DNA of 64,000 nucleotides from Riemerella columbina DSM 16469 (GTDB lineage: Bacteria; Bacteroidota; Bacteroidia; Flavobacteriales; Weeksellaceae): NCBI RefSeq assembly GCF_000374405.1, contig NZ_KB894273.1, positions 1 through 64,000 on the forward strand. Direction: 5' to 3'. Position 1 is the stretch's first letter, and each line of letters starts with the position of its first letter. The position numbers and the translations under genes were made by a program. The notes below the pieces were generated by a model. The model had not been told where the DNA came from. It saw only the letters and a program-made list of their open reading frames with translations, and did not search any database. This document shows positions 1 to 64,000 of this stretch, one piece after another.

Positions 1-261
1 TATTTTACACCATAAATTCTTTAAGGTGTCGGTTTTACACCATTTTCGATAATGATAATATACCGATTGCCACGAAAGTGTTTTTTCTTTGAAAAAAGAT
101 TCTACGGGTAATAAATGCCACTGAATTCCTGTTTTTAATTTGAAAATAATAGCATCTACCACTTCTTCTAAAGGAACTGTTACTTGAAATCCTCTTTTTG
201 CTCGTGGCAAATGTGGGATTATTTCATCTTTTATTGTATCTTTGTCGAGTATTTTATACAT
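1..261 (-). mobile_element. IS5-type transposase, N-terminal fragment cut by window edge
   Basis: Reading the minus strand from an ATG at 261 gives 87 uninterrupted codons to the window edge. The protein starts MYKILDKDTIKDEIIPHLP and contains KRGFQVTVPLEE, KTGIQWHLLP and SWQSVYYHYRKWC. This is the N-terminal DNA-binding domain pattern of IS5-family transposases common in Flavobacteriia. The catalytic DDE region would lie to the left of position 1, so completeness cannot be judged. It points away from the restriction-modification genes that start at 488. The family call rests on recognised motifs. Confidence 0.75.
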
Positions 262-487
262 CACAGGGTTGACTTTGAAATAATTATGTCTTGCAACACA
301 AATTTCGTCAACCCTTTTTTGTTTTCCAAAAAAAAGTTTAAATCAGTTCATTGTAAAATAAGATTGCTAAGCAATAAATAAAGATTAAAATCATAGAATA
401 TTCTCACGAAATTATATCAATTATTTGTATCTTGCCCCGTCGATAAAAGAGGAAAAAGACAGGTTATATAAGTAAATAGATTTAACA
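262..487. other. Intergenic region between IS fragment and RM locus
   Basis: This AT-rich stretch should hold the end of the IS and the promoter of the methylase gene. A TATCTTGC at about 428-435 resembles the Bacteroidetes -7 element (TAnnTTTG) with one mismatch, roughly 50 bases before the methylase start. I could not define the IS terminal repeat with confidence. No gene is supported here. Confidence 0.35.
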
Positions 488-2512
488 ATGATCGAAAATA
501 AGAATATCATTTTAATTCCTGAAGGAAAGATAAGAGATTATATTGATGGAACAATTCGAGTGGATACACCAGAAGAATATGTGAGACAAACTGTTGAAAA
601 GCGTTTAATAAATGAACATAAATACTCAAAACAACAAATCAAAATTGAGTATGGCATTCAAATGGGTTCGAGTAAAAAGAGAGCCGATATTGTTATTTTT
701 CCAGAAGGTCTAACCGAGGAGGAAATGAAGCATCAAGATAATGTTTGGTTAGTCATTGAATGTAAAAAAGAATCTGTAAAACCCACTGATAAAAACAATG
801 GCGTTGAACAAATGAGGTCTTACATGTCAGCTTGTGGAAATTGTGAGTGGGGCATGTGGACTAACGGAATGCATAAAACTGTTTTGAGAAGAATTAAAAA
901 TGAGCAAGGAAAATATGATTATCCAGAATTTAATGATATTCCTTCTGCCGATGGGACGACTGACGAAGATGAAAGACCTAACCGAAATACACTAATAAAG
1001 GCATACGAAGACAATTTACTTTTTACTTTCAAAACATGCCATAATATTATTTATGTAAACGAAGGTCTGCAAAAGCAACCTGCATTTTTTGAGTTTCTTA
1101 AAATCATTTTCTGTAAAATTCATGATGAGCGAAACTTACTTGAACCGATAGAGTTCTTCACTACTTCAAAGGAAAGGAATTACAAAGATGGACAAGCCAG
1201 CGTTTATAAACGAATTTCTAAAATATTTGAAGAAGTAAAAAAGAGACACGGGCAGATATTCGACAAGAATGATGAAATAAAATTAACACCAAGAACAGTT
1301 ACTTATTTAGTGGCAGAACTTCAAAAATATGCCCTTCTCACAACGAATATTGATATTAAAGGAAAAGCCTACGAAGAAATTGTAGGTGCGAATTTGAGAG
1401 GCGACAGAGGAGAGTTTTTTACCCCAAGAAATGTAATGAAAATGGCAATTGCCATGATAAACCCCAAAGAAAACGAACGCGTTTTAGACAGTAGCTGTGG
1501 AACAGGTGGTTTTGTAGTTACAGCTATGACATCAGTTATTGATTCTTTGCGTGAAAGAATGGAAGTTCAATATGGAGAAGAAGAAGGTTGGAATGCAGAT
1601 GTAAGAAAAGCCTTTAATGATAAGATTTCAGAAATCGCATCTGAAAATTATTTTGGTTTTGACATAAACCCTGATTTGGTAAAAGCAACCAAAATGAATA
1701 TGGTAATGAATAATGATGGAAGCGGAAACATTCTACAACTCAATTCACTTTTACCACCCCAAGAGTGGGAAGAAGAAACTAAAAAGAAACTTGCAAAAGC
1801 ATTAGGCATTTCTGCAAGTGACATTCGCAATCATAGGAGTTTAAGTCACTTTGATGTTATCGTGACCAACCCACCTTTTGGTTCAAAAATTCCAATCCAA
1901 GACCAACAAATACTTGAACAGTTTGATATAGCTTACATTTGGAATAAAGACGAAAATGGAAACTGGTTTAAAACAGACCGTTTACAGTCAAGTGTGCCAC
2001 CTGAGCAACTTTTTATAGAAAGAATTATCCAACTCTTAAAAGAAGGCGGAAGAACAGCAATTGTTTTACCAGACTCAATATTAGGAGCGCCAGGACTTGA
2101 ATATATTCGTTATTGGCTTATTAAAAATACTAAAATTATAGCAAGTGTAGATTTGCACGCTGACGCCTTCCAGCCGAGAAATGGGACACAATGCTCTATT
2201 CTATTCCTTCAAAAGAAAACCAAAGCAGAAATAGATGAGGAAGAAAAGACAAGACAGATGGTTGATTATGAAATTTTCATGACTATGATTGACCACATAG
2301 GACATGATAAAAGGGGTGGTAAAATCTTTAAAAGAGATGAAAAAGGAAATATTGTAATGATTGAAGTGGAAGAACTTGTAAAAGAAAAAGATGCTGAAGG
2401 AAATTTAATTGTGCGTAAAGAAATAACACAAGAAAAGATTGTAAACGACCAAACCGTTCATGTTGCAGATGTTTTTGCAAAATGGAAAACTAAACAAGGA
2501 ATAGCATGGTAG
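488..2512 (+). CDS. hsdM: Type I-like N6-adenine DNA methylase with N-terminal HsdR_N/PD-(D/E)xK nuclease-like domain
   Basis: This 674-residue protein is the modification subunit of a restriction-modification system. The methylase core has the SAM-binding motif SSCGTGGF near residue 336 and the catalytic NPPF near residue 460, as in gamma-class N6-adenine methylases. It is longer than a usual HsdM of about 500 residues because residues 30-130 add a domain like the N-terminus of HsdR. That domain contains RADIVIF (Asp67) followed by LVIECKKE (Glu91, Lys93), a PD-(D/E)xK nuclease pattern. The next gene, the specificity subunit, overlaps the last 7 bases, so the two are translationally coupled. 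No separate hsdR is visible in the window. It could be a BcgI-like fused nuclease-methylase or an orphan methylase that lost its HsdR to the left; the sequence does not settle this. Confidence 0.85.
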   Translation: MIENKNIILIPEGKIRDYIDGTIRVDTPEEYVRQTVEKRLINEHKYSKQQIKIEYGIQMGSSKKRADIVIFPEGLTEEEMKHQDNVWLVIECKKESVKPTDKNNGVEQMRSYMSACGNCEWGMWTNGMHKTVLRRIKNEQGKYDYPEFNDIPSADGTTDEDERPNRNTLIKAYEDNLLFTFKTCHNIIYVNEGLQKQPAFFEFLKIIFCKIHDERNLLEPIEFFTTSKERNYKDGQASVYKRISKIFEEVKKRHGQIFDKNDEIKLTPRTVTYLVAELQKYALLTTNIDIKGKAYEEIVGANLRGDRGEFFTPRNVMKMAIAMINPKENERVLDSSCGTGGFVVTAMTSVIDSLRERMEVQYGEEEGWNADVRKAFNDKISEIASENYFGFDINPDLVKATKMNMVMNNDGSGNILQLNSLLPPQEWEEETKKKLAKALGISASDIRNHRSLSHFDVIVTNPPFGSKIPIQDQQILEQFDIAYIWNKDENGNWFKTDRLQSSVPPEQLFIERIIQLLKEGGRTAIVLPDSILGAPGLEYIRYWLIKNTKIIASVDLHADAFQPRNGTQCSILFLQKKTKAEIDEEEKTRQMVDYEIFMTMIDHIGHDKRGGKIFKRDEKGNIVMIEVEELVKEKDAEGNLIVRKEITQEKIVNDQTVHVADVFAKWKTKQGIAW

Positions 2513-3999
2513 ATAGAGGAAATTTAGCATATAAGTTTCAAGAGGTCGAAAAAGAAATAGACTATACTTATTTGCCTGAACCATTGAAACACACTTCTGT
2601 TTCATTATCAGAAGTTTTTAATAATAAATTACGCTTAGAGGCACATGCATTCAATTTAGAAGCAAAAATTGCTAAAAACAAAATCTTGAATAATAAGTAC
2701 GGGGTTATTAATCTTTGGTCAGAAAATGGACTTATTAATAATGCTTTTTATCCAGGTCGTTTTAAAAGAATCTATGTTTCAAAAAAGGAAGGCAACCCTT
2801 TTTTCTTACCTTCTCAAATGACTGAAATAAAGCCAAAAGCAACCAAATATATTTCGCCTAAAACATACAAAGCTCTTGCGGGAGTTGAGTTGGTAGCAAA
2901 CAATCTTTTAATGTCCCGTTCAGGAACAATAGGTAAGTGTACTATTACCTCAAAATCTAATATAGGAAAACTATATTCAGATGACATAATAAGAGTAAAT
3001 TTCAAAAATGAATATGATTTAGGTTATACTTATGCTTTTTTTCAGACAGCTGATGGTCAATTAATTCTTCAAACAAATAATTATGGAGCTGTAATAAAGC
3101 ACATTGAACCAGAACATTTAGAAAACATTATCATCCCTAACGCGCCTAAAGTTTTAAAAAAAGAAATACACGAGCTTGTAATAGAATCTTACGATTTGCG
3201 TGATGAATCAAACGATTTAATTGACAAAGCAGAAGAAATTCTTTATGAAGAACTCCAACTCAAACCCATTGAGGAACTAAAAACAGACTACTTTGATAAC
3301 TCTGTTGAATTAAGAAACTACACCACAAAATTAAGTGATTTAAGATTACGATTTGACGGGTCTTATCATATTCCAATTGTTCAGTTAGTAGAGCAAGAAA
3401 TCAAGCGTCATGCAAAAGAAATTACTACAATCGGACAATTATCAAAAGATGTAATTCTTGCGGGGGTTTTCAAAAGAACTTATGTTGATAGAGAAAATGG
3501 CGTGCCTTTTCTTGGTGGTAGAGATATAACTCAACTAAATCCACAAGTTGAAAAATTTCTTTCTAAAAGTGTTCACGCAGCAAGAATCCAAAAGGAATTA
3601 GAAGTATTTGAAAACTATATTTTGATTTCGGATAGAGGAACAATCGGAAAAGTTCAGATTGTTCCAAAACACTGGAATGGTTGGGCTGTTAGCCAAAACA
3701 TTATTAAGGTGATAGCTCATTCAAATGATATTGCAGGCTATTTATTTTGTTTCTTAAATTCTGATTATGGTCAGATTCTAATCAAAAGAGAAACTTATGG
3801 TTCAGTAGTCGATATGGTTGATGACAAGAATGTTAGAGGAGTTTATATACCTCTTTTAAAAAACCAGCAAAAACAAAAAGAAATAAATGATTTGGTGTTA
3901 CAAGCAAACGAGTTGAGATACCAAGCTTATTTAAAAGAGCAAGAAGCAATTAAGAAAATGGAAAATATAATAAATGATACTGTATTAATATCAAGATAA
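2506..3999 (+). CDS. hsdS: Type I restriction-modification specificity subunit
   Basis: The 497-residue protein has two target-recognition halves, roughly residues 20-230 and 290-480. Each contains a repeated pattern: GNPFFLP or GVPFLGG, later ILISDRGTIGK or LLMSRSGTIGK, then a long helix that serves as a spacer. This two-TRD layout is typical of HsdS, each TRD reading one half of a split target. It overlaps the end of the methylase gene by 7 bases and needs that subunit for modification. The gene ends 32 bases before a strong terminator. The role is confident; the recognition sequence cannot be read from the protein. Confidence 0.88.
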   Translation: MVDRGNLAYKFQEVEKEIDYTYLPEPLKHTSVSLSEVFNNKLRLEAHAFNLEAKIAKNKILNNKYGVINLWSENGLINNAFYPGRFKRIYVSKKEGNPFFLPSQMTEIKPKATKYISPKTYKALAGVELVANNLLMSRSGTIGKCTITSKSNIGKLYSDDIIRVNFKNEYDLGYTYAFFQTADGQLILQTNNYGAVIKHIEPEHLENIIIPNAPKVLKKEIHELVIESYDLRDESNDLIDKAEEILYEELQLKPIEELKTDYFDNSVELRNYTTKLSDLRLRFDGSYHIPIVQLVEQEIKRHAKEITTIGQLSKDVILAGVFKRTYVDRENGVPFLGGRDITQLNPQVEKFLSKSVHAARIQKELEVFENYILISDRGTIGKVQIVPKHWNGWAVSQNIIKVIAHSNDIAGYLFCFLNSDYGQILIKRETYGSVVDMVDDKNVRGVYIPLLKNQQKQKEINDLVLQANELRYQAYLKEQEAIKKMENIINDTVLISR

Positions 4000-4031
4000 T
4001 TGTTGTGTATTGAGTTTTTACTAAAAAATAT

Positions 4032-4057
4032 AACCTCTGAATTTTCAGAGGTTTTTT
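4032..4057 (+). terminator. Rho-independent terminator after hsdS
   Basis: A 9-bp stem (AACCTCTGA / TCAGAGGTT) with loop ATTT is followed on the plus strand by TTTTTATT. It lies 32 bases after the hsdS stop and closes the RM operon. Confidence 0.85.
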
Positions 4058-4103
4058 ATTGTTTCTTTAAAAAAGTGGGGGTGTTTCTGGGGGTATAATT
4101 AAA

Positions 4104-4129
4104 AAACCGCCCTATATATAGGGCGGTTT
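4104..4129 (-). terminator. Terminator after tRNA-Met
   Basis: A 9-bp perfect stem (AAACCGCCC / GGGCGGTTT) around TATATATA is followed on the minus strand by a T run. It sits directly behind the 3' end of the tRNA gene. Confidence 0.8.
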
Positions 4130-4130
4130 G

Positions 4131-4204
4131 TAGCGAGGACGGGAATTGAACCCGTGACCTCCGGGTTATGAATCCGACGCTCTAACCAACTGAGCTACCT
4201 CGCC
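4131..4204 (-). tRNA. tRNA with CAT anticodon (Met)
   Basis: The minus strand reads GGCGAGGTAGCTCAGTTGG at its 5' end and has a full cloverleaf. There is a D arm with GCTCAGTTGGTTAGAGC, an anticodon loop with CAT, and a T arm with GGTTCAATTCC. The acceptor stem is GGCGAGG against CCTCGCT, so its first pair is G-U, with A as discriminator. No CCA is encoded. CAT tRNAs are elongator Met, initiator Met or Ile2. The first pair is not the unpaired type of initiators, so elongator Met is favoured, with Ile2 (lysidine-modified) not excluded. Confidence 0.9.
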
Positions 4205-4250
4205 ATTTGAGTGGTGCAAATATAAAAAATATTTTACAACCACCAAAATT

Positions 4251-5540
4251 TTATTTTAAATTTAGATTACTGAGCACTTCTTCAAAACTATTTGGCTTAT
4301 AAACAATCTTATTGTTTTTATCTAACACAAAAAAAGTAGGAGTAGCATGTACATTGTATTTGGTAACATAAGAACTATTCCAACCATTAAGTTCAGTATC
4401 ATTAATCCAAGGTAAAGAGGCAATAGTATTCTCGTAAGACTCTTTATCAGAGTCCAAAGATAAAGCAATTACTTCTACACCATTATTTTTAAGTTGTTCA
4501 TAATGCTGTTGAATTTTTGGCAGTACAGTCATACAATGAGGACACTTAGAAAACCAAAATAAAATAATTTTCTTATCAGTTTTTATGTCACTTAATCTTT
4601 TATATTTAGAATTTGAAACCGATTTAGAAAATACTTGATCTGGAAAAACACTTCCAACCATTGTATTTTTTATACTTGATAAACTTTCACTTAAATTTTT
4701 ATTTATAGTACATTTAAGGTTGCTCGCCAGCTTAAAGTATTTATTTTTTTCATCTTCCAACCCATAAGTTTCAAAAATATCCAACAATTCAGCTAATATA
4801 TTCTGTCCCCTAGGAGACTCTACATTAACTTGTTCTAAAAGTTGATCCACATTTAAACTGACTTGTGCTTTATTGGTAGATCTTAGAAAATTAATTAAAA
4901 TAGGTTTCAGCAATGACGATGTTTCTAATAATTCATTTGTGCTAGAAAGAAACTTGATATAATCCTCTGTTTTAAATTGATGGGTATCGCTAGATTCAGC
5001 GTATTTTAAATTATTGATATAATAGTTTAAAAACACAAAATTATCGTTATTAGATAGAGTAGTAAGTGGTTTTTGTAACCTTTGAATTTCGTTTTCTAAC
5101 GCATGATCAAAAGTAGAATTATCATTATACAAATTTTTAATTTGTACTAATGCGGGTAATACTCTTTCTTTTTTTTGAGCAACAGTCATGAATTTTTTCA
5201 TGGATTGGTTAGCCTCATCTTTAAATAGCACCTCTGTAATCGTATTATTTTCAGTTTGAAGTCCAATAACTACATTTTTATTTTCGGAAATAAAATTAAC
5301 TGTTTGCTTATTGTCTGGAAAATATAATTTTAGCATACCTCTATAAGGTTGACTATAATTTAGCACCCATTTTCCATCTTTTTTTTGAGCCTGAGTCGCC
5401 AAAACATCTTTTGAACCATTTAAAGTATAAACAACCACTGGTTGTTTAGAAAATGAATCTGGAGCGGTTACCTCAATAGTAAATTGTGCGTTAAAATATG
5501 TAGCACATAATAAAACCGGTAGTAAGAATATTTTTTTCAT
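4251..5540 (-). CDS. Exported TlpA/ResA-like thioredoxin-fold protein
   Basis: The 429-residue protein starts at the ATG at 5540, which gives a clean signal peptide (MKKIFLLPVLLCATYFNAQ). A longer start at 5588 would bury the signal. The C-terminal third is a thioredoxin fold with the redox motif CPHC near residues 333-336 and the cis-proline motif ATPT near residue 401. Residues 20-300 look like the N-terminal DUF4369-type region often attached to Bacteroidetes TlpA proteins. It probably acts in the periplasm as a thiol-disulfide reductase. A terminator separates it from the small gene upstream, so it likely has its own promoter. The partner substrate is unknown. Confidence 0.8.
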   Translation of the reverse strand: MKKIFLLPVLLCATYFNAQFTIEVTAPDSFSKQPVVVYTLNGSKDVLATQAQKKDGKWVLNYSQPYRGMLKLYFPDNKQTVNFISENKNVVIGLQTENNTITEVLFKDEANQSMKKFMTVAQKKERVLPALVQIKNLYNDNSTFDHALENEIQRLQKPLTTLSNNDNFVFLNYYINNLKYAESSDTHQFKTEDYIKFLSSTNELLETSSLLKPILINFLRSTNKAQVSLNVDQLLEQVNVESPRGQNILAELLDIFETYGLEDEKNKYFKLASNLKCTINKNLSESLSSIKNTMVGSVFPDQVFSKSVSNSKYKRLSDIKTDKKIILFWFSKCPHCMTVLPKIQQHYEQLKNNGVEVIALSLDSDKESYENTIASLPWINDTELNGWNSSYVTKYNVHATPTFFVLDKNNKIVYKPNSFEEVLSNLNLK

Positions 5541-5555
5541 AGGTACAAAAATAAG

Positions 5556-5583
5556 AAAAAACTCACAGAAAACTGTGAGTTTT
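5556..5583 (-). terminator. Terminator between small membrane protein and TlpA-like gene
   Basis: The stem AACTCACAG / CTGTGAGTT with a four-base loop is followed on the minus strand by a T run. It lies just past the stop of the upstream gene at 5592 and ahead of the TlpA-like start at 5540. Confidence 0.75.
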
Positions 5584-5591
5584 AACAAGTT

Positions 5592-5849
5592 TTAAGTTAA
5601 ACTTTTAGACTTTTTATACTTTGAGATATAAATATAATAACCTACAAAAATCAAAATTGTAAAGGCTAATAAATACCATTCATACATGTCTATTGGATTT
5701 TTTGGCTTTTCACCAGGCCCTGCTACACCACCACCGCCACCAGTAGGAGGAGTAGGAGGAGCCCCAGGTCCAACTGTAGCAAATAACATTCCGCTACCAT
5801 AAAGTAGCAGTAAAGTAAAGTATAATTTTAATTTAATATTATTGTACAT
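5592..5849 (-). CDS. Small exported protein with Gly/Pro-rich linker and C-terminal membrane segment
   Basis: The 85-residue product has an N-terminal signal-like segment ending near LFA and a low-complexity linker rich in Pro and Gly (residues 27-50, PPTPPTGGGGG). Then come one hydrophobic segment (YLLAFTILIFVGYYIYI) and a lysine-rich tail. This is the layout of small signal-peptide proteins commonly found beside T9SS cargo genes in Chryseobacterium relatives. It lies 7 bases after the large T9SS gene, so the two are probably cotranscribed. The function is unknown. Confidence 0.65.
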   Translation of the reverse strand: MYNNIKLKLYFTLLLLYGSGMLFATVGPGAPPTPPTGGGGGVAGPGEKPKNPIDMYEWYLLAFTILIFVGYYIYISKYKKSKSLT

Positions 5850-5856
5850 ATTGTTT

Positions 5857-7800
5857 TTATTTTAATATTTTTTGAGAAAACTTCTGCCCATCTTTAGATA
5901 CCGCTGTAACAACATAAGTAGACTGAGCCTCAGGTAAATTAATGATAAAGTCTGAATCTGTTTTATAATTAGATTTAGAAATTATAACTCTTCCTGCCAT
6001 ATCATACACTTTAATATTTGCTTCGTTCCATTTAGAATCAAATATTAATCTATAGGCTGATATGTTGCTATCATAGACTAATAAACAATCAGAAGGTTTT
6101 GAAATGTCATCAGATAGTTTTAATGTTGAATTTTCTGGTCTGCCATAATATAAATTATAATACTGCTGTGTAACAGGATACTTAGCATCTTGCTGTAGAG
6201 CAACTAAATTTCCTTCTCCAGAACTAATATAAAAACTTTCATTATTAGATAACCTGTCTTGCCCCTGTTTAATTAATTTAGCATTTTCTCTAATTTCAAA
6301 TTTAATATTCTTTATTTTATCTCCGTATAAAGCCAATAAAATATCTTTACCTTTAAAATCATTCTCATTAGCCTCATTGATATATAACCAGTAACTATTA
6401 GCAGCTTGTTCATCATAACCTCCATCAGATTTTTCCTCATAAGTTCCTATAACATCAGAACCAGTTGCTTTAACTTGTGTTAAGGCATTAAAGCTTGTTC
6501 CCGTCTGTGCATCAGAAGAAACCATATAATAAGTTCTACCTAATTCTTTATCATTTTCATCTAACGCAATGATTCCCAATTGCTTTACTGTATTAAATGG
6601 ATCAGAAGATAAAGATTTAAAGCCTCCATGTTGCTGTTCACTAAAACCGCTTTTTAAATTATTTTTAGACAGAGACATCGTACCATTACCTTGACCATAG
6701 CCAGAAGGTATAGAAGCAACATTATTAAAAGTTCTTAGAGTAGCTAAATCCAAACTTCCTGTTTGAGCATCTTTCATTTTTATAACGAAAGTCCCCATTG
6801 GTTTAACGATTGCTAAGTTGACATCTCCTACTGGGGTACCTGTAGCAGCACTAAAAGTTACATATTTATATCCGATATAAGAAGACCCTTTAGTTCTATC
6901 ATAATCTACACCACTTACTTCAACTCTAATACCTTGAATTTTGTTTTGTAAATCAGATGGAATTTTAGTTAAATCTAAATTAGTTAAAAAAGGATTACCA
7001 AATTGGTATATGTTTTTACCATATGTTCCTGTCCAAACAGTAGGATAAGTATAAAAGGCATCATACATATAAGATTTATAGGTTTCCCCATAAGCATTTT
7101 TACCATTCCCATCTGTACCAAAATTAACCATAGAAGCAGGAGCCCCGCTCAATTGCACCGTATGATTAGCTGAATAAAAAGGTGTACCTTTTACTGTATG
7201 CAATGTAGTAAAATCAGAACCTTTAGCACCTAACATATAATACGAAGACTTATAATCTCCAGAGCTACTTTGCGTAGTGTTAGTTGTATTAGATAAGTCT
7301 TTAATATGATCAGATCTTACCATCGTATTATTATAAACTAAAATTTCGTTCTCGCTCCATCTTTCTGTGGAAAAGCTTTTACCTAATTCAGACGAAAGTT
7401 CACTAAATGGTTTCCCCTCAAATGGCAATGCTAATTGTTGATATTTACCATTATTTACCGTTTGAAATTCTTTTTTAACAGTTCCCGTGATATTACTTTG
7501 GGTATTATTATCAATCCATAACTGTCCATAATTACCATAAACATCTGCACCAGTAGCAGAGTTTTGCTTAATTATAAAATTAGCACCATCAGTTTTACCC
7601 GTAGTAAAGTTCCCATCTACAATCTTAAAGTTCCCTTCGTTAGTAACCACTCCATCAGTAGTAACATTTACGGTTCCCCCACTATAAACCAAAGTTTCAG
7701 GTTTTACATTGACACTAGCACCATTCCCTACAAACATAGTCTGAGCGTTCAGACATAGTCCTGTAATAAGCATTCCTAAAGGAAGTATTTTTTTTCTCAT
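5857..7800 (-). CDS. Secreted surface protein with type A T9SS C-terminal sorting domain
   Basis: The 647-residue protein begins with a signal peptide (MRKKILPLGMLITGLCLNAQ) and ends with the type A sorting signal. The signal region holds IKVYDMAGRVIISK followed by a YVVTAVSKDGQKFSQKILK tail. It is therefore exported across the inner membrane by Sec and across the outer membrane by the type IX system. The middle is rich in Ser, Thr, Asn and Gly with no recognised enzyme motif. An adhesin or surface coat role is possible but not shown. It heads a unit with the small membrane protein. Confidence 0.85.
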   Translation of the reverse strand: MRKKILPLGMLITGLCLNAQTMFVGNGASVNVKPETLVYSGGTVNVTTDGVVTNEGNFKIVDGNFTTGKTDGANFIIKQNSATGADVYGNYGQLWIDNNTQSNITGTVKKEFQTVNNGKYQQLALPFEGKPFSELSSELGKSFSTERWSENEILVYNNTMVRSDHIKDLSNTTNTTQSSSGDYKSSYYMLGAKGSDFTTLHTVKGTPFYSANHTVQLSGAPASMVNFGTDGNGKNAYGETYKSYMYDAFYTYPTVWTGTYGKNIYQFGNPFLTNLDLTKIPSDLQNKIQGIRVEVSGVDYDRTKGSSYIGYKYVTFSAATGTPVGDVNLAIVKPMGTFVIKMKDAQTGSLDLATLRTFNNVASIPSGYGQGNGTMSLSKNNLKSGFSEQQHGGFKSLSSDPFNTVKQLGIIALDENDKELGRTYYMVSSDAQTGTSFNALTQVKATGSDVIGTYEEKSDGGYDEQAANSYWLYINEANENDFKGKDILLALYGDKIKNIKFEIRENAKLIKQGQDRLSNNESFYISSGEGNLVALQQDAKYPVTQQYYNLYYGRPENSTLKLSDDISKPSDCLLVYDSNISAYRLIFDSKWNEANIKVYDMAGRVIISKSNYKTDSDFIINLPEAQSTYVVTAVSKDGQKFSQKILK

Positions 7801-7837
7801 TTCAATTATTTTAATATTTTAAAAACAAAAATTTTGA

Positions 7838-7845
7838 CAAAGGTA
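7838..7845 (-). promoter_or_regulatory. -7 element of the T9SS protein gene
   Basis: The minus strand reads TACCTTTG, a match to the Bacteroidetes -7 consensus TAnnTTTG, 37 bases before the ATG at 7800. No clear -33 TTTG was found. Confidence 0.45.
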
Positions 7846-7866
7846 CAAAATATTTTTTATGTCTCA

Positions 7867-9036
7867 CTACTTTATTTGTATTTTTTCTGCAACAGTATCA
7901 ATATTATACATATAATCTTCCAAAACTTTTTCGGTGGTTCCTCTTAAACCACGCGCGCCTAAGCCTTTTTCAATGGTGTCGTCTACTATTTTTTCTAAGG
8001 CTTCATCTGTAATATCTAAATCCACACCATCCATAGCAAATAAGGCTTTAAATTGGTTGACAATAGAATTTTTAGGCTCTTTCATAATTCTAATCATGGT
8101 TTCTTTTGTCAGTTTTTCCAAATAGGTAATCACTGGAAAACGACCTAACAACTCGGGGATTAAACCAAATTTTCTTAAATCCGTTGAGTTGATATGTTTC
8201 AATAATTGTGAATCGTCCTCATCATTAGATTCTAATTTTTCTTTACTAAAACCAATAGCTTGTTTATTTAAGCGTCTTTCAATAATTTCTTGAATTCCAT
8301 CAAACGCACCCCCCGCAATAAATAAAATATTTTGGGTATTCACTTGAATATATTTTTGATCGGGATGCTTTCGTCCGCCTTGTGGTGGTACATTAACAAT
8401 GCTGCCTTCTAATAATTTTAACAAACCTTGCTGTACCCCTTCCCCAGAAACATCTCGGGTAATGCTTGGGTTGTCAGACTTACGAGCAATTTTGTCAATT
8501 TCATCAATAAAGACTATACCTTTTTCGGCTTTTTCTACATCGTAATCGGCTACCATTAGAAGTCTAGACAAGATACTTTCCACATCTTCGCCTACATAGC
8601 CTGCTTCGGTAAGAATCGTGGCATCTACTATACAAAACGGTACATTGAGTTCCCTTGCAATGGTTTTTGCCAATAGAGTTTTTCCAGTCCCCGTTTCACC
8701 TATCATGATGATATTAGATTTTTCAATCTCTACCTCTTTATTCTCTTCTTGTGCGTGGAGTAATCTTTTGTAGTGATTGTAAACCGCAATAGACAATTGT
8801 TTTTTAGCTTGGTCTTGACCAATCACATACTCGTCTAATTTTTTCTTAATTTCCCTAGGTTTTTTCAGCTCATTAATAGACTGTGCTGGAGCAAAGCCAT
8901 CACTTTTAATATGGTCTTTTACATAGGCATGAGCCTGTTCAATACAATTTTCGCAAATTAAACCATTGACGCCAGAAACCAGCATTTGAACTTCGTTTCT
9001 CTGTCTTCCACAAAAGGAACATTGGTTATTATTCAT
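7867..9036 (-). CDS. clpX: ClpX, ATPase subunit of the Clp protease
   Basis: The 389-residue protein unfolds substrates and feeds them to ClpP in the cytoplasm. It starts with the zinc-binding domain (Cys6, Cys9, Cys28, Cys31). It has the Walker A motif GETGTGKT at 113-120, a Walker [11 protein letters not shown], the GYVG pore loop and the sensor-2 region GLGARGLRG near the C-terminus. The length is close to the usual 400-425. No clpP lies next to it, unlike many bacteria. Neighbours on the same strand are a HIT protein and greA. Confidence 0.95.
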
Positions 9037-9094
9037 AGTAATATGATTCTGTTAATTTAAATTTTAGTTAAAAAAAGACGACCTTTTATACTAA

Positions 9095-9490
9095 CTAATT
9101 GGATGCCGACTGAATACGATTCTGAATATCTTGATACGCTTCAGTGCTCAATTTAAGTCGGTCTTGTTTAAAGTTTAACTCCTCTACTTTGTCAATAGGA
9201 ACTAAATGAATGTGCGCATGAGGCACCTCTAGTCCCACGACTGCTACGGCAACTCTCTTTTCGGGATAAGCTTTTCCTAACTGCTTAGCCACTTTCTGAG
9301 CAAATGCCCAAAGATTTTTGAACGCTTCCGAGTCTAAATCGAAAATTAAGTCTACCTCTTGTTTAGGAATTACAAGCGTATGACCCTCTGCTAAAGGCAT
9401 AATGTCTAGAAATGCCAAATGTTGATTGTCCTCTGCCACTTTATAAGCAGGGATTTCGCCGTCGATTATTTTTGTAAAAATAGAAGCCAT
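9095..9490 (-). CDS. HIT-family nucleotide hydrolase
   Basis: The 131-residue protein has the histidine triad HAHIHLVPI near residue 92, the nucleotide-binding and catalytic signature of HIT proteins. The N-terminus (MASIFTKIIDGEIPAYKVAE) is typical of the bacterial Hint-like branch, which hydrolyses AMP-linked substrates. It lies 28 bases downstream of greA on the same strand and is probably in one transcript with it. The physiological substrate is not known. Confidence 0.9.
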   Translation of the reverse strand: MASIFTKIIDGEIPAYKVAEDNQHLAFLDIMPLAEGHTLVIPKQEVDLIFDLDSEAFKNLWAFAQKVAKQLGKAYPEKRVAVAVVGLEVPHAHIHLVPIDKVEELNFKQDRLKLSTEAYQDIQNRIQSASN

Positions 9491-9518
9491 AAATTTTGTG
9501 TTTTAGTTTACTTCAAAA

Positions 9519-9986
9519 TTACAAAGAAATATCCAAAACTTCAAATGATAATTTGTTACCATTGGGTAATACAATATCTGCTGCCTCGCCTATTTTCTTA
9601 CCCAACAAACCTTTAGCGATAGGAGTATTAATGGAAATTTTACCCGCTTTAATATCACTTTCGTTATCTGGAACTAAGGTAAAGGTCTGCTCTTTCTTCG
9701 TTGCATTATTCAAAAGTTTCACCGTAGTAAGGATGGACACTTTAGAAGTATCCAATTGAGATTCATCAATCACTTTAGAAGTCGCTACTAGGTCTTTTAA
9801 TTTAGATATTTTCATTTCTAATAATCCTTGTGCTTCCTTAGCAGCATCGTATTCTGCATTTTCGGATAAATCCCCTTTATCTCTTGCTTCTGCTATCTGT
9901 TGAGTAACTTTTGGTCTTTCTATCGTTTCTAGTTGCTCTAGTTCGGCTTTCATTTTTTCTAAGCCTTCTTTCGTTACATAAGCCAT
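9519..9986 (-). CDS. greA: Transcription elongation factor GreA
   Basis: The 155-residue protein rescues backtracked RNA polymerase by stimulating transcript cleavage. The N-terminal coiled coil carries the conserved tip ARDKGDLSENAEYDAAKE with the acidic residues needed for cleavage. The C-terminal FKBP-like domain has SPIA-like TPIAKGLLGK. A -7 element lies 76 bases upstream, and a terminator-like hairpin lies between it and the start codon, which suggests an attenuating leader. Confidence 0.95.
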   Translation of the reverse strand: MAYVTKEGLEKMKAELEQLETIERPKVTQQIAEARDKGDLSENAEYDAAKEAQGLLEMKISKLKDLVATSKVIDESQLDTSKVSILTTVKLLNNATKKEQTFTLVPDNESDIKAGKISINTPIAKGLLGKKIGEAADIVLPNGNKLSFEVLDISL

Positions 9987-10011
9987 AATTTTATTAATTT
10001 AGCGTTATTAT

Positions 10012-10037
10012 AAAAAAATAATCCGACATTTGCCGGA
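10012..10037 (-). promoter_or_regulatory. Terminator-like hairpin in the greA leader
   Basis: On the minus strand TCCGGCAAATGTCGGA forms a 6-bp stem with an AAAT loop and is followed by TTATTTTTTT. It lies 25-50 bases downstream of the greA -7 element and upstream of the greA start. No upstream gene on this strand needs a terminator here, because the neighbouring gene at 10086 is divergent. This fits a transcription attenuator of greA. Confidence 0.5.
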
Positions 10038-10061
10038 CAATGTTTTACATTTAATATTCTA

Positions 10062-10069
10062 TGCAAAGA
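10062..10069 (-). promoter_or_regulatory. -7 element for greA
   Basis: The minus strand reads TATCTTTG, matching TAnnTTTG exactly and followed by GC. It lies 76 bases before the greA start. A good -33 TTTG is not apparent. Confidence 0.55.
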
Positions 10070-10085
10070 TATAAATTTATTTTAA

Positions 10086-10538
10086 ATGAAAAATATAAAG
10101 TTTCTTAAAATTTGCCTAATTTCATTATTAATCAGTGGTTTAGGTTTATCCAGTTGTGGCAATCGAGAGGATACAGTAAATTGTTTTCCTAATACAAGAA
10201 TCCAAGTGGACTTAAATCTGAATTTACCTGCTTACCAAGCCTTATGGAATACAGGCGGTTGGCTTTATATTAATGAGCAACTCTCTGGTACAAGAGGGTT
10301 AATCGTGATAAGAACGGGACTCCATACCTTTAAAGTGTACGATAGAAACGCCCCACATATTTGTCCAGATGCCGCTACCACGCTCGAGGTAAAAGAAGAT
10401 ATCAAAATTATTTGCCCAAAAGATGGTGCCGAATGGATATTACTGACAGGGGAACCTACTAAAGTAGCCCAAGTGCCACCTAAAACTTATCAAAATTATT
10501 ACGATGCATCGTCGAATACCTTATCTATAAAATACTAA
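10086..10538 (+). CDS. Lipoprotein with degenerate Rieske-like fold
   Basis: The 150-residue protein has a lipoprotein signal (LGLSSC, Cys24), so it is anchored to a membrane facing the periplasm or surface. The rest resembles a Rieske [2Fe-2S] domain: a first motif around APHICPD and a second [16 protein letters not shown], then a PPKTY turn and a final NTLSIKY strand. In true Rieske proteins the motifs are CxH and CxxH. Here the second histidine position is Lys and the first pair is out of register, so an iron-sulfur cluster is unlikely. It stops 2 bases before dtd and is probably cotranscribed with it. Confidence 0.65.
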
Positions 10539-10540
10539 GT

Positions 10541-10999
10541 ATGAAAGTTGTATTACAAAGGGTTTCCGAAGCCTCAGTAAAAGTGGATAATGAAATTGTA
10601 GGGGCTATCAATCAGGGGCTAATGTTATTAGTCGGTGTAGAAGAACACGATACTCAAGACGATGCCGATTGGCTCGTGAAAAAACTTATTAATCTAAGGA
10701 TTTTTAGCGATGAGGATGGCAAAATGAATCTATCTATTAATGATATCCAAGGGGAATTTCTATGCATCAGCCAGTTTACCTTAATGGCAGATTATAAAAA
10801 AGGTAATCGTCCATCGTTTATAAAAGCAGCTAAACCTGATAAAGCTGTTCCGTTATTTGATTATTTTAAATCCGAATTGGCTAAATCTGGATTAAAGGTA
10901 GCGTCGGGGATTTTTGGTGCAGATATGAAAGTATCTTTAATTAATGATGGTCCAGTCACCATTATTATGGATTCTTCTGAAAAACCTGCTAAAAAGTAG
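10541..10999 (+). CDS. dtd: D-aminoacyl-tRNA deacylase
   Basis: The 152-residue enzyme hydrolyses D-amino acids wrongly attached to tRNA. Both family signatures are present: SQFTL near residue 79 and NDGPVTI near residue 138, which form the chiral selection pocket. Length matches the family (about 150). It follows the Rieske-like lipoprotein with a 2-base gap. Confidence 0.95.
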
Positions 11000-11038
11000 G
11001 TGCATTTTTTGTACCTTTAACCCAAATTATCATCAACT

Positions 11039-11524
11039 ATGGATATTAATATTACTTATCATTCTGGAGTTTACACTTTAAGAAGTAAACAAATTCTCAA
11101 CGGAAATATGTTCGAAATTTGGGATTTTTTCTCAAGACCTGAAAATCTTGACCAAATGACGCCCAACGATTTAAAGTTTAAAATCACCACAGAACATTTA
11201 CCCGAAAAAACCTATCAAGGACAAATCATTACTTACGAAATTGAAATTATGCCTATGGTGAAAAATCATTGGGTGACGGAAATTACTTTGGTAAAAGATG
11301 AAGAAATTTTTATAGACGAGCAACGCTTTGGTCCTTATTCCATGTGGCATCACGAACATCACTTTAATTCATTGAGTGATACCCAAGTGGAAATGACGGA
11401 TATCATTACTTTTAAACTGCCTTTCGGGGCTTTGGGAAGATGGCTTGCTAGTAGCTTAATTAAGAGTAAACTCTATAAAATATTCACCTACCGCCATCGC
11501 TTTTGTGAGCAACGATTTGGTTAA
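11039..11524 (+). CDS. SRPBCC-fold (START/polyketide cyclase-like) protein
   Basis: The 161-residue protein has the pattern of the SRPBCC superfamily, a cavity fold for hydrophobic ligands. It has an N-terminal strand-helix (FEIWDFFSRPENLDQMTP), central antiparallel strands, and a C-terminal helix with the ending YRHRFCEQRFG seen in the ligand-binding subgroup. The ligand is unknown. It follows dtd by 39 bases on the same strand and converges with the flippase gene. Confidence 0.75.
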   Translation: MDINITYHSGVYTLRSKQILNGNMFEIWDFFSRPENLDQMTPNDLKFKITTEHLPEKTYQGQIITYEIEIMPMVKNHWVTEITLVKDEEIFIDEQRFGPYSMWHHEHHFNSLSDTQVEMTDIITFKLPFGALGRWLASSLIKSKLYKIFTYRHRFCEQRFG

Positions 11525-11532
11525 TGTTAACA

Positions 11533-13005
11533 CTACTTTCTAAATACTTTTGTTAAGTGAGATATCGGATAAAATTTTAGCCATAGATTGCCTAAAAAAA
11601 ATAAACATAACACCACCAGTGGTTTATAAACTAAGTTTAAAAATGGAATACTAAAATCTGGCAACACACATACCACCGCGATAATTCCTCCCGCTAATAG
11701 TATGGCGTACAGCATTTTAACAGTTAATGGAAAGACTTTAAATTTATAGTAATTAAAAGTGATTTTAGTAAGATTAAACAATGTAAGAGAAGTCGCATAG
11801 GCAATCGCAACGCCCATGATACCCAAATGGGTGTATTGAATAAAAAAGTAATTGAGTCCTATGGTAAAACCCGCTAATATTAACATCACCACGATATTAA
11901 ATCGGTAATATTTAGACATAGAAATGATGTGACTATTGAATCCTGTTGCCAACTCAAACAATGTAGCCACGCCTAAAATCCATACCAATGGCTGTGCTGA
12001 TAAAATCGCCGCTCCACTTTTAGGCATATAGTGTGTTAAATAAGGAAAACCAACCACTAAGCACGACCATAATACCAAACCTACCGCCATTAAATTAAAT
12101 GAAGTCTTTTGATGGTATTGATTTAACGCTTTCATAGTACCTTGTTCAAAATGGCTATTGATAATCGGTGCCGAAATATTATAAAGCCCCATCGCTGGTA
12201 AACTGACCAATGCTACAATGGAATAAATGGTAGAGTATACCCCATTTTGTTCAAAGCCAATCCCTTCGCTTATCATCACATTATCAATACTTAAAGCCAA
12301 ATAACTTCCAAGATTACCCAAAAATCCATAAAAACTATAATCCAGAATAGGTTTCCACCTTTTTTCTTTTTTAATATAAGAAGTGGAAAAATCAAAATTA
12401 ATGATTTCCAACCGATTGGCGTAAATATAATAGCCTACCAAAGCCACAAAAAATACTAAGATAAAAAAACGATAAGCATTAGTTTCGGAAATACTAAAAA
12501 AAAAGAATAAAGAAAATGCCCCTATATTAGCGAGTTTCGGAAATACATTCTCAAAAATATTAGAAATCGCAATCCGCTTATAATTAGAAATATACTTATT
12601 AAATACCGCCGAAAGGGCTAAAATCAGTACCAAGGGCAGGATAATAAATTTCAGTCGCCAAATTTCAGATTGATAATACTGCGGAACGAGCAAGCCGTAA
12701 CTCCAAAACCCAATACAAAAAATGATAAAATTGAAACCAACCGCCAATAAAGAAAGTGATAAGAAATTATGATGCTTGCCCTCGCGTTGCATCATTTGGA
12801 AAAACTTAACATTGGAAAACGAAATTCCAAACACCACCACTGGAACGAACATCTGTGCCGTAGGTAATATGAATCTTAGTTTGCCATAAAATTCTAAATC
12901 GTGGGTAAAGAGAAAAAAAGTACTCAGAATCCCTAAAAGAGACCCAAAATACCCCACAATGGTATACTTTAAACTTTGGCGTGTCACGATGTTCATAGGT
13001 TGCAA
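11533..13005 (-). CDS. Polysaccharide/oligosaccharide flippase-like membrane protein
   Basis: The 490-residue protein has about 12-14 hydrophobic segments spread along its length and a short polar N-terminus (MQPMNIVTRQSLKYTIVGYF). Sequence style and length match the MOP-superfamily flippases (Wzx/RfbX-like) that move lipid-linked sugars across the inner membrane. The gene downstream in its unit is read first: the glycosyltransferase-like gene ends 6 bases before this start. That pairing supports a role in surface glycan assembly. The glycan is unknown. Confidence 0.75.
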   Translation of the reverse strand: MQPMNIVTRQSLKYTIVGYFGSLLGILSTFFLFTHDLEFYGKLRFILPTAQMFVPVVVFGISFSNVKFFQMMQREGKHHNFLSLSLLAVGFNFIIFCIGFWSYGLLVPQYYQSEIWRLKFIILPLVLILALSAVFNKYISNYKRIAISNIFENVFPKLANIGAFSLFFFFSISETNAYRFFILVFFVALVGYYIYANRLEIINFDFSTSYIKKEKRWKPILDYSFYGFLGNLGSYLALSIDNVMISEGIGFEQNGVYSTIYSIVALVSLPAMGLYNISAPIINSHFEQGTMKALNQYHQKTSFNLMAVGLVLWSCLVVGFPYLTHYMPKSGAAILSAQPLVWILGVATLFELATGFNSHIISMSKYYRFNIVVMLILAGFTIGLNYFFIQYTHLGIMGVAIAYATSLTLFNLTKITFNYYKFKVFPLTVKMLYAILLAGGIIAVVCVLPDFSIPFLNLVYKPLVVLCLFFLGNLWLKFYPISHLTKVFRK

Positions 13006-13011
13006 AAATAC

Positions 13012-14025
13012 TTATTTACAAAATTCTAGCAACACATTTTCCAATTGTTTTAAAACCTTAGATTGAGAATAGTCTTCATTTTTGTAAACTTTAGCGGACT
13101 TAATATCCAAAACCTCAGCCAAGTTCTTAGACAATACAATCGGTTTTTGGTAAGTCATCGCATCGCCGATATTGCCACTCATTTTGGTGCGTCCATAAGT
13201 CTCTGGAATACTCATAAACTCGGTTTGTTTTTGGATGGGACACCACAGCACATCTGCCCGAGCCATCCATTCATCAAACAATACAGCCTCTACTTTTTCA
13301 TTAAAATAAATAAGCTTTAACGAAGGATGAGAGGCATATTCCAAAGCCTTAATCCATCCTAATTCCTGACCTTTCGCCTGACCTAGAAAAACGATCTTTA
13401 AGGGAACCCCTTGATAAGTTTTTAATTGATGAATAACCGCTTGATAATCTCGCCTGTGCTGGTCTACACTACCTGGGATGACTATGGTAAAAACCTCATT
13501 TTTAGTCGTAGGTTGATGCGCTTTAGCAAAAAACAATGGCAAATACTGGTAGTGGCTATGCTCCAAATCCCTATCCAATATCCAGAGCTGCTGTGCCTTT
13601 TGGTATACCTTAGATTTTAAAAACAAACCTTCCCTAAGGGCTAACTTCAATCGATATCGGGTCTCTTTTTTAAAAATAACATTGAGCAATTGAAAGTTTT
13701 TAGCCTCAGCAAAATTAAGATTATGCGTAATAATACCCGTTTTATAGCGTTTTACCACTTCATAAAATACATTAAAATAACGATGCATCGTGCCAATAAT
13801 TACCGCATCATAATGTTGCTGAGAAAGTTGTTCTAGTAACACTTTGGGTTGTGTAATGATGACATTAGCTTGGTCTAAATTCGGTAAAACTTTAGCAATG
13901 TGATCAGACACATAAAAATCCACCTCAAAATTTTCCGAAGTTCCCATTAATTCCAAAAATCGCGTTGCAATTTCGGGATGGGTATCTAATTCGATATAAG
14001 CAATGGATTTACGGATGTTATGCAT
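13012..14025 (-). CDS. Glycosyltransferase-like protein (GT-B type)
   Basis: The 337-residue protein looks like a GT-B fold. The second half begins with a strand FTIVIPGSVDQHRRDY and has a C-terminal segment IPETYGRTKMSGNIGDAM followed by KPIVL, which resembles the donor-sugar binding region of GT4-like enzymes. The N-terminal half has Rossmann-like strands (AVIIGTMHRYF). It precedes the flippase gene in the same unit with a 6-base gap. Donor and acceptor cannot be predicted. Confidence 0.6.
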   Translation of the reverse strand: MHNIRKSIAYIELDTHPEIATRFLELMGTSENFEVDFYVSDHIAKVLPNLDQANVIITQPKVLLEQLSQQHYDAVIIGTMHRYFNVFYEVVKRYKTGIITHNLNFAEAKNFQLLNVIFKKETRYRLKLALREGLFLKSKVYQKAQQLWILDRDLEHSHYQYLPLFFAKAHQPTTKNEVFTIVIPGSVDQHRRDYQAVIHQLKTYQGVPLKIVFLGQAKGQELGWIKALEYASHPSLKLIYFNEKVEAVLFDEWMARADVLWCPIQKQTEFMSIPETYGRTKMSGNIGDAMTYQKPIVLSKNLAEVLDIKSAKVYKNEDYSQSKVLKQLENVLLEFCK

Positions 14026-14072
14026 AATTCTCTAAAATAATGAAGCATGCCAATAACGACAGGCTTTTAACC

Positions 14073-14999
14073 TTAACTAAATGATGATGGATTCTGAGGA
14101 GTCTGAGAATTTTGAGGCATCTGTTCCATTTGTAAAGTTCTGATTGGAAATGGAATATTAATGCCGTGGGCATCAAAAGTTTTTTTAAGCGCCACCATCA
14201 AATTGCTTTTTTGTAGTGCCACTTGTAATCCAGAGTTGGTATTAATCATACATCGAACTTCAAAATCAATAGCACTATCCGCAAATTCTTTATACATAAA
14301 CACGATATCCGCATCTTCCACTAAATCCTCTACAGTAGCCTTTACTGTATCAATCGTTAATTGTTTTACCAGTTCCAAGTCCGACTTGTATCCTACCCCA
14401 CAATTCAAAATTAGTTTTCTTTGAAAAGTAATAGACGAATTTTTAATCGGTTTTTCTAGCACCAACTTATTAGGAATCAGCACAATGTTATTATCCACAT
14501 CTTTTATCGTAGTCATTCTAAAGTCGATATCAATCACTTCACCAGAATAGTTATTAGATGAAATCCAGTCGCCAATTTTCACATCTTTAACTAAAGATAA
14601 TACAATTCCAGAAAACGTATTGGACAAAGTACCTTGTAAGGCTAAACCAACGGCCAAACCCATCACCCCTGCACCAGCAAGAATGGTCTTTAAGATTCCG
14701 TTAAGGTTTAACACCATTAAGACTAAGAAAATCCCTATCGTAATGACTAGGCCAGCGACGGATTTTGCCACTACATTTTTAGCAGAATCTTGTAAACTGG
14801 TTCTAATCAGAAGTTTTTTAGTTAGTTTATTGATAAAACGGGAGAGAAACAAACAGATGATAAAGATAACAATGGCAACAATAACATTAGGAATGTTAGA
14901 ATAAATTGCCCGTTGCCAAGATTCTAATTTATCATAAGCCTTGTCCCAAGCACTATCTATACCTACCGCAAAATGGTTTTTTGAGGTTTGTAAAAACAT
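14073..14999 (-). CDS. Small-conductance mechanosensitive channel, MscS family
   Basis: The 308-residue inner membrane protein has three hydrophobic segments. The pore-lining third carries the Gly/Ala pattern GAGVMGLAVGLALQGTLSN, which is diagnostic for MscS. The cytoplasmic beta domain follows (VKIGDWISSNNYSGEVIDI). It releases solutes during hypo-osmotic shock. The C-terminus is Gln/Asn/Pro-rich. It lies downstream of guaA on the same strand with a 26-base gap. Confidence 0.92.
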   Translation of the reverse strand: MFLQTSKNHFAVGIDSAWDKAYDKLESWQRAIYSNIPNVIVAIVIFIICLFLSRFINKLTKKLLIRTSLQDSAKNVVAKSVAGLVITIGIFLVLMVLNLNGILKTILAGAGVMGLAVGLALQGTLSNTFSGIVLSLVKDVKIGDWISSNNYSGEVIDIDFRMTTIKDVDNNIVLIPNKLVLEKPIKNSSITFQRKLILNCGVGYKSDLELVKQLTIDTVKATVEDLVEDADIVFMYKEFADSAIDFEVRCMINTNSGLQVALQKSNLMVALKKTFDAHGINIPFPIRTLQMEQMPQNSQTPQNPSSFS

Positions 15000-15025
15000 A
15001 CTTTTATTTTTTTATTAAAATTAAT

Positions 15026-16555
15026 TTATTCCCACTCAATCGTCGCTGGTGGTTTGCTCGAAATATCGTAAGCCACACGATTGATACCTTTTACTTCGTT
15101 GATGATTCTATTAGATACTTTTTCTAAAAACTCCCAAGGAAATCTACTGAAAGTTGCCGTCATAAAATCAATAGTATTGGCAGAACGCACCACAGCCGTA
15201 TATTCATAAGTTCTTTCATCGCCCATTACTCCAACCGATTTTACAGGTAATAGTACCACAAACGCTTGAGACACCTTTTCGTAAAGGTTGTTGCTATAAA
15301 GCTCTTCTATAAAAATATCGTCTGCTTTTTGAAGAATTCTCACTTTTTCTGCATCTACCGCACCTAAAACCCTAATACCCAAACCTGGACCTGGGAATGG
15401 ATGGCGATATACTAAATGATGTGGAATACCTAGCTCCTCGCCTACTTTTCTTACTTCATCTTTAAACAATTCTCTTAATGGCTCTAGCAATTCAAACTCC
15501 ATATCTTCAGGTAGCCCGCCTACATTATGGTGAGATTTAATCACCGCAGAAGGTCCATTAACCGATTGAGATTCAATAACATCAGGATAAATGGTTCCTT
15601 GAGCTAAAAACTTAGCCCCTTCAATTTTATGAGATTCTTCATCAAAAACCGCTACAAATTCATTACCGATGATTTTTCGCTTTTGTTCTGGGTCAGAAAT
15701 GCCCTCTAATTTAGATAAAAATCGTTCGGACGCGTCAATCAATTTAATGTTAAGATGAAAATGCTCCCCATAGTTTTTCATCACCTTTTTAGCTTCATCT
15801 TTTCTTAGAAGCCCCGTATCTACAAAAATACAAGTCAATTGGTCACCTATGGCTTTATGGATCAGCACTGCTGCCACAGAAGAATCTACCCCGCCCGATA
15901 AACCTAAAATAACTTTTTGGTTGCCTACTTTAGCACGGATATCGGCGATGGTTTTATCGATATAATTGGTTAATTTCCAATTCTTTTCGGCGTGGCAAAT
16001 ATCAAACACAAAATTTTGAAGCATCTTAGCCCCTTCCTCAGTATGAGAAACTTCTGGGTGAAACTGAACGCAATAAATGCCTTTATCTTCATTAGAAATT
16101 GCAGAAATCACTCCTGTTTTAGCATTAATATCAAAACCTTCTGGTGGTGTTTCTACCTCGTCAAAATGGCTCATCCACACCGTAGACTGCTGGTTTACCC
16201 CATTAAATAATGCCGAAGTTTTTTCGATATGTAATTCTGCTTTACCGTATTCCCCTTTTACGCCTTTTTTTACTTTTCCACCTAGCAAATGAGTCGTCAA
16301 CTGCATACCATAGCAAATACCCAGTATCGGAATATGTTGTTCAAATAAGGCTTTCTCTACTAAATGCGCATCGGCGGCATTAACAGAACTCGGTCCTCCA
16401 GACAAAATGATACCTTTAGGTTTTTTAGCCAATAATGTATCGATGGGCGTGTTGTAAGGTAAAATTTCGGCGTAGACTTCCATTTCACGAATACGACGCC
16501 CAATTAATTGGTTGTATTGAGAGCCAAAGTCTAAAATAATAATTCCGTTTTCCAT
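15026..16555 (-). CDS. guaA: GMP synthase (glutamine-hydrolysing)
   Basis: The 509-residue enzyme converts XMP to GMP using ATP and glutamine. The N-terminal class I amidotransferase domain has the nucleophile in GICYGMQ (Cys81) and the partner histidine and glutamate in QFHPEVSHTEEG. The ATP pyrophosphatase domain has the P-loop SGGVDSSV near residue 220. The C-terminal dimerisation domain ends with the conserved KPPATIEWE. It is next to purD, another purine gene on the same strand. Confidence 0.97.
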   Translation of the reverse strand: MENGIIILDFGSQYNQLIGRRIREMEVYAEILPYNTPIDTLLAKKPKGIILSGGPSSVNAADAHLVEKALFEQHIPILGICYGMQLTTHLLGGKVKKGVKGEYGKAELHIEKTSALFNGVNQQSTVWMSHFDEVETPPEGFDINAKTGVISAISNEDKGIYCVQFHPEVSHTEEGAKMLQNFVFDICHAEKNWKLTNYIDKTIADIRAKVGNQKVILGLSGGVDSSVAAVLIHKAIGDQLTCIFVDTGLLRKDEAKKVMKNYGEHFHLNIKLIDASERFLSKLEGISDPEQKRKIIGNEFVAVFDEESHKIEGAKFLAQGTIYPDVIESQSVNGPSAVIKSHHNVGGLPEDMEFELLEPLRELFKDEVRKVGEELGIPHHLVYRHPFPGPGLGIRVLGAVDAEKVRILQKADDIFIEELYSNNLYEKVSQAFVVLLPVKSVGVMGDERTYEYTAVVRSANTIDFMTATFSRFPWEFLEKVSNRIINEVKGINRVAYDISSKPPATIEWE

Positions 16556-16583
16556 AATGAATTTTTGTGATGTCTATTAAAAA

Positions 16584-16638
16584 TTTGAGATTTAAAATCT
16601 TTAAAGACCCGAAGCCCATAAAAATTTTAAATCTCAAA
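16584..16638. repeat. 15-bp inverted repeat between purD and guaA
   Basis: The arms TTTGAGATTTAAAAT (16584-16598) and ATTTTAAATCTCAAA (16624-16638) are perfect inverted copies separated by 25 bases. They lie between the purD stop (16659) and the guaA start (16555). The stem could act as a purD terminator or a processing site in a purD-guaA transcript. There is no long T run. Confidence 0.6.
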
Positions 16639-16658
16639 GATAAAATTGATTTTATATG

Positions 16659-17897
16659 TTAAAATTTAGCAATGTCTTCACGATAGAATGCATAGTCAAA
16701 TTTTACAGGTAGTGCATCGGAATACACCTTATCTCTTGCTTCTTTGTAAGTTGGTGCAGTCGCCACTAAGTTGAGCACACGCCCACCGTTCGTAACGACT
16801 CTTTCGCCTTGCTTAGTTGCTCCAGCGAATAGTACTTCGCTATGTGAAACTTTGTCTAAACCTCGGATTTCAAAGCCCGTTTCAATATTTCTTGGATAGC
16901 CACCAGAACACATCACTAGGCATACGGCTTTTTCATCTTTAAATTTAAGCTCTATCGGTTTGCCTTCTAAACAATCTTCTATTAAATCGTAAAGGTTGTT
17001 TTCTAACAATGGCATAATCACCTGAGTTTCTGGGTCGCCTAATCTCATATTGTATTCTAGACAGTAGCAACCATCAGCAGTCACCATTAACCCAAAGAAA
17101 ATAAAGCCTTTAAACTCTAAATCTTCTTCTTTAAGCCCTGCCATCGTTGGTTTTAGAATATTTTTTCTAAAGTCTTCCATATGTTCTTCGGTAAACTCTG
17201 GACTTGGCGCTACGGCACCCATACCGCCTGTATTGGCACCTTTGTCGCCTGTACCTACTTTTTTATAATCTTTTACTGGTAAACATGGGAACAATTCCTT
17301 ACCATTAGAAAATGCTATAATAGAAGCTTCAAATCCTTTTAAATACTCTTCAATAATCACGCGGATACCAGCATCGCCATAGATTTTTCTAATCATAAAA
17401 TCATAGATTACTGCTTCGGCTTCTTCTTTATCATCGCAAATCATCACCCCTTTTCCACCTGCTAGACCGCTGGCTTTCACTACCAATGGATAAGATTTGG
17501 TTTGCAAATAAGATTTCGCTTCTTCGTAAGAATCAAAGACTTTAGCTTTAGCCGTTTTGATGCCATGGTTTTGCATAAACTTTTTAGAAAAAGCCTTACT
17601 TCCCTCTAGAACTGCCGTTTTCTTTTCTGGTCCAAACACTCTTAAATCGTGTTTTTTAAACTCATCTACTAGACCATCTACCAACGGAGCTTCTGGACCT
17701 ACAATGGTTAAATCAATTTTATGTTTGATAGCAAAATCTCTTAACGAGATGATATCCGTTTCATGGCAAGTTTTACCAATGTTCTGTGTGGTGGCATTCC
17801 CTTTAGCAAAATACATTTCGGTAATGCGTTTATCTTCTTTTAATTTTAAGGCTAAGGCTGACTCTCTACCGCCATTCCCTACGACTAATATTCTCAT
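16659..17897 (-). CDS. purD: Phosphoribosylamine-glycine ligase (GAR synthetase)
   Basis: The 412-residue enzyme performs the second step of purine synthesis. The N-terminus has MRILVVGNGGRESALALKL, the nucleotide-binding start of GARS. The ATP-grasp core has KASGLAGGKGVMICDD and the metal-binding signature EYNMRLGDPETQ near residue 285. Length matches the family. It is upstream of guaA in the same direction. Confidence 0.97.
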   Translation of the reverse strand: MRILVVGNGGRESALALKLKEDKRITEMYFAKGNATTQNIGKTCHETDIISLRDFAIKHKIDLTIVGPEAPLVDGLVDEFKKHDLRVFGPEKKTAVLEGSKAFSKKFMQNHGIKTAKAKVFDSYEEAKSYLQTKSYPLVVKASGLAGGKGVMICDDKEEAEAVIYDFMIRKIYGDAGIRVIIEEYLKGFEASIIAFSNGKELFPCLPVKDYKKVGTGDKGANTGGMGAVAPSPEFTEEHMEDFRKNILKPTMAGLKEEDLEFKGFIFFGLMVTADGCYCLEYNMRLGDPETQVIMPLLENNLYDLIEDCLEGKPIELKFKDEKAVCLVMCSGGYPRNIETGFEIRGLDKVSHSEVLFAGATKQGERVVTNGGRVLNLVATAPTYKEARDKVYSDALPVKFDYAFYREDIAKF

Positions 17898-18024
17898 TCT
17901 CTGATTATTTAAACTAATAAATGATTGTGGTGCAAAAATACAAATTTGATTCTAATCTCGAAATGTTTTTACCTAAAGTTTTTAAACTAAAGTATAGCCC
18001 ATTATAAACCTTCATTTCAAGATA

Positions 18025-18056
18025 TAAAAAAAGGTCGCCCCCACTGGAGCGACCTT
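18025..18056 (-). terminator. Terminator after tpiA
   Basis: The stem AAGGTCGC / GCGACCTT is followed on the minus strand by a run of seven T. It lies 10 bases past the tpiA stop. Confidence 0.9.
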
Positions 18057-18065
18057 AGTATTTCA

Positions 18066-18824
18066 TTAAGCAAATGCTTCGATAATTTTTGAAAAATCTT
18101 CAATTTTAAGTGCCGCACCACCGATTAAACCACCGTCTACATCGGGCTGGGAAAAAATTTCTTTAGCATTGTTAGGCTTTACAGAACCACCATACAAAAT
18201 AGAAATCTCTTGGGCTACCTCATCGCCGTATTTATCGGCTATCATTTTTCTGATGTAGGCGTGTACCTCTTGTGCTTGTTCAGCAGTCGCTGTTTCCCCC
18301 GTTCCAATCGCCCAAACTGGCTCATAAGCGATAACCACTTTCTTTATTTCCTCTGCCGATAGGGTAAATAATGCCACCTCGGTTTGATTTTTTATGACTT
18401 CTAAATATTTCCCCGTTTTTCTATCTTCTAATTTTTCCCCGTTGCAGTAGATAGGCGTCAATCCTTGGTCTAGAAGATTTTTAATTTTTCTATTGGCGTG
18501 GCTGTCTGTTTCCCCAAAGTATTCTCTACGCTCAGAATGCGCTACCAAACTCCCATCGACATTTATAGATTTAAGCATCTCTACCGAAAGTTCCCCCGTA
18601 TAGGCACCGCTCTGGTGCTCTGAAACCTCTTGTGCAAATACGCCTACTTTCGTTTTATCCAAAATAGATTTTGCCGTAGTAAGATAGAGGGCAGGTGGTG
18701 CAATCATTACTTCGCAGTTGGGTTGATGATTTTGCGTATAGTCCTTAAGCTCGTTCATTAAAGACTGGGCATCTTCAAAGTTTTTATTCATTTTCCAGTT
18801 GCCCGCTACAATATTTTTTCTCAT
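18066..18824 (-). CDS. tpiA: Triosephosphate isomerase
   Basis: The 252-residue glycolytic enzyme interconverts dihydroxyacetone phosphate and glyceraldehyde 3-phosphate. The catalytic residues are visible: Lys11 region (GNWKMN), His96 (VAHSERR) and Glu168 in AYEPVWAIGTG. The phosphate-binding GGS loop is YGGSVKPNN near the end. It is the last gene of a run with a small TerB-like protein, a DoxX-type protein and DUF1599, a conserved Bacteroidetes cluster. Confidence 0.97.
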   Translation of the reverse strand: MRKNIVAGNWKMNKNFEDAQSLMNELKDYTQNHQPNCEVMIAPPALYLTTAKSILDKTKVGVFAQEVSEHQSGAYTGELSVEMLKSINVDGSLVAHSERREYFGETDSHANRKIKNLLDQGLTPIYCNGEKLEDRKTGKYLEVIKNQTEVALFTLSAEEIKKVVIAYEPVWAIGTGETATAEQAQEVHAYIRKMIADKYGDEVAQEISILYGGSVKPNNAKEIFSQPDVDGGLIGGAALKIEDFSKIIEAFA

Positions 18825-18834
18825 GATATTAAGT

Positions 18835-19185
18835 TTAATTAAATTTCCAAATGGTTTTTAATAGTACATAAAACTGATGTTCGCGTTCAGTGACCTCTTG
18901 GTCGGCTTTAATTAATGACTTTGCAAAACGCAAAAACTTTTTTCTTTCCGCCTCTGTAGAATCGTCTAAAAAGCAATGGGCATGAAACTCAAAATGGTCT
19001 TTCCAAGCCTCTGGCTGCAAGGTAGAAATCACTTCCAATTCATTATCCAAATTAATTCTGAATGGAAATTCGTCTTTTAAATACTTCTGAATTACTAAGC
19101 CCTCTTCTGGCTGAAATTCGTAATCTACCGCTGAAAGTATCATCAGCAAATGGTAACCCGCTATAGATTTATTAGATTTGTGCAT
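18835..19185 (-). CDS. Small helical protein, possibly TerB-like
   Basis: The 116-residue protein is predicted mostly helical and acidic. The pattern KSIAGYHLLMILSAVDYEFQPEEG near the start and FAKSLIKADQEVTEREHQF near the end look like the two acidic repeats of TerB/DnaJ-N-like helical domains. The family call is tentative. It lies 10 bases before tpiA and 29 bases after the DoxX-type gene, so it belongs to that operon. The function is unknown. Confidence 0.6.
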   Translation of the reverse strand: MHKSNKSIAGYHLLMILSAVDYEFQPEEGLVIQKYLKDEFPFRINLDNELEVISTLQPEAWKDHFEFHAHCFLDDSTEAERKKFLRFAKSLIKADQEVTEREHQFYVLLKTIWKFN

Positions 19186-19214
19186 GGTTTATTTTTTATA
19201 ATTTTAATGTTATA

Positions 19215-20297
19215 TTAATCTAGAACATCCGTCCCTGATTTTTTATCTACGATTACGCCCTTTTCCAATACCAATACAAACGGATTGCTTCGGGCTATGG
19301 TTTTAATGGCAGTGCCGTCCATTAGGGCATTAGGTACTATTTTATAAGTATCTGCCTTTGTGGAAACTCCGTAAACCGTTATCTTTTTAGCTGAGACTAT
19401 CTTTTTTTCTAAATTTAGTAAGCCCTTAGCATCGGCTTTATCTGGCTGATAGGAAAATATCAATACCGTTTTAGGTGCCTGCAAAAGACTATCGGTAATG
19501 TCATTGCCATTTATATCTTCAATTCTTAGTTTGGCAATTTCCGAAGCGTAACCTTGCTTGGTAAGTTCCGAAGTGGTTTGGTCTTCTTGAAGTTCCCATA
19601 ACTCGTCTTTCCAATAGTTTTTATTGATGTAATCATCCTGACTTACCTTAATGACTTCCGAAGTTTTAGCGTGTTTTAACGTATAAAAAGTGGTATATTC
19701 CGAAGGCGATGCTTCTATTTTTTTTCTTTCTGCATTGAGGTCGGTGCCTATTTTATAATCTCTAAAATCAATGATGGGTTCATGCTTCAACCCGTGAAAT
19801 ATAATCCATAGAGAAACCACTACTCCCACCGCTAAAAATGAATATCTGTAATTTTGAACTTTAACTTGTGGTTGATTTTTATATAAAAAGTAAAGCCACA
19901 CTAAGAATCCTAAAAGTACCATATCTTTCCAAAAACTCTGCCACGGCGTAAATTTTATTGCATCTCCAAAGCAACCGCAATCGGTAACTACATTATAATA
20001 CGCAGAATAAAAAGTGAGAAAAGCAAAAAATACACATAATGCAATTAATGCCCACAAAACTTTTTTTAATTGAATATTCAATAACAATAGTAAGCCTAGC
20101 ACCAACTCCAAAACCACTACAACCATAGCTAGGGGGAGCGCCCAATCTTCCAAAAATGAAATATTGAATACTTGTGGTGAAAAGTATTCTTCTAACTTAA
20201 AAGAAAATCCCTTAACATCTACTGCTTTTACAAAGCCCGATATTATAAAAATTAATCCTACAATAAATCTTAACACTCGCTTAAACATTAGCTTCAT
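19215..20297 (-). CDS. DoxX/MauE-type membrane protein (BT_3928 family)
   Basis: The 360-residue protein has a four-helix DoxX/MauE-like membrane domain in residues 1-150, with CGCFGDAIKFTPWQSF between helices. A further hydrophobic segment near residue 150 leads to a soluble C-terminal domain of about 200 residues. MauE-type proteins handle disulfide or quinone chemistry, and the CGC motif fits that. The start overlaps the DUF1599 stop by 17 bases, giving translational coupling. The DUF1599 - BT_3928 - tpiA order is conserved in Bacteroidetes. The biochemical role is unknown. Confidence 0.8.
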   Translation of the reverse strand: MKLMFKRVLRFIVGLIFIISGFVKAVDVKGFSFKLEEYFSPQVFNISFLEDWALPLAMVVVVLELVLGLLLLLNIQLKKVLWALIALCVFFAFLTFYSAYYNVVTDCGCFGDAIKFTPWQSFWKDMVLLGFLVWLYFLYKNQPQVKVQNYRYSFLAVGVVVSLWIIFHGLKHEPIIDFRDYKIGTDLNAERKKIEASPSEYTTFYTLKHAKTSEVIKVSQDDYINKNYWKDELWELQEDQTTSELTKQGYASEIAKLRIEDINGNDITDSLLQAPKTVLIFSYQPDKADAKGLLNLEKKIVSAKKITVYGVSTKADTYKIVPNALMDGTAIKTIARSNPFVLVLEKGVIVDKKSGTDVLD

Positions 20298-20829
20298 GAA
20301 TTTTAATTAAGCAAAATACCGCATAGTTTAGCATATCGTAATAATTGGCATCTAGCCCTTCGGACACCAATGTTTTCCCTTGATTATCCTCTATTTGTTT
20401 AGTCCGTAATACTTTTTGAAAAATCAAATCGGTAATCGATGAGACTCTCATATTGCGCCATGCTTCGCCGTAGTCATGATTTTTCCTTTGCATCAAAGCT
20501 TTAGCTTCGGCTCTGTAATGTTGATACCGTTGCATAATCGCCTCTTTGTCCTCATCAAAAGATTCTGAAAATCCTTCATTCAATTGGATTAGTCCTATAA
20601 TAGCATAATTTACAATCGCCATAAATTCTTCCTCTTCACTTTCATTAACCATTCTTTCGGTAGTGGTTTGCAAAGTTCTGATTCGGCTTACTTTAATGAA
20701 GATTTGGTCGGTAATCGAACTCGGTCTTAACACACGCCACGCCGCTCCATAGTCTTGAAGTTTTTTCTCAAATAGGTCTTGGCATTGCTGTACCACCGTA
20801 TCAAATTGCTCGGAAGTTTTGGACATCAT
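20281..20829 (-). CDS. DUF1599 (nucleotide modification-associated) protein, tandem duplicated
   Basis: The 182-residue protein is an internal tandem repeat. The first copy has KKLQDYGAAWRVLRPSSITD and the second RKNHDYGEAWRNMRVSSITD, about 90 residues later, each followed by (I/L)IFxKVxRx(R/K)xx(Q/E). This is the DUF1599 architecture. The domain is bioinformatically linked to nucleotide handling, but no reaction is established here. It overlaps the start of the DoxX-type gene. Confidence 0.8.
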   Translation of the reverse strand: MMSKTSEQFDTVVQQCQDLFEKKLQDYGAAWRVLRPSSITDQIFIKVSRIRTLQTTTERMVNESEEEEFMAIVNYAIIGLIQLNEGFSESFDEDKEAIMQRYQHYRAEAKALMQRKNHDYGEAWRNMRVSSITDLIFQKVLRTKQIEDNQGKTLVSEGLDANYYDMLNYAVFCLIKIHEANV

Positions 20830-20871
20830 AACTTTATAAATAGAGTTTCAAATATAAGGATTTTTTAGAAA

Positions 20872-22221
20872 TTACTTTTTTCTTCTGGCTTTAGATTTCG
20901 CTTTTTGTTGCGCTCGGTTCGCTCCTACTTTTTTCGGTGGTTTTCTTTTGCTTGGTCCACCCCAATTTTCTTTTTTGTTTTTTGCTTTTTTCTCATGGAA
21001 CGCTCCACCGCCATCGTTTAGTTTTACCATGACTGGATTTTTCATCTTCACCGCTTCTTTTTCGGAAGCTATTTTTTGAGGATTAATTTTTACCGCTTCT
21101 GGCATCGGCATTAGATCTACTTCTTTTTGCATTAGAATTTCTATATCCAAAAATAGTGGTTCTTCCTTTTCTGTAATGAAAGTAATGGCTTTACCATCCT
21201 TATCTGCTCTACCCGTTCTACCAATTCTATGGATGTACTGCTCTGGCACTTCTGGCACTTCAAAATTCACCACATGGGTAATATCAGAAATGTCCAACCC
21301 TCTTGCCATAACATCGGTCGTGATAAGCCCTCGCAAATTTTCTTCCTCAAACTTTCGCATGGCTCGCAGACGGTAATTTTGGGATTTATTGGAGTGAATG
21401 ACCTCGAAAGCTTCTGGGAAATATTCATCAATTTTGGTAAAAAGATAATCGGCGTGTTTTTTATTATTACAGAAAATCAATATCTTAGACAAATCATCAT
21501 TTTGTTCCAAGAGATATTTTAGCAAGTTGATTTTTGTATTGAAATTTTTAACTTTATAGCCCGACTGCTCTATTTTTTCTAATGGTGTCCCCGACTTTGC
21601 TAAAGAAACCTCTACGGGGCTAGCAAAATACTCGTAAAGCATTTCATCTACGGCATCCGTCATCGTCGCAGAAAACAAAATATTTTGCCTTTTGAGTTTC
21701 ATCATTTCAAAAATATGCGTCAATTGAGGACGAAAACCAAGGTTGAGCATTTCATCAAACTCATCAATAATTAGTTTTTGTACTTCTTTAAGAGAAATCG
21801 CATTGTCTATCGCCAAGTCCATCACACGCCCCGGTGTTCCCACCAAAATATCACAGCCATCATTAAACAATAGTTTCTGGGTATTGATGTTTTTACCCCC
21901 ATAAACGCCAATAATTCGAGTGGTTAAATGTTGACACAAATCTTCTAAAATCTTTGCTACTTGCACTACCAATTCTCTTGTAGGCACTAAAATCAGCACC
22001 GTAGGATTTCCAGATTTATTATACTTCCAAGTTTTAAGCACGGGCAATAGATAGGCTAAAGTTTTCCCCGTTCCCGTCTGTGCAATTCCCATCACATCTC
22101 TTCCCGACATGATAGGACTAAAACTTTTTTCCTGAATCGGCGTAGGTTCAAATAATTCTAAATCTGCCAAGGCATCTAAAAGTTTCTCTGGAAGTTCAAA
22201 ATCTGCAAAAGTATGAGTCAT
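20872..22221 (-). CDS. DEAD-box type RNA helicase with DEFD motif II
   Basis: The 449-residue helicase begins at the ATG at 22221 (MTHTFADFELPEKLL), where the Q-motif region follows normally. It has AQTGTGKT at 47-54, PTREL, TPGRVMDL, SAT (LFSATM), and HRIGRTGR. Motif II reads DEFD at 153-156 instead of DEAD, with FDEMLNLGF following. The C-terminal tail is Lys/Arg-rich and probably binds RNA. It likely acts in ribosome assembly or RNA decay. The DEFD variant keeps the metal-binding DE. Confidence 0.9.
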   Translation of the reverse strand: MTHTFADFELPEKLLDALADLELFEPTPIQEKSFSPIMSGRDVMGIAQTGTGKTLAYLLPVLKTWKYNKSGNPTVLILVPTRELVVQVAKILEDLCQHLTTRIIGVYGGKNINTQKLLFNDGCDILVGTPGRVMDLAIDNAISLKEVQKLIIDEFDEMLNLGFRPQLTHIFEMMKLKRQNILFSATMTDAVDEMLYEYFASPVEVSLAKSGTPLEKIEQSGYKVKNFNTKINLLKYLLEQNDDLSKILIFCNNKKHADYLFTKIDEYFPEAFEVIHSNKSQNYRLRAMRKFEEENLRGLITTDVMARGLDISDITHVVNFEVPEVPEQYIHRIGRTGRADKDGKAITFITEKEEPLFLDIEILMQKEVDLMPMPEAVKINPQKIASEKEAVKMKNPVMVKLNDGGGAFHEKKAKNKKENWGGPSKRKPPKKVGANRAQQKAKSKARRKK

Positions 22222-22252
22222 GATTAATGGTTTAGTATGCAAAGGTAGTTAA

Positions 22253-23365
22253 TTATTTATTGAAAGGCTCTATATGAGCAGATTCTTCAATTTCAAATAC
22301 TTTGAAGTCTGCTTCGGTCGTTTTTAAAATTTGCTCGGTACGCTCACGGTGGGTATCGGTAATGAAGATTTGCCCAAAGTTTTCCCTATTCACCAGTTGG
22401 ATTAACTGTGCCACGCGGTGGTCGTCCAATTTGTCAAAAATATCATCTAACAGCAAAAGTGGAGTTTTGCCCGTCAGTTCTTTTATTCTATTAATTTGAG
22501 CCAGTTTCAATGCCACGAGAAAAGATTTTTGCTGCCCTTGCGAACCAAATTTCTTAATCAGTTCACCATTCATTTTGAAAAGGATATCGTCTTTATGAAC
22601 CCCTTTGGAAGTGTAGGTTAAAGCACGGTCTTTATCCAAATGAGATTGCAGCAATTCCGACATAGATTGAGTTGCTAAATCGGTTTCATATTCTATCGCC
22701 ACCTGCTCTTTACCTCCAGAAATCATTTGATAGAAGGTTTTAAATATGGGTTCCAATTGCTGAATAAACTGTTGGCGGGTTTCGTACACCACCGTAGCGT
22801 GTTGTTGCAACGGCTCAGTATAAATATCCAATGAATCTTGGTCGAAATAGCGATTTTTAGCAAAAGATTTCAACAAAGCATTTCGCTGTTTTATAGCTTT
22901 TTGATATTGTATCAAACTGTAAAGATAATGGGCATCTACCTGAGCAATCATCGCATCTAAAAATCGGCGACGGCTTTCACCAGAATCAGAAATTAAATTG
23001 GCATCATAGGGCGAAATCATCACCGAAGGCAAAAACCCTATATGGTCTGCCAAACGCGGATAAGTTTTATCATTTTTTTTGATAATTTTCTTAGTTTCTG
23101 TACTTTGAATCACCTTTAGTACCGTTGTTTTTTCGCCGTCTTCTACTTGAGCTTCTATGGTAAAAAAATCCGCACCGTTTTGAATATTATTAAGGTCAGA
23201 ATTATTCAAAAAACTTTTTCCCACCGAGAGGTAATGCAAAGCATCAAGGATATTGGTTTTACCCGCACCATTATTGCCTACAAATGCATTAATCTCTGGT
23301 GACAGTTCAAAATGCCGTTGCGTATGATTTTTAAATTGAGTGATATGGAGTTGATGTACTTTCAT
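22253..23365 (-). CDS. recF: DNA replication and repair protein RecF
   Basis: The 370-residue SMC-like ATPase loads RecA at gapped DNA through RecFOR. From the ATG at 23365 it begins MKVHQLHITQFKNH, the family start, with Walker A GNNGAGKT at 30-37. The C-terminal half holds the ABC signature KFGSQGQQKSF and Walker B LLLLDDIFDKLD. Length is right for RecF. A longer start at 23425 adds a hydrophobic stretch not found in the family. Confidence 0.95.
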   Translation of the reverse strand: MKVHQLHITQFKNHTQRHFELSPEINAFVGNNGAGKTNILDALHYLSVGKSFLNNSDLNNIQNGADFFTIEAQVEDGEKTTVLKVIQSTETKKIIKKNDKTYPRLADHIGFLPSVMISPYDANLISDSGESRRRFLDAMIAQVDAHYLYSLIQYQKAIKQRNALLKSFAKNRYFDQDSLDIYTEPLQQHATVVYETRQQFIQQLEPIFKTFYQMISGGKEQVAIEYETDLATQSMSELLQSHLDKDRALTYTSKGVHKDDILFKMNGELIKKFGSQGQQKSFLVALKLAQINRIKELTGKTPLLLLDDIFDKLDDHRVAQLIQLVNRENFGQIFITDTHRERTEQILKTTEADFKVFEIEESAHIEPFNK

Positions 23366-23493
23366 AAAAGAATCTAAGCCCCAAAAATACTTCAATAAAA
23401 TTGAAAATAAAAATAAAGACGCCATTATTACACCCTACAATTCGTCTAATTTTAGTAAATTTACATTTTTAAAAAAAATTTAATTTATATCCA

Positions 23494-24273
23494 ATGAAGA
23501 AATATGTACTATTGGGCTTAATCAGTGTTGCTTTAGCCAGTTGCTCTCGTGTAGAACCCAATTACGAAGGGGTATTGATGGAAAACTATGGTAGAAACGG
23601 TAAGGAGGACTTTCATACCGTAACGGGTAGACAATGGACACTGGCGCCAGGTGTTATTTTATATCAAGTCCCTATGTTCGAAACCAGTGGCGACCCAAAG
23701 GAGGTCACCATTAATGCTAAAGATGCTGGTGTATTTTCGGTAGACCCTTCTTATCAATACCAAGCTATAAGAAGCAAAGGGGTGGACATTGTATTTAATT
23801 ATAAGCATCTGGGCATTAACAATCCTCAAGTGATGATGGACAATGTAGAAGATGCCATCCTAAATAAACTCGTGATTAATGCCTACCGAGAAGAAGCCCG
23901 AAACTATACTACCGATAGTTTAATGAATAACCTCAACGCTTTTGAAAGACAAGTAGAAACAAGGTTAAGAAAAGATTTTGAAAAGAAATTTTTCCAACTC
24001 AACAACCTTACTTCTGGGCTAAAACCCCCACAGAGTATGGCAACTGCTATTGAGCAAAGAAATATTGCGATACAGCAAGCGGAGCAAGTAAAAAACGAAT
24101 TGCAAGTGTCTAGAATGAACCTTGAAAAAGCCAAAATAGATGCCGAAGCCAACCGTGTTCGAGCACAAGGGTTAGATGCAAAGATATTACAAGAAAAATG
24201 GATAGAAGCCATTAGAAATACAAATAACAAAGTCATCATTACCGATGGTAAAACCCCAGTAATCTTACAATAA
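23494..24273 (+). CDS. SPFH/prohibitin-family lipoprotein
   Basis: The 259-residue protein has a lipoprotein signal (SVALASC, Cys17) followed by an SPFH (band 7) domain. Residues 180-230 form an Ala/Glu/Gln-rich coiled coil (RNIAIQQAEQVKNELQVSRM) typical of prohibitins. It likely forms membrane-bound assemblies. A 56-residue membrane protein starts in the TAATG overlap of its stop codon. Confidence 0.85.
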   Translation: MKKYVLLGLISVALASCSRVEPNYEGVLMENYGRNGKEDFHTVTGRQWTLAPGVILYQVPMFETSGDPKEVTINAKDAGVFSVDPSYQYQAIRSKGVDIVFNYKHLGINNPQVMMDNVEDAILNKLVINAYREEARNYTTDSLMNNLNAFERQVETRLRKDFEKKFFQLNNLTSGLKPPQSMATAIEQRNIAIQQAEQVKNELQVSRMNLEKAKIDAEANRVRAQGLDAKILQEKWIEAIRNTNNKVIITDGKTPVILQ

Positions 24274-24443
24274 TGCAATCTAGAATTTTAAAAATCATTT
24301 TGTTTATAATGGCGAACTTATTGCTATTATATGTCCATAGAGAATTATTTCAGTACCGTCCTATTTTATGTTTTATTTCTTTAGCATTACATGTTATAGT
24401 CTTGGCGATATTCCCTTACAAAAGATTTTTTAGACGATATTAA
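24273..24443 (+). CDS. Small two-helix membrane protein
   Basis: The 56-codon gene starts in a TAATG overlap with the SPFH stop, which strongly suggests coupled translation. It encodes MQSRILKIILFIMANLLLLY, then a short loop, a second hydrophobic segment (ILCFISLALHVIVLAIF) and a basic tail ending RFFRRY. Both segments are long enough to span the membrane, with the positive charges at the ends. I do not recognise a family. It may assist or anchor the SPFH protein. Confidence 0.65.
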   Translation: MQSRILKIILFIMANLLLLYVHRELFQYRPILCFISLALHVIVLAIFPYKRFFRRY

Positions 24444-24468
24444 TTTAAAACTTAAAGATTAAATACAG

Positions 24469-25164
24469 ATGAACATTTTATTAGCATCCACCTCCACCCT
24501 ATACGGTGGCGAATATTTAGATTATTTAAAAGAAGAATTATCCCAACTTTATCAAGGTATAGGCGAAGTATTATTTATACCCTATGCTCGTCCACAAGGC
24601 TTAACTTACGATGAATATACACAAAAAGCGGCAGAATTTTTTCAGCAATTAGGGATTAAGATTAAAGGCATCCACGAATTTAGCGACCCAAAAGAAGCTA
24701 TACAATCAGCAAAGGCTTATTTTACGGGTGGTGGCAATACTTTTTTATTGGTTAAAACCTTGCACGAACAACACCTTATGGAAGTGCTAAAAACCGAAGT
24801 GGAAAAAGGAAAACCTTATTTAGGAACTAGTGCAGGGAGTAATATAGGCGGAATTAATATGAAAACTACCAACGATATGCCTATCGTCTTTACACCAAGC
24901 TTTAAATGTATGGGACTAGTTCCTTTTAACATTAACCCACATTATCTAGACCCTATTCCAAATTCTAAACATAATGGCGAAACTAGGGACACCAGAATTA
25001 AAGAGTTTCTTTCTCAAAACGACATCAAAGTGGTAGGATTGAGAGAAGGCAACTGGATAAGAAAAATTGGAAATCAAATTACCGTAGAAGGTCCACACAC
25101 CACTAGAATTTTTGAACAAGGTAAAGCCCCTTACGAAATAGAAATTGGCACAAGTCTAAGTTAA
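24469..25164 (+). CDS. pepE: Peptidase E (alpha-aspartyl dipeptidase, family S51)
   Basis: The 231-residue cytoplasmic enzyme hydrolyses dipeptides with N-terminal Asp. The nucleophilic serine lies in GTSAGSNIG near residue 122. TGGGNTFLLV near residue 87 and the NINPHYLDP segment are further family marks. Length agrees with PepE. It follows the small membrane protein by 25 bases. Confidence 0.93.
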   Translation: MNILLASTSTLYGGEYLDYLKEELSQLYQGIGEVLFIPYARPQGLTYDEYTQKAAEFFQQLGIKIKGIHEFSDPKEAIQSAKAYFTGGGNTFLLVKTLHEQHLMEVLKTEVEKGKPYLGTSAGSNIGGINMKTTNDMPIVFTPSFKCMGLVPFNINPHYLDPIPNSKHNGETRDTRIKEFLSQNDIKVVGLREGNWIRKIGNQITVEGPHTTRIFEQGKAPYEIEIGTSLS

Positions 25165-25255
25165 TTTAAGTGATGAGTTTTGAGTGATAAGTTCATTAAA
25201 GGTAGTTTCACTTAAAATTTAAATAGACTCTTAAGATACAACAAATTTAAAAATA

Positions 25256-27793
25256 ATGAAACAAACCTATAAAGTACTCGGAATGACTTGCTCTGGCTGT
25301 CAGAGTAAAATCAATAATGCTTTAAATGCAATAGAAGGCGTAGAGGCTAGCGTAGATTTAGAACAGCAAACGGCAACTTTAATATCTAATAAATCATTAA
25401 ATTTAGAGTCGCTTAATCAAGTTTTAAAAGAAGTTGGCAATTATCAACTTCAAGACTCTAGCCAACCACAAAATTCTACCTTTATCCCACCGCAAGACCG
25501 CGTATCACCAAGCTCTGTTTACTATTGCCCTATGGAATGCGAAGGCGATAAAGTTTATTTTAAGCAAGGTGAACGCTGTCCTGTTTGCCAGATGTATTTA
25601 GTACCTATTGAGGAAAAGAAAGAACATCAGCACAAACATCAACATCAGCCTACTATCAATTCCCAAAAGCCAGATATGCAGAAGAATGCGGGCAAATATT
25701 ACTGTCCTATGTTTTGCGAAGGCGACAAAGTTTATGACACCAATGTCGGTTGCCCTATTTGCGGGATGGATTTGGTTAAAATTCCCGATGGCAATTCAGA
25801 AGATACCACTGATACACATTACCAAACTCTAAAACAAAAGTTATGGGTGGCTTTAGGATTTACTATACCATTGTTCATCATTTCGATGGGCGGTATGTGG
25901 GTAGATTTTGGTTGGTCACACCAAACGCAAGGCATTATTGAATTATTGCTTACCCTACCCGTTTTGTTTTATGCAGGTTGGTTTTTGATGGTTAGAGGTT
26001 GGCGTTCGTATACCTCAGGACACCTCAATATGTTTAGTTTAATTGCCTTAGGTGTGGTAGCAGCATTTGGTTTTAGTTTAATTTCGTTATTCTTTCCACA
26101 AGTCTTACCAGAGCAGTTTCATCAACATCCACCCTTGTACTTTGAAGCTGTGGGCGTCATCCTAACCTTAGTGATTTTAGGACAATTAATGGAAGCCCAA
26201 GCCCATAAAAAAACAGGGGAAGCCATTAAGCAATTGATGAACCTATCCCCTTCTGAAGCATTTTTAATTGAAGACAATCAAGAACGCATCATCCTTTTAT
26301 CTGAAGTTAAAATTGGTGATGTTTTATTAGTGAAGCCTGGTGGCAAAATTCCAGTTGATGGTAAAATTATAGATGGAAACGCCACCATAGACGAAAGTAT
26401 GATTACTGGGGAACCTATTCCTATTGAAAAATCAAAAGGCGATATGGTAATATCGGGAACGATTAATGGCAATCAAGCCTTTAAAATGAAAGCCGAAAAA
26501 GTAGGGTCTGATACGCTGCTTTCTCAAATCATTAATATGGTAAATGATGCCAGCCGAAGCAAAGCCCCTATCCAAAAGTTAGCGGATAAAGTCGCCAAAG
26601 TATTTGTCCCGACTGTGATTGGTATTGCCGTATTAACTTTTATTTTATGGTACCTCTTCGGTGGTGAAAACCGATTGATTATGGCATTGATTAATGCAGT
26701 TGCCGTATTGATTGTAGCATGTCCATGTGCTTTAGGTTTGGCAACCCCAATGAGTTTAATGGTAGGGATAGGCAAAGGCGCACAACATGGCATCCTGATT
26801 AAAGATGCCCAAGCCTTAGAAATGATGGATAAAGTAGAAGTTTTAATCACTGACAAAACAGGGACTTTAACGGAAGGCAAGCCCTCTTTAGAATCCATAA
26901 AATCTTTAGACTCAATTTCCAAAGATTTAGTTTTGGAAATTGCAACCAGTTTAGCCCAAAACTCTGAACATCCGCTATCTAAAGCTTTAGTAAACGCCTA
27001 TAAAAAACCAAATTCTAAAACTTTAGATATTGAACAATTTGAAAATATTCCTGGCAAAGGGGTAAAAGGTAAATATAGCCAAAGCCCTGTGTTTATGGGA
27101 AATCGGGCTTTAATAGATGCCTATCAATTAAACCTAGATGAAACCTTAGCCCAAGATACCAAAACCCTTCAACAAAAAGGACATACGGTGTCTTATATTG
27201 CCCAAGACCACCAAGTGATTGGGTTGGTTAGTTTTACGGATAAAATAAAATCTAATGCCAAAGCGGCGATTGAAAAAATCCAAGCACAAGGCATTGAGGT
27301 CATCATGATGACGGGCGACAATGAAACTACAGCACAAGCCATCGCTTCGCAGTTGGGAATTAAAGACTATCAAGCTGCTTGTTTGCCTCAAGATAAAATG
27401 CAACGGGTAAAAACATTCCAAGCCGAAGGTAAAATTGTTGCCATGACGGGCGATGGGATTAATGATGCCCCTGCCTTAGCCCAGTCCAATGTGGGTATCG
27501 CCATGGGAACAGGAACCGATATTGCCATGGAAAGTGCCGAAATCACCCTCCTAAAAGGCGACCTAATGGGCGTTGCCAATGCGAGAGTTTTAAGTGAAAA
27601 AGTGCTTAAAAATATTAAAGAAAATTTATTTTTTGCCTTTGTTTATAATACTTTGGGTATCCCTATTGCCGCAGGGCTCCTCTACCCTATTTTTGGATTA
27701 TTGCTCAGCCCAATGCTCGCCGCCGTTGCCATGAGTTTTAGTTCTGTATCTGTGATATTAAATGCGTTGAGGTTGAGAAGGATGAGATTTTAA
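25256..27793 (+). CDS. copA: Copper-translocating P1B-type ATPase
   Basis: The 845-residue exporter pumps Cu(I) across the inner membrane. It has an N-terminal HMA domain (MTCSGC, Cys12 and Cys15). Two short Cys-rich heavy-metal binding modules follow (YYCPMECEGD..CPVCQM near 90-120 and YYCPMFCEGD..CPICGM near 148-172), separated by a His/Gln-rich linker. The catalytic part has ACPCALG near residue 488, the phosphorylated DKTGT near 533, and TGDGINDAP near 730. No copper regulator is visible next to it. The C-terminal part ends normally (SVILNALRLRR). Confidence 0.95.
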   Translation: MKQTYKVLGMTCSGCQSKINNALNAIEGVEASVDLEQQTATLISNKSLNLESLNQVLKEVGNYQLQDSSQPQNSTFIPPQDRVSPSSVYYCPMECEGDKVYFKQGERCPVCQMYLVPIEEKKEHQHKHQHQPTINSQKPDMQKNAGKYYCPMFCEGDKVYDTNVGCPICGMDLVKIPDGNSEDTTDTHYQTLKQKLWVALGFTIPLFIISMGGMWVDFGWSHQTQGIIELLLTLPVLFYAGWFLMVRGWRSYTSGHLNMFSLIALGVVAAFGFSLISLFFPQVLPEQFHQHPPLYFEAVGVILTLVILGQLMEAQAHKKTGEAIKQLMNLSPSEAFLIEDNQERIILLSEVKIGDVLLVKPGGKIPVDGKIIDGNATIDESMITGEPIPIEKSKGDMVISGTINGNQAFKMKAEKVGSDTLLSQIINMVNDASRSKAPIQKLADKVAKVFVPTVIGIAVLTFILWYLFGGENRLIMALINAVAVLIVACPCALGLATPMSLMVGIGKGAQHGILIKDAQALEMMDKVEVLITDKTGTLTEGKPSLESIKSLDSISKDLVLEIATSLAQNSEHPLSKALVNAYKKPNSKTLDIEQFENIPGKGVKGKYSQSPVFMGNRALIDAYQLNLDETLAQDTKTLQQKGHTVSYIAQDHQVIGLVSFTDKIKSNAKAAIEKIQAQGIEVIMMTGDNETTAQAIASQLGIKDYQAACLPQDKMQRVKTFQAEGKIVAMTGDGINDAPALAQSNVGIAMGTGTDIAMESAEITLLKGDLMGVANARVLSEKVLKNIKENLFFAFVYNTLGIPIAAGLLYPIFGLLLSPMLAAVAMSFSSVSVILNALRLRRMRF

Positions 27794-27821
27794 ATATTAA
27801 TAGTTTTTCGTAAATGTTTTT

Positions 27822-28034
27822 TTATTTATAGTTTGACATTATGATATCATATTTCTTTTGTAGATCTTCATAATCCTATTTTAACTTCTGATGATGTCTA
27901 TAGAATTTCATAAAATCGTCATAATCAACATATGGGTATACTTCTATCGTATTTCCATTAAGACTTTCGATTTCAGAATAAACCAATAAATGTATTCCAT
28001 TATAATAGTCAGTTTTTTCAGTTTTTTTCTACAT
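27822..28034 (-). pseudogene. Decayed small gene with in-frame amber stops
   Basis: On the minus strand one frame reads a protein-like sequence of 71 codons interrupted by TAG at codon 2 and TAG at codon 53. The recognisable parts are NGIHLLVYSEIESLNG, VYPYVDYDDFMKFYRHHQKL and, after the stop, DYEDLQKKYDIIMSNYK before a TAA. Composition and flow suggest former coding sequence. No family is recognised. It could also be chance in AT-rich DNA. Confidence 0.4.
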
Positions 28035-28057
28035 TTTTTAATTTTAAAAAAACACCT

Positions 28058-28426
28058 ATGAAATTCATTAAATATTTCGGATTGCTATTGGGGTTATCAT
28101 TTTTAATATTCGCTTGTTCTGAAAGAGGAAACGAGTTGGTTAGCCAAAATTATGAATTAAAAATCATGGCAAAAACGACAACCAAAAAATGTTGTGTCTC
28201 TGCACCTCCATCTGAACAAATAGACCGTGAAGCTATGATTGCTCAAAAAAAAGGCAGCACAGCCACCTTTACACTTTTTCTAGATGAGATAAAAAGCTTC
28301 ACTTATAAAAAAGGCTATGAATACCAAATCACTGTAAACGAAAAGCATCAGATTACCCCATCAAAGGATGATAACAGTATAGAATATACTTTAATGAAAA
28401 TTCTTTCAGATGTTAAGAAAAACTAG
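28058..28426 (+). CDS. Small lipoprotein, DUF4377-like
   Basis: The 122-residue protein has a signal ending LIFAC (Cys20), so it is lipidated. The mature part has a CC pair (TKKCCVS), an acidic and basic central region, and IKSFTYKKGYEYQITVNE. The last segment matches the DUF4377 pattern (I-GF-YE-GYEY-L-V), a domain found in Bacteroidetes lipoproteins of unknown function. The gene converges with cinA, 6 bases apart. Confidence 0.65.
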   Translation: MKFIKYFGLLLGLSFLIFACSERGNELVSQNYELKIMAKTTTKKCCVSAPPSEQIDREAMIAQKKGSTATFTLFLDEIKSFTYKKGYEYQITVNEKHQITPSKDDNSIEYTLMKILSDVKKN

Positions 28427-28432
28427 TAACCA

Positions 28433-29689
28433 TTAAAAGGATTTCACCAACCGCTCTACCACTTTTTGTAAAACCCGCTGAGAAACAAAATTGATAAAAT
28501 CTTCTCGCTCCATATATGGTAAATACAAACGATGAGTAGTGGTTTCTTTATGAATCGTGATGGCAAAATAAACCTCGCCTACTGTATTTTGAAATTCGTC
28601 GGTTTGTGGTCCTGCCACGCCCGTAGTAGATACGGCAATATCTGTATCAAATACTTTTTGGCAACCTTCACTCATCGCTTGGGCTACGGCTTCCGAAACA
28701 GTGGTTTCTTGGTCTATTAAATCTTTAGGAACATTTAGCAAATTAACTTTCTGAGCTTTATCGTACGCCACCATTCCTCCAATAAAATATGCCGAACTTC
28801 CAGAAATTGAGGTTAGCAATTTTGCCACAGTTCCTCCCGTGCAACTTTCTGCACAAGAAATAGTCCATTGTTTTTCTACTAATACCGATTTTAAAATTTC
28901 AACAATACTATCGTGTTCCCAAGCAATCACTTTATCCTGAATATAAGGTTTCAACTGTTCTGTCTGGTACTTTAAATCCGATTTTAATTGCTCCAAATCA
29001 CTTCCCGTGGCGGTTAATTTCAACTTAACTCGGTTACCAATGGGCAAATAGGCTGGCGCAATATGCTTTGGCAATGTCAGTTCCCAAGGTTCTATCGTTT
29101 GAGATAACAAACTCTCTGGAAAATCGACAACAGAAATAATTTGCGTTAAAATATAAGGTTGCTGGTGAGTAGTGGCTAAATAAGGAATAATTTTATCCTT
29201 CATTAAAGGCTTCACTTCAAAAGGCACACCTGGCAAAACAAATAAGAATTTTCCATCCTCTTGCATCATTAAGCACGGTGCTGTTCCATAATCGTTTTGA
29301 AACACCGTAGCCTTAGAAGGTACTTCTGCCTGAGCTTGATTAATATCAAATAAATACTCCCGATTGCGTTTTATTAATAATTGCTTTAAGTGTTCTAAAG
29401 TTGTGGTATCAGACACCAAAGTATCCTTAAAATATTGGGTAATGACTTTCTTCGTCTTATCATCTTTTGTAGGACCTAACCCACCTGTGGTAACGACCAA
29501 ATCTGCCATAGAAAAGGCTAAATCCAAAGTTTTTGTAATATTCCATTCATCATCAGAAATCGCAAAAATTTGAATCACTTTAATTCCTATGCTACCAAGT
29601 TGCTGGGCTATAAAATTAGAATTAGTATCCACCGTATTTCCTGCTAAGATTTCATCGCCAATACTTATCAATACTGCACTTTTTATCAT
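28433..29689 (-). CDS. cinA: CinA family nicotinamide-nucleotide amidase
   Basis: The 418-residue protein starts at the ATG at 29689 (MIKSAVLISIGDEILAGNT). The N-terminal MoCF-like domain has SIGDEILAGNTVDTNS and TTGGLGPTKDD. The C-terminal CinA domain has SCAESCTGG with catalytic Ser and TTGVAGP, and deamidates NMN for NAD recycling. A -7 element lies 18 bases before the start. The ICE end begins 102 bases upstream. In relatives the divergent neighbour is usually rpmB, from family knowledge; here the ICE occupies that place. Confidence 0.93.
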   Translation of the reverse strand: MIKSAVLISIGDEILAGNTVDTNSNFIAQQLGSIGIKVIQIFAISDDEWNITKTLDLAFSMADLVVTTGGLGPTKDDKTKKVITQYFKDTLVSDTTTLEHLKQLLIKRNREYLFDINQAQAEVPSKATVFQNDYGTAPCLMMQEDGKFLFVLPGVPFEVKPLMKDKIIPYLATTHQQPYILTQIISVVDFPESLLSQTIEPWELTLPKHIAPAYLPIGNRVKLKLTATGSDLEQLKSDLKYQTEQLKPYIQDKVIAWEHDSIVEILKSVLVEKQWTISCAESCTGGTVAKLLTSISGSSAYFIGGMVAYDKAQKVNLLNVPKDLIDQETTVSEAVAQAMSEGCQKVFDTDIAVSTTGVAGPQTDEFQNTVGEVYFAITIHKETTTHRLYLPYMEREDFINFVSQRVLQKVVERLVKSF

Positions 29690-29706
29690 AATCGAATATT
29701 TAAAAA

Positions 29707-29714
29707 CAAAGTTA
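29707..29714 (-). promoter_or_regulatory. -7 element of cinA
   Basis: The minus strand reads TAACTTTG, an exact TAnnTTTG match, 18 bases before the cinA start. A very short leader would result. Confidence 0.4.
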
Positions 29715-29771
29715 CGATTATTCAATAGATAAATTATAGTTTAAAGGCTGATAAATTATCAATGAAACAAA

Positions 29772-29800
29772 TTGATATTAAGGAAATTTTGTATCTTTGC
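29772..29800 (+). promoter_or_regulatory. ICE attachment core overlapping a rightward host promoter
   Basis: GTATCTTTGC at 29791-29800 matches the CTnDOT-type core GTAnnTTTGC exactly. It also contains TATCTTTG, a perfect Bacteroidetes -7 element. A TTG at 29772-29774 sits at about the right distance for a -33 element. The boundary between low-GC chromosome and higher-GC element lies just after it. The promoter faces away from cinA into the element, so it probably served the host gene now displaced to the other side of the ICE. Confidence 0.75.
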
Positions 29801-30815
29801 TACATGAAGTTACGAAAAGAGTGTAATTTATTGGAAATGAGCGTAGGTTAATTGCTCTTGATAGTAATAGGTTACGATTTAGTTAGTTATCTACTGCATT
29901 ATCCTTCTGCGCGTTGCGTAACCTTCAAAGAACTCTTCGTATGCAAAAGTAGCTATTTAATTCGAGATTTTGATATAAACTCCCGTTTTTTATCCCCTCA
30001 TTCATAAGAATTTTCCGTAAAAGCGGTATTGTCCGTCGGCACACCATTGCCCAAAACGAGTTTGGAACAAACGTGTGCCGACTACCGCATAGCTGGAGAA
30101 AAGGGCATTGCCTCACGCCTAAACGATGTTTAGACAGATGAAGCAATGCCCCTTTCTTTTGCGCCTATGCCAAGAGATGCTTTTACGGGTTTTCAAATGA
30201 TTTTTCTTTTTTCGCTGTCTCTTTTGCCGGAAGCGGAAAGTGAATGCAGAGTGTGTCAGCCTGCCCCATGAATGAAACAGGCGCCCACACACAGCCGGAC
30301 AAACTGGGAAGAATGATTGTTGCCACCCGGCTGAACAAGTTCCGTCGGATCGGAAACAATCATACTTCCTTTGTTGTGGTTTGCCCTTTTCACGCTTCCG
30401 GTGATGTCTTTTTCCTTTTGGTGATTCTTTTTTTTACGGATTTTCCCCTGAAGTTTTTTTCTACACAATCTGCCTCTGTTTTCGTTTACCTCCATTTTGC
30501 GCCTTTCAGTAAGCCGCATCAGTCAGTCATTTTCGTTCTGGGCGCAAAGGTAATTCCGGGATTGGACGGGAAAGCAAGGTCAAGCCTCCTGTTTTCGGTA
30601 AAAATCTCCAGCCCTGCGGGTAGTATTTTGACCGAAAAACCTTGCATTCCCTAATCCCTACCTTTTCAAGCACCCGAAACGAAAACGACCGATGCGACAG
30701 AAAGACGCATAAAAAAAATGTCGGATAAACGAGAGGCAGATAAGATAGTTTGAAACTCAACTCCCTCAGCTCTTGAATCCGCATTAAAAACAAAAAAATC
30801 AAAAACAGCGAAGAT
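29801..30815. other. Structured ICE terminus without a convincing gene
   Basis: This kilobase probably holds integrase arm sites and the promoter of the rightward operon. GGTTACG (29870-29876) and its inverse CGTAACC (29917-29923) lie near the end, with AGTTACG at 29809-29814, as repeated arm-type motifs might. Further in, GTCGGCACAC / GTGTGCCGAC (30035-30044, 30073-30082) is a perfect 10-bp inverted repeat. GGGCATTGC / GCAATGCCC (30103-30111, 30143-30151) encloses the small palindrome TAAAC-GAT-GTTTA and is followed by pyrimidines. An open minus-strand frame at 30256-30519 encodes 87 basic residues but has no recognised domain. Confidence 0.5.
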
Positions 30816-31031
30816 ATGACGGCAACGGCAAATTTCAGACAAATGGCGCAACACATCGGGTTGGCGATATGCGGCTTGATGATGCGCACCGCCTTCGGGG
30901 TGTTCGGCATCCTTTGGGGCATCATCAGAGAGATTGTAAACGGAGTGTTCCGAGTGGCGATAGGTGTAATCGTGGCTATCCTTTCCACCATTGCCTTCTT
31001 TGGCTTCATCCTTTGGTTATTCACCCTTTAA
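30816..31031 (+). CDS. Small hydrophobic ICE protein
   Basis: The 71-residue product has two long hydrophobic stretches (residues 13-37 and 43-70, the latter VFRVAIGVIVAILSTIAFFG), so it is probably an inner membrane protein. It opens the rightward operon at the element end. The next gene starts 12 bases later. Similar tiny membrane proteins are usual at this end of CTnDOT-type elements, but no role is known. Confidence 0.6.
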   Translation: MTATANFRQMAQHIGLAICGLMMRTAFGVFGILWGIIREIVNGVFRVAIGVIVAILSTIAFFGFILWLFTL

Positions 31032-31042
31032 CCCTTACCGAC

Positions 31043-31264
31043 ATGGCAAAAAGAAACAGCAAGACGGCAGCGCAGCAGTGCAGATATTACGAGGTGGACA
31101 ACATCTTCGTGTATATGGTGGAAACGTACATCAACGGCAATTTTGAAACTTTCCGAAGATTGTACCACGAACTGAACAAGGACGCACGGAGGGATTTCAT
31201 GGACTTCCTTCTCAGCGAGGTAGAGCCGACCTATTGGAGAGAGATACTGAAACAGATAATCTAA
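31043..31264 (+). CDS. Small acidic ICE protein of unknown function
   Basis: I chose the ATG at 31043 (MAKRNSKTAAQQC), 12 bases after the preceding stop; an upstream extension in the same frame overlaps the previous gene. The 73-residue product is helical, with VYMVETYINGNFETFRRLYHELNK and a C-terminal LKQII. I do not recognise a domain. It is followed after 13 bases by the PcfK-like gene. Confidence 0.65.
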   Translation: MAKRNSKTAAQQCRYYEVDNIFVYMVETYINGNFETFRRLYHELNKDARRDFMDFLLSEVEPTYWREILKQII

Positions 31265-31277
31265 AAATGACAGCGAT

Positions 31278-31694
31278 ATGAAAGGAACAGACCATTTCAA
31301 GAGAACGATATATATGTACTTGGAACAGCGTGCGGAGGAAGATGCGCTATTTGCAAAGAAGTACCGCAACCCTGCCAAGAACATGGACGAGTGCGTGACC
31401 CACATTCTGAACTATGTGCAGAAAAGCGGTTGCAACGGTTTCACGGACGGAGAGATATTCGGGCAAGCCATCCACTACTATGAGGAAAACGAGATAGAGG
31501 TGGGCAAACCGATGGACTGCCAAGTGGTTGTGAACCACGTTGTGAAACTCACGGCAGAGGAAAAGGCGGAGGCACGTCAGAACGCTGTCCGCAAATACCA
31601 AGAGGAGGAACTCCGCAAGTTGCAGAACCGCCACAGACCGTCAGCGAGAAAAGAAAACCAACCCCAACCCTCATTATTTGATTTAGGCTTATGA
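31278..31694 (+). CDS. PcfK-like protein, AcrIIA9-type family
   Basis: The 138-residue protein matches the PcfK family: HFKRTIYMYLEQRAEEDALF near the start, AKNMDECVTHILNYVQKSG in the middle, YYEENEIEVGKP, and a charged tail ending SLFDLGL. PcfK and PcfJ occur together on conjugative elements. Members of this family include the Cas9 inhibitor AcrIIA9, from literature knowledge, so an anti-CRISPR role during transfer is possible but not shown for this copy. The stop overlaps the pcfJ-like start by 4 bases. Confidence 0.75.
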   Translation: MKGTDHFKRTIYMYLEQRAEEDALFAKKYRNPAKNMDECVTHILNYVQKSGCNGFTDGEIFGQAIHYYEENEIEVGKPMDCQVVVNHVVKLTAEEKAEARQNAVRKYQEEELRKLQNRHRPSARKENQPQPSLFDLGL

Positions 31695-33022
31695 AACCGA
31701 AGACCAAGATACAGAAAGAGGTGGCAAGACTTTCCGCCAACCTTCGCCCCATATCAGCGACACAAATAGATTGGGCATACCGCCACTGCGTTGAGCATAT
31801 CGGCTACCGCACCAAGAAAGGGAACATCACCTGTTCCGACTGCGGTCACGAGTGGCACAGCGACAGCGGACTATGCGACACCCTTGAAGGCTGCACCTGC
31901 CCCAAATGCCATGCCGAACTCAAAGTGCAGGACACACGCAGACGCATCTACAAGGAAACGCAGAATTTCAGCGTGATAACCACCTGCAAAGGGTATCAGG
32001 TAATCCGCGTGGCGCAGGTCAGATGCGAGAGCAGGAAAGGCGAACCGATGCGTTTCTACTGCCACGAGGTCGTGCAGCGTTGGATTTCACCCGACGGCAA
32101 GGTTACGGACATGGCGTTGCTCCGTGGCTTCCTTTTCTGCTATTGCGATGTGTGGGCATTAGGCAGCGATATGGAGGTAAGACCGCACAACAGCCTATAC
32201 GATGATGTGGTGGCAAGAAGCTGTGCATATCCAAAGATGAGGATATTGCCCCAACTCAGACGTAACGGCTTCAAGGGCGATTTCCACGGCATCTCCCCCG
32301 TGCGTCTTTTCAAAGCCTTGCTTTCAGACCCAAGAATTGAAACCCTTATGAAAGGCGGTGAGATTGAGGTCATGAAACACTTTCTTTTCAATACCCGTAC
32401 TGCCGATGAATGTTGGGCATCATATCTGATTGCCAAGCGTCACAAGTATCAGATAGACAACCTCTCAATGTGGTGCGACTATCTGCGTATGCTCAAAAAA
32501 CTCGGTCAAGACCTCCGTAACCCGAAGAACATCTGTCCCGAAGATTTCATGGCGGCACACGACAACGCAACCCGAAAAATTGAAGCCATACACGAGAAGG
32601 AAAGAGCCGCAGAGCAACGCCGTTGGGAGATTGAAAGGCGTGAGCGTGAGCAACAGCGACAACTCCAACGAAAGAAAGATGCGGAGGATTTCATCGCCAA
32701 CAAATCCAAATTCTTCGGCTTGGTAATCACGGACGAGGAAATAATCGTCAAGGTGCTTGAAAGCATAGACGAGTATTACAACGAGGGCAAGACGCAGGGC
32801 ATCTGCGTGTTTGGCAGTGGATACTACAAGAAAGCCGACACCCTCATACTATCGGCAAGGATTGGCGATGAGATTATTGAAACCGTAGAGGTGGACTTGC
32901 GAACCCTCGAAGTGGTGCAGTGCCACGGCAAGCACAACCAGGACACCGAATATCACGAGCGCATCATAGACCTTGTGAACAAGAACGCCAACCTTATCCG
33001 TGAGCGGATGAAAGCGGCATAG
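31691..33022 (+). CDS. PcfJ-like protein with zinc ribbon
   Basis: The 443-residue protein is the usual partner of PcfK on conjugative elements. Residues 45-75 form a zinc ribbon (Cys48, Cys51, Cys70, Cys73). The region around residues 150-200 has the PcfJ core RGFLFCYCDVW and PHNSLYDDVVARS. Residues 295-330 are a Glu/Arg/Gln-rich coiled coil. It overlaps pcfK by 4 bases, so the two are translationally coupled. The molecular role of PcfJ is not known. Confidence 0.78.
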   Translation: MKPKTKIQKEVARLSANLRPISATQIDWAYRHCVEHIGYRTKKGNITCSDCGHEWHSDSGLCDTLEGCTCPKCHAELKVQDTRRRIYKETQNFSVITTCKGYQVIRVAQVRCESRKGEPMRFYCHEVVQRWISPDGKVTDMALLRGFLFCYCDVWALGSDMEVRPHNSLYDDVVARSCAYPKMRILPQLRRNGFKGDFHGISPVRLFKALLSDPRIETLMKGGEIEVMKHFLFNTRTADECWASYLIAKRHKYQIDNLSMWCDYLRMLKKLGQDLRNPKNICPEDFMAAHDNATRKIEAIHEKERAAEQRRWEIERREREQQRQLQRKKDAEDFIANKSKFFGLVITDEEIIVKVLESIDEYYNEGKTQGICVFGSGYYKKADTLILSARIGDEIIETVEVDLRTLEVVQCHGKHNQDTEYHERIIDLVNKNANLIRERMKAA

Positions 33023-33046
33023 CATAACCCCTAAAACAACATTGAT

Positions 33047-33304
33047 ATGGAAGTAAGAATTGAAAGTATGATTTGTGTGTGGGATGATGCAATCCCCACG
33101 ATGTTCCTTGAATTTGTGAACCTCCTCACTCTCACAACGAGTGAGGGGGAATTGAGAAAGAGCGTAAAGGAGTTTGCCGAGAAGCACGAACTTGACAAGT
33201 TTTTCCTTTACGGCTTCGGCTCACACCATTTCTACCTGCACCAACGCTACACAAGCAACCCCGAAATGGTGATGAAGAACAGAGTTCTGTCAGTACATTT
33301 TTAA
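33047..33304 (+). CDS. Small ICE protein of unknown function
   Basis: The 85-residue product (MEVRIESMICVWDDAIPTMF) shows no domain I recognise. It has a helical middle (LRKSVKEFAEKHELDKFF) and an aromatic C-terminal part with FGSHHFYLHQRY. It lies 24 bases after the PcfJ-like gene in the same operon, and codon use agrees with its neighbours. Confidence 0.6.
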   Translation: MEVRIESMICVWDDAIPTMFLEFVNLLTLTTSEGELRKSVKEFAEKHELDKFFLYGFGSHHFYLHQRYTSNPEMVMKNRVLSVHF

Positions 33305-33323
33305 CCATCTAAAAAGCAACATT

Positions 33324-33557
33324 ATGACAACACGAATGACCATCAACGGAGTAAGCACCTGCGCGGAAGCAGGTACGGAGAAATACGAGCGTTTCCAATC
33401 GGGTATCGGAAGACGCAGGCGGACACTTGTGCAGTACGACTACCGCCACCCCATAGACAGAGAATTGTTCTCTTGTGTCAAACCCACGTTGGACGAGTGC
33501 CGAGCCGCACGGGACAAGTGGCTGAACGCAAAGAAGGGAAAGGAGGACAGACTATGA
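33324..33557 (+). CDS. Small ICE protein of unknown function
   Basis: The 77-residue product (MTTRMTINGVSTCAEAGTEK) is basic, with YERFQSGIGRRRRTLVQYDYRH and a lysine-rich end. Its stop overlaps the next start in an ATGA. Similar short proteins of this pattern occur in Bacteroides conjugative elements. No function is known. Confidence 0.65.
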   Translation: MTTRMTINGVSTCAEAGTEKYERFQSGIGRRRRTLVQYDYRHPIDRELFSCVKPTLDECRAARDKWLNAKKGKEDRL

Positions 33558-33799
33558 ACACGACCTATCAAACGCTGATAGTCAAGTTCAGCGAACCTAT
33601 CACGGCATTGGACGGTATCTTTGACGATACCGGAGCGTGGGGAACGGACACCCTCAAGGGGTGGATAGATGATTACGAAAGCACACGTTTCACCGCCACC
33701 GACAGCCATACGGCAGTCATCACGAGCGAGTACAATATGGAATGTGTGAAAGAGTGGCTACAACGGCAGACCCCCATTTCCGAAATGCGAGAATTTTGA
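33554..33799 (+). CDS. Small ICE protein of unknown function
   Basis: I chose the ATG at 33554, which overlaps the preceding stop in ATGA. The 81-residue product is acidic (FDDTGAWGTDTLKGWIDDY) with a C-terminal MECVKEWLQRQTP. No family is recognised. It belongs to the rightward operon. Confidence 0.6.
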   Translation: MNTTYQTLIVKFSEPITALDGIFDDTGAWGTDTLKGWIDDYESTRFTATDSHTAVITSEYNMECVKEWLQRQTPISEMREF

Positions 33800-33852
33800 A
33801 CGGGATGGCGGTGTCCGCACCGCCAATACTTAAAACCCTAAAAACAAAAGAT

Positions 33853-34161
33853 ATGATAGCCAAGACGATATTACAGCAGATAGGCGGAAAACGCTTCACC
33901 GCCATGACAGGTAGCCGTGATTTCATAGATATGGGCAACGGCTTACGGATGAGCCTTGCAAGGAACAAAACAAGTGCCAACCGCCTTGACATCATCTATG
34001 ACGAAGGGGCAGACCTCTACAATATGCGCTTCTACCGCAGGACGTTCAGCAAAAAGACCTTTGAGTGCAAGACAAAGGACATTGCCGTACACGAGGGTAT
34101 CTATTTTGATATGCTGGAGGAAATGTTCACGATGGTGACGGGACTTTACACACGCTTTTGA
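33853..34161 (+). CDS. Small ICE protein, last gene of the rightward operon
   Basis: I chose the ATG at 33853 (MIAKTILQQIGGKRFTAMTG); upstream extension would overlap the previous gene. The 102-residue product has NRLDIIYDEGADLYNMRFYR and ends VTGLYTRF. It resembles a family of hypothetical proteins on Bacteroidetes conjugative elements. Convergent terminators follow at 34265 and 34594. Confidence 0.65.
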   Translation: MIAKTILQQIGGKRFTAMTGSRDFIDMGNGLRMSLARNKTSANRLDIIYDEGADLYNMRFYRRTFSKKTFECKTKDIAVHEGIYFDMLEEMFTMVTGLYTRF

Positions 34162-34257
34162 GTGGCGGGGCGGCGAGAGCCGCCCTACTTTCTTTCAGTG
34201 AGCATGATGGCGGACAAAGAAAGTAGCAAAGAAACCTTTGTCCAATCTGCGATAACT

Positions 34258-34283
34258 AAAAAATCCGCAAGTAAAACTTGCGG
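34258..34283 (-). terminator. Terminator-like hairpin
   Basis: CCGCAAG / CTTGCGG with loop TAAAA is followed on the minus strand by six T. It would stop leftward transcripts that pass the stronger hairpin at 34594. Confidence 0.7.
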
Positions 34284-34593
34284 AGGCTATATATTGGGTC
34301 GTTATTTTTTGGTGGAGGGGAATGATAATCTCGAACCGTTGAACTACACATTTCTGCTTCGTCTCCATTTCCCCCAACGATTTGATACGTTCAATCATTT
34401 TTGTTGTTCCTTTCTGAATTTTCCTAAATACTTTCTTCATAATTTCGCTATACTTTTTATGGTTAATAACTATGTTTTGTATTGCTCTCACAACACTTAC
34501 AACTTGAAGTGTTATTTGGAAACCGATAGGCAAAAATGGCTCAACGATGTCAATTAACGAGAAAATCCTACGATAATCTATCAAGTGATAGAG

Positions 34594-34630
34594 CAAAAGA
34601 CGTGCCAAGTTAAATATGGCACGTCTTTTG
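34594..34630. terminator. Bidirectional terminator between converging operons
   Basis: A perfect 14-bp stem CAAAAGACGTGCCA / TGGCACGTCTTTTG has T-rich flanks on both strands. It lies 18 bases past the last gene of the tra operon and 430 bases past the rightward operon. Confidence 0.85.
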
Positions 34631-34648
34631 CCAGTTTTGTCAGTCCTT

Positions 34649-35176
34649 TTATGGGATATACAACAGCGCAAACTCCGCCTTTCTCCGTTTGAGCAGCATG
34701 GCGTGGCGTTTTCCTTTGTAGTTGCAGAAGGCTATATACTCACGGTAGATGTTCCTGTCACCAGCTTCCAGCTTCTTGATTAAGGTGCTTTTGGGGATTG
34801 TTTTGCTGCCTAACAGCTTCGCCGGTCCCACATTGTAAGCTAACGTGCCAAGCAAAATCGAATCAACCCCGAATTTACGGAACATGGCGACAAATTTGCG
34901 CAGGTCTTTCCGCAAAAGTTCATCCGCATCCCGTTTTGTCATGGTTCGTGCCGAATACTTCTCGTTTGGCAAAAGTTTGTGACCCCAACCGACGTATGGG
35001 TAGTGTTTTTCTGAGTGCCAGCCTTCAAAGTAGCGGCAGCATAAAAAAGCACGTTCCATAAGCGGCAGTCGGTAGATTGCCGCCTGCCCGTCCGTTCCCT
35101 CTTGGCGGCTGATCTGCGCGGACACAGAACAGACCGTCAGAAGTGAACAGAGCATTGTCATGAATACACGCATCAT
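34649..35176 (-). CDS. Secreted phage-type lysozyme of the tra operon
   Basis: The 175-residue protein has a signal peptide (MMRVFMTMLCSLLTVCSVSA) and a GH24-like lysozyme domain. The catalytic glutamate lies in RYFEGWHSEKHYPYVGWGHK, followed by LLGTLAYNVGPAKLLGSKT. It probably opens peptidoglycan for the mating channel. The gene is last in the leftward tra operon and overlaps traQ by 4 bases. Confidence 0.85.
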   Translation of the reverse strand: MMRVFMTMLCSLLTVCSVSAQISRQEGTDGQAAIYRLPLMERAFLCCRYFEGWHSEKHYPYVGWGHKLLPNEKYSARTMTKRDADELLRKDLRKFVAMFRKFGVDSILLGTLAYNVGPAKLLGSKTIPKSTLIKKLEAGDRNIYREYIAFCNYKGKRHAMLLKRRKAEFALLYIP

Positions 35177-35676
35177 TTCAACAAGGGGCTGAAGTTGCCG
35201 ATGGGAACGATGGTAAGATCGTCGTCCTTTACATTCCTGTTGTTGAAGTCAAATTCCAGTTCGTAGGAGTTGCTAAAGTTATCCTCCACCACCACGATGA
35301 AATTATGCGCCTCATCACCCGCCGCCGTGTAGTACAGGCGGAATTTTTCGTTCTCCAGCAGGTAGCGGTCGTTAGGCAGGAAGGTGATGCCGTTATCCAT
35401 TTTGAGCGAGCCTTCCCCCTCGAACTGGAAATAGCGGATGGTATAGAGCGTACCCGAAAAGTCGCCCTCCTTTTTCAGTTCACAGCGGATTTCCACTGTC
35501 TGCCCCTTTACTACCTTGTTCGGCACGGGCATGACCTCCACCGTGAAGGGATAGGACTGCTGGATGTCCATGTCATCGTCACATGACACGAGGGTGAATG
35601 ACATGGCGGCTATCAGGCATAACGCCACTGCCTTGAATATTGATGTTCTCTTGTTTCTGTTGTTCAGTATGTTCAT
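35173..35676 (-). CDS. traQ: Conjugative transfer lipoprotein TraQ (DUF3872)
   Basis: The start at 35676 overlaps the traP stop in ATGA and gives a lipoprotein signal (LVSCDDDMD). The 167-residue mature protein has a beta-rich DUF3872 pattern (SLKMDNGITFLPNDRYLL, NFIVVVEDNFSNSYE). In CTnDOT-type elements this is TraQ, an accessory transfer protein at the outer membrane or periplasm. The exact role is unknown. Confidence 0.85.
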   Translation of the reverse strand: MNILNNRNKRTSIFKAVALCLIAAMSFTLVSCDDDMDIQQSYPFTVEVMPVPNKVVKGQTVEIRCELKKEGDFSGTLYTIRYFQFEGEGSLKMDNGITFLPNDRYLLENEKFRLYYTAAGDEAHNFIVVVEDNFSNSYELEFDFNNRNVKDDDLTIVPIGNFSPLLK

Positions 35677-36575
35677 TGTTCTTCGATTTTTAGATGGTTG
35701 TTTTTCTGTTTTTTCGTTGTCAGTTGCAGGTACTCGTTCAAGTCCTTGCAACCGTCATAGAGGGAGGAACGGTCGGTGACACGTTCCCCGTATCGCATGG
35801 TAAGTGCGGCAAGCGTCCGCCGTCCGGCTTCGTCACGGTCGAGGAAGCAGCCGATGCGCCCGTATCCGTCCAGCAATCCCGCCGCCTTCTCCACGTTGGC
35901 GACTGAGTTCAGCACAAGACAGTCAGCGTTACCGGTTACACCAAGCGTCACGGCAGAGAGAAAGTCCATGAAGCCCTCGAACACGAGGCACTCGTCAGCC
36001 GGGATGTCATTCGCCTTTACCAGTGATACAGACTTCGGAGGTATGCAACCCTTGAAATATCGGCTTCTGACTTCATAGCCACCTGCCATGTTCGGAAAGC
36101 CAACGGCAAAATACCGTTTCCCACGCACACCGTAGTTCAAGCGGCAGCAGTGACGGGATGCGATGGCGTAAGGGATGCCCCGTTCCTCTAAATACTCCGT
36201 CAGCAGTGAGCGGAGCAGCGGAGCGACCTCCACATCCTCAAAAACGGATTCGGTCGGCTTCGAGAGATAGACGGGCTTTTCCCATCCGGCAACCGTCATA
36301 TTGGCGGCTTCCGCTATGAACTTCGCTTGCTTCATGAAGTCATCGCTTTGCAGAAACTCCCCGGCAAGCGTGAAGATGTCGCCGCCCTTGCCCAAACCGA
36401 AGTCGTACCAGAGCTGTTTCGCCACGTTCACACGGAAAGAGGATGTGCGCTCGCCCCTGTACGGGGCAAGATACCACAGCTCGTTACCGCTCCTTCTGAC
36501 AGGCTCATGCCTCAGCCGTGCGAGAAAATCCGCAAGCGGCATCCTTCTGACAGCATCTATTTCCGTCCTTTCCAT
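35673..36575 (-). CDS. traP: TraP, DNA primase-like with Toprim domain and degenerate zinc finger
   Basis: The 300-residue protein starts at the ATG at 36575, 7 bases after traO. The N-terminus aligns with a CHC2 zinc finger by its shape (LWYLAPYRGERTSSFRV, WYDFGLGKGGDIF), but the Cys and His ligands are missing. The Toprim half has the conserved acid in LVFEGFMDFLSA and the DxD-like FLDRDEAG. It may prime DNA after transfer or act as a Toprim nuclease. Loss of the zinc ligands is usual in this family as far as I recall. Confidence 0.85.
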   Translation of the reverse strand: MERTEIDAVRRMPLADFLARLRHEPVRRSGNELWYLAPYRGERTSSFRVNVAKQLWYDFGLGKGGDIFTLAGEFLQSDDFMKQAKFIAEAANMTVAGWEKPVYLSKPTESVFEDVEVAPLLRSLLTEYLEERGIPYAIASRHCCRLNYGVRGKRYFAVGFPNMAGGYEVRSRYFKGCIPPKSVSLVKANDIPADECLVFEGFMDFLSAVTLGVTGNADCLVLNSVANVEKAAGLLDGYGRIGCFLDRDEAGRRTLAALTMRYGERVTDRSSLYDGCKDLNEYLQLTTKKQKNNHLKIEEQ

Positions 36576-36582
36576 GCCCGTG

Positions 36583-37158
36583 TCAGTTGATGATGAACTT
36601 GATACCGACCCCGAACTGCGTGTGGAACTTCCGTGTGTCGCCACCCCAAAGGCAACGCTCCCGCAGGTTGGCAAGCAGGGCGATACGGTCTGCCACGTAA
36701 CACTCCACATCGAGCGTCAGCGCACCGCCGTAGATGAAGGCGTCCCGGTCGTGCAGCGTGGAGCCGTCATGCAGCACCTTCTTCCCCCAATTTACCGCCT
36801 CATATCCGGCGAGAGCCGAAGCCCCGGCATAGACGAAAACAATCTTTCGGGCGTCCGACAGTATCTTGAAGTAATAGCCGCCCTCCGCCGTGAACTGCGC
36901 CACGGGTATCTTGGTGTCCTTGTAGGGATTGTTCTTCAACAGGTATTCGCCACCGAACACCCACTTGTTCCCCTTCTTCGTGTAGGTGGAGAGAGCCGCC
37001 CCGAAGCTGTACCCGCCGTCCTTGCCGCCGAGATTGAAGCCGTCCGCCATGTCCGCCCTCACCTCGATGCCCTGCATCTTCGGCAGACACCGCTGGGCGT
37101 GCGCCTGCCCTGTAAAAAGGGCAAGCGACGCGATGATTATTGCGATGTACTTTCTCAT
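36583..37158 (-). CDS. traO: Conjugative transfer protein TraO, outer membrane barrel-like
   Basis: The 191-residue protein has a signal peptide (MRKYIAIIIASLALFTGQAHA). Alternating strands follow, rich in Tyr, Gly and aromatic residues, ending with FGVGIKFIIN, typical of outer membrane beta-barrels. In CTnDOT-type elements it is TraO. It probably forms part of the mating apparatus in the outer membrane. It starts 2 bases from the traN stop. Confidence 0.88.
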   Translation of the reverse strand: MRKYIAIIIASLALFTGQAHAQRCLPKMQGIEVRADMADGFNLGGKDGGYSFGAALSTYTKKGNKWVFGGEYLLKNNPYKDTKIPVAQFTAEGGYYFKILSDARKIVFVYAGASALAGYEAVNWGKKVLHDGSTLHDRDAFIYGGALTLDVECYVADRIALLANLRERCLWGGDTRKFHTQFGVGIKFIIN

Positions 37159-37160
37159 GG

Positions 37161-38147
37161 TCAGCGTACTTGAAGTTCGTTGATGGTACCCGCGCGTACC
37201 AAATCCTCGTTCTCAATCACGAAGGACTGGTGACGGCCGCCGTTCTTCTCGTTCAATTCCACCACGAGGCACTTGTCATCGGGGATGGTGAACTTCGCCA
37301 TCGTGAAGACCGTGCGCTCGCTCTTTTTGCCCGGCACGAGGGTGGCGTAGTTCTGCGCGCGGAGCGGCAGAATAATCTGCTCCTGCACGGCAGTACGCTT
37401 CGCAACCTTCTTGTCCACGATTTTCCAAGTGATGTAGTCCACATCGAAAGGCACGTTGCTCTGGTTCTTTATCTCCGTGTGGAAATAAAGCAAGCCGTTG
37501 TGCGTGTAGATGCCTTTCAACAGGTATTGGATGCCGAAACGCTTGCAGCCGATATGCTTCACCTCGCGCTTGTTCTGTTTGTGGATGGACTTCATGATAA
37601 GGCGCACCAGCATCGGGCTTTCGCTGCCCAGCTCTTTCAGATAGATTTCCTGCGCGTTGTTCGGGCGGTTCACCGTGCTGCCGTCATGGATGAAGTCGCA
37701 CATCTCCACGTTGAGCAACAGCGGTTCGGCGGCGTACTTCACGTTGAAGGTGTAGAAACTGCCGTCCTCCGTGATGACGGACATATTCGTTTCGTTGGGA
37801 AAATTCCTTACGGTAGCCTTCACACGGATGATGTTCTCCGCTCCGTCGGCTTTCCCGGCAATCAGGTCGGGCGAGCCTAAATCGACATAGCGCACCTCCG
37901 CCGGAAAAATGACGTGGACGGTCTTGTCGTAGGTCACTTCCAGACCGTGCGGCGGTATCATGCGGTCGAAGGTCAGCTTGCGTGACAGCCCGTGATATAG
38001 GTCGCCGTCCGCCTCCTTCTGCGGATAGACCTCCTTCGTCAAGGTCGGTTGTTCACTTCCGTTGGTCGTTTCAACGGTTACATTCTCCTGCGCGTTGGCA
38101 GTTATGATGCCCATAGCGAGGGCAAACATGATGATTACTTTTCTCAT
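37161..38147 (-). CDS. traN: Conjugative transfer protein TraN (DUF4138, VirB9-like)
   Basis: The 328-residue protein has a signal peptide (MRKVIIMFALAMGIITANA). Its beta-rich domain shows the DUF4138 features VHVIFPAEVRYVDLGSPD and the C-terminal LVPGKKSERTVFTMAKF. By position and fold it resembles VirB9, an outer membrane core component of type IV secretion. It is next to traM, the VirB10-like gene, as expected. Confidence 0.88.
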   Translation of the reverse strand: MRKVIIMFALAMGIITANAQENVTVETTNGSEQPTLTKEVYPQKEADGDLYHGLSRKLTFDRMIPPHGLEVTYDKTVHVIFPAEVRYVDLGSPDLIAGKADGAENIIRVKATVRNFPNETNMSVITEDGSFYTFNVKYAAEPLLLNVEMCDFIHDGSTVNRPNNAQEIYLKELGSESPMLVRLIMKSIHKQNKREVKHIGCKRFGIQYLLKGIYTHNGLLYFHTEIKNQSNVPFDVDYITWKIVDKKVAKRTAVQEQIILPLRAQNYATLVPGKKSERTVFTMAKFTIPDDKCLVVELNEKNGGRHQSFVIENEDLVRAGTINELQVR

Positions 38148-38181
38148 TACTTTTGGATTTTAGTGGTAATTTTTATTGTTT

Positions 38182-39534
38182 TCAATATTTTTCTTGGTAA
38201 AGCATGACCCTGTACCCGGCTTTCAGATGCACCTTGACGGTTCGCATCTTTTTGGCGATGTACTGGCTCGTGCCTTGTATCAGCCCCTTGCCCAAGTCGG
38301 AGGCGAGCTGCGCCCCGGCATTGGTGGAGATGTTGATGCTGCTTCCCAGCGAGCCGCCCATGTTGGCGGCGACCTCCCGGACGGCGTTCATCTCCATCGA
38401 GTTCGGGATGAAGATGCCGGGCTGTCCGTCCGTGTCATAGACCGCAAGCTCCACGGGGATAATCGTGCCGTCGTATTCCAGCGAGGTAATCTCGATGTCG
38501 AGCCGCTCACCCTGTATCTTGCCCGTGCCGACCACCACCGCACCCCGGGGTATTGTCCTGCCTGCCACCGCCATAGGCTCCAGCAGGCGCAGCCTTACCG
38601 TCTGCCCGTCCGTCACGCTCTGCGCCCCATGCACGCACGCCGGTATGGTGTTCCTGTCCAATACCTCCGCCGTGCCGACAGCCGTGTTGAAACCCCGGTT
38701 GCGTTCCTGCGATAAGGCGGCGACAAACTCCGCGTTACTCATAGGCTGTGAGAGTGAAGAAACTACTTGATGCTCCACCTGTCTGATAGGCATTGCCTTG
38801 TTCTTCTTCCCTTTCTGCACGGTAGTTGGCTCTGCCCTCTGTTCCGCCGATGGCTGTCCTCCGTTCTGACCGCCCATGTACTTTGCCGCCAGCTCGTAGG
38901 ACTTCTCCATAAGAGCCACCTGCTCGTCCATAGAGGAAGCCTTGCCCCTCTCGCTTTCCAGTTCCGACTCCAGCGATGCGATGCGCTCCAACAATTCGTC
39001 CATCTCCGCATTGTCGTTTTTCGGCTGGTCGTAGAAGTTTCCGAGCGTGGCGTTCAGGTCACGGTAGGCGGCTGCGGAGGACTGGATGGTCTGCGGCGTG
39101 GCTGGCTTTGCCCTTTCTTCCTTGCCGCCCGGATTGGCGAGGTCGAAGTCCACTCCGTTCTCCGTTCCCGCTATCTCGCGGTCGAACATGTCGCCCAGCT
39201 GCCCGATGGCACGGTTGCGGCTCTCCTGACGCTCTTCCATCTCCCCATGCTCGTAGGCTTTCAGCTTGTCGCCGATAATCTGCCGGTTCGCCTTGTCAGC
39301 GTCGGGCATCTCGGTGTTGTATCCGTCCGTTCCCGGCGGTTGCTCCTTGCCGGAGGACGGGGCGAATATCAGCCACATCGCCCCGATGAACACCAACACC
39401 ATAGCGGGCAGCACGATCATCTTCTGCCGTTTCAGCCGTTGCGCCTCTGTCAGCGGTTCGCGCTCCTTTTTCGGTTTCCCCGTTTCGGGAGCAGCTTTGT
39501 TCTCTTTCGTCGGTTCATTCTTTGTCTGTTCCAT
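38182..39534 (-). CDS. traM: Conjugative transfer protein TraM (VirB10-like)
   Basis: The 450-residue protein has a charged cytoplasmic N-terminus, one membrane helix (MIVLPAMVLVFIGAMWLIF near 34-52) and a long periplasmic part. That part has a Glu/Ser-rich coiled coil, then a conserved C-terminal domain (RLLEPMAVAGRTIPRGAVVV). This is the TraM family, the bridge between inner and outer membranes in Bacteroidetes conjugation. Its start overlaps the traL stop by 20 bases. Confidence 0.9.
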   Translation of the reverse strand: MEQTKNEPTKENKAAPETGKPKKEREPLTEAQRLKRQKMIVLPAMVLVFIGAMWLIFAPSSGKEQPPGTDGYNTEMPDADKANRQIIGDKLKAYEHGEMEERQESRNRAIGQLGDMFDREIAGTENGVDFDLANPGGKEERAKPATPQTIQSSAAAYRDLNATLGNFYDQPKNDNAEMDELLERIASLESELESERGKASSMDEQVALMEKSYELAAKYMGGQNGGQPSAEQRAEPTTVQKGKKNKAMPIRQVEHQVVSSLSQPMSNAEFVAALSQERNRGFNTAVGTAEVLDRNTIPACVHGAQSVTDGQTVRLRLLEPMAVAGRTIPRGAVVVGTGKIQGERLDIEITSLEYDGTIIPVELAVYDTDGQPGIFIPNSMEMNAVREVAANMGGSLGSSINISTNAGAQLASDLGKGLIQGTSQYIAKKMRTVKVHLKAGYRVMLYQEKY

Positions 39535-39823
39535 ATAAATAAGGTGTTAAGTGATTGCCTGTTTCCGCCGGGGTCGGCAGTTCCACCCGTCCGGCGTGTC
39601 CCGTTTCCATATGTGAGCCGTCGTTCCTGCCGATGTCATAGACGGCTCTGCCGAAGGTGTAAAGGGCAAGCACCGCGAAGGCGGCGAACATCCCCAGCAC
39701 GATGCGGCGGCGTGTTTCCGGCGGCAAGCCGTCCAGATACCCTTTGAGACTTGCCGCCAAGCGTTTCCGTTTGTCGTGGAGTTTCCAATACATGCCCCAC
39801 ATTGATTTTCTGATACTTTTCAT
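39515..39823 (-). CDS. traL: Conjugative transfer protein TraL (DUF3989)
   Basis: The 102-residue protein has one membrane helix (IVLGMFAAFAVLALYTFG, about 41-58), a basic N-terminus and a short periplasmic tail. It matches the TraL/DUF3989 family by size and position between traK and traM. It may be a small inner membrane part of the channel. Confidence 0.85.
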   Translation of the reverse strand: MKSIRKSMWGMYWKLHDKRKRLAASLKGYLDGLPPETRRRIVLGMFAAFAVLALYTFGRAVYDIGRNDGSHMETGHAGRVELPTPAETGNHLTPYLYGTDKE

Positions 39824-39829
39824 GTCCTG

Positions 39830-40453
39830 TTACCGTTTGATAGTCTGTAAATCCTTGTTCTCAATGATGGTGAAACCCTCGATGGTAAAACCGTTCGGGT
39901 TGTCATCCGACCGCGATGCGTTCAGCAGGCGGCAGGTGGTCACGAGGCTGCGCTCGGTGACGTTGCTCTGCCGGATGATTTTCTGTGTGGCGTAGGTCAC
40001 GGCACGGTAGGGATAGGCGTTGAAGTCGCACACCACGCTGTCCACCTTCAGCACTTGGTTGATGTTCCCGGCGATGATGCGGTTGTAGTACCCCTTCTCC
40101 GCGAAGTCCGAATAATAGTGGTACACGCTCTTGTCCGCCAGCAGCAAGGCACGTTTCACGTTGTGTTCAATCGCGCTTTTTTCAGGTGATAGCGTGAAGA
40201 ACATCTCGTGGAAACGGCGCACATGTTCCCGTGCCTCCGCCGGGCGGTTCTGCGACAAATCCTGAGACAAGGCGAGCATCAGGCTCTTGCCGTTGTCCAG
40301 CACATAGATTTTCTCCCGTTGCTTCTCTGCGAAACGGTAGGAGTTCCACACGCTCCACACCGTCACCACGGCGCACAGCGAGAGGAAGACGATACCGAAC
40401 AGGCGTATCTGCCTGAACGACGATTCGATGTTTCTAAGTGATTTGAATTCCAT
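39830..40453 (-). CDS. traK: Conjugative transfer protein TraK (VirB8-like)
   Basis: The 207-residue protein has one membrane helix near residues 17-35 (IRLFGIVFLSLCAVVTVWSV) and a soluble domain typical of TraK, with YRAVTYATQKIIRQSNVTER near residue 150. It is thought to act like VirB8 at the inner membrane assembly site. It starts 31 bases from the traJ stop. Confidence 0.88.
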   Translation of the reverse strand: MEFKSLRNIESSFRQIRLFGIVFLSLCAVVTVWSVWNSYRFAEKQREKIYVLDNGKSLMLALSQDLSQNRPAEAREHVRRFHEMFFTLSPEKSAIEHNVKRALLLADKSVYHYYSDFAEKGYYNRIIAGNINQVLKVDSVVCDFNAYPYRAVTYATQKIIRQSNVTERSLVTTCRLLNASRSDDNPNGFTIEGFTIIENKDLQTIKR

Positions 40454-40484
40454 TTATATTTTCCAATTTATGATTGCACATTGA

Positions 40485-41489
40485 TTATTTCAGCAATTTG
40501 CCGACACGTCCGACTGCGTTTCCTGCGGCTGCACCCGCCACGCTGCCCGCCATGCTTCCGGCTCGTCCCGCCATCTGGTTCACGTTGCGACCGTAACCGC
40601 CCATGCCTCCGGCTTGGATAATCCAGCCCGCAACGGTGGGAATGGTAAAGTAGCCGATGATGCCGATGCAGAGGAATACGATATACACCCCGTCGCTCGA
40701 ATCCAGCGAGAAGTTCGGGTCTGCCTGCATCCGCTCGATGTCGTTTTGCAGCATCAGAACCTGTATCTTCGCCAGTATGGTGCTGAACATGTCCGATACC
40801 GGTAGCCACAGATAGACCTGTATATAGCGGCATATCCACTGCGTGAGCGTGTTTTGGAAACCGTCCCATACCGACAGGGCGAAGGCTATCGGACCGAGAA
40901 TCGCCAGCACCACGAGAAAGAAGGTGCGGACGGTGTCTATCACGAGGGCGGCGGCTTGGAACAGCAGTTCGAGTATCTCGCGGAAGAAGTCGCGGATGCT
41001 CTTCTTCATGTTGTACATTCCCCGGTCGATATACATTCCCGCCATCGTCACCATGTCGGAGGGCGACCAGCCGAGTTCCTCCAGTTGCTTGTCAAATTCC
41101 TCGTTGGACACGAGGTAGGCGGTTTCGGGGTTGCGTACCATCGCCTCGTATTCCAGTTTGTCCTTCTGCTCCCGGTATCGGTTCATGTCCAGCGTTTCCG
41201 CCTCCAGCATCTTTGCCGTGCCCTGTACGACGGGTGAGAGGATGCTGTTTATCGTGCCCAGCACCACAGTCGGGAAGAACATGATGCACAGACCGATGGC
41301 AAAAGGACGGAGCATCGGGAATACGTCTATCGGTTCAGCTCTCGCCAGCGACTGCCATACCCGGTAGGCGACGTAGAACAGCGCACCCAGCCCGGCGATG
41401 CCTTTCGCCACACCAGCCATGTCCCCACACAGCGGCATCATCTGCTCATAAAGTGAACGTAAAATCTGATGAAGGTTGTCGAACTTCAT
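40485..41489 (-). CDS. traJ: Conjugative transfer protein TraJ (VirB6-like membrane protein)
   Basis: The 334-residue protein has several hydrophobic segments (for example ALVIDTVRTFFLVVLAILGP and GVYIVFLCIGIIGYFTIPTV) and a Gly/Ala-rich C-terminus (AGSMAGSVAGAAAGNAVG). Size, topology and position match TraJ of CTnDOT, the VirB6/TrbL-like channel protein. The start is 3 bases from the traI stop. Confidence 0.88.
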   Translation of the reverse strand: MKFDNLHQILRSLYEQMMPLCGDMAGVAKGIAGLGALFYVAYRVWQSLARAEPIDVFPMLRPFAIGLCIMFFPTVVLGTINSILSPVVQGTAKMLEAETLDMNRYREQKDKLEYEAMVRNPETAYLVSNEEFDKQLEELGWSPSDMVTMAGMYIDRGMYNMKKSIRDFFREILELLFQAAALVIDTVRTFFLVVLAILGPIAFALSVWDGFQNTLTQWICRYIQVYLWLPVSDMFSTILAKIQVLMLQNDIERMQADPNFSLDSSDGVYIVFLCIGIIGYFTIPTVAGWIIQAGGMGGYGRNVNQMAGRAGSMAGSVAGAAAGNAVGRVGKLLK

Positions 41490-41492
41490 AGG

Positions 41493-42122
41493 CTACCAGT
41501 ATCTTTCGTTCATGTTCCCGTACAGCCCCATGATGCGGTCGAGGTCGTTCTTCTTTTTCGCACGCAGGTAACTCACGGAGATGTTCTTGTTCGTGTAGTA
41601 GCTCACGAGGTTGCGGTAACGCTTCATCTTCGAGTGGCAGCGTTCCACCACGTCCATGCGCTCCTTGTCGGTCATGGAGAGCGTGGTGATGTTCACCACG
41701 TTCCTGAGTTCCGTCAACACTTCGTTGCTTTCCTCCAGCAGTTTCGTGTAGCCGAAAGCGATTGCGGAAAGCTCTTCGGGTCTGAAATTCCCGTCACGGA
41801 GCATCCGTTGGAAACTGTTCACATAGATGTCTGTGATGTCGCCCACCATCAGGATGGTCTGCTGCACCTTGCGGGCGTCCTTGACCAGATTGTTCACCGA
41901 TTTGAGGGCATCGTAATACTTCTTGCCCTGCTGATAGATTTTCACCGTCTCCTGAAAGTTGCTCACCATGTTCGTGGCGGTCTTGGAGGTATGGATGATG
42001 TTTTTGGAGGCATTGATGATGCCCTGCGCTAGATTGCCCGGATCGCTTACGACCCACTGTGCGCTTGCCCTGCCCGCGAAAAGCAGGCACAGGCAGATAA
42101 TCATTGTTATTCTTGTTCTCAT
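41493..42122 (-). CDS. traI: Conjugative transfer protein TraI (DUF4141, VirB5-like)
   Basis: The 209-residue protein has a signal peptide (MRTRITMIICLCLLFAGRASA) and long amphipathic helices (MVSNFQETVKIYQQGKKYYD) typical of VirB5/TrbJ-like proteins. In CTnDOT-type elements it is TraI. It probably forms or tips a surface structure used in mating. Confidence 0.85.
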   Translation of the reverse strand: MRTRITMIICLCLLFAGRASAQWVVSDPGNLAQGIINASKNIIHTSKTATNMVSNFQETVKIYQQGKKYYDALKSVNNLVKDARKVQQTILMVGDITDIYVNSFQRMLRDGNFRPEELSAIAFGYTKLLEESNEVLTELRNVVNITTLSMTDKERMDVVERCHSKMKRYRNLVSYYTNKNISVSYLRAKKKNDLDRIMGLYGNMNERYW

Positions 42123-42145
42123 GTTACTTTGGATTTTAGTGGTTG

Positions 42146-42526
42146 TTATTCTTCGGTCGGATGTCCCGGCTGCGGCTTCACCCGCACATAGTCCCCGTTT
42201 GGCGAGAAAGTCAGCACATCCGTGGCCTCGTTGTAGGACACGTCGATGCGGAAGCCGGTGTTCATGAACAGGTTGCCGTTCTCCTCCTGCAAGAGATAGG
42301 TTTCCGGCTTGAGCTTGCGGCGCAGACCGCTACGACGGAACACCGTCACTTTGTAGGCTTCGCCCTCCTTGTAGATAAGCACGTCAGGTTTTCCCTCCAC
42401 GCTCTCCCAGTTCCCGCACAGCATGTCGCGGCGGTTGTCGGCCACGTCGCAGGATTGCAGCATCATGACCGCCAATCCGATAAGGCACTTGCTGACTTGC
42501 AGCATTTTCACTTTTGGTAAATTCAT
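42146..42526 (-). CDS. traH: Small exported DUF3876 protein in the tra operon
   Basis: The 126-residue protein has a signal-like N-terminus and a cysteine that could be lipidated (LQSCDVADN). A single small beta domain follows (WESVEGKPDVLIYKEGEAYK) of the DUF3876 type. It sits between traG and traI, the TraH position of CTnDOT. The symbol follows position only; the role is unknown. Confidence 0.7.
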   Translation of the reverse strand: MNLPKVKMLQVSKCLIGLAVMMLQSCDVADNRRDMLCGNWESVEGKPDVLIYKEGEAYKVTVFRRSGLRRKLKPETYLLQEENGNLFMNTGFRIDVSYNEATDVLTFSPNGDYVRVKPQPGHPTEE

Positions 42527-42566
42527 ACGCGTTTTTCTTTTTTGGTTGATACATTCTGTTTTTTAG

Positions 42567-45071
42567 TTATTCCTTGTTTCTCCGCCTTTCGGCAAGCTGC
42601 CGGATGGCGGCTTCGATGTCGTCGCCCAGCTTCTCCGCCAGACGGTAAACCTCCACTTTTTCCGTTTCCTCGGTGGTGTACGCCAGATACTCTTCCGCGC
42701 TGACCTCCGTGGCATAGACCGCCGACTGCGTGCCGCCCAAGCCTATCCACACCTCCTTGTAGAGCCGTGAAGGGTTGTTCGCCATGTTGATGGAGAGTAT
42801 CTGCGACTTCTCCTTTTCCGTCAGTCCGAGCAACGCCTGTATCTGGTCGAACTTGTTCATATATTTCCTTTGGTCAAGCAGGATTTTACAATCCGAGTTG
42901 TTGATAATGCTCTCTTTGACCACCGGAGAACTGATAATGTCGTCCACCTCCTGCGTCACCACGATTGCCTCGCCGTAATATTTTCTGACCGTCTTATACA
43001 TATAGCGCAGATATTCAGCCATGTTCGCCGATGAGAGGGCCTTCCAAGCCTCTTCCACGATAAGCTGTTTCCGCACGCCTTTCAGCCGCCGCATCTTGTT
43101 GATGAAGGCTTCCATGATGATGATGGTCACGACGGGGAACAGTTCGCGGTTTTCTTTAATCGAATCTATCTCGAAGACGATGAACCGCTTGCCGAGCAGG
43201 TCGATGTTCTCCGTGGAGTTGAGCAGGAAATCGTAACGCCCGCCCCGGTAATACTGCCGCATGGTGGTGAGCATGTTGTCGATGTTGAAGTCGGACTTCT
43301 CCACCTTGATGTCACGCTGTGCCAGTTCCTTGCGGTAGTCGTCACGCATATACTCGTAGAAGGTGTTGAACGACGGCACGATGCTACGGTCGGATTGGAT
43401 GCGCTCAATATAGGCACTCACGGCACTGCCCAGCTCGCCGCTCTCCGTCTTTGTCACCTTGTCGTCCTCCGACTTCCAGAGCGTCAGCAACAGGGTCTTG
43501 ATGCTGTCCTTCTTCTCCACGTCGAAGATGTAATCGTCGGTGTAGAACGGGTTGAAGCTGATGGGCTTATCTTCCGTGTAGGTGAAATACACACCGTCCG
43601 CTCCGCCTGTCTTGCGTCGGATCATGCCGCACAAGCCCTGATAGGAGTTTCCCGTGTCCACCAATACCACATGTGCGCCTTGCTCATAATATTGGCGCAC
43701 GAGGTGGTTCATGAAGAAAGACTTGCCGCTGCCCGAAGGACCCAGCACGAACTTGTTGCGGTTGGTCGTGATACCTCGCTTCATGGGCAGGTCGGAGATG
43801 TCAAGGTGCAGCGGTTTTCCCGTGAGCCTGTCCACCATCTTGATGCCGAAGGGCGAGAGCGAGCTGCGGTAGTTGGTTTCCTCTGTGAACAGGCACACCG
43901 CCTGTTCGATGAAGGTGTGGAAACTCTCTTCCGCCGGGAAGTCCGCCGCATTGCCGGGTATCGCCGCCCAGTAGAGTGTCGGGCAGTCGATGGTGTTGTG
44001 GCGCGGCACGCATTCCATGCTTGCCAACTGGCTGCCCACGTCGTTCTTGATATGCTTCAGTTCCTCCGCATCGTCGCTCCACGCCATGACGTTGAAGTGT
44101 GCCCGTACCGAGGTCAGTCCGTAGGAATGGGCTTCGTTCAGGTATTGGTCTATCCACTCGCGGTTGATGCTGTTGCTCCTTGAATAGCGAGATAGCGACT
44201 GCATGTTACGGGCGGACTTCTCGAACTTCTGCAAGGTTTCCTCACTGTTGTCTATCAGCACATACTGGTTGTAGATATGGTTGCAGGAGAGCAGAAGCCC
44301 CACCGGGGAGGCGAATGACAGTCGGCAGTCACTCCGGTCGGTGGAGAGCTTCTCGTAACGGGTGTCGGTAGCCACCTTGCCCGGCAGGTCTTCCGCGTCG
44401 GAGAGGGTGTGCAGACACAGGCGGTTGTCGCCGATGCGCATCTCCCTTGCCGAAAGCTCGATGTCCTGCAAGGTGGTGTCACCTTCCGGCATGAGCGAGA
44501 AGTAGCGTTCAATAAGTCCCGTCTTTCCCTCAGTACCCACAATCTCATCGGTGGAGAGGCGGCGCAGCCTGACAAGCCCGCTGTCGTTCATGATGCGCTC
44601 GAACTGTTCGCAGGCTTCCAAGAACTTGGTCGTGGTTTCCCTGTCCAGCTCCTTCGGGATGATATGTCCCCGGCACAGCGTGCTGAAATTGCTCTGCATC
44701 CGGTTACGCTCCTTTGTTGTCTTGGTCAGGTAGAGGTAGCAGGTGTGTTTCAGGTACGGACGCTCGTTGAAGTGACGCTCGAAAGAGCGGCTTAAAAAGC
44801 TCATGTCGTCCTTCTGAAGCTCCGGTTTGTAGCGTTCCTTGATGAACCAGTCCTGTTTGTGGACGACGGAGTAGTCCGGCAGCACCTTGATAGCCTTGCA
44901 CCAGCAACTGTGTATCGCCTCGTACTCCGCACCCGTCACGGTGTAAAGTTCCGGTAGTTCCACCTCGAAAGCCACCGTGATGTCGGCGTCCTTTGAGATG
45001 ATGCAGCCATGCTCCACCGCTAAAAGTGGGAACCTGTTTTCCAGTGTTGTCATTTTCGATGTATTCCTCAT
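42567..45071 (-). CDS. traG: TraG, VirB4-like ATPase of the conjugation channel
   Basis: The 834-residue cytoplasmic ATPase powers pilus and channel assembly. The Walker A GPSGSGKSFFMNHLV lies near residue 445 and Walker B is KQLIVEEAWKAL near 680. The N-terminal region carries the VirB4-like module with MTTLENRFPLLAVEHGCI. Its start overlaps the traF stop by 4 bases. This is the most conserved gene of the CTnDOT-type tra operon. The name TraG here does not mean the coupling protein, which is mobC. Confidence 0.95.
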   Translation of the reverse strand: MRNTSKMTTLENRFPLLAVEHGCIISKDADITVAFEVELPELYTVTGAEYEAIHSCWCKAIKVLPDYSVVHKQDWFIKERYKPELQKDDMSFLSRSFERHFNERPYLKHTCYLYLTKTTKERNRMQSNFSTLCRGHIIPKELDRETTTKFLEACEQFERIMNDSGLVRLRRLSTDEIVGTEGKTGLIERYFSLMPEGDTTLQDIELSAREMRIGDNRLCLHTLSDAEDLPGKVATDTRYEKLSTDRSDCRLSFASPVGLLLSCNHIYNQYVLIDNSEETLQKFEKSARNMQSLSRYSRSNSINREWIDQYLNEAHSYGLTSVRAHFNVMAWSDDAEELKHIKNDVGSQLASMECVPRHNTIDCPTLYWAAIPGNAADFPAEESFHTFIEQAVCLFTEETNYRSSLSPFGIKMVDRLTGKPLHLDISDLPMKRGITTNRNKFVLGPSGSGKSFFMNHLVRQYYEQGAHVVLVDTGNSYQGLCGMIRRKTGGADGVYFTYTEDKPISFNPFYTDDYIFDVEKKDSIKTLLLTLWKSEDDKVTKTESGELGSAVSAYIERIQSDRSIVPSFNTFYEYMRDDYRKELAQRDIKVEKSDFNIDNMLTTMRQYYRGGRYDFLLNSTENIDLLGKRFIVFEIDSIKENRELFPVVTIIIMEAFINKMRRLKGVRKQLIVEEAWKALSSANMAEYLRYMYKTVRKYYGEAIVVTQEVDDIISSPVVKESIINNSDCKILLDQRKYMNKFDQIQALLGLTEKEKSQILSINMANNPSRLYKEVWIGLGGTQSAVYATEVSAEEYLAYTTEETEKVEVYRLAEKLGDDIEAAIRQLAERRRNKE

Positions 45072-45400
45072 TGTCTTTCTTCCTTTCGTTGTCGTTTGAA
45101 CAGACGGGTTATCCGCCGCCGGTTGATAAGGTATCGGGGATGGCTCCGTGCCGCTCCTAATTTCATCAGCCCGTGTTCACCGTACCGGGCGTTCAGCGCG
45201 AAGGTCTGCCATACAAGGAGGGAGGACGATGCCGCGCCGAAGCCGATACATATCCACTGGTCGATACCGACCATGTAGAGGATGACGAACAGGACGAAGA
45301 GAGCCAGCAGACCTCCGCAGAAGATGAAGAGGTACTGTGCCTTCAAGCCCTTGAACTCTACCGGACGGCCGATACCCTTGTTGATTGGGTATTCAGCCAT
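45068..45400 (-). CDS. traF: Conjugative transfer protein TraF (DUF4133, VirB3-like)
   Basis: The 110-residue protein has two membrane helices (YLFIFCGGLLALFVLFVILY and CIGFGAASSSLLVWQTFAL). The basic C-terminus ends RLFKRQRKEERQ. It matches DUF4133 and sits before the VirB4-like gene, as VirB3 does in other systems. It overlaps traG by 4 bases. Confidence 0.88.
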   Translation of the reverse strand: MAEYPINKGIGRPVEFKGLKAQYLFIFCGGLLALFVLFVILYMVGIDQWICIGFGAASSSLLVWQTFALNARYGEHGLMKLGAARSHPRYLINRRRITRLFKRQRKEERQ

Positions 45401-45410
45401 ACATTATTTA

Positions 45411-45728
45411 TTAAAGGAAGAATGAGCGCAGGATGGTGGCGGCAACAATCAGGAAGATGCACGCGCCGAACCACGAGGCGGCTGTCTTGCTGGTGTCGGG
45501 GTCGCCCGATGAAAACTTGCCGTACACTTTTACGCCCCCGATAAGCCCGACGACTGCACCGATGGCGTATATCAGTTTAGTTCCGGGGTCGAAATAAGAA
45601 CTCACCATAGAGGTGGCTTCGTTGATGCCCGCGATGCCGTTTCCCTGCGCGAAAGCGGAGGCGGTTGCGGCGATGACAAGTGCCGCGGAGAGGATTGCTT
45701 TTCTGTTTTTCAAGATGTTCTTGTTCAT
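45411..45728 (-). CDS. traE: Conjugative transfer protein TraE (DUF4134, VirB2-like)
   Basis: The 105-residue protein has a signal peptide (MNKNILKNRKAILSAALVIAATASAFA). Two hydrophobic segments follow, with GTKLIYAIGAVVGLIGGVKV and GACIFLIVAATILRSFFL. This is the VirB2-like pilin pattern, DUF4134. It starts the structural part of the operon. Confidence 0.9.
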   Translation of the reverse strand: MNKNILKNRKAILSAALVIAATASAFAQGNGIAGINEATSMVSSYFDPGTKLIYAIGAVVGLIGGVKVYGKFSSGDPDTSKTAASWFGACIFLIVAATILRSFFL

Positions 45729-45929
45729 AAACTGTTCTTGTTTTTTGCCGTCAAAAGGGTGGATGGTCCTTTGTCGGGCGGTTGATACTTTGTTTCTTTA
45801 CTTTGGTTTTAGTGGATGCCCGTTTGTTTCCACGGACGTGGGCGTGTCCGTTGCGGATGGGGATGCGCCTTGCGTTTCCTCGCCGCGTGGGTTGATGTCA
45901 TTCTTTCATGTTCATTTCTTTTATTGTTG

Positions 45930-46658
45930 TCATACATAGTTGCGAATGTCGAACTCCTCGATGTTGTCCGGCACGACGAACTCCTTTTCAGATTTCTTCA
46001 GCCGAATCTCGATAAGCCCCTTGATGCGGATGCCTATCTCCGAAGAGCCTTCCATCATTTTCTCGTACAACTCCGTGCCCTCCATGTCGGTGAACACCTT
46101 AGCCGCCTTTTCACGTTCCGCCTGTGTCGCGTCCGGGTTTTTGGCGGTCTTGCAGGCGTCGTCAATCTCGTCAAAGCTGCTGCCCGAAGCCCGTGGCGTG
46201 TCCGAGGCGTCCTCTTCCGGTTCGTCGTCCCCGTATCCCAGTTCCTCCGGCGGTATGCTCGTGAAGGTCTCATCGAGTTTTTCCTCCGGGACTTGTGCCG
46301 GGCGGGATGCGTTTCCCGTTTTTCCGTCGTCAAAAGTAGCCTCTTCCTCCGACAGCTCAATGCCTTTTTCAATAGTGGCGGCTTCTTGCGTCGGTATGGC
46401 AGCGGTTGTCCGGGTGGATGCCATCCTGAAACGGCTCTTGCCGATGATGTCCGCCTTTTCCGCAGGGACTTCCTCGTGTGCCGCTATGCGTTTAGCCTCA
46501 TTCCCGTCCAGTGACCGCCATAATCCGACAATGCCCTTGAAGAAGCGGACAATCCGCGTGTCCATGATGCGCTCGTAAAGGAGCAGGAACAGGAACCAGA
46601 GGTTGCAGCCGACCGATACCGCCAGCAGAATGTCTGTCATGCTGATTGTGTAATTCAT
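45930..46658 (-). CDS. traD: TraD-like membrane-anchored protein of the tra operon
   Basis: The start at 46658 (MNYTISMTDILLAVSVGC) is preceded by AAGGAT. The 242-residue protein has one N-terminal helix and a long charged, helix-rich cytoplasmic part with Glu/Asp runs (GYGDDEPEEDAS). It is TraD in the CTnDOT order. The function is unknown; it should not be confused with the F plasmid coupling protein TraD. Confidence 0.75.
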   Translation of the reverse strand: MNYTISMTDILLAVSVGCNLWFLFLLLYERIMDTRIVRFFKGIVGLWRSLDGNEAKRIAAHEEVPAEKADIIGKSRFRMASTRTTAAIPTQEAATIEKGIELSEEEATFDDGKTGNASRPAQVPEEKLDETFTSIPPEELGYGDDEPEEDASDTPRASGSSFDEIDDACKTAKNPDATQAEREKAAKVFTDMEGTELYEKMMEGSSEIGIRIKGLIEIRLKKSEKEFVVPDNIEEFDIRNYV

Positions 46659-46674
46659 ATCCTTCCGTTTTTGG

Positions 46675-47034
46675 TTAGAATACTGAATTGTAATTTCGGG
46701 CATAAAGGCTCTTTATCGCATCTTCGCACTGGTTGAAGTGGTGCGTCAGCACATGGTCGATGTAAGCGGACAGCGTAAGCCGGTCATGCCCGATTACACG
46801 GGTGATACGCATGATACGCTCGTGGTACTCCGGGCGCACATACGCCATCTTCCCCTCACGTGCCTTTACTTCCGGGTCGCGGATGAACAGGCGTTCATAG
46901 TCCTTCTCACTGCATTTGCCGCTTACCGGGACAGGCGACAGTATTTCCACACTCGCCTGCACTTGGGTAAACATACCTCCGCAGTCTTGCTGTGGTCTTT
47001 TTTCATTCGGTGTCATTTCTTTTTCCATTTTCAA
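46675..47034 (-). CDS. traC: TraC-like DUF3408 protein
   Basis: The 119-residue protein has a disordered N-terminus and a C-terminal helical domain with YVRPEYHERIMRITRVIGHD, TLSAYIDHVLTHH, and EDAIKSLY. The DUF3408 pattern matches ribbon-helix-helix like DNA-binding proteins. It is a paralog of the next gene upstream and overlaps it by 4 bases. Confidence 0.8.
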   Translation of the reverse strand: MKMEKEMTPNEKRPQQDCGGMFTQVQASVEILSPVPVSGKCSEKDYERLFIRDPEVKAREGKMAYVRPEYHERIMRITRVIGHDRLTLSAYIDHVLTHHFNQCEDAIKSLYARNYNSVF

Positions 47035-47477
47035 ATCAGATCTTCACGTTGTTTCTTGTACAGTTCGTTGATTCTCTCCTTGTGCTGTTCCAGATGCTGG
47101 CGCAGCACGGTATCCACATATCCGCCTACTGAGATTTCCCCTCCGGCGATGTCGTTCACGATTCTGAGGATCTTGCCGTGGACGTCACGGCTGATATAGA
47201 CACATTGGCGGGTCTTTATCTCGTTGCGGCGCAGGAATAGCTCGTTGTAGTCCTCGTCCTGCCTTTTCCGGCGTCCACTTTCCCTCTGCGCTTTTTCCCG
47301 TGTTACGGGTTGCACAGGAGATGGTTCCGGTGCGGCGGTGTCCTCTTCGGTCGGTGCAGCTGCGGGTACTTCCTGTGCGGGGCGCAGTGTCCCGTCCTGT
47401 GTGCGCCGCCCGATGGAGGCTAACAGCAGTTCCTCGTCGATGCCTTCCGTGTTCACTTTCCTGCTGCCCATGCTCAC
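47031..47477 (-). CDS. traB: TraB-like DUF3408 protein
   Basis: The 148-residue protein has a Pro/Ala/Glu-rich N-terminus and a DUF3408 C-terminal half (QCVYISRDVHGKILRIVND, GGYVDTVLRQHLEQH). It resembles traC in its last 70 residues, so the pair are paralogs. It overlaps traA by 4 bases. Probably a DNA-binding partner of the ParA-like TraA. Confidence 0.8.
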   Translation of the reverse strand: MSMGSRKVNTEGIDEELLLASIGRRTQDGTLRPAQEVPAAAPTEEDTAAPEPSPVQPVTREKAQRESGRRKRQDEDYNELFLRRNEIKTRQCVYISRDVHGKILRIVNDIAGGEISVGGYVDTVLRQHLEQHKERINELYKKQREDLI

Positions 47478-48235
47478 TGCGGTCTGATGATGTCGCTTAT
47501 CTCTTCGGAAAACTCCCGGATGCCACTCCCTTTCAGCAGTGCCGTGTCCATCGGGAAGATGGTGGAGCGGAAAACGCTCTTGCGCTCTTCCGAAAGGTCA
47601 CGGCGGAACTTCTTGCTGTCGGGCAAGCGGGTGGAAAGTACCGGAAAGCCCATTTCGGCTATCACTTCCTCGTAGATGCCGTACAAGTCGTTCCTCTCCC
47701 TGCCGTCCACCATCGTCCAGAACAGATGCAGCCCCTTTGTTTTCGCCTGTCCGGTAGTCATCAGCCTGTCGCGGAACATCGTGACGAATTTCAGGGTACT
47801 CTCCACGACAAAGCGGTCGGCACTCAGCGGAGTGAAAATGTAGTCCATCTGCGAGAGCGTCTTTATCACGCCGTTGCTTCGGAGTGTGCCGGGCATGTCG
47901 AAGAACACCACGTCGGGTTTCACGTCCTCAGTGGCAATCATCCTCTCGGCATCGTCGAGGGCGTTCACCGCATTGCTTTTGACGATGGTGTAGGCGTTCT
48001 TTTTGATCCGGCGGAAATGGTCGCAAGCGAGAGCCTTGAAGTAGGTGCTGCTGTCGATAAGCCCCATTTCGTGTTCGCGCAGCCCGTGGATGCTGTGCTG
48101 CGGGTCGTCGCAGTCCACGACGGCGACATTGTAGCCTTTCACGTTGTGCAGGTAGCTGGCGGCAAGTGCCGTGACAGTGGATTTGCCGATGCCACCTTTC
48201 TGTGTTGCGAATGCAACGAAGATTTCCTTACTCAT
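47474..48235 (-). CDS. traA: TraA, ParA-family ATPase
   Basis: The 253-residue protein starts at 48235 (MSKEIFVAFATQKGGIGKST). It has a deviant Walker A KGGIGKS, the A' motif VVDCDDPQHS and Walker B VVFFDMPG. It heads the leftward tra operon. The same frame stays open upstream to 48559 but without a family-like sequence, so I use the internal ATG. It may help partition the element or place the conjugation machinery. Confidence 0.88.
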   Translation of the reverse strand: MSKEIFVAFATQKGGIGKSTVTALAASYLHNVKGYNVAVVDCDDPQHSIHGLREHEMGLIDSSTYFKALACDHFRRIKKNAYTIVKSNAVNALDDAERMIATEDVKPDVVFFDMPGTLRSNGVIKTLSQMDYIFTPLSADRFVVESTLKFVTMFRDRLMTTGQAKTKGLHLFWTMVDGRERNDLYGIYEEVIAEMGFPVLSTRLPDSKKFRRDLSEERKSVFRSTIFPMDTALLKGSGIREFSEEISDIIRPQ

Positions 48236-48944
48236 AGTTCCATTTATTTTAATTGTTGATGATTTGTTTTTCTGTTTCCATACGGATTTGGCTGTCGCAC
48301 CATCCGCTTCCGTGACTACACACGCAGGCGGGTCGTCGCGTATCCGGTTCTGTGGTGAAGCGGTGCGTCGGACAAATGGTGATTGACGACATTGCGTCAT
48401 GAAGTCATTGAATCCATACGTCACCGAATTGTCGGAGAACCGGGTTTCCGACGGTTCGGGTATCCGTTTCGGCAAGTATCCGAAGAAGCGGATTTCCGGG
48501 TATTTGAATGTTCCGTTTATCATATCTTCAAATCGTTCGTTTCTTGAATCATGCTGCAAATAAACAAGTATATTTTGGAACCTGTATCACTTCTCCGGCA
48601 AGTGGCGGCACGTTGCGCCGGTTGGCAGTCATTGACCGGGTCAAGCATCTGTCCGATACCGCTTTAAGGGCGTAACTTTGCACCCGGACAGCAGGGTTCG
48701 CCGATGACGCGCGGCCCGGAGTCCTGAAAGGTATTTTCCCAATCCGTCCCCTGACGGATTTTTATGTTCACCTGAACATAGCAAGATGTCTTTTCAGCCG
48801 CTCAAAATATTTTGAGCAGCCACGAAAAGCACTTGCCCTTGCAGGGGGCGGGCTTTCCCTCCGAAGTCGGGAAGCCTTTCAGAACTGCGGTGCTGTAATC
48901 CGAAGCGGCGGCTTATGCCGTCAATCCGCTAAATCCAAAGTAAT
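48236..48944. other. Divergent tra/mob intergenic region, probable oriT and promoters
   Basis: The 0.7-kb gap separates leftward traA from rightward mobA. It contains several exact palindromes. These are TATGTTCA-CC-TGAACATA at 48763-48780 and GCTCAAAATATTTTGAGC at 48800-48817, with a smaller AATCCGTC/GACGGATT hairpin at 48741-48760. A run of purine/pyrimidine asymmetry lies at 48830-48860. A nick site is expected near the mob genes, so this is the best oriT candidate in the window. Position is inference. Confidence 0.5.
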
Positions 48945-49373
48945 ATGAAAGAGAAAAGGAAAAGCAAATCAGGGAGAAATCCCAAACTTGATCCGGCGGT
49001 GTACCGGTACACCGTCCGTTTCAACGAGGAGGAACACAACCGTTTCCTCGCCATGTTCGGAAAATCGGGTGTCTATGCACGGTCTGTTTTCCTCAAAGCG
49101 CACTTCTTCGGGCAACCGTTCAAGGTGCTGAAGGTGGACAAGACGTTGGTGGACTATTACACCAAACTGTCGGATTTTCATGCACAATTCCGTGCCGTGG
49201 GTACGAATTACAACCAAGTCGTGAAGGAACTGAGGCTGCATTTTTCAGAGAAAAAGGCGATGGCGTTGCTCTACAAATTAGAGCAACACACCGTCGAACT
49301 CGTGAAACTGAGCCGCCGGATTGTGGAACTTTCAAGGGAAATGGAGGCAAAATGGTCGCAAAAATCAGTGTAG
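48945..49373 (+). CDS. mobA: MobA, relaxosome accessory protein
   Basis: The 142-residue protein has a basic start (KEKRKSKSGRNPKLDPAVYRY) and a ribbon-helix-helix-like segment. After it come VRFNEEEHNRFLAMFGKSGV and a long helix with QFRAVGTNYNQVVKELRLHF, as in MobC/MbeC relaxosome proteins. It likely binds oriT and helps the relaxase nick. It overlaps mobB by 22 bases. Confidence 0.85.
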   Translation: MKEKRKSKSGRNPKLDPAVYRYTVRFNEEEHNRFLAMFGKSGVYARSVFLKAHFFGQPFKVLKVDKTLVDYYTKLSDFHAQFRAVGTNYNQVVKELRLHFSEKKAMALLYKLEQHTVELVKLSRRIVELSREMEAKWSQKSV

Positions 49374-50599
49374 GAAGTTCGTTGTACGGCGCGATTGCCT
49401 ACAACGGGGAGAAGATTAACGAGGCGCAGGGGCGGCTTCTCACCACCAACCGCATCTACAATGACGGTTCGGGAACGGTGGACATAGGCAAGGCGATGGA
49501 GGGTTTTCTCACCTTCCTGCCACCGCAGATGAAGATCGAGAAGCCGGTGGTGCATATCTCTCTCAACCCGCACCCGGAGGATGTGCTGACCGATATTGAG
49601 TTGCAGAATATCGCCCGCGAGTATCTGGAAAAACTCGGTTTCGGAAACCAGCCTTATCTTGTATTCAAGCACGAGGACATCGACCGCCACCACCTGCACA
49701 TCGTGACGGTCAACGTGGACGAGAACGGGAAAAGGCTCAACCGGGATTTTCTCTACCGCCGCAGCGACCGTATCCGCAGGGAACTGGAACAGAAGTACGG
49801 ATTGCATCCGGCAGAACGTAAAAATCAGAGATTGGATAATCCGTTGCGCAAGGTGGCCGCATCGGCAGGTGATGTGAAGAAGCAGGTAGGCAACACCGTG
49901 AAGGCTCTGAATGGGCAGTACCGTTTCCAGACGATGGGCGAATACCGTGCGCTCCTTTCCTTATATAATATGACGGTGGAGGAAGCGAGGGGCAACGTGC
50001 GCGGACGGGAGTATCACGGGCTGGTCTATTCCGTCACGGACGACAAGGGTAACAAGGTGGGCAACCCGTTCAAATCCTCGCTTTTCGGGAAGTCCGCAGG
50101 CTATGAAGCCGTACAGAAGAAGTTTGTCCGTTCCAAATCGGAAATCAAGGATAGGAAACTGGCAGACATGACGAAACGCACCGTCCTTTCCGTGCTGCAA
50201 GGCACTTATGACAAGGACAAATTTGTATCCCAACTCAAAGAGAAGGGCATCGACACCGTACTGCGCTACACAGAGGAAGGGCGCATCTATGGGGCTACCT
50301 TCATCGACCACCGCACGGGATGCGTGCTGAACGGTTCGCGCATGGGTAAGGAGCTTTCGGCGAATGCCTTGCAGGAACACTTCACCCTGCCATACGCCGG
50401 ACAACCGCCGATACCGCTATCCATCCCTGTGGATGCTGCGGACAAGGCACACGGGCAGACCGCCTACGACAGTGAAGATATATCGGGCGGTATGGGCTTG
50501 CTCACTCCCGAAGGTCCGGCGGTAGATGCCGAGGAAGAGGCTTTCATCCGGGCGATGAAGCGCAAAAAGAAGAAAAAACGCAAGGGCTTGGGTATGTAA
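49352..50599 (+). CDS. mobB: MobB, conjugative relaxase
   Basis: The 415-residue relaxase nicks one strand at oriT and pilots the DNA. The metal-binding motif HEDIDRHHLHIVTV supplies the histidines (His107, His113, His114, His116). A candidate catalytic Tyr12 lies in the GSSLYGAIAYN region near the N-terminus, as in MOBP-type relaxases. The C-terminus is Lys-rich. It overlaps mobA by 22 bases and is followed by mobC after 30 bases. Confidence 0.9.
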   Translation: MVAKISVGSSLYGAIAYNGEKINEAQGRLLTTNRIYNDGSGTVDIGKAMEGFLTFLPPQMKIEKPVVHISLNPHPEDVLTDIELQNIAREYLEKLGFGNQPYLVFKHEDIDRHHLHIVTVNVDENGKRLNRDFLYRRSDRIRRELEQKYGLHPAERKNQRLDNPLRKVAASAGDVKKQVGNTVKALNGQYRFQTMGEYRALLSLYNMTVEEARGNVRGREYHGLVYSVTDDKGNKVGNPFKSSLFGKSAGYEAVQKKFVRSKSEIKDRKLADMTKRTVLSVLQGTYDKDKFVSQLKEKGIDTVLRYTEEGRIYGATFIDHRTGCVLNGSRMGKELSANALQEHFTLPYAGQPPIPLSIPVDAADKAHGQTAYDSEDISGGMGLLTPEGPAVDAEEEAFIRAMKRKKKKKRKGLGM

Positions 50600-50629
50600 T
50601 CAGAGTATCAACAATTAAAAAATCAATGT

Positions 50630-52648
50630 ATGTCACAACAAGAAGACGATTTGAGGGCATTGGCGAAAATCATGGATTTTCTGCGTGCCGTGAGTATCAT
50701 TTTAGTGGTCATGAACGTGTACTGGTTCTGCTACGAAGCCATCCGGCTGTGGGGCGTGAACATCGGCGTGGTGGACAAAATCCTTCTGAACTTCGACCGC
50801 ACGGCGGGGCTGTTCCATTCCATTCTCTACACGAAGCTGTTTTCCGTCCTTTTGCTTGCCTTGTCCTGTCTGGGTACGAAGGGTGTCAAGGGTGAGAAAA
50901 TCACTTGGGGGAGAATCTGGACAGCATTTGCCGTCGGGTTCGTGCTGTTTTTCCTGAACTGGTGGTTGCTGCCCCTGCCGCTGCCGCTTGAAGCGGTGAC
51001 GGGACTGTATGTCCTTACCATTGGAACGGGCTATGTCTGCCTGTTGATGGGTGGTCTGTGGATGAGCCGCCTGTTGAAACACAATTTGATGGAGGATGTT
51101 TTCAACAACGAGAACGAGAGTTTCATGCAGGAAACGAGGCTTATCGAAAGCGAGTATTCGGTCAATCTGCCGACACGTTTCTATTACAGGAAACGCTGGA
51201 ACAACGGTTGGATCAATGTAGTTAATCCCTTCCGTGCGTCCATCGTGTTGGGTACGCCGGGCAGCGGCAAGTCCTATGCCGTGGTAAACAATTTTATCAA
51301 GCAACAGATTGAAAAGGGCTTTAGTCAATACATCTACGATTTCAAGTATCCCGACCTATCTACTATTGCCTACAACCATTTGCTGAACCACCCGGACGGC
51401 TACAAGGTAAAGCCGAAGTTCTATGTGATCAACTTCGACGACCCGCGACGCTCTCATCGGTGCAATCCCATTCACCCGGATTTTATGGAAGATATTACGG
51501 ATGCCTATGAGAGTGCCTACACAATAATGCTCAACCTCAATAAAACGTGGGTGCAAAAGCAGGGCGACTTCTTCGTGGAGTCACCTATCATTCTGTTTGC
51601 CAGTATTATCTGGTATCTCAAAATCTATCAGAACGGGAAGTTTTGCACGTTTCCCCATGCTATCGAGTTTCTGAACCGCCGTTACGAGGATATATTTCCG
51701 ATACTGACCTCTTATCCGGAGCTGGAGAACTACCTTTCGCCGTTCATGGATGCGTGGCTTGGAGGGGCTGCGGAGCAGCTCATGGGTCAGATAGCGTCGG
51801 CAAAAATCCCGCTTTCGAGGATGATTTCACCGCAGCTCTACTGGGTGATGTCAGACAGCGAGTTTACGCTGGACATCAACAATCCCGAAGAGCCGAAAAT
51901 CCTCTGCGTGGGTAACAATCCCGACCGTCAGAATATCTACGGTGCGGCACTCGGTCTGTATAATTCCCGTATCGTGAAGCTCATCAACAAGAAGGGGATG
52001 CTGAAGTCATCGGTCATCATCGACGAGTTGCCCACAATATACTTCAAAGGGTTGGACAATCTTATAGCTACCGCCCGAAGCAACAAGGTTGCCGTGTGTC
52101 TGGGCTTTCAGGATTTCAGCCAGTTAGTGCGTGACTACGGGGACAAAGAGGCGAAAGTGGTGATGAACACTGTCGGCAATATTTTCTCCGGTCAGGTGGT
52201 GGGGGAAACAGCCAAGACGCTCTCCGAGCGGTTCGGTAAGGTGTTGCAGAAACGGCAGTCCATCTCCATCAACCGGCAGGATGTTTCCACCTCCATCAAC
52301 ACGCAGATGGACGCGCTCATTCCACCGAGTAAGATTTCCGGGCTTACGCAGGGAATGTTTGTCGGTTCTGTATCCGACAACTTCAACGAGCGTATCGAGC
52401 AGAAGATTTTTCATTGCGAGATTGTGGTGGATGCCGAAAAGGTGAAACGGGAAGAAAGTGCCTACAAGAAAATTCCCGTCATTACAAACTTCACGGACGA
52501 GGACGGCAACGACCGCATGAAGGAAACGGTGCAGGCGAACTACCGGCGCATCAAGGAAGAGGTGAAGCAGATTGTGCAGGAGGAACTGGAGCGTATCAAA
52601 AACGATCCGGTGCTGTGTAAACTGCTACCAGATAATGAGACTGTCTAA
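50630..52648 (+). CDS. mobC: MobC, VirD4-type coupling protein
   Basis: The 672-residue ATPase links the relaxosome to the channel. It has N-terminal hydrophobic segments (residues 20-140), Walker A GTPGSGKSYAVV near residue 207 and Walker B SSVIIDELPTIY near 462. The C-terminal part (residues 480-640) has DFSQLVRDYGDKEAKVV and other T4CP features. The stop codon lies inside the left arm of a 131-bp inverted repeat, so the end of the gene may have been reshaped by that element. Confidence 0.92.
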   Translation: MSQQEDDLRALAKIMDFLRAVSIILVVMNVYWFCYEAIRLWGVNIGVVDKILLNFDRTAGLFHSILYTKLFSVLLLALSCLGTKGVKGEKITWGRIWTAFAVGFVLFFLNWWLLPLPLPLEAVTGLYVLTIGTGYVCLLMGGLWMSRLLKHNLMEDVFNNENESFMQETRLIESEYSVNLPTRFYYRKRWNNGWINVVNPFRASIVLGTPGSGKSYAVVNNFIKQQIEKGFSQYIYDFKYPDLSTIAYNHLLNHPDGYKVKPKFYVINFDDPRRSHRCNPIHPDFMEDITDAYESAYTIMLNLNKTWVQKQGDFFVESPIILFASIIWYLKIYQNGKFCTFPHAIEFLNRRYEDIFPILTSYPELENYLSPFMDAWLGGAAEQLMGQIASAKIPLSRMISPQLYWVMSDSEFTLDINNPEEPKILCVGNNPDRQNIYGAALGLYNSRIVKLINKKGMLKSSVIIDELPTIYFKGLDNLIATARSNKVAVCLGFQDFSQLVRDYGDKEAKVVMNTVGNIFSGQVVGETAKTLSERFGKVLQKRQSISINRQDVSTSINTQMDALIPPSKISGLTQGMFVGSVSDNFNERIEQKIFHCEIVVDAEKVKREESAYKKIPVITNFTDEDGNDRMKETVQANYRRIKEEVKQIVQEELERIKNDPVLCKLLPDNETV

Positions 52649-52773
52649 CAAGTCCCCAAAATTGAAAATTATCCCTATCGAAGTTTGAAGTGACCCCCAA
52701 AAGTTGGATACAATTTTTTTGGGGGGCACTTCAGTTCTGACGGGTAAAATCGTAAAATTCGGACTTGTTAGAC
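52643..52773. repeat. 131-bp nested inverted-repeat element after mobC
   Basis: The outer arms GTCTAACAAGTCC (52643-52655) and GGACTTGTTAGAC (52761-52773) are perfect 13-bp inverted copies. Inside, TGAAGTGACCCCCAAAA (52686-52702) faces TTTTTTTGGGGGGCACTTCA (52714-52733) with one mismatch. The inner arms look like IS3-family type ends as found in Bacteroidetes. The mobC stop lies in the left arm and the KAP gene stop is 7 bases past the right arm. It may be a MITE, a remnant of an IS, or a bidirectional terminator. Confidence 0.7.
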
Positions 52774-52779
52774 AAATAC

Positions 52780-55700
52780 TTACGCGGTTTCAACCTCAGG
52801 TACTGAATCTATCGAATTGACAAATTTAACCAATTGCGGATCTGAATCTTTTTGTATGAGGTTTCGGAGACTCTTTTTCAATTCATAAGCATCATCCCCT
52901 GCTGTATTTATTAAATCCATATAAAAATCTTTGTTTTGCAGAATCAATGAACGGCATGCCCCATCGGAAATTACAGGTTTCACTATTTTATCAATAACGT
53001 CTCCAGCTTGACTTTTCAAATTACCATGCGATCTAAGCCATGTTTCGAAAAATTGAAACTTTATTGCATTGATAGTCTTTTTACCGATGCAGAAATCATT
53101 TCTTATATCGGTAACTGTCGATTTAATTTTTCGTTTATCCAATCTTTCAACTATATTCTTGAAACAATTAGGGAAAGGATTCAAACTTTGAGTTCCAGAA
53201 GCAATATCCATCAGAATCTTTTTGCCAAATTCAGTCAAGTTATCTGGCAAGGATTTGATTTTAGCCAGTAAATGTTTTATTGCGACAAACCAATAATATG
53301 ATGTATGTGCTGTTCTTTGGGCGTATAATGTATCAACACTTATTTCAGACAACGCTTCGAACGCTATTTTATTGATATGATCGGTCAGGACATTGCTTAT
53401 TTTAGTGGTCAAATCGTAAAAAGATGCGTCAGGAATTACATCTTTAATATTGTTCTTAGTGATATACTTATCCAAATCGGTATTCCACTCTGCTAAATGC
53501 TCGATAAATACCTCATCCGTTACACCTATTCTGTTCTTAATATCTTCAAATTGGGGCAATATGTCTGAGAGCAATAATTTATAGCCAAGTTTATGATTTA
53601 CCATGTATTGTAGTGTTTCATTTAATAGCGGTATATTCCATCCCACACTATTTACTAATAAGTCTCCATGATCCACATAATAGTCCATGAGTTCTGCAAC
53701 ATATTTTATATCTCCACCCTCTATTAAGGAAACGGAATGACCATGTGCCAATTGCATGGCGACTAAATCGTAATATCCAGACTCTTTAATGTTTCGGCCA
53801 TCAGTTTCTAATTCAGAATGCAACTGATTTATGTAGGTTGAATCTAACGTTACAGGTAAAGGTCTTTCTTCGTCAGATGCCAATAAACGATAGGTTGTAA
53901 ATATAGCCCCTATATTATCTTTATTTACATTCTGTTCATCAATGCAATTCGTGATCGCTTGCAAAAGCGTTGGAAACGTATAGGTAGAATTATCTTTTAA
54001 CGTTTTTACAATATCTGCATGGTCGAAATTATCGGGTAGTAAGTTTGCCAAATAATTATCGAGCGCCTCCGAATTTGTTGCTACTTGATAATATTTATAT
54101 GCTTTAGTTGTCGCGTTATCCCGATAGGCAGCATCTGTTGCATTTGCAGCTTGAATATAATCGATAAATGTATTTGGCTTGACTGTTTTTGCTTCAATCA
54201 ATGACGTAAAATCGCACGCCAACTTATTTTGCGCAATAAACCTGTCTATTGCATCTAACGTTTTGAAATAGTCGCCGCCATTGAAGTCATTGAACCGAAC
54301 TATCTTCTTATATAATTGAGCAATCACATGGTTTTGGCTTTCCGTGTCTAAATGCAACAGCAGTTCTTGGTATTCGACAGGGAACACCTGCTTCTCTATG
54401 GATTCTTTTAATTTCAATTGTGCTATTCTTTGCCATACACGCAGAATAACATCGCTCTTTCGAGTTAATTTATGCAAACAATGTATAATCTTATCGATAA
54501 GCGCATTGTCCATACATTGTATAACTTCTTCTAATACAGTGTCAAATTGTTTATTAGTCTCTGCATATTGATTTATGTCGTGGTCTTCTTCTCCGTTGAT
54601 GCAGCCTTCAATATATTTTTTCAATGGAATTTGTCGAGCATCTTCAACATCGACACCATATACCAAAGCTGCAATTTCGCGTTGTGTTTGCAGATCATTG
54701 TTAATTATTGTTTGAATGCCATTCAGATAGTCGCCGGACAATATTTGTTCTACTGGATTTGCCAGAATATCCGTCTTCTTCAAACAGAACAATGCTATGT
54801 TTATCATCAAAATTTCGTTACACCACTCTTGTTTAAGAGCGACCATCTCATTGATATATGATATAATTTCCCTAACATTGGCATTAGGATTTACCAATCT
54901 GAATATCCGATTTATAGTTTCTTTCGCTTCATTTTCTGTTTCTCCAAATGCTTCAACAAACAGTTTGTTGAATATACTTCGATAGTCGGTAATAACAGGA
55001 GGAGCAACACGATAAACAATAGGGAAAGTTTTATTGATAAAATACTTGGTCAGTTGTTTCGTTTGTTCGTCGGTCTCATCTCCGAATGCACAAGCTAAAT
55101 GTGTTTCATCGAAAGGAATAACAGCCCAAACATTTTCAAAACCGCTATCGGCGAAGAACGTATGGATAGAAGACCATAATTCTTTTACTTTTTCAGCGGG
55201 GAGACGATCCATGTTGTCAAAAACAAGGACTAATTTACGTTGTCCTTTTTCCTTGATAAAATCAGAAATGTCTTGCATCCATGTTTTGAACTCGTAAACC
55301 GTTGGTTCGTCTTCGCTCAAAGTCTCATAGCAAACGTCCTTTTCGACTTTATCTTGATAAATAGCTAACATATAACTCCATCCATATTTATGATCTTTGC
55401 TATATGCCCATTTCCAAACGCACAATGCAATAAGAACTGGCAGTGCAGCTATGATAATAGACAATAAAGAAAACCACCATGTTGTGGGTGTAGGTTTTAC
55501 TGCATACGCAATAAATGTAAATATCGGAGTTAAAACTGCAACCAAAAATGCCGCAACCATACCATTACTGATAAGGGGATATTTTTCGGTTACGGTCTCC
55601 GTTTTACGGGCTAATAAATATTTCAGCTTTTCAGACCATGATACGGTTTTCGTACCTCCACCTTTGACTTTTATTGTTGCATTTCCAGATAGGATACCAT

Positions 55701-56034
55701 CATCAATAAGTTTGCTTGTAAGCAATTCCAATATAGAGCGGCGTTGCAAGTCCTCTTGATGTCCCCATGCGTCATACTCAAAAAAGTAATAGTCGTCTGA
55801 TAATTCACGTTCCAACATTTTAACCACGTTGGATTTTCCAGATCCCCAAATACCTTCGATGCCGATAATTCGAGGTAAAGTACATTCCTCATCCAATGAA
55901 TCATTCTGACAAAAATGGCGAGCAATAGTTTTTGCCAACCTTTCTTGCGAACCTCCATCGAATTTGTCAATACCACACGGTTTATTTTGGATAAACCGCG
56001 GATATTGCTGTTTGGATTGTAGTTTTGTTTCCAT
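52780..56034 (-). CDS. Large KAP-family P-loop NTPase
   Basis: The 1084-residue protein belongs to the KAP NTPases, many of which are membrane-linked and found in accessory DNA. The Walker A is GIWGSGKS at 61-68. Walker B is LVLVFDNMDRLP at about 268-279. Two membrane helices lie between them (about 158-179 and 188-208), which is the classical KAP arrangement. The C-terminal 700 residues are helical with no recognised domain. It is AT-rich against its ICE neighbours, suggesting separate acquisition. The DUF4143 ATPase gene ends 16 bases before its start, so the pair is one transcript. A phage-defence role is inference. Confidence 0.85.
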   Translation of the reverse strand: METKLQSKQQYPRFIQNKPCGIDKFDGGSQERLAKTIARHFCQNDSLDEECTLPRIIGIEGIWGSGKSNVVKMLERELSDDYYFFEYDAWGHQEDLQRRSILELLTSKLIDDGILSGNATIKVKGGGTKTVSWSEKLKYLLARKTETVTEKYPLISNGMVAAFLVAVLTPIFTFIAYAVKPTPTTWWFSLLSIIIAALPVLIALCVWKWAYSKDHKYGWSYMLAIYQDKVEKDVCYETLSEDEPTVYEFKTWMQDISDFIKEKGQRKLVLVFDNMDRLPAEKVKELWSSIHTFFADSGFENVWAVIPFDETHLACAFGDETDEQTKQLTKYFINKTFPIVYRVAPPVITDYRSIFNKLFVEAFGETENEAKETINRIFRLVNPNANVREIISYINEMVALKQEWCNEILMINIALFCLKKTDILANPVEQILSGDYLNGIQTIINNDLQTQREIAALVYGVDVEDARQIPLKKYIEGCINGEEDHDINQYAETNKQFDTVLEEVIQCMDNALIDKIIHCLHKLTRKSDVILRVWQRIAQLKLKESIEKQVFPVEYQELLLHLDTESQNHVIAQLYKKIVRFNDFNGGDYFKTLDAIDRFIAQNKLACDFTSLIEAKTVKPNTFIDYIQAANATDAAYRDNATTKAYKYYQVATNSEALDNYLANLLPDNFDHADIVKTLKDNSTYTFPTLLQAITNCIDEQNVNKDNIGAIFTTYRLLASDEERPLPVTLDSTYINQLHSELETDGRNIKESGYYDLVAMQLAHGHSVSLIEGGDIKYVAELMDYYVDHGDLLVNSVGWNIPLLNETLQYMVNHKLGYKLLLSDILPQFEDIKNRIGVTDEVFIEHLAEWNTDLDKYITKNNIKDVIPDASFYDLTTKISNVLTDHINKIAFEALSEISVDTLYAQRTAHTSYYWFVAIKHLLAKIKSLPDNLTEFGKKILMDIASGTQSLNPFPNCFKNIVERLDKRKIKSTVTDIRNDFCIGKKTINAIKFQFFETWLRSHGNLKSQAGDVIDKIVKPVISDGACRSLILQNKDFYMDLINTAGDDAYELKKSLRNLIQKDSDPQLVKFVNSIDSVPEVETA

Positions 56035-56050
56035 ATACGTAATTTATTGA

Positions 56051-57181
56051 TTATACGAACTCCAAATAATTCTCCCGATTTACCACATGAAACTCGGCAT
56101 AGGGATAGGCTTCTTGGAAGGCTTTCGGTGCGGCCGGCATTTTATTTCCCCACTTGAACTCCAAGGCGGTAAGACTGTCGGCACTCTCCTCAATCAGGTC
56201 GATTTCCTGTTTGTCGTAGGTGCGCCAGAAATAGAACTCCCTGTGCAGTCCCTCATTGAAGTTCGCTTTGCGCCGCTCTCCGATGATGTAGTTCTCCCAC
56301 AGCGCACCGACATCCTGCCGAATGGCCAGCGGTGAGAAAGCCCCGATAATGGCATTGCGAATGCCGTTGTCGTAGAAGTACCACTTGCCAGCTTTTGTAA
56401 CCTCCTTGCGTAGGTTACGCGAATAAGCCCCCAGACGATAGATAACGAAGACCTTTTCCAATAGGTCGAGGTATTTTTCAACGGTCGTCTTGCTCATGCC
56501 GAGTTGTTTACCTAACTCTTCGTAAGAAACTTCGCTGCCCAACTGAAAAGCTATCAATCGCAGTAGATCGCGCATCTTGCTCGAATTTTTTAAGCCGTCA
56601 ATTGCTAAGATATCTTTAAGCAGGTATGCACCGACAATATCACGTAGGTAGTCTGTTTTACGTTCATAGTTCTCCATCATTACTACTTCGGGATAGGAAC
56701 CGTAAATCAAGCGCGCTTCGAGGTTCTGGCGGGTTTCAAGTGCCGTTTCCGTCTGTGCGATTTCCCGTTGCGAGAATGGTGTAAGGAGAAATTGCGTACT
56801 GCGGCCGACCAACGGTTCACCAGTCTTATTCAGCAAATCGAATGACGAAGAACCACTTGCCAAGACACTTATTCCCGGTATTTCATCAACTATCAACTTC
56901 AGAATACTACCGATTTGTGGTATGTTCTGTGCCTCATCAATAGCCAGCAAATCAATACCATCCAATAAATGCCGATAATTGGCTATTGAGCGATTCTCCA
57001 ATAGTGCTAATGTGTCGTAGTCTTCGCCGTTGAGCATCATCGTCCTACCTGAATAGTTGTCCACAATTTTACGCATCATTACCGTTTTACCAACACGGCG
57101 AGCACCAAAAATCAGTACTGCTTTATTGGGCGCGATTCGTGCTGTAATCTTCTCTTGAAGTATTCTATTTACTGTTTCCAT
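56051..57181 (-). CDS. AAA_14/DUF4143 ATPase with PD-(D/E)xK-like C-terminus
   Basis: The 376-residue protein has a Walker A GARRVGKT at 26-33, Walker B LLAIDEAQN at 79-86 and a sensor LASGSSSFDLL. The middle has a winged-helix-like part (SYEELGKQLGMSKTTVEKYL). The C-terminal DUF4143 region holds KQEIDLIEE and LTALEFKWG (Glu326, Asp328, Glu341, Lys343), a nuclease-like spacing. It is first in the unit with the KAP gene. A -7-like TATCTTTG lies at 57200-57207 upstream. Function is not established. Confidence 0.85.
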   Translation of the reverse strand: METVNRILQEKITARIAPNKAVLIFGARRVGKTVMMRKIVDNYSGRTMMLNGEDYDTLALLENRSIANYRHLLDGIDLLAIDEAQNIPQIGSILKLIVDEIPGISVLASGSSSFDLLNKTGEPLVGRSTQFLLTPFSQREIAQTETALETRQNLEARLIYGSYPEVVMMENYERKTDYLRDIVGAYLLKDILAIDGLKNSSKMRDLLRLIAFQLGSEVSYEELGKQLGMSKTTVEKYLDLLEKVFVIYRLGAYSRNLRKEVTKAGKWYFYDNGIRNAIIGAFSPLAIRQDVGALWENYIIGERRKANFNEGLHREFYFWRTYDKQEIDLIEESADSLTALEFKWGNKMPAAPKAFQEAYPYAEFHVVNRENYLEFV

Positions 57182-57482
57182 ACCTTATAAAATATAATGC
57201 AAAGATAATCATATTTTTTTAATTGGCGAATTTTACAAAAAAAACGGGCTATTAAATGGCGATTTTTACAACCACAATCTTATGGAAGTTGTTTCATTGT
57301 TTTTAGTAATGATATATGTTCATACTATGATGACTCAATAATTTACCAGACATACGTTTCTGAAATTTGTCCTTATAGGAATGAAAAACTCACATATATT
57401 GTGCTAATTAATATATAATTAAATGAAAATAAAAAGACAGGATACGAGTATTCCTGTCTTCTCATATGTAATGGATATTTTT
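57182..57482. other. Intergenic region downstream of rteC, possible RteR small RNA locus
   Basis: No protein gene is visible here. It holds the probable promoter of the DUF4143 gene (minus strand TATCTTTG, 57200-57207) and the rteC terminator at 57434-57460. In CTnDOT a small RNA called RteR, which lowers transfer gene expression, is encoded just downstream of rteC, from literature recall. The equivalent place is here, but I cannot define its ends. Confidence 0.4.
57431..57460 (-). terminator. Terminator after rteC
   Basis: The 9-bp stem AAGACAGGA / TCCTGTCTT with a nine-base loop is followed on the minus strand by TTTTATTTT. It lies 23 bases past the rteC stop. Confidence 0.85.
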
Positions 57483-58088
57483 TTATTTTCTCATCCGCTC
57501 CAACTCCTCATCACGCAACATTCTCTCGTTCAGTTTTTCCTGCATCCTGTCAATGAAATAGGTGCGGCTTTCGTTCTTCCGGCGTTTGATATCAGTGTAG
57601 AAGCGGTAGCAGTCTTTAGAATCAACCCCGAATATCTTATAGAGAAGTGGGGCGAGCTGTTTGAGCGGCATATTGCCGTTGTTGATGCAGCCCATCACGT
57701 CTATGCCGTAGATAAGTTCCACGAGGTCGATGGCATTGCCCGTCCATTGAAGAAGGCTGGCGGTGGTTTCTGTTGCGTTGTTGGCGGATATTAGTGGTGG
57801 CACTTGGGGCGTGGCAAGGAATTTCTGCATCTTTCTTACGAAAGACAGAGCCTTGCTGACGTAGGCGGCAATCTCTCTTTTTTCTTCTGACAGATTACGT
57901 ACGGGATGGTGCTGCAACTCGATTTCGATGTAGGCAAGCGCGATGACGGTAAGGTTCATGTCCATGCCGCCGTTGCACAGTTCGATCACTTGGGTGGCGA
58001 AAGCCGTGTATGCCGTTTCCATATTGCAGTCGCCGGCTTCGTTTATCAGGCGGAAAAAGTCGGTTTCCGCCAGCAAGAAATAATTCAT
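57483..58088 (-). CDS. rteC: RteC, regulator of excision and transfer
   Basis: The 201-residue protein starts at 58088 (MNYFLLAETDFFRLINEAGD). Upstream in-frame starts at 58136 and 58151 would add 16 or 21 residues, so the start is uncertain. The sequence matches RteC: NLTVIALAYIEIELQHHPV and YKIFGVDSKDCYRFYTDIKRR with a helix-turn-helix in the C-terminal part. RteC is known to activate the excision operon of CTnDOT after RteB induces it. It has its own terminators on both sides, so it is a separate unit. Confidence 0.92.
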   Translation of the reverse strand: MNYFLLAETDFFRLINEAGDCNMETAYTAFATQVIELCNGGMDMNLTVIALAYIEIELQHHPVRNLSEEKREIAAYVSKALSFVRKMQKFLATPQVPPLISANNATETTASLLQWTGNAIDLVELIYGIDVMGCINNGNMPLKQLAPLLYKIFGVDSKDCYRFYTDIKRRKNESRTYFIDRMQEKLNERMLRDEELERMRK

Positions 58089-58171
58089 GGTTCTGTCAAT
58101 TTTGAAAATTACACTTTGTTTTCTGCGTGCGCACATGAATATAATTGGCAAAAAACGCGGCAGAAAATAAA

Positions 58172-58206
58172 AAATCCAACACTCAATTTTACAAAGTGCT
58201 GGATTT
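58172..58206 (-). terminator. Terminator after RibD-like gene
   Basis: The stem AAATCCAGCACT / AGTGTTGGATTT has one wobble pair and is followed on the minus strand by TTTATTTT. It ends the transcript of the RibD-like gene before rteC. Confidence 0.8.
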
Positions 58207-58326
58207 CAGAGGTATAAAATTCAGTATTTTTTCACAAGGACAAATTATCTCCGACTTAAATTGTTTGTAATCGGAACATTTATTCTATTCCTGAAAATAG
58301 AAATGTATGCTTGCCGCACATTTTGG
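58207..58326. other. Short AT-rich gap between RibD-like gene and its terminator
   Basis: No gene or clear motif is visible here. It lies at the 3' end of the RibD-like transcript. Confidence 0.4.
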
Positions 58327-58749
58327 CTATCTTGCTTTTTTATCAAGGATATAGATAATGCGACATACACCGTTGGGATAGCTTTTCAAAGAGGAAAGCG
58401 TCCAGTGTTGCTCTGGCAGAGCCGACTTAAAAAAATGTCGTCCGCTTCCGGATATGAAAGGAACGGTGTATAGTATGATTTCATCCACAGCGTGCATCCG
58501 CAGCAGTCCGTTTATATAGTCTGCCGTGTCCGGTGTGGCTTCCGCGAGGTAACGGATGTTTGTGCAGTCTTTTCTCCATTCGTGCAGCATTGAAATGGAA
58601 TAGTCCGGTGTCACACGGTAAAAGGCTTTCTTCCTGATTTCATCAAGACCGCAACGGTCAAGGCACAAATCCTGATGTGCTTTATCATATAACTCTGAAG
58701 AAAGACATCCGTCCATCGTCAGTACGGCGAGAATCTGAACTTTACCCAT
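58327..58749 (-). CDS. RibD C-terminal domain / dihydrofolate reductase-fold protein
   Basis: The 140-residue protein resembles the RibD_C fold, the NADPH-dependent reductase half of riboflavin biosynthesis. Evidence is the start KVQILAVLTMDGCLSSE, the DYSISMLHEWRKD segment and VDEIILYTVPFISGSGRHFF near residue 90. It is short for the family (about 170-220). Such genes are often found between rteB and rteC in CTnDOT-type elements. The substrate is unknown. A structured leader and a terminator precede it. Confidence 0.75.
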   Translation of the reverse strand: MGKVQILAVLTMDGCLSSELYDKAHQDLCLDRCGLDEIRKKAFYRVTPDYSISMLHEWRKDCTNIRYLAEATPDTADYINGLLRMHAVDEIILYTVPFISGSGRHFFKSALPEQHWTLSSLKSYPNGVCRIIYILDKKAR

Positions 58750-58776
58750 AATCGTTTCCTTTCGTTAGGCAAGGGT

Positions 58777-58803
58777 AAAAAAGTAGCGTGCAATTCACAC
58801 TAC
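58777..58803 (-). terminator. Terminator between rteB and the RibD-like gene
   Basis: On the minus strand GTAGTGTG pairs with CACGCTAC (one G-U) around AATTG, followed by six T. It lies 28 bases before the RibD-like start, and so could end the tetQ-rteA-rteB transcript or act as an attenuator. Confidence 0.8.
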
Positions 58804-58818
58804 CTTCAAGCGATGGCT

Positions 58819-58912
58819 CTGGTAAAGCCTTTACGGAGAGTACGTGAATGCACGCTATGCGTAAGCATAGCATAAGCATCACGCAATCGTCTCCGTAGTT
58901 CCAATTTACCAG
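58819..58912 (-). promoter_or_regulatory. Long folded element (possible structured leader RNA)
   Basis: Three nested inverted pairs build a 94-base stem: CTGGTAAA / TTTACCAG (58819, 58905), TACGGAGA / TCTCCGTA (58832, 58890) and GCTATGC / GCATAGC (58854, 58865) with the loop GTAA. It lies between rteB and the RibD-like gene, just before the terminator on the minus strand. No known riboswitch consensus was recognised. Confidence 0.55.
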
Positions 58913-59028
58913 ATTTTCGCTTGAAACGCCTTGCGGTCTTATCCTATATGTTGGCGGCGAAAAGCTCCTGCCAATCGCCGTTTTTCTCAAATGTTATGCA
59001 AAGATAGCCAAATTCAGTGAATTACGGG

Positions 59029-60351
59029 CTATGATTGCTTGAATTTATATTTAAGTCCATACTCTTCAAGTTTGCTGTATAGTGTTGTCCTGCCTATGCC
59101 GAGCAGTTCTGCGGCGACACTCCGGTTGCCGTTTGCCTGTTTCAACGCACGCAATATCCGCTCCTTATCCTCCGCGTCATTGCGCAAGGCGAAGCTGACA
59201 GTAGAGGTCGGTTTCGTCACGGCAAGTTCCAGATGCTCTTTCATGACAACACCTTCCTGCGCCTGCAATACAGCACCCATAACTTTCTGCCGAAGTTCCC
59301 GCACGTTGCCCGGCCATGCGTGTGTCAGCAACGCTTTACGTGCTTCGGAACTGAACCCGCTCACGCTACACTCCAGCTCTCTGTTTGCCATATCACGGAA
59401 GAACTCTGCCAGCGGCATAATGTCTTCTTGACAGTCACGCAACGGAGGAACGGTTATCCCGAAGTCGTGCAGGCGGTACAGAAGATCCTGCCGAAAACGC
59501 TTTTCATTCACCGATACCTCCAAATCTTCATTGGTAGCAGCGATGATGCGGACATTGAAATTCCGGTCTGCCTTGTCTCCGACCGGGCGATACCGCCTCT
59601 CCTGTATGGCACGGAGCAACATCTGTTGGGTTTCCAACGCGAGGTTTCCTACCTCGTCCAGAAACAACGTGCCGCCTTCCGCCTCATGGAAATATCCTTT
59701 CTTGGCATTGTCCGCACCTGTAAATGCACCTTTGACGTGTCCGAAGAAAGCCGACGGTGCAAGCTCTTTGGAGAGTGAACCGCAGTCCACCGCCACAAAT
59801 GGCTTGCCTGCACGTTTGCTCTTGTCATGCAACAGGTGGGCAATATGCTCCTTGCCCGTGCCGTTCTCACCAAATATCATCACGCTCATATCGGTGGCGG
59901 CTACCAGCCTTATGCGGTGCATGATTTTCTGAAAGGCGGAACCTTCACGGGCGAATATAGGCATACGGCGTTGTCCTGCCTGACGTTCTTTCAGTATGGA
60001 ACGGATCAGGGGGACAAGTTTATCCTCCACAAGCTGTTTGGGAATATAGTCTATCGAGCCGAGTTTCATGCTTTCCACGGCGGTATTAACTTCGGCGTAG
60101 TCGGTCATAATGATGAAGGGCTGCATCTTTCCCTCCTTTCGCATCCAGCACAAAAGGTCTATGCCACTGCCGTCAGGCAGACGCAGGTCGGCAACCACGA
60201 TATCATTATCTGTTGCCTGTTGCAGATGTTTCTTCGCGGTTGAGAGGTGGTAAGCCTTCATATTGCGGTAGCCCTCCCGTGACAGCATATTGCAGACATA
60301 TTCGCAATACACGATGTTGTCTTCCACCACAATTATTTTTGTCTTATCCAT
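59029..60351 (-). CDS. rteB: RteB, NtrC-family response regulator
   Basis: The 440-residue activator has a receiver domain with the phospho-acceptor Asp55 (VVADLRLPDG). The sigma-54 type AAA+ domain has GENGTGKE at 161-168 and GAFTGA at 208-213, and a C-terminal Fis-type helix-turn-helix (NRSVAAELLGIGRTTLYSKL) ends the protein. In CTnDOT, RteB activates rteC on tetracycline exposure. It overlaps rteA by 8 bases and is last in the tetQ-rteA-rteB operon. Confidence 0.95.
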   Translation of the reverse strand: MDKTKIIVVEDNIVYCEYVCNMLSREGYRNMKAYHLSTAKKHLQQATDNDIVVADLRLPDGSGIDLLCWMRKEGKMQPFIIMTDYAEVNTAVESMKLGSIDYIPKQLVEDKLVPLIRSILKERQAGQRRMPIFAREGSAFQKIMHRIRLVAATDMSVMIFGENGTGKEHIAHLLHDKSKRAGKPFVAVDCGSLSKELAPSAFFGHVKGAFTGADNAKKGYFHEAEGGTLFLDEVGNLALETQQMLLRAIQERRYRPVGDKADRNFNVRIIAATNEDLEVSVNEKRFRQDLLYRLHDFGITVPPLRDCQEDIMPLAEFFRDMANRELECSVSGFSSEARKALLTHAWPGNVRELRQKVMGAVLQAQEGVVMKEHLELAVTKPTSTVSFALRNDAEDKERILRALKQANGNRSVAAELLGIGRTTLYSKLEEYGLKYKFKQS

Positions 60352-62662
60352 CTTCGTATTTTCTCCTTTCCTCTTCTGCCAACCGTATTATTTCCACTCC
60401 CTTATCCAGCACAGCAGTCACGGCATGGCTTAACGCTTCACCATCCGGGAGAGCATCGCCACGAAGCAATCCGTAAAGTACATTCAGCGGTTGGTCGGCA
60501 CGGAGCACCTCCCACGAACTGCGCAGGTGGTGGATCAGGGAATCCAGCTTTTGCAGGTCTTTTTCTTTTGCTGCATCCCGTACCGCCTGCATTTCCTTTT
60601 CTGTTTCAGTTATCAACTTTTCCAGCATGACGGCTTCATTGCCATAGGACAATAAGGCGGAAAAGTCCGGTTTCCCGTCCGGTGTCGCTTTTATGGCACA
60701 CCTGTCGGAAACCTCCATCAGTTCCGATATGGAGAACGGCTTGAACAGGCATCCGGCAAAGCCTTTTGCCAATAGTTCCCCTTTGTTACAACTGCCCGAA
60801 GCGGTTGCCACAACCACCGGGATTGTTGGTGAATTGCCCACGTTGGACGAACGCAACAGTTCCAGCAATTCGAAACCGTTTATACCAGGCATATTCAAGT
60901 CTGTCAGCAACAGGCTGTATTCTTTCTGGCGTATCATTTCCATCAGTGCCGCAGCATCGGTGCAAGTGTCGCAGTGTATTCCTTCTTGGGAATACATCTC
61001 TTTCAGCATTAGAAGTAATACCTCATCATTGTCAATGGCGACAACATCATGGAATTTATTGTTATGATAAACAGGTGTATTGCTTGTATATCCAAGCTGT
61101 TCTTCAGCTTCCTGCATAGAAATTTCAACTGTGAAACGACTGCCTTTCCCTTTCTTGCTGTCCAAACGGATTGTTCCGCCAAGCATCGACACAATATTAC
61201 GCATTATGGCAAGCCCAAGCCCGAAACCCTCCTTTGCAGCGGCATTTGATAGACGTTCAAACGCACCGAACGCTTGTTTCTGTTCCTCTTCTGTCATGCC
61301 TGTACCTGTATCTTCAATGACCAGTGTCAGAACTCCATTATCATATTCAGTAATCAAAGAAACACCGCCTTCTTCTGTGAACTTGACAGCGTTTGACAGC
61401 AGGTTATTCCCGATTTGTATTATTCGCTCTTTGTCGGTCAATACAATGGCATCGTGTCCAGTCTTCACGGACAAGGACAACCCTTTGTTCACGGCAACAG
61501 GCATGAACTCCGTTTCAAGTGTGTGCGTGATTGCAGAAATCCGGCAGGGTGACAGACGGGGCTGTTCCTTGCCGTTGTCCAGGCGGAAGAAGTCAAGCAA
61601 AGTGTTGAGCATATCCCGCATACGGTCGGAGGATTGCAGTATATTTTGGATATATTGCCCATTATTACCGCTATTGCATTCTTTCCGCAAAAGTTCGGTA
61701 TAGCCGGTTATTGCCGTCAGTGGTGTACGCAACTCATGGGTAATAGTATATACCGCTTTCTTTCGGGAGGTTATGAGTATCTCATTTTGTTGCACGGACT
61801 GTTCCAATTGCTCGATCAAATCCGTTGTCTTGCGTTTGTATCGTTTAATGTTCTTTGCATCACGGTGTATGATGATATAGGAAATGACCAACAGCAAAAG
61901 AACAAATCCCATCAAGCCGCCTATCTGCATAAATGATTTTTTACGCATGGCTGTTATCTCGCTTTCTCTATTTTGTAAATCAGATTGCACCTTCTTTTCG
62001 ATTTGGCAAATCAATCCTTGCAGTTGTCTGTTAAGTTCTGCATTACGAGCAGCAAGACTATCGGCTTGTTCTGACAATCGACGGCTCTGCGCATTCTGTT
62101 CGTTGACCATGTTTCTATTGGATGAACGGAGCGTAGTCGTTGTTGTCGTTGGCTTCGTTCCCTCTTTTTTGCCGAAGATGCTCAAGAAACCTTTTCATTT
62201 TGGCTTTTTGGACTGTTCCTGCACACTTTTCTGCACAATAACCGGAATTTGATTGGCTATCTTCTTGTTAATAGATTGTTGTTCATCCATTAACCGGACT
62301 ATCTGGAACATCTGTCGTTCCTTATCCTCTAAAAGACTGCGCACACTATCGATGCGCTCTGCTGGATAGGTGGCCTTGAAACGGCAAAGCATACTGTCCA
62401 TTGCCATACGCCGTGCATGGTAATGCTCGATATCTTTATCGTTCCATTCCAGTATTGTTTCACCCAATAGAGAAAATTTTATCATTTGAATATTGATATT
62501 GTTTATTTCTTTTCGGAGCTCGTCTATTTTTTTATTGCCAAGTTCTAATGCTTCTATCTCCTGCCATTCATAGAGGCTATTATATGCCATACATCCGATA
62601 AGAATGGAGATAAGTATATATCCCAACTGTATTGCCTTATAGAAATTTCCTGACCGCTCCAT
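60344..62662 (-). pseudogene. rteA: RteA hybrid sensor kinase interrupted by an in-frame TGA
   Basis: One reading frame from the ATG at 62662 runs to 60344 with a single TGA at 62195-62197 (codon 156). The first part has a signal anchor (AIQLGYILISILIGCMAY) and helices up to KKPK. After the stop KGFLSIFGKKE continues smoothly to the second membrane helix, the kinase H box THELRTPL, the ATPase domain, a receiver (LLLTDLNMPG) and a histidine phosphotransfer-like end. The start overlaps the tetQ stop in TAATG. A TGA from CGA would be a single transition. TTG at 62183-62185 with AAAAGG before it could restart translation. Confidence 0.85.
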
Positions 62663-64000
62663 TATTTTGATGACATTGATTTTTGGAACATGAATAAAAG
62701 TTTATCTTTTTCGTTCATGCGGATATTATCAGAATAACCGCCTTTTGTTATTTGATACCCGCATGGCTTAACCATAAAAATGCCTAAGCCCTTAGTGTAT
62801 GAACTTACTTCTGATGCATAGTCTTTACTTGTATTTAATGGAACTTTCCCTTTAATATGACACCACTCATTATTGCAACTGATGTCTTCAATCTCAGACA
62901 TCATTTTTTGCAAATCTGTAATAGCTTTGGAACTTGCCGCTTGGGGTATCTGCAACTCAAAATAGAGCATCGGTTCGAGAATGTCCACACCTGACTGTTG
63001 CAAGGCCAGCCTGAAGACATAAGGGGTCAGCTGTCTGAAATCAGCAGGTGTACTTACCGGGCTATAATACTCGGCTTGAGTAAAAGTTACTTTCAGATCA
63101 GTCACTTCCCATCCATGTAACCCGGATTGGCAAGACATACGAATCCCTTCAAAAACGGCATTTTGAAAAGAATGGTTCAGATAACCATAGGAGATGTCAC
63201 TTTCGATTTGCAACCCTGTCCCTAACGGTAAGGGTTCAAGAGTCAGCCCTATTGTGGCCCAATAAGGGTTGGGCGGCACTTCGATCTGAATAATCTTATT
63301 GACCTTTTTTACAGGTCGTTCTTTGTATATAGTCTTGATCTCATCAAAATGGACCTTTACGGAAAATCGTTCTTCCAGCAATGTCTGTATGATTTCCTTT
63401 TGGGTTAAACCATATAACGAGATTTCCAATTCATCACTATATGAGTTTATGGAAAAGGACAAAGACGGGTCTTCAATCCACAATGTATTCAGAGCGGATA
63501 TCACCTTGCTTCTCTCTTCGGGCCTGTCTGGCCGGACGGAGGATTTGAGAGCGGGATGCTGATGCGATAATCCTTGAATCAAACAAGGTTCAGCACCTAA
63601 ATAATCTCCGATTCGAAAATCTTCTATATCTTCTACAATCGCGATATCATTGGCACCCACTTCATCAACATTTATCTCTCTGCCCTGATAAATAGTCTTT
63701 AGATTTTTAATCTTGATGAATTTTTCCGAATCGTTGATTCTTACAACGTCTCGAAGTCTCAGACTTCCGTCAATTATTTTAAGAAAACTTCTTTTATGCC
63801 CTTTGGGGTCATGCTCTATCTTATAGAGATAAGCTGAAAGTCTGTTTGAGACTGATGCCGGAGGAAGTATAAAAGAAGAAATGGCGTCCAACAACTCATT
63901 GATACCGATATTGAACATTGCTGATCCATGTAGCACCGGATAGACTTTGGCTTTTGCCACAAGAGCGATTATCGTATTCCAATAATCAGCCGGTGAAATT
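62662..64000 (-). CDS. tetQ: Tetracycline resistance ribosomal protection protein Tet(Q), N-terminus outside the window
   Basis: The visible C-terminal part matches Tet(Q) throughout, for example [14 protein letters not shown] at the window edge, [17 protein letters not shown], and the ending [14 protein letters not shown]. It is an EF-G-like GTPase that releases tetracycline from the ribosome. The N-terminal part, with the GTPase motifs, is beyond 64,000. No disruption is visible in the 446 codons seen. It starts the tetQ-rteA-rteB operon, and its stop overlaps the rteA start. A leader that attenuates its translation would lie outside the window. Confidence 0.96.

Follow-up and report, generated by a model that had tools for sequence, protein, structure and literature searches.

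What are two large NTPase genes doing between mobC and rteC of a conjugative element? Much of the tetracycline resistance of gut and oral Bacteroidia is spread by CTnDOT-type ICEs, one of which lies in the window analysed here, a 64,000-nucleotide stretch of Riemerella columbina DSM 16469. A preliminary description had read the two genes as a mobile anti-phage or conflict module in which a membrane NTPase is paired with a nuclease-like ATPase. We examined the genes, their relatives and the same interval in other ICEs.

Two NTPase genes in an exchangeable cargo slot

The locus contains the following features.

50630..52648, plus strand: mobC, coupling protein, which bounds the cargo slot on the left (1123 bits against the NCBIfam MobC cut-off of 900)
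52642..52774, no strand: palindromic element at the convergent mobC/KAP junction (14-bp perfect outer and 17-nt inner inverted repeat)
52780..56034, minus strand: KAP-family P-loop NTPase, 1084 aa (Pfam KAP_NTPase PF07693, 1.3e-18)
56051..57181, minus strand: AAA_14/DUF4143 ATPase of 376 aa that leads the putative operon (PF13635, 7e-44; PF13173, 2.3e-25)
57200..57207, minus strand: possible -7 promoter box of the Bacteroides type, TATCTTTG, 26 nt upstream of the DUF4143 start (a consensus match only)
57483..58151, minus strand: rteC (Pfam PF09357, 1.1e-25)

MobA, MobB and MobC all scored above their NCBIfam cut-offs, so a mobABC module is present, and beyond rteC lie rteB, rteA and tetQ, for which Pfam and NCBIfam matched a response regulator, a histidine kinase and Tet(Q). 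On its mobABC, rteABC and tetQ content, the host element is a CTnDOT/ERL-family ICE. Both ORFs therefore lie where they had been placed, between mobC and rteC of such an element, and the claim that they are mobile was strongly supported. The rteA gene in the window contains an in-frame stop. As described previously, the KAP gene is AT-rich: its GC content is 0.361 (GC3 0.324), compared to 0.50-0.55 (GC3 0.68-0.70) for mobB and mobC and 0.463 (GC3 0.52) for the DUF4143 gene. Since the two genes are co-directional with a 16-nt gap, and a -7 box was seen before DUF4143 and none of the Bacteroides type immediately upstream of KAP, their transcription as a single unit is plausible. The palindromic element had a fold z-score of -7.9. 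Its outer repeat was found at the mobC/KAP junction of KAP-bearing ICE copies whose locus extends that far, and was absent from every other locus fetched.

Comparison of ICEs whose mobC is 64-97% identical revealed that the mobC-rteC interval is an exchangeable cargo slot. Two sister ICEs (L224 and L225) carry a complete Gabija pair exactly at the position of KAP and retain DUF4143 (96-98%). In others the slot holds Gabija without DUF4143 (L114), a SocA/Panacea-type antitoxin gene (L222) or nothing (L223). By blastn, homology to sister ICEs ends on the left at 52596-52597, at the end of mobC, and on the right at the stop codon of DUF4143 or of rteC; where DUF4143 is missing, rteC forms the right border and homology restarts at 57469-57478. 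A defence-model scan of a chosen subset of ICE loci detected type II methyltransferases, type III R-M, SspD, PDC-S02 with SIR2, and Ppl-like and MkoC-like genes in the same slot of more distant ICEs. Since the slot also holds genes unrelated to defence, for instance for the efflux of metals and drugs (judged by eye), position by itself is no proof of defence. With KAP, Gabija, R-M, SspD and SIR2 all occurring there, the slot behind mobC nevertheless offers a simple search site for new defence systems.

Relation between the DUF4143 and KAP genes

Two motifs of the DUF4143 protein were located by homologue alignment.

57083..57106, minus strand: Walker A, residues 26-33, GARRVGKT
56153..56206, minus strand: PD-(D/E)xK-like motif, residues 326-343

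Residues D328 and E341-x-K343 were invariant across the 10 aligned homologues, so the PD-(D/E)xK-like ending noted earlier stands as a conserved motif, at the level of sequence and at that level only. A solved-structure search returned no solved homologue, and viral-contig searches gave no lead. The protein, with both its AAA_14 and DUF4143 domains, matched PDC-S01 (1.3e-154, 513 bits), which is a candidate system in PADLOC and no more than that. Relatives that are 47-54% identical lie mostly in conserved chromosomal housekeeping contexts in other genomes, which weakens DUF4143 as evidence for defence.

We then considered whether the two genes form a single two-component defence system, a membrane NTPase acting with a nuclease-like ATPase. 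They are adjacent and co-directional, probably share one promoter, and occur together wherever a locus of this ICE is visible on both sides; they are near-invariant across about 40 Bacteroidia species with the element. They have been linked since the split from L045, with similar dS values (0.34 and 0.42). However, the co-occurrence search proposed in the preliminary description did not find the pair outside this ICE lineage: DUF4143 was near none of 12 KAP relatives at other loci, and KAP was near none of 15 close DUF4143 relatives. Moreover, the same DUF4143 gene has Gabija behind it in place of KAP, and each gene was found broken while the other was intact (DUF4143 in three copies, KAP in L036, L039, L042, L049, L052 and L056). 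GC3 is also unequal between the two. The co-occurrence counts and the Gabija swap rule out a conserved two-gene unit, and the two-component reading is improbable; the paired system proposed earlier was not supported. A toxin-antitoxin pair was rejected as well, as loss of DUF4143 is tolerated alongside intact KAP; in L023 an inserted element cuts DUF4143 (the other two such copies are L022 and L028). We conclude that the DUF4143 ATPase is an independently conserved protein and not an obligate partner of KAP.

The Gabija swap raises another explanation, in which DUF4143 is a shared accessory (a regulator, sensor or licensing factor) placed ahead of defence modules that interchange by ICE clade. 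The gene comes first in both the KAP and the Gabija operons (gaps of 16 and 19 nt), its dN/dS is 0.023 whichever partner follows, lower than that of RteB (0.085), and residues 213-245 gave a weak HTH match. Conversely, the L114 ICE has a complete Gabija in the same slot without DUF4143, close homologues mostly have housekeeping neighbours, and three copies have lost DUF4143 with KAP intact. We regard this explanation as unlikely. Its extended form, in which this AAA/PD-(D/E)xK-like protein would be the universal front gene of a defence cassette, with the ICE swapping KAP and Gabija as effectors behind a constant sensing or licensing trigger, is likewise doubtful.

Selection on the cargo and loss of KAP

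Both genes have been under purifying selection in the longer term, with dN/dS of 0.14-0.16 for KAP and 0.02-0.03 for DUF4143. In the recent ICE clone, KAP has been broken in about 11 independent ways, compared to 5 events in core ICE genes with 2.7 times as much sequence (p = 5e-4), a count that may include sequencing errors among its one-base frameshifts and assembly artefacts among its interruptions at contig ends. KAP also carries non-synonymous changes in excess of the rest (9 versus 10, p = 0.02). Broken-gene rates per kb-copy were 0.080 for KAP, 0.066 for DUF4143 and 0.124 for ribD. As the excess of broken KAP copies equals that of the cargo genes DUF4143 and ribD, plain dispensability, not necessarily toxicity, explains most of the breakage. 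Positive selection for KAP loss was considered and set aside: the non-synonymous excess only hints at it, and the breakage rates resemble those of other cargo. The near-clonality of the ICE copies, together with the many broken KAP alleles, would fit two presently functionless passengers of a recent tetQ ICE sweep. The strong purifying selection over the longer term argues against this, and we consider it very improbable.

Probable role of KAP and comparison with known systems

The KAP protein matched PF07693 at 67.7 bits (cut-off 20), which identifies a KAP P-loop domain. Its main features are given below.

55831..55863, minus strand: Walker A, residues 58-68, GIEGIWGSGKS
55399..55578, minus strand: transmembrane hairpin within the NTPase domain, residues 153-212 (hydropathy)
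55207..55236, minus strand: Walker B region, residues 267-276 (approximate), closing with VFDNMD

Residues 153-181 and 183-212 form the two hydrophobic stretches of the hairpin, which Walker A and Walker B flank. Hydropathy and motif analysis thus confirmed the Walker motifs and intervening membrane helices described before. The same arrangement was present in all 11 KAP relatives checked, in 3 of which the Walker B pattern itself was unmatched; relatives sharing the hairpin measure 1036-1167 aa. The structure model was of low confidence (pLDDT 62, pTM 0.33), and a fold search with it returned weak matches to ORC, RuvBL and other ATPases. Solved-structure searches gave no useful lead.

The neighbours of KAP relatives point to defence. 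Different relatives adjoin SIR2-HerA, GmrSD, AbiEii with PDC-S02 (a relative 79% identical), Septu PtuA/PtuB, a type IIG R-M protein with a DISARM-like helicase, and a caspase. Together with the defence genes swapped into the slot, these contexts support the earlier claim of anti-phage or conflict cargo as far as KAP is concerned; of the two genes, KAP is the one for which the defence reading holds better. We therefore propose, with a probability of roughly 0.62, that KAP is a stand-alone membrane NTPase resembling Tmn and PifA, which the ICE carries as exchangeable cargo and which most likely has an anti-phage or anti-invader role. The hairpin within its NTPase domain would anchor KAP in the inner membrane, and its long helical C-terminal part may sense a cue of infection. 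ATP-driven assembly could then damage or depolarise the membrane, which would stop the infected cell.

Alternatively, KAP might work for the ICE itself, for instance by excluding a second ICE from entry or by controlling transfer. It adjoins mobC, a distant KAP relative also lies near a mobilisation module (L062), and exclusion is compatible with a membrane location. Against this, L222 and L223 lack KAP although their mobC is 95-97% identical, other ICEs have R-M or Gabija in the slot, and most KAP relatives occur outside ICEs of this kind. Such a role is quite unlikely.

If KAP is indeed a phage-defence cargo, tetracycline resistance and phage protection would travel together; the near-clonal ICE of the window was seen in about 40 species. 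The function of KAP is open to testing because nature provides broken and intact copies in near-identical elements and a long stand-alone family. The mechanisms of KAP NTPases with inserted membrane segments, such as PifA and Tmn, are poorly known.

Among described ICEs, ICERanRCAD0179-1 (CTnDOT/ERL; PMC6491836) belongs to the same family as that of the window and shares mobABC, rteABC and tetQ. That report mentions a "prokaryotic ATPase" gene, left unexplained, among the cargo and lists Bacteroides fragilis Q1F2, a carrier of the ICE of the window; it does not recognise the cargo as a defence slot, and the passages considered here do not name KAP. ICEBs1 (PMC8880864) is similar in being an ICE with an anti-phage gene, although element and protein are unrelated to those of the window.

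No known defence system in the PADLOC and NCBIfam models reached its cut-off for KAP. The top model was QatA (PADLOC, 43 bits), a weak match. QatA of qatABCD (PMC13279940) likewise combines a KAP NTPase with an additional C-terminal domain, but KAP was ruled out as QatA by its score (27.4 of the 600 bits of the NCBIfam equivalog cut-off) and its neighbours, which are mobC, DUF4143 and rteC; QatB, QatC (QueC-like) and QatD (TatD nuclease) were not found beside it. PifA of the F plasmid is also a KAP-family protein of a conjugative element, reported to kill by membrane depolarisation in a proposed abortive infection (PMC8594841). The PADLOC PifA model matched KAP at 27 bits, confined to the region around Walker A (residues 33-80) and not full length.

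Tmn (PMC11846954), which blocks several phages, is a close parallel in design, being likewise a KAP NTPase that has two transmembrane segments. No Tmn model matched KAP in PADLOC or NCBIfam, libraries that may contain none. The activity of Tmn was demonstrated in E. coli, whereas that of KAP is predicted, and the 1084-aa protein differs from Tmn in its long helical C-terminal part. Both are single genes in a mobile or defence context whose products have a KAP NTPase domain and two membrane segments, and the stand-alone occurrence of KAP relatives agrees with this Tmn-type anatomy.

Genes between mobC and rteC

The preliminary description had proposed that two NTPase genes between mobC and rteC of the CTnDOT/ERL-family ICE form a paired mobile anti-phage or conflict module. 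Both genes are present, flanked by rteC and by mobC, which is convergent with KAP:

56051-57181, minus strand, 376-aa AAA_14/DUF4143 ATPase gene, upstream member of the pair
52780-56034, minus strand, 1084-aa KAP NTPase gene, 16 nt after DUF4143

In the window, mobA, mobB and mobC reached the NCBIfam cut-offs, RteC was a Pfam match, and rteB, rteA and tetQ come next in order. As had been noticed from the sequence, KAP is AT-richer than its surroundings, and markedly so (GC 0.361 and GC3 0.324, compared to 0.463 and 0.52 for DUF4143 and 0.502 and 0.681 for mobC), and two hydrophobic segments lie between its Walker A and Walker B motifs, a feature found in 11/11 relatives checked. The PD-(D/E)xK-like ending ascribed to the DUF4143 protein was also recovered: alignment showed D328...E341-x-K343 to be invariant across ten homologues, a pattern consistent with a candidate PD-(D/E)xK nuclease, although the nuclease nature is putative. 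The rise from ~35% to >50% GC near position 30000 marks the ICE boundary against the host chromosome.

A 133-bp nested palindrome (52642-52774; fold z -7.9) lies between mobC and KAP and includes the final codons of mobC. Among all loci compared, its outer repeat was restricted to the mobC-KAP junction of KAP-bearing ICE copies; it may act as a terminator in both directions or be the scar left by a transposon. The window rteA (60344-62662) has an in-frame TGA at codon 156 (62195-62197), where the frame of the sister ICE L222 is open; thus, the sensor kinase RteA is truncated in the window. This allele (60344-62185) matches L222 and differs from most KAP-bearing copies by ~8% at the protein level, which points to recombination between lineages of the ICE.

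An exchangeable slot and the question of a pair

The clearest evidence on slot exchange came from four sister ICEs (L222 to L225) with mobC 95-97% identical to that of the window. In L223 the slot is empty, with mobC directly abutting rteC, and L222 carries a SocA/Panacea antitoxin gene and a 251-aa gene. L224 and L225 retain DUF4143 (96% and 98%), with GajA and GajB of Gabija at KAP's place (PADLOC 6e-189 and 2e-298 in L224). Homology with the window stops inside mobC at 52596-52597 and returns at 56041-56051, the DUF4143 stop, in L224/L225 and at 57469-57478, the rteC stop, in L222/L223. L226, whose mobC is 88% identical, has a Schlafen AlbA_2/Fic-like protein there. In less closely related ICEs, the slot held type II methyltransferases (L235, L238, L253), type III R-M (L241), SspD (L230), PDC-S02 with SIR2 (L251), AbiEii (L254), a Ppl-like protein (L231), Gabija (L114), PDC-S26 with a DrmC-like protein (L103) or an MkoC-like protein (L126). 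Since efflux and other genes were also seen there by eye, the slot takes cargo in general, with defence genes apparently common in it among the ICEs compared. A second related ICE of the window genome (L112, G000:C16:2500-20418; mobC 75%) carries an apparent peptide-exporter gene cluster there, identified by eye.

Outside this ICE lineage, a DUF4143 homologue was absent from 12/12 loci of KAP relatives (L060-L063, L134-L137, L184-L187; 20-79% identical over their length), of which L134 shows just 0.7 kb upstream of KAP, filled by AbiEii, its far side being unseen. Likewise, KAP was absent from 15/15 loci of the closest DUF4143 relatives (47-54% identity). Many of the latter occupy a recurrent chromosomal setting, e.g., adjoining rpiB-like and tex-like genes (named by eye), which reads as vertical inheritance and not a defence island.

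KAP relatives adjoin SIR2-HerA (L137), two GmrSD proteins (L061), AbiEii and PDC-S02 (L134), Septu (L186), a type IIG R-M protein and a DISARM-like helicase (L187), a caspase (L185), phage-type integrases (L060, L136) or a mobilisation module (L062). The tested neighbours in L060 matched no defence model, and those in L184 gave weak partial matches, nothing stronger. L186 belongs to another CTnDOT-like ICE, in which the Septu-like pair and a KAP relative in two pieces (70% and 46% identical), at 4607-9194, adjoin a gene resembling, by eye, the large N-6 methylase-like ICE gene.

The proposal divides: a defence role for KAP is plausible, but the KAP-DUF4143 combination is no conserved system. 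On a more novel but less likely reading, DUF4143 could be a front gene common to KAP and Gabija. The useful outcome of the analysis is the swappable mobC-rteC slot.

Spread and recent gene loss

Scanning a single genome for each species detected KAP in 40 contigs, nearly all from Bacteroidia, at nearly 100% identity except in L045 (87%), and additionally in two plasmid records. The order tetQ-rteA-rteB-ribD-rteC-DUF4143-KAP-mobC was constant in all loci showing both sides, and the window KAP is identical to gut Bacteroidales copies despite the different taxonomic order of its host. PMC6491836 describes a CTnDOT/ERL ICE with an unexplained 'prokaryotic ATPase' from Riemerella, so the ICE family was already known; B. 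fragilis Q1F2, on its list, is locus L036.

For the window ICE, KAP dN/dS was 0.16 against L045 and 0.14 against L134; DUF4143 gave 0.03 against L045 and 0.023 against L224/L225. In the recent clone, KAP was broken in 13/42 loci, representing ~11 independent events: nonsense mutations at codons 63 and 267, a 26-bp deletion, a 10-bp tandem duplication, two 1-bp deletions, insertions and one recombination. L046 and L058, two contigs of one genome, share 5 bp of KAP at their overlap, as if an IS had inserted and duplicated a 5-bp target. KAP suffered 11 breakage events per 137 kb-copies versus 5 per 375 for core ICE genes (p = 5e-4), but per-kb loss of DUF4143 and ribD was as frequent as that of KAP. 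Because KAP is intact beside a broken DUF4143 (L022, L023, L028) and DUF4143 beside a broken KAP (many loci), neither shields the cell from the other. In L023 (7529-9363), a ~1.8 kb inserted element with an 8-bp target duplication splits DUF4143. In L026 (14484-16898), mobC is split at nucleotide 922 by ~2.4 kb, and this is also where L018, L028 and L051 are broken, possibly through a group II intron or IS common to several genomes.

Comparison with known KAP proteins

For PifA, both sensing of T7 proteins and depolarisation of the membrane have been reported (PMC8594841). The KAP NTPase Tmn carries two membrane segments and stops several phages, through a mechanism not yet known (PMC11846954). 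Taking these members as the model, we propose that the window KAP would act as a membrane-anchored NTPase whose C-terminal part would sense infection and whose assembly might then harm the membrane. In its N-terminal layout the window KAP matches PifA and Tmn; it also has ~650 further residues, predicted to be helical in a low-confidence model.
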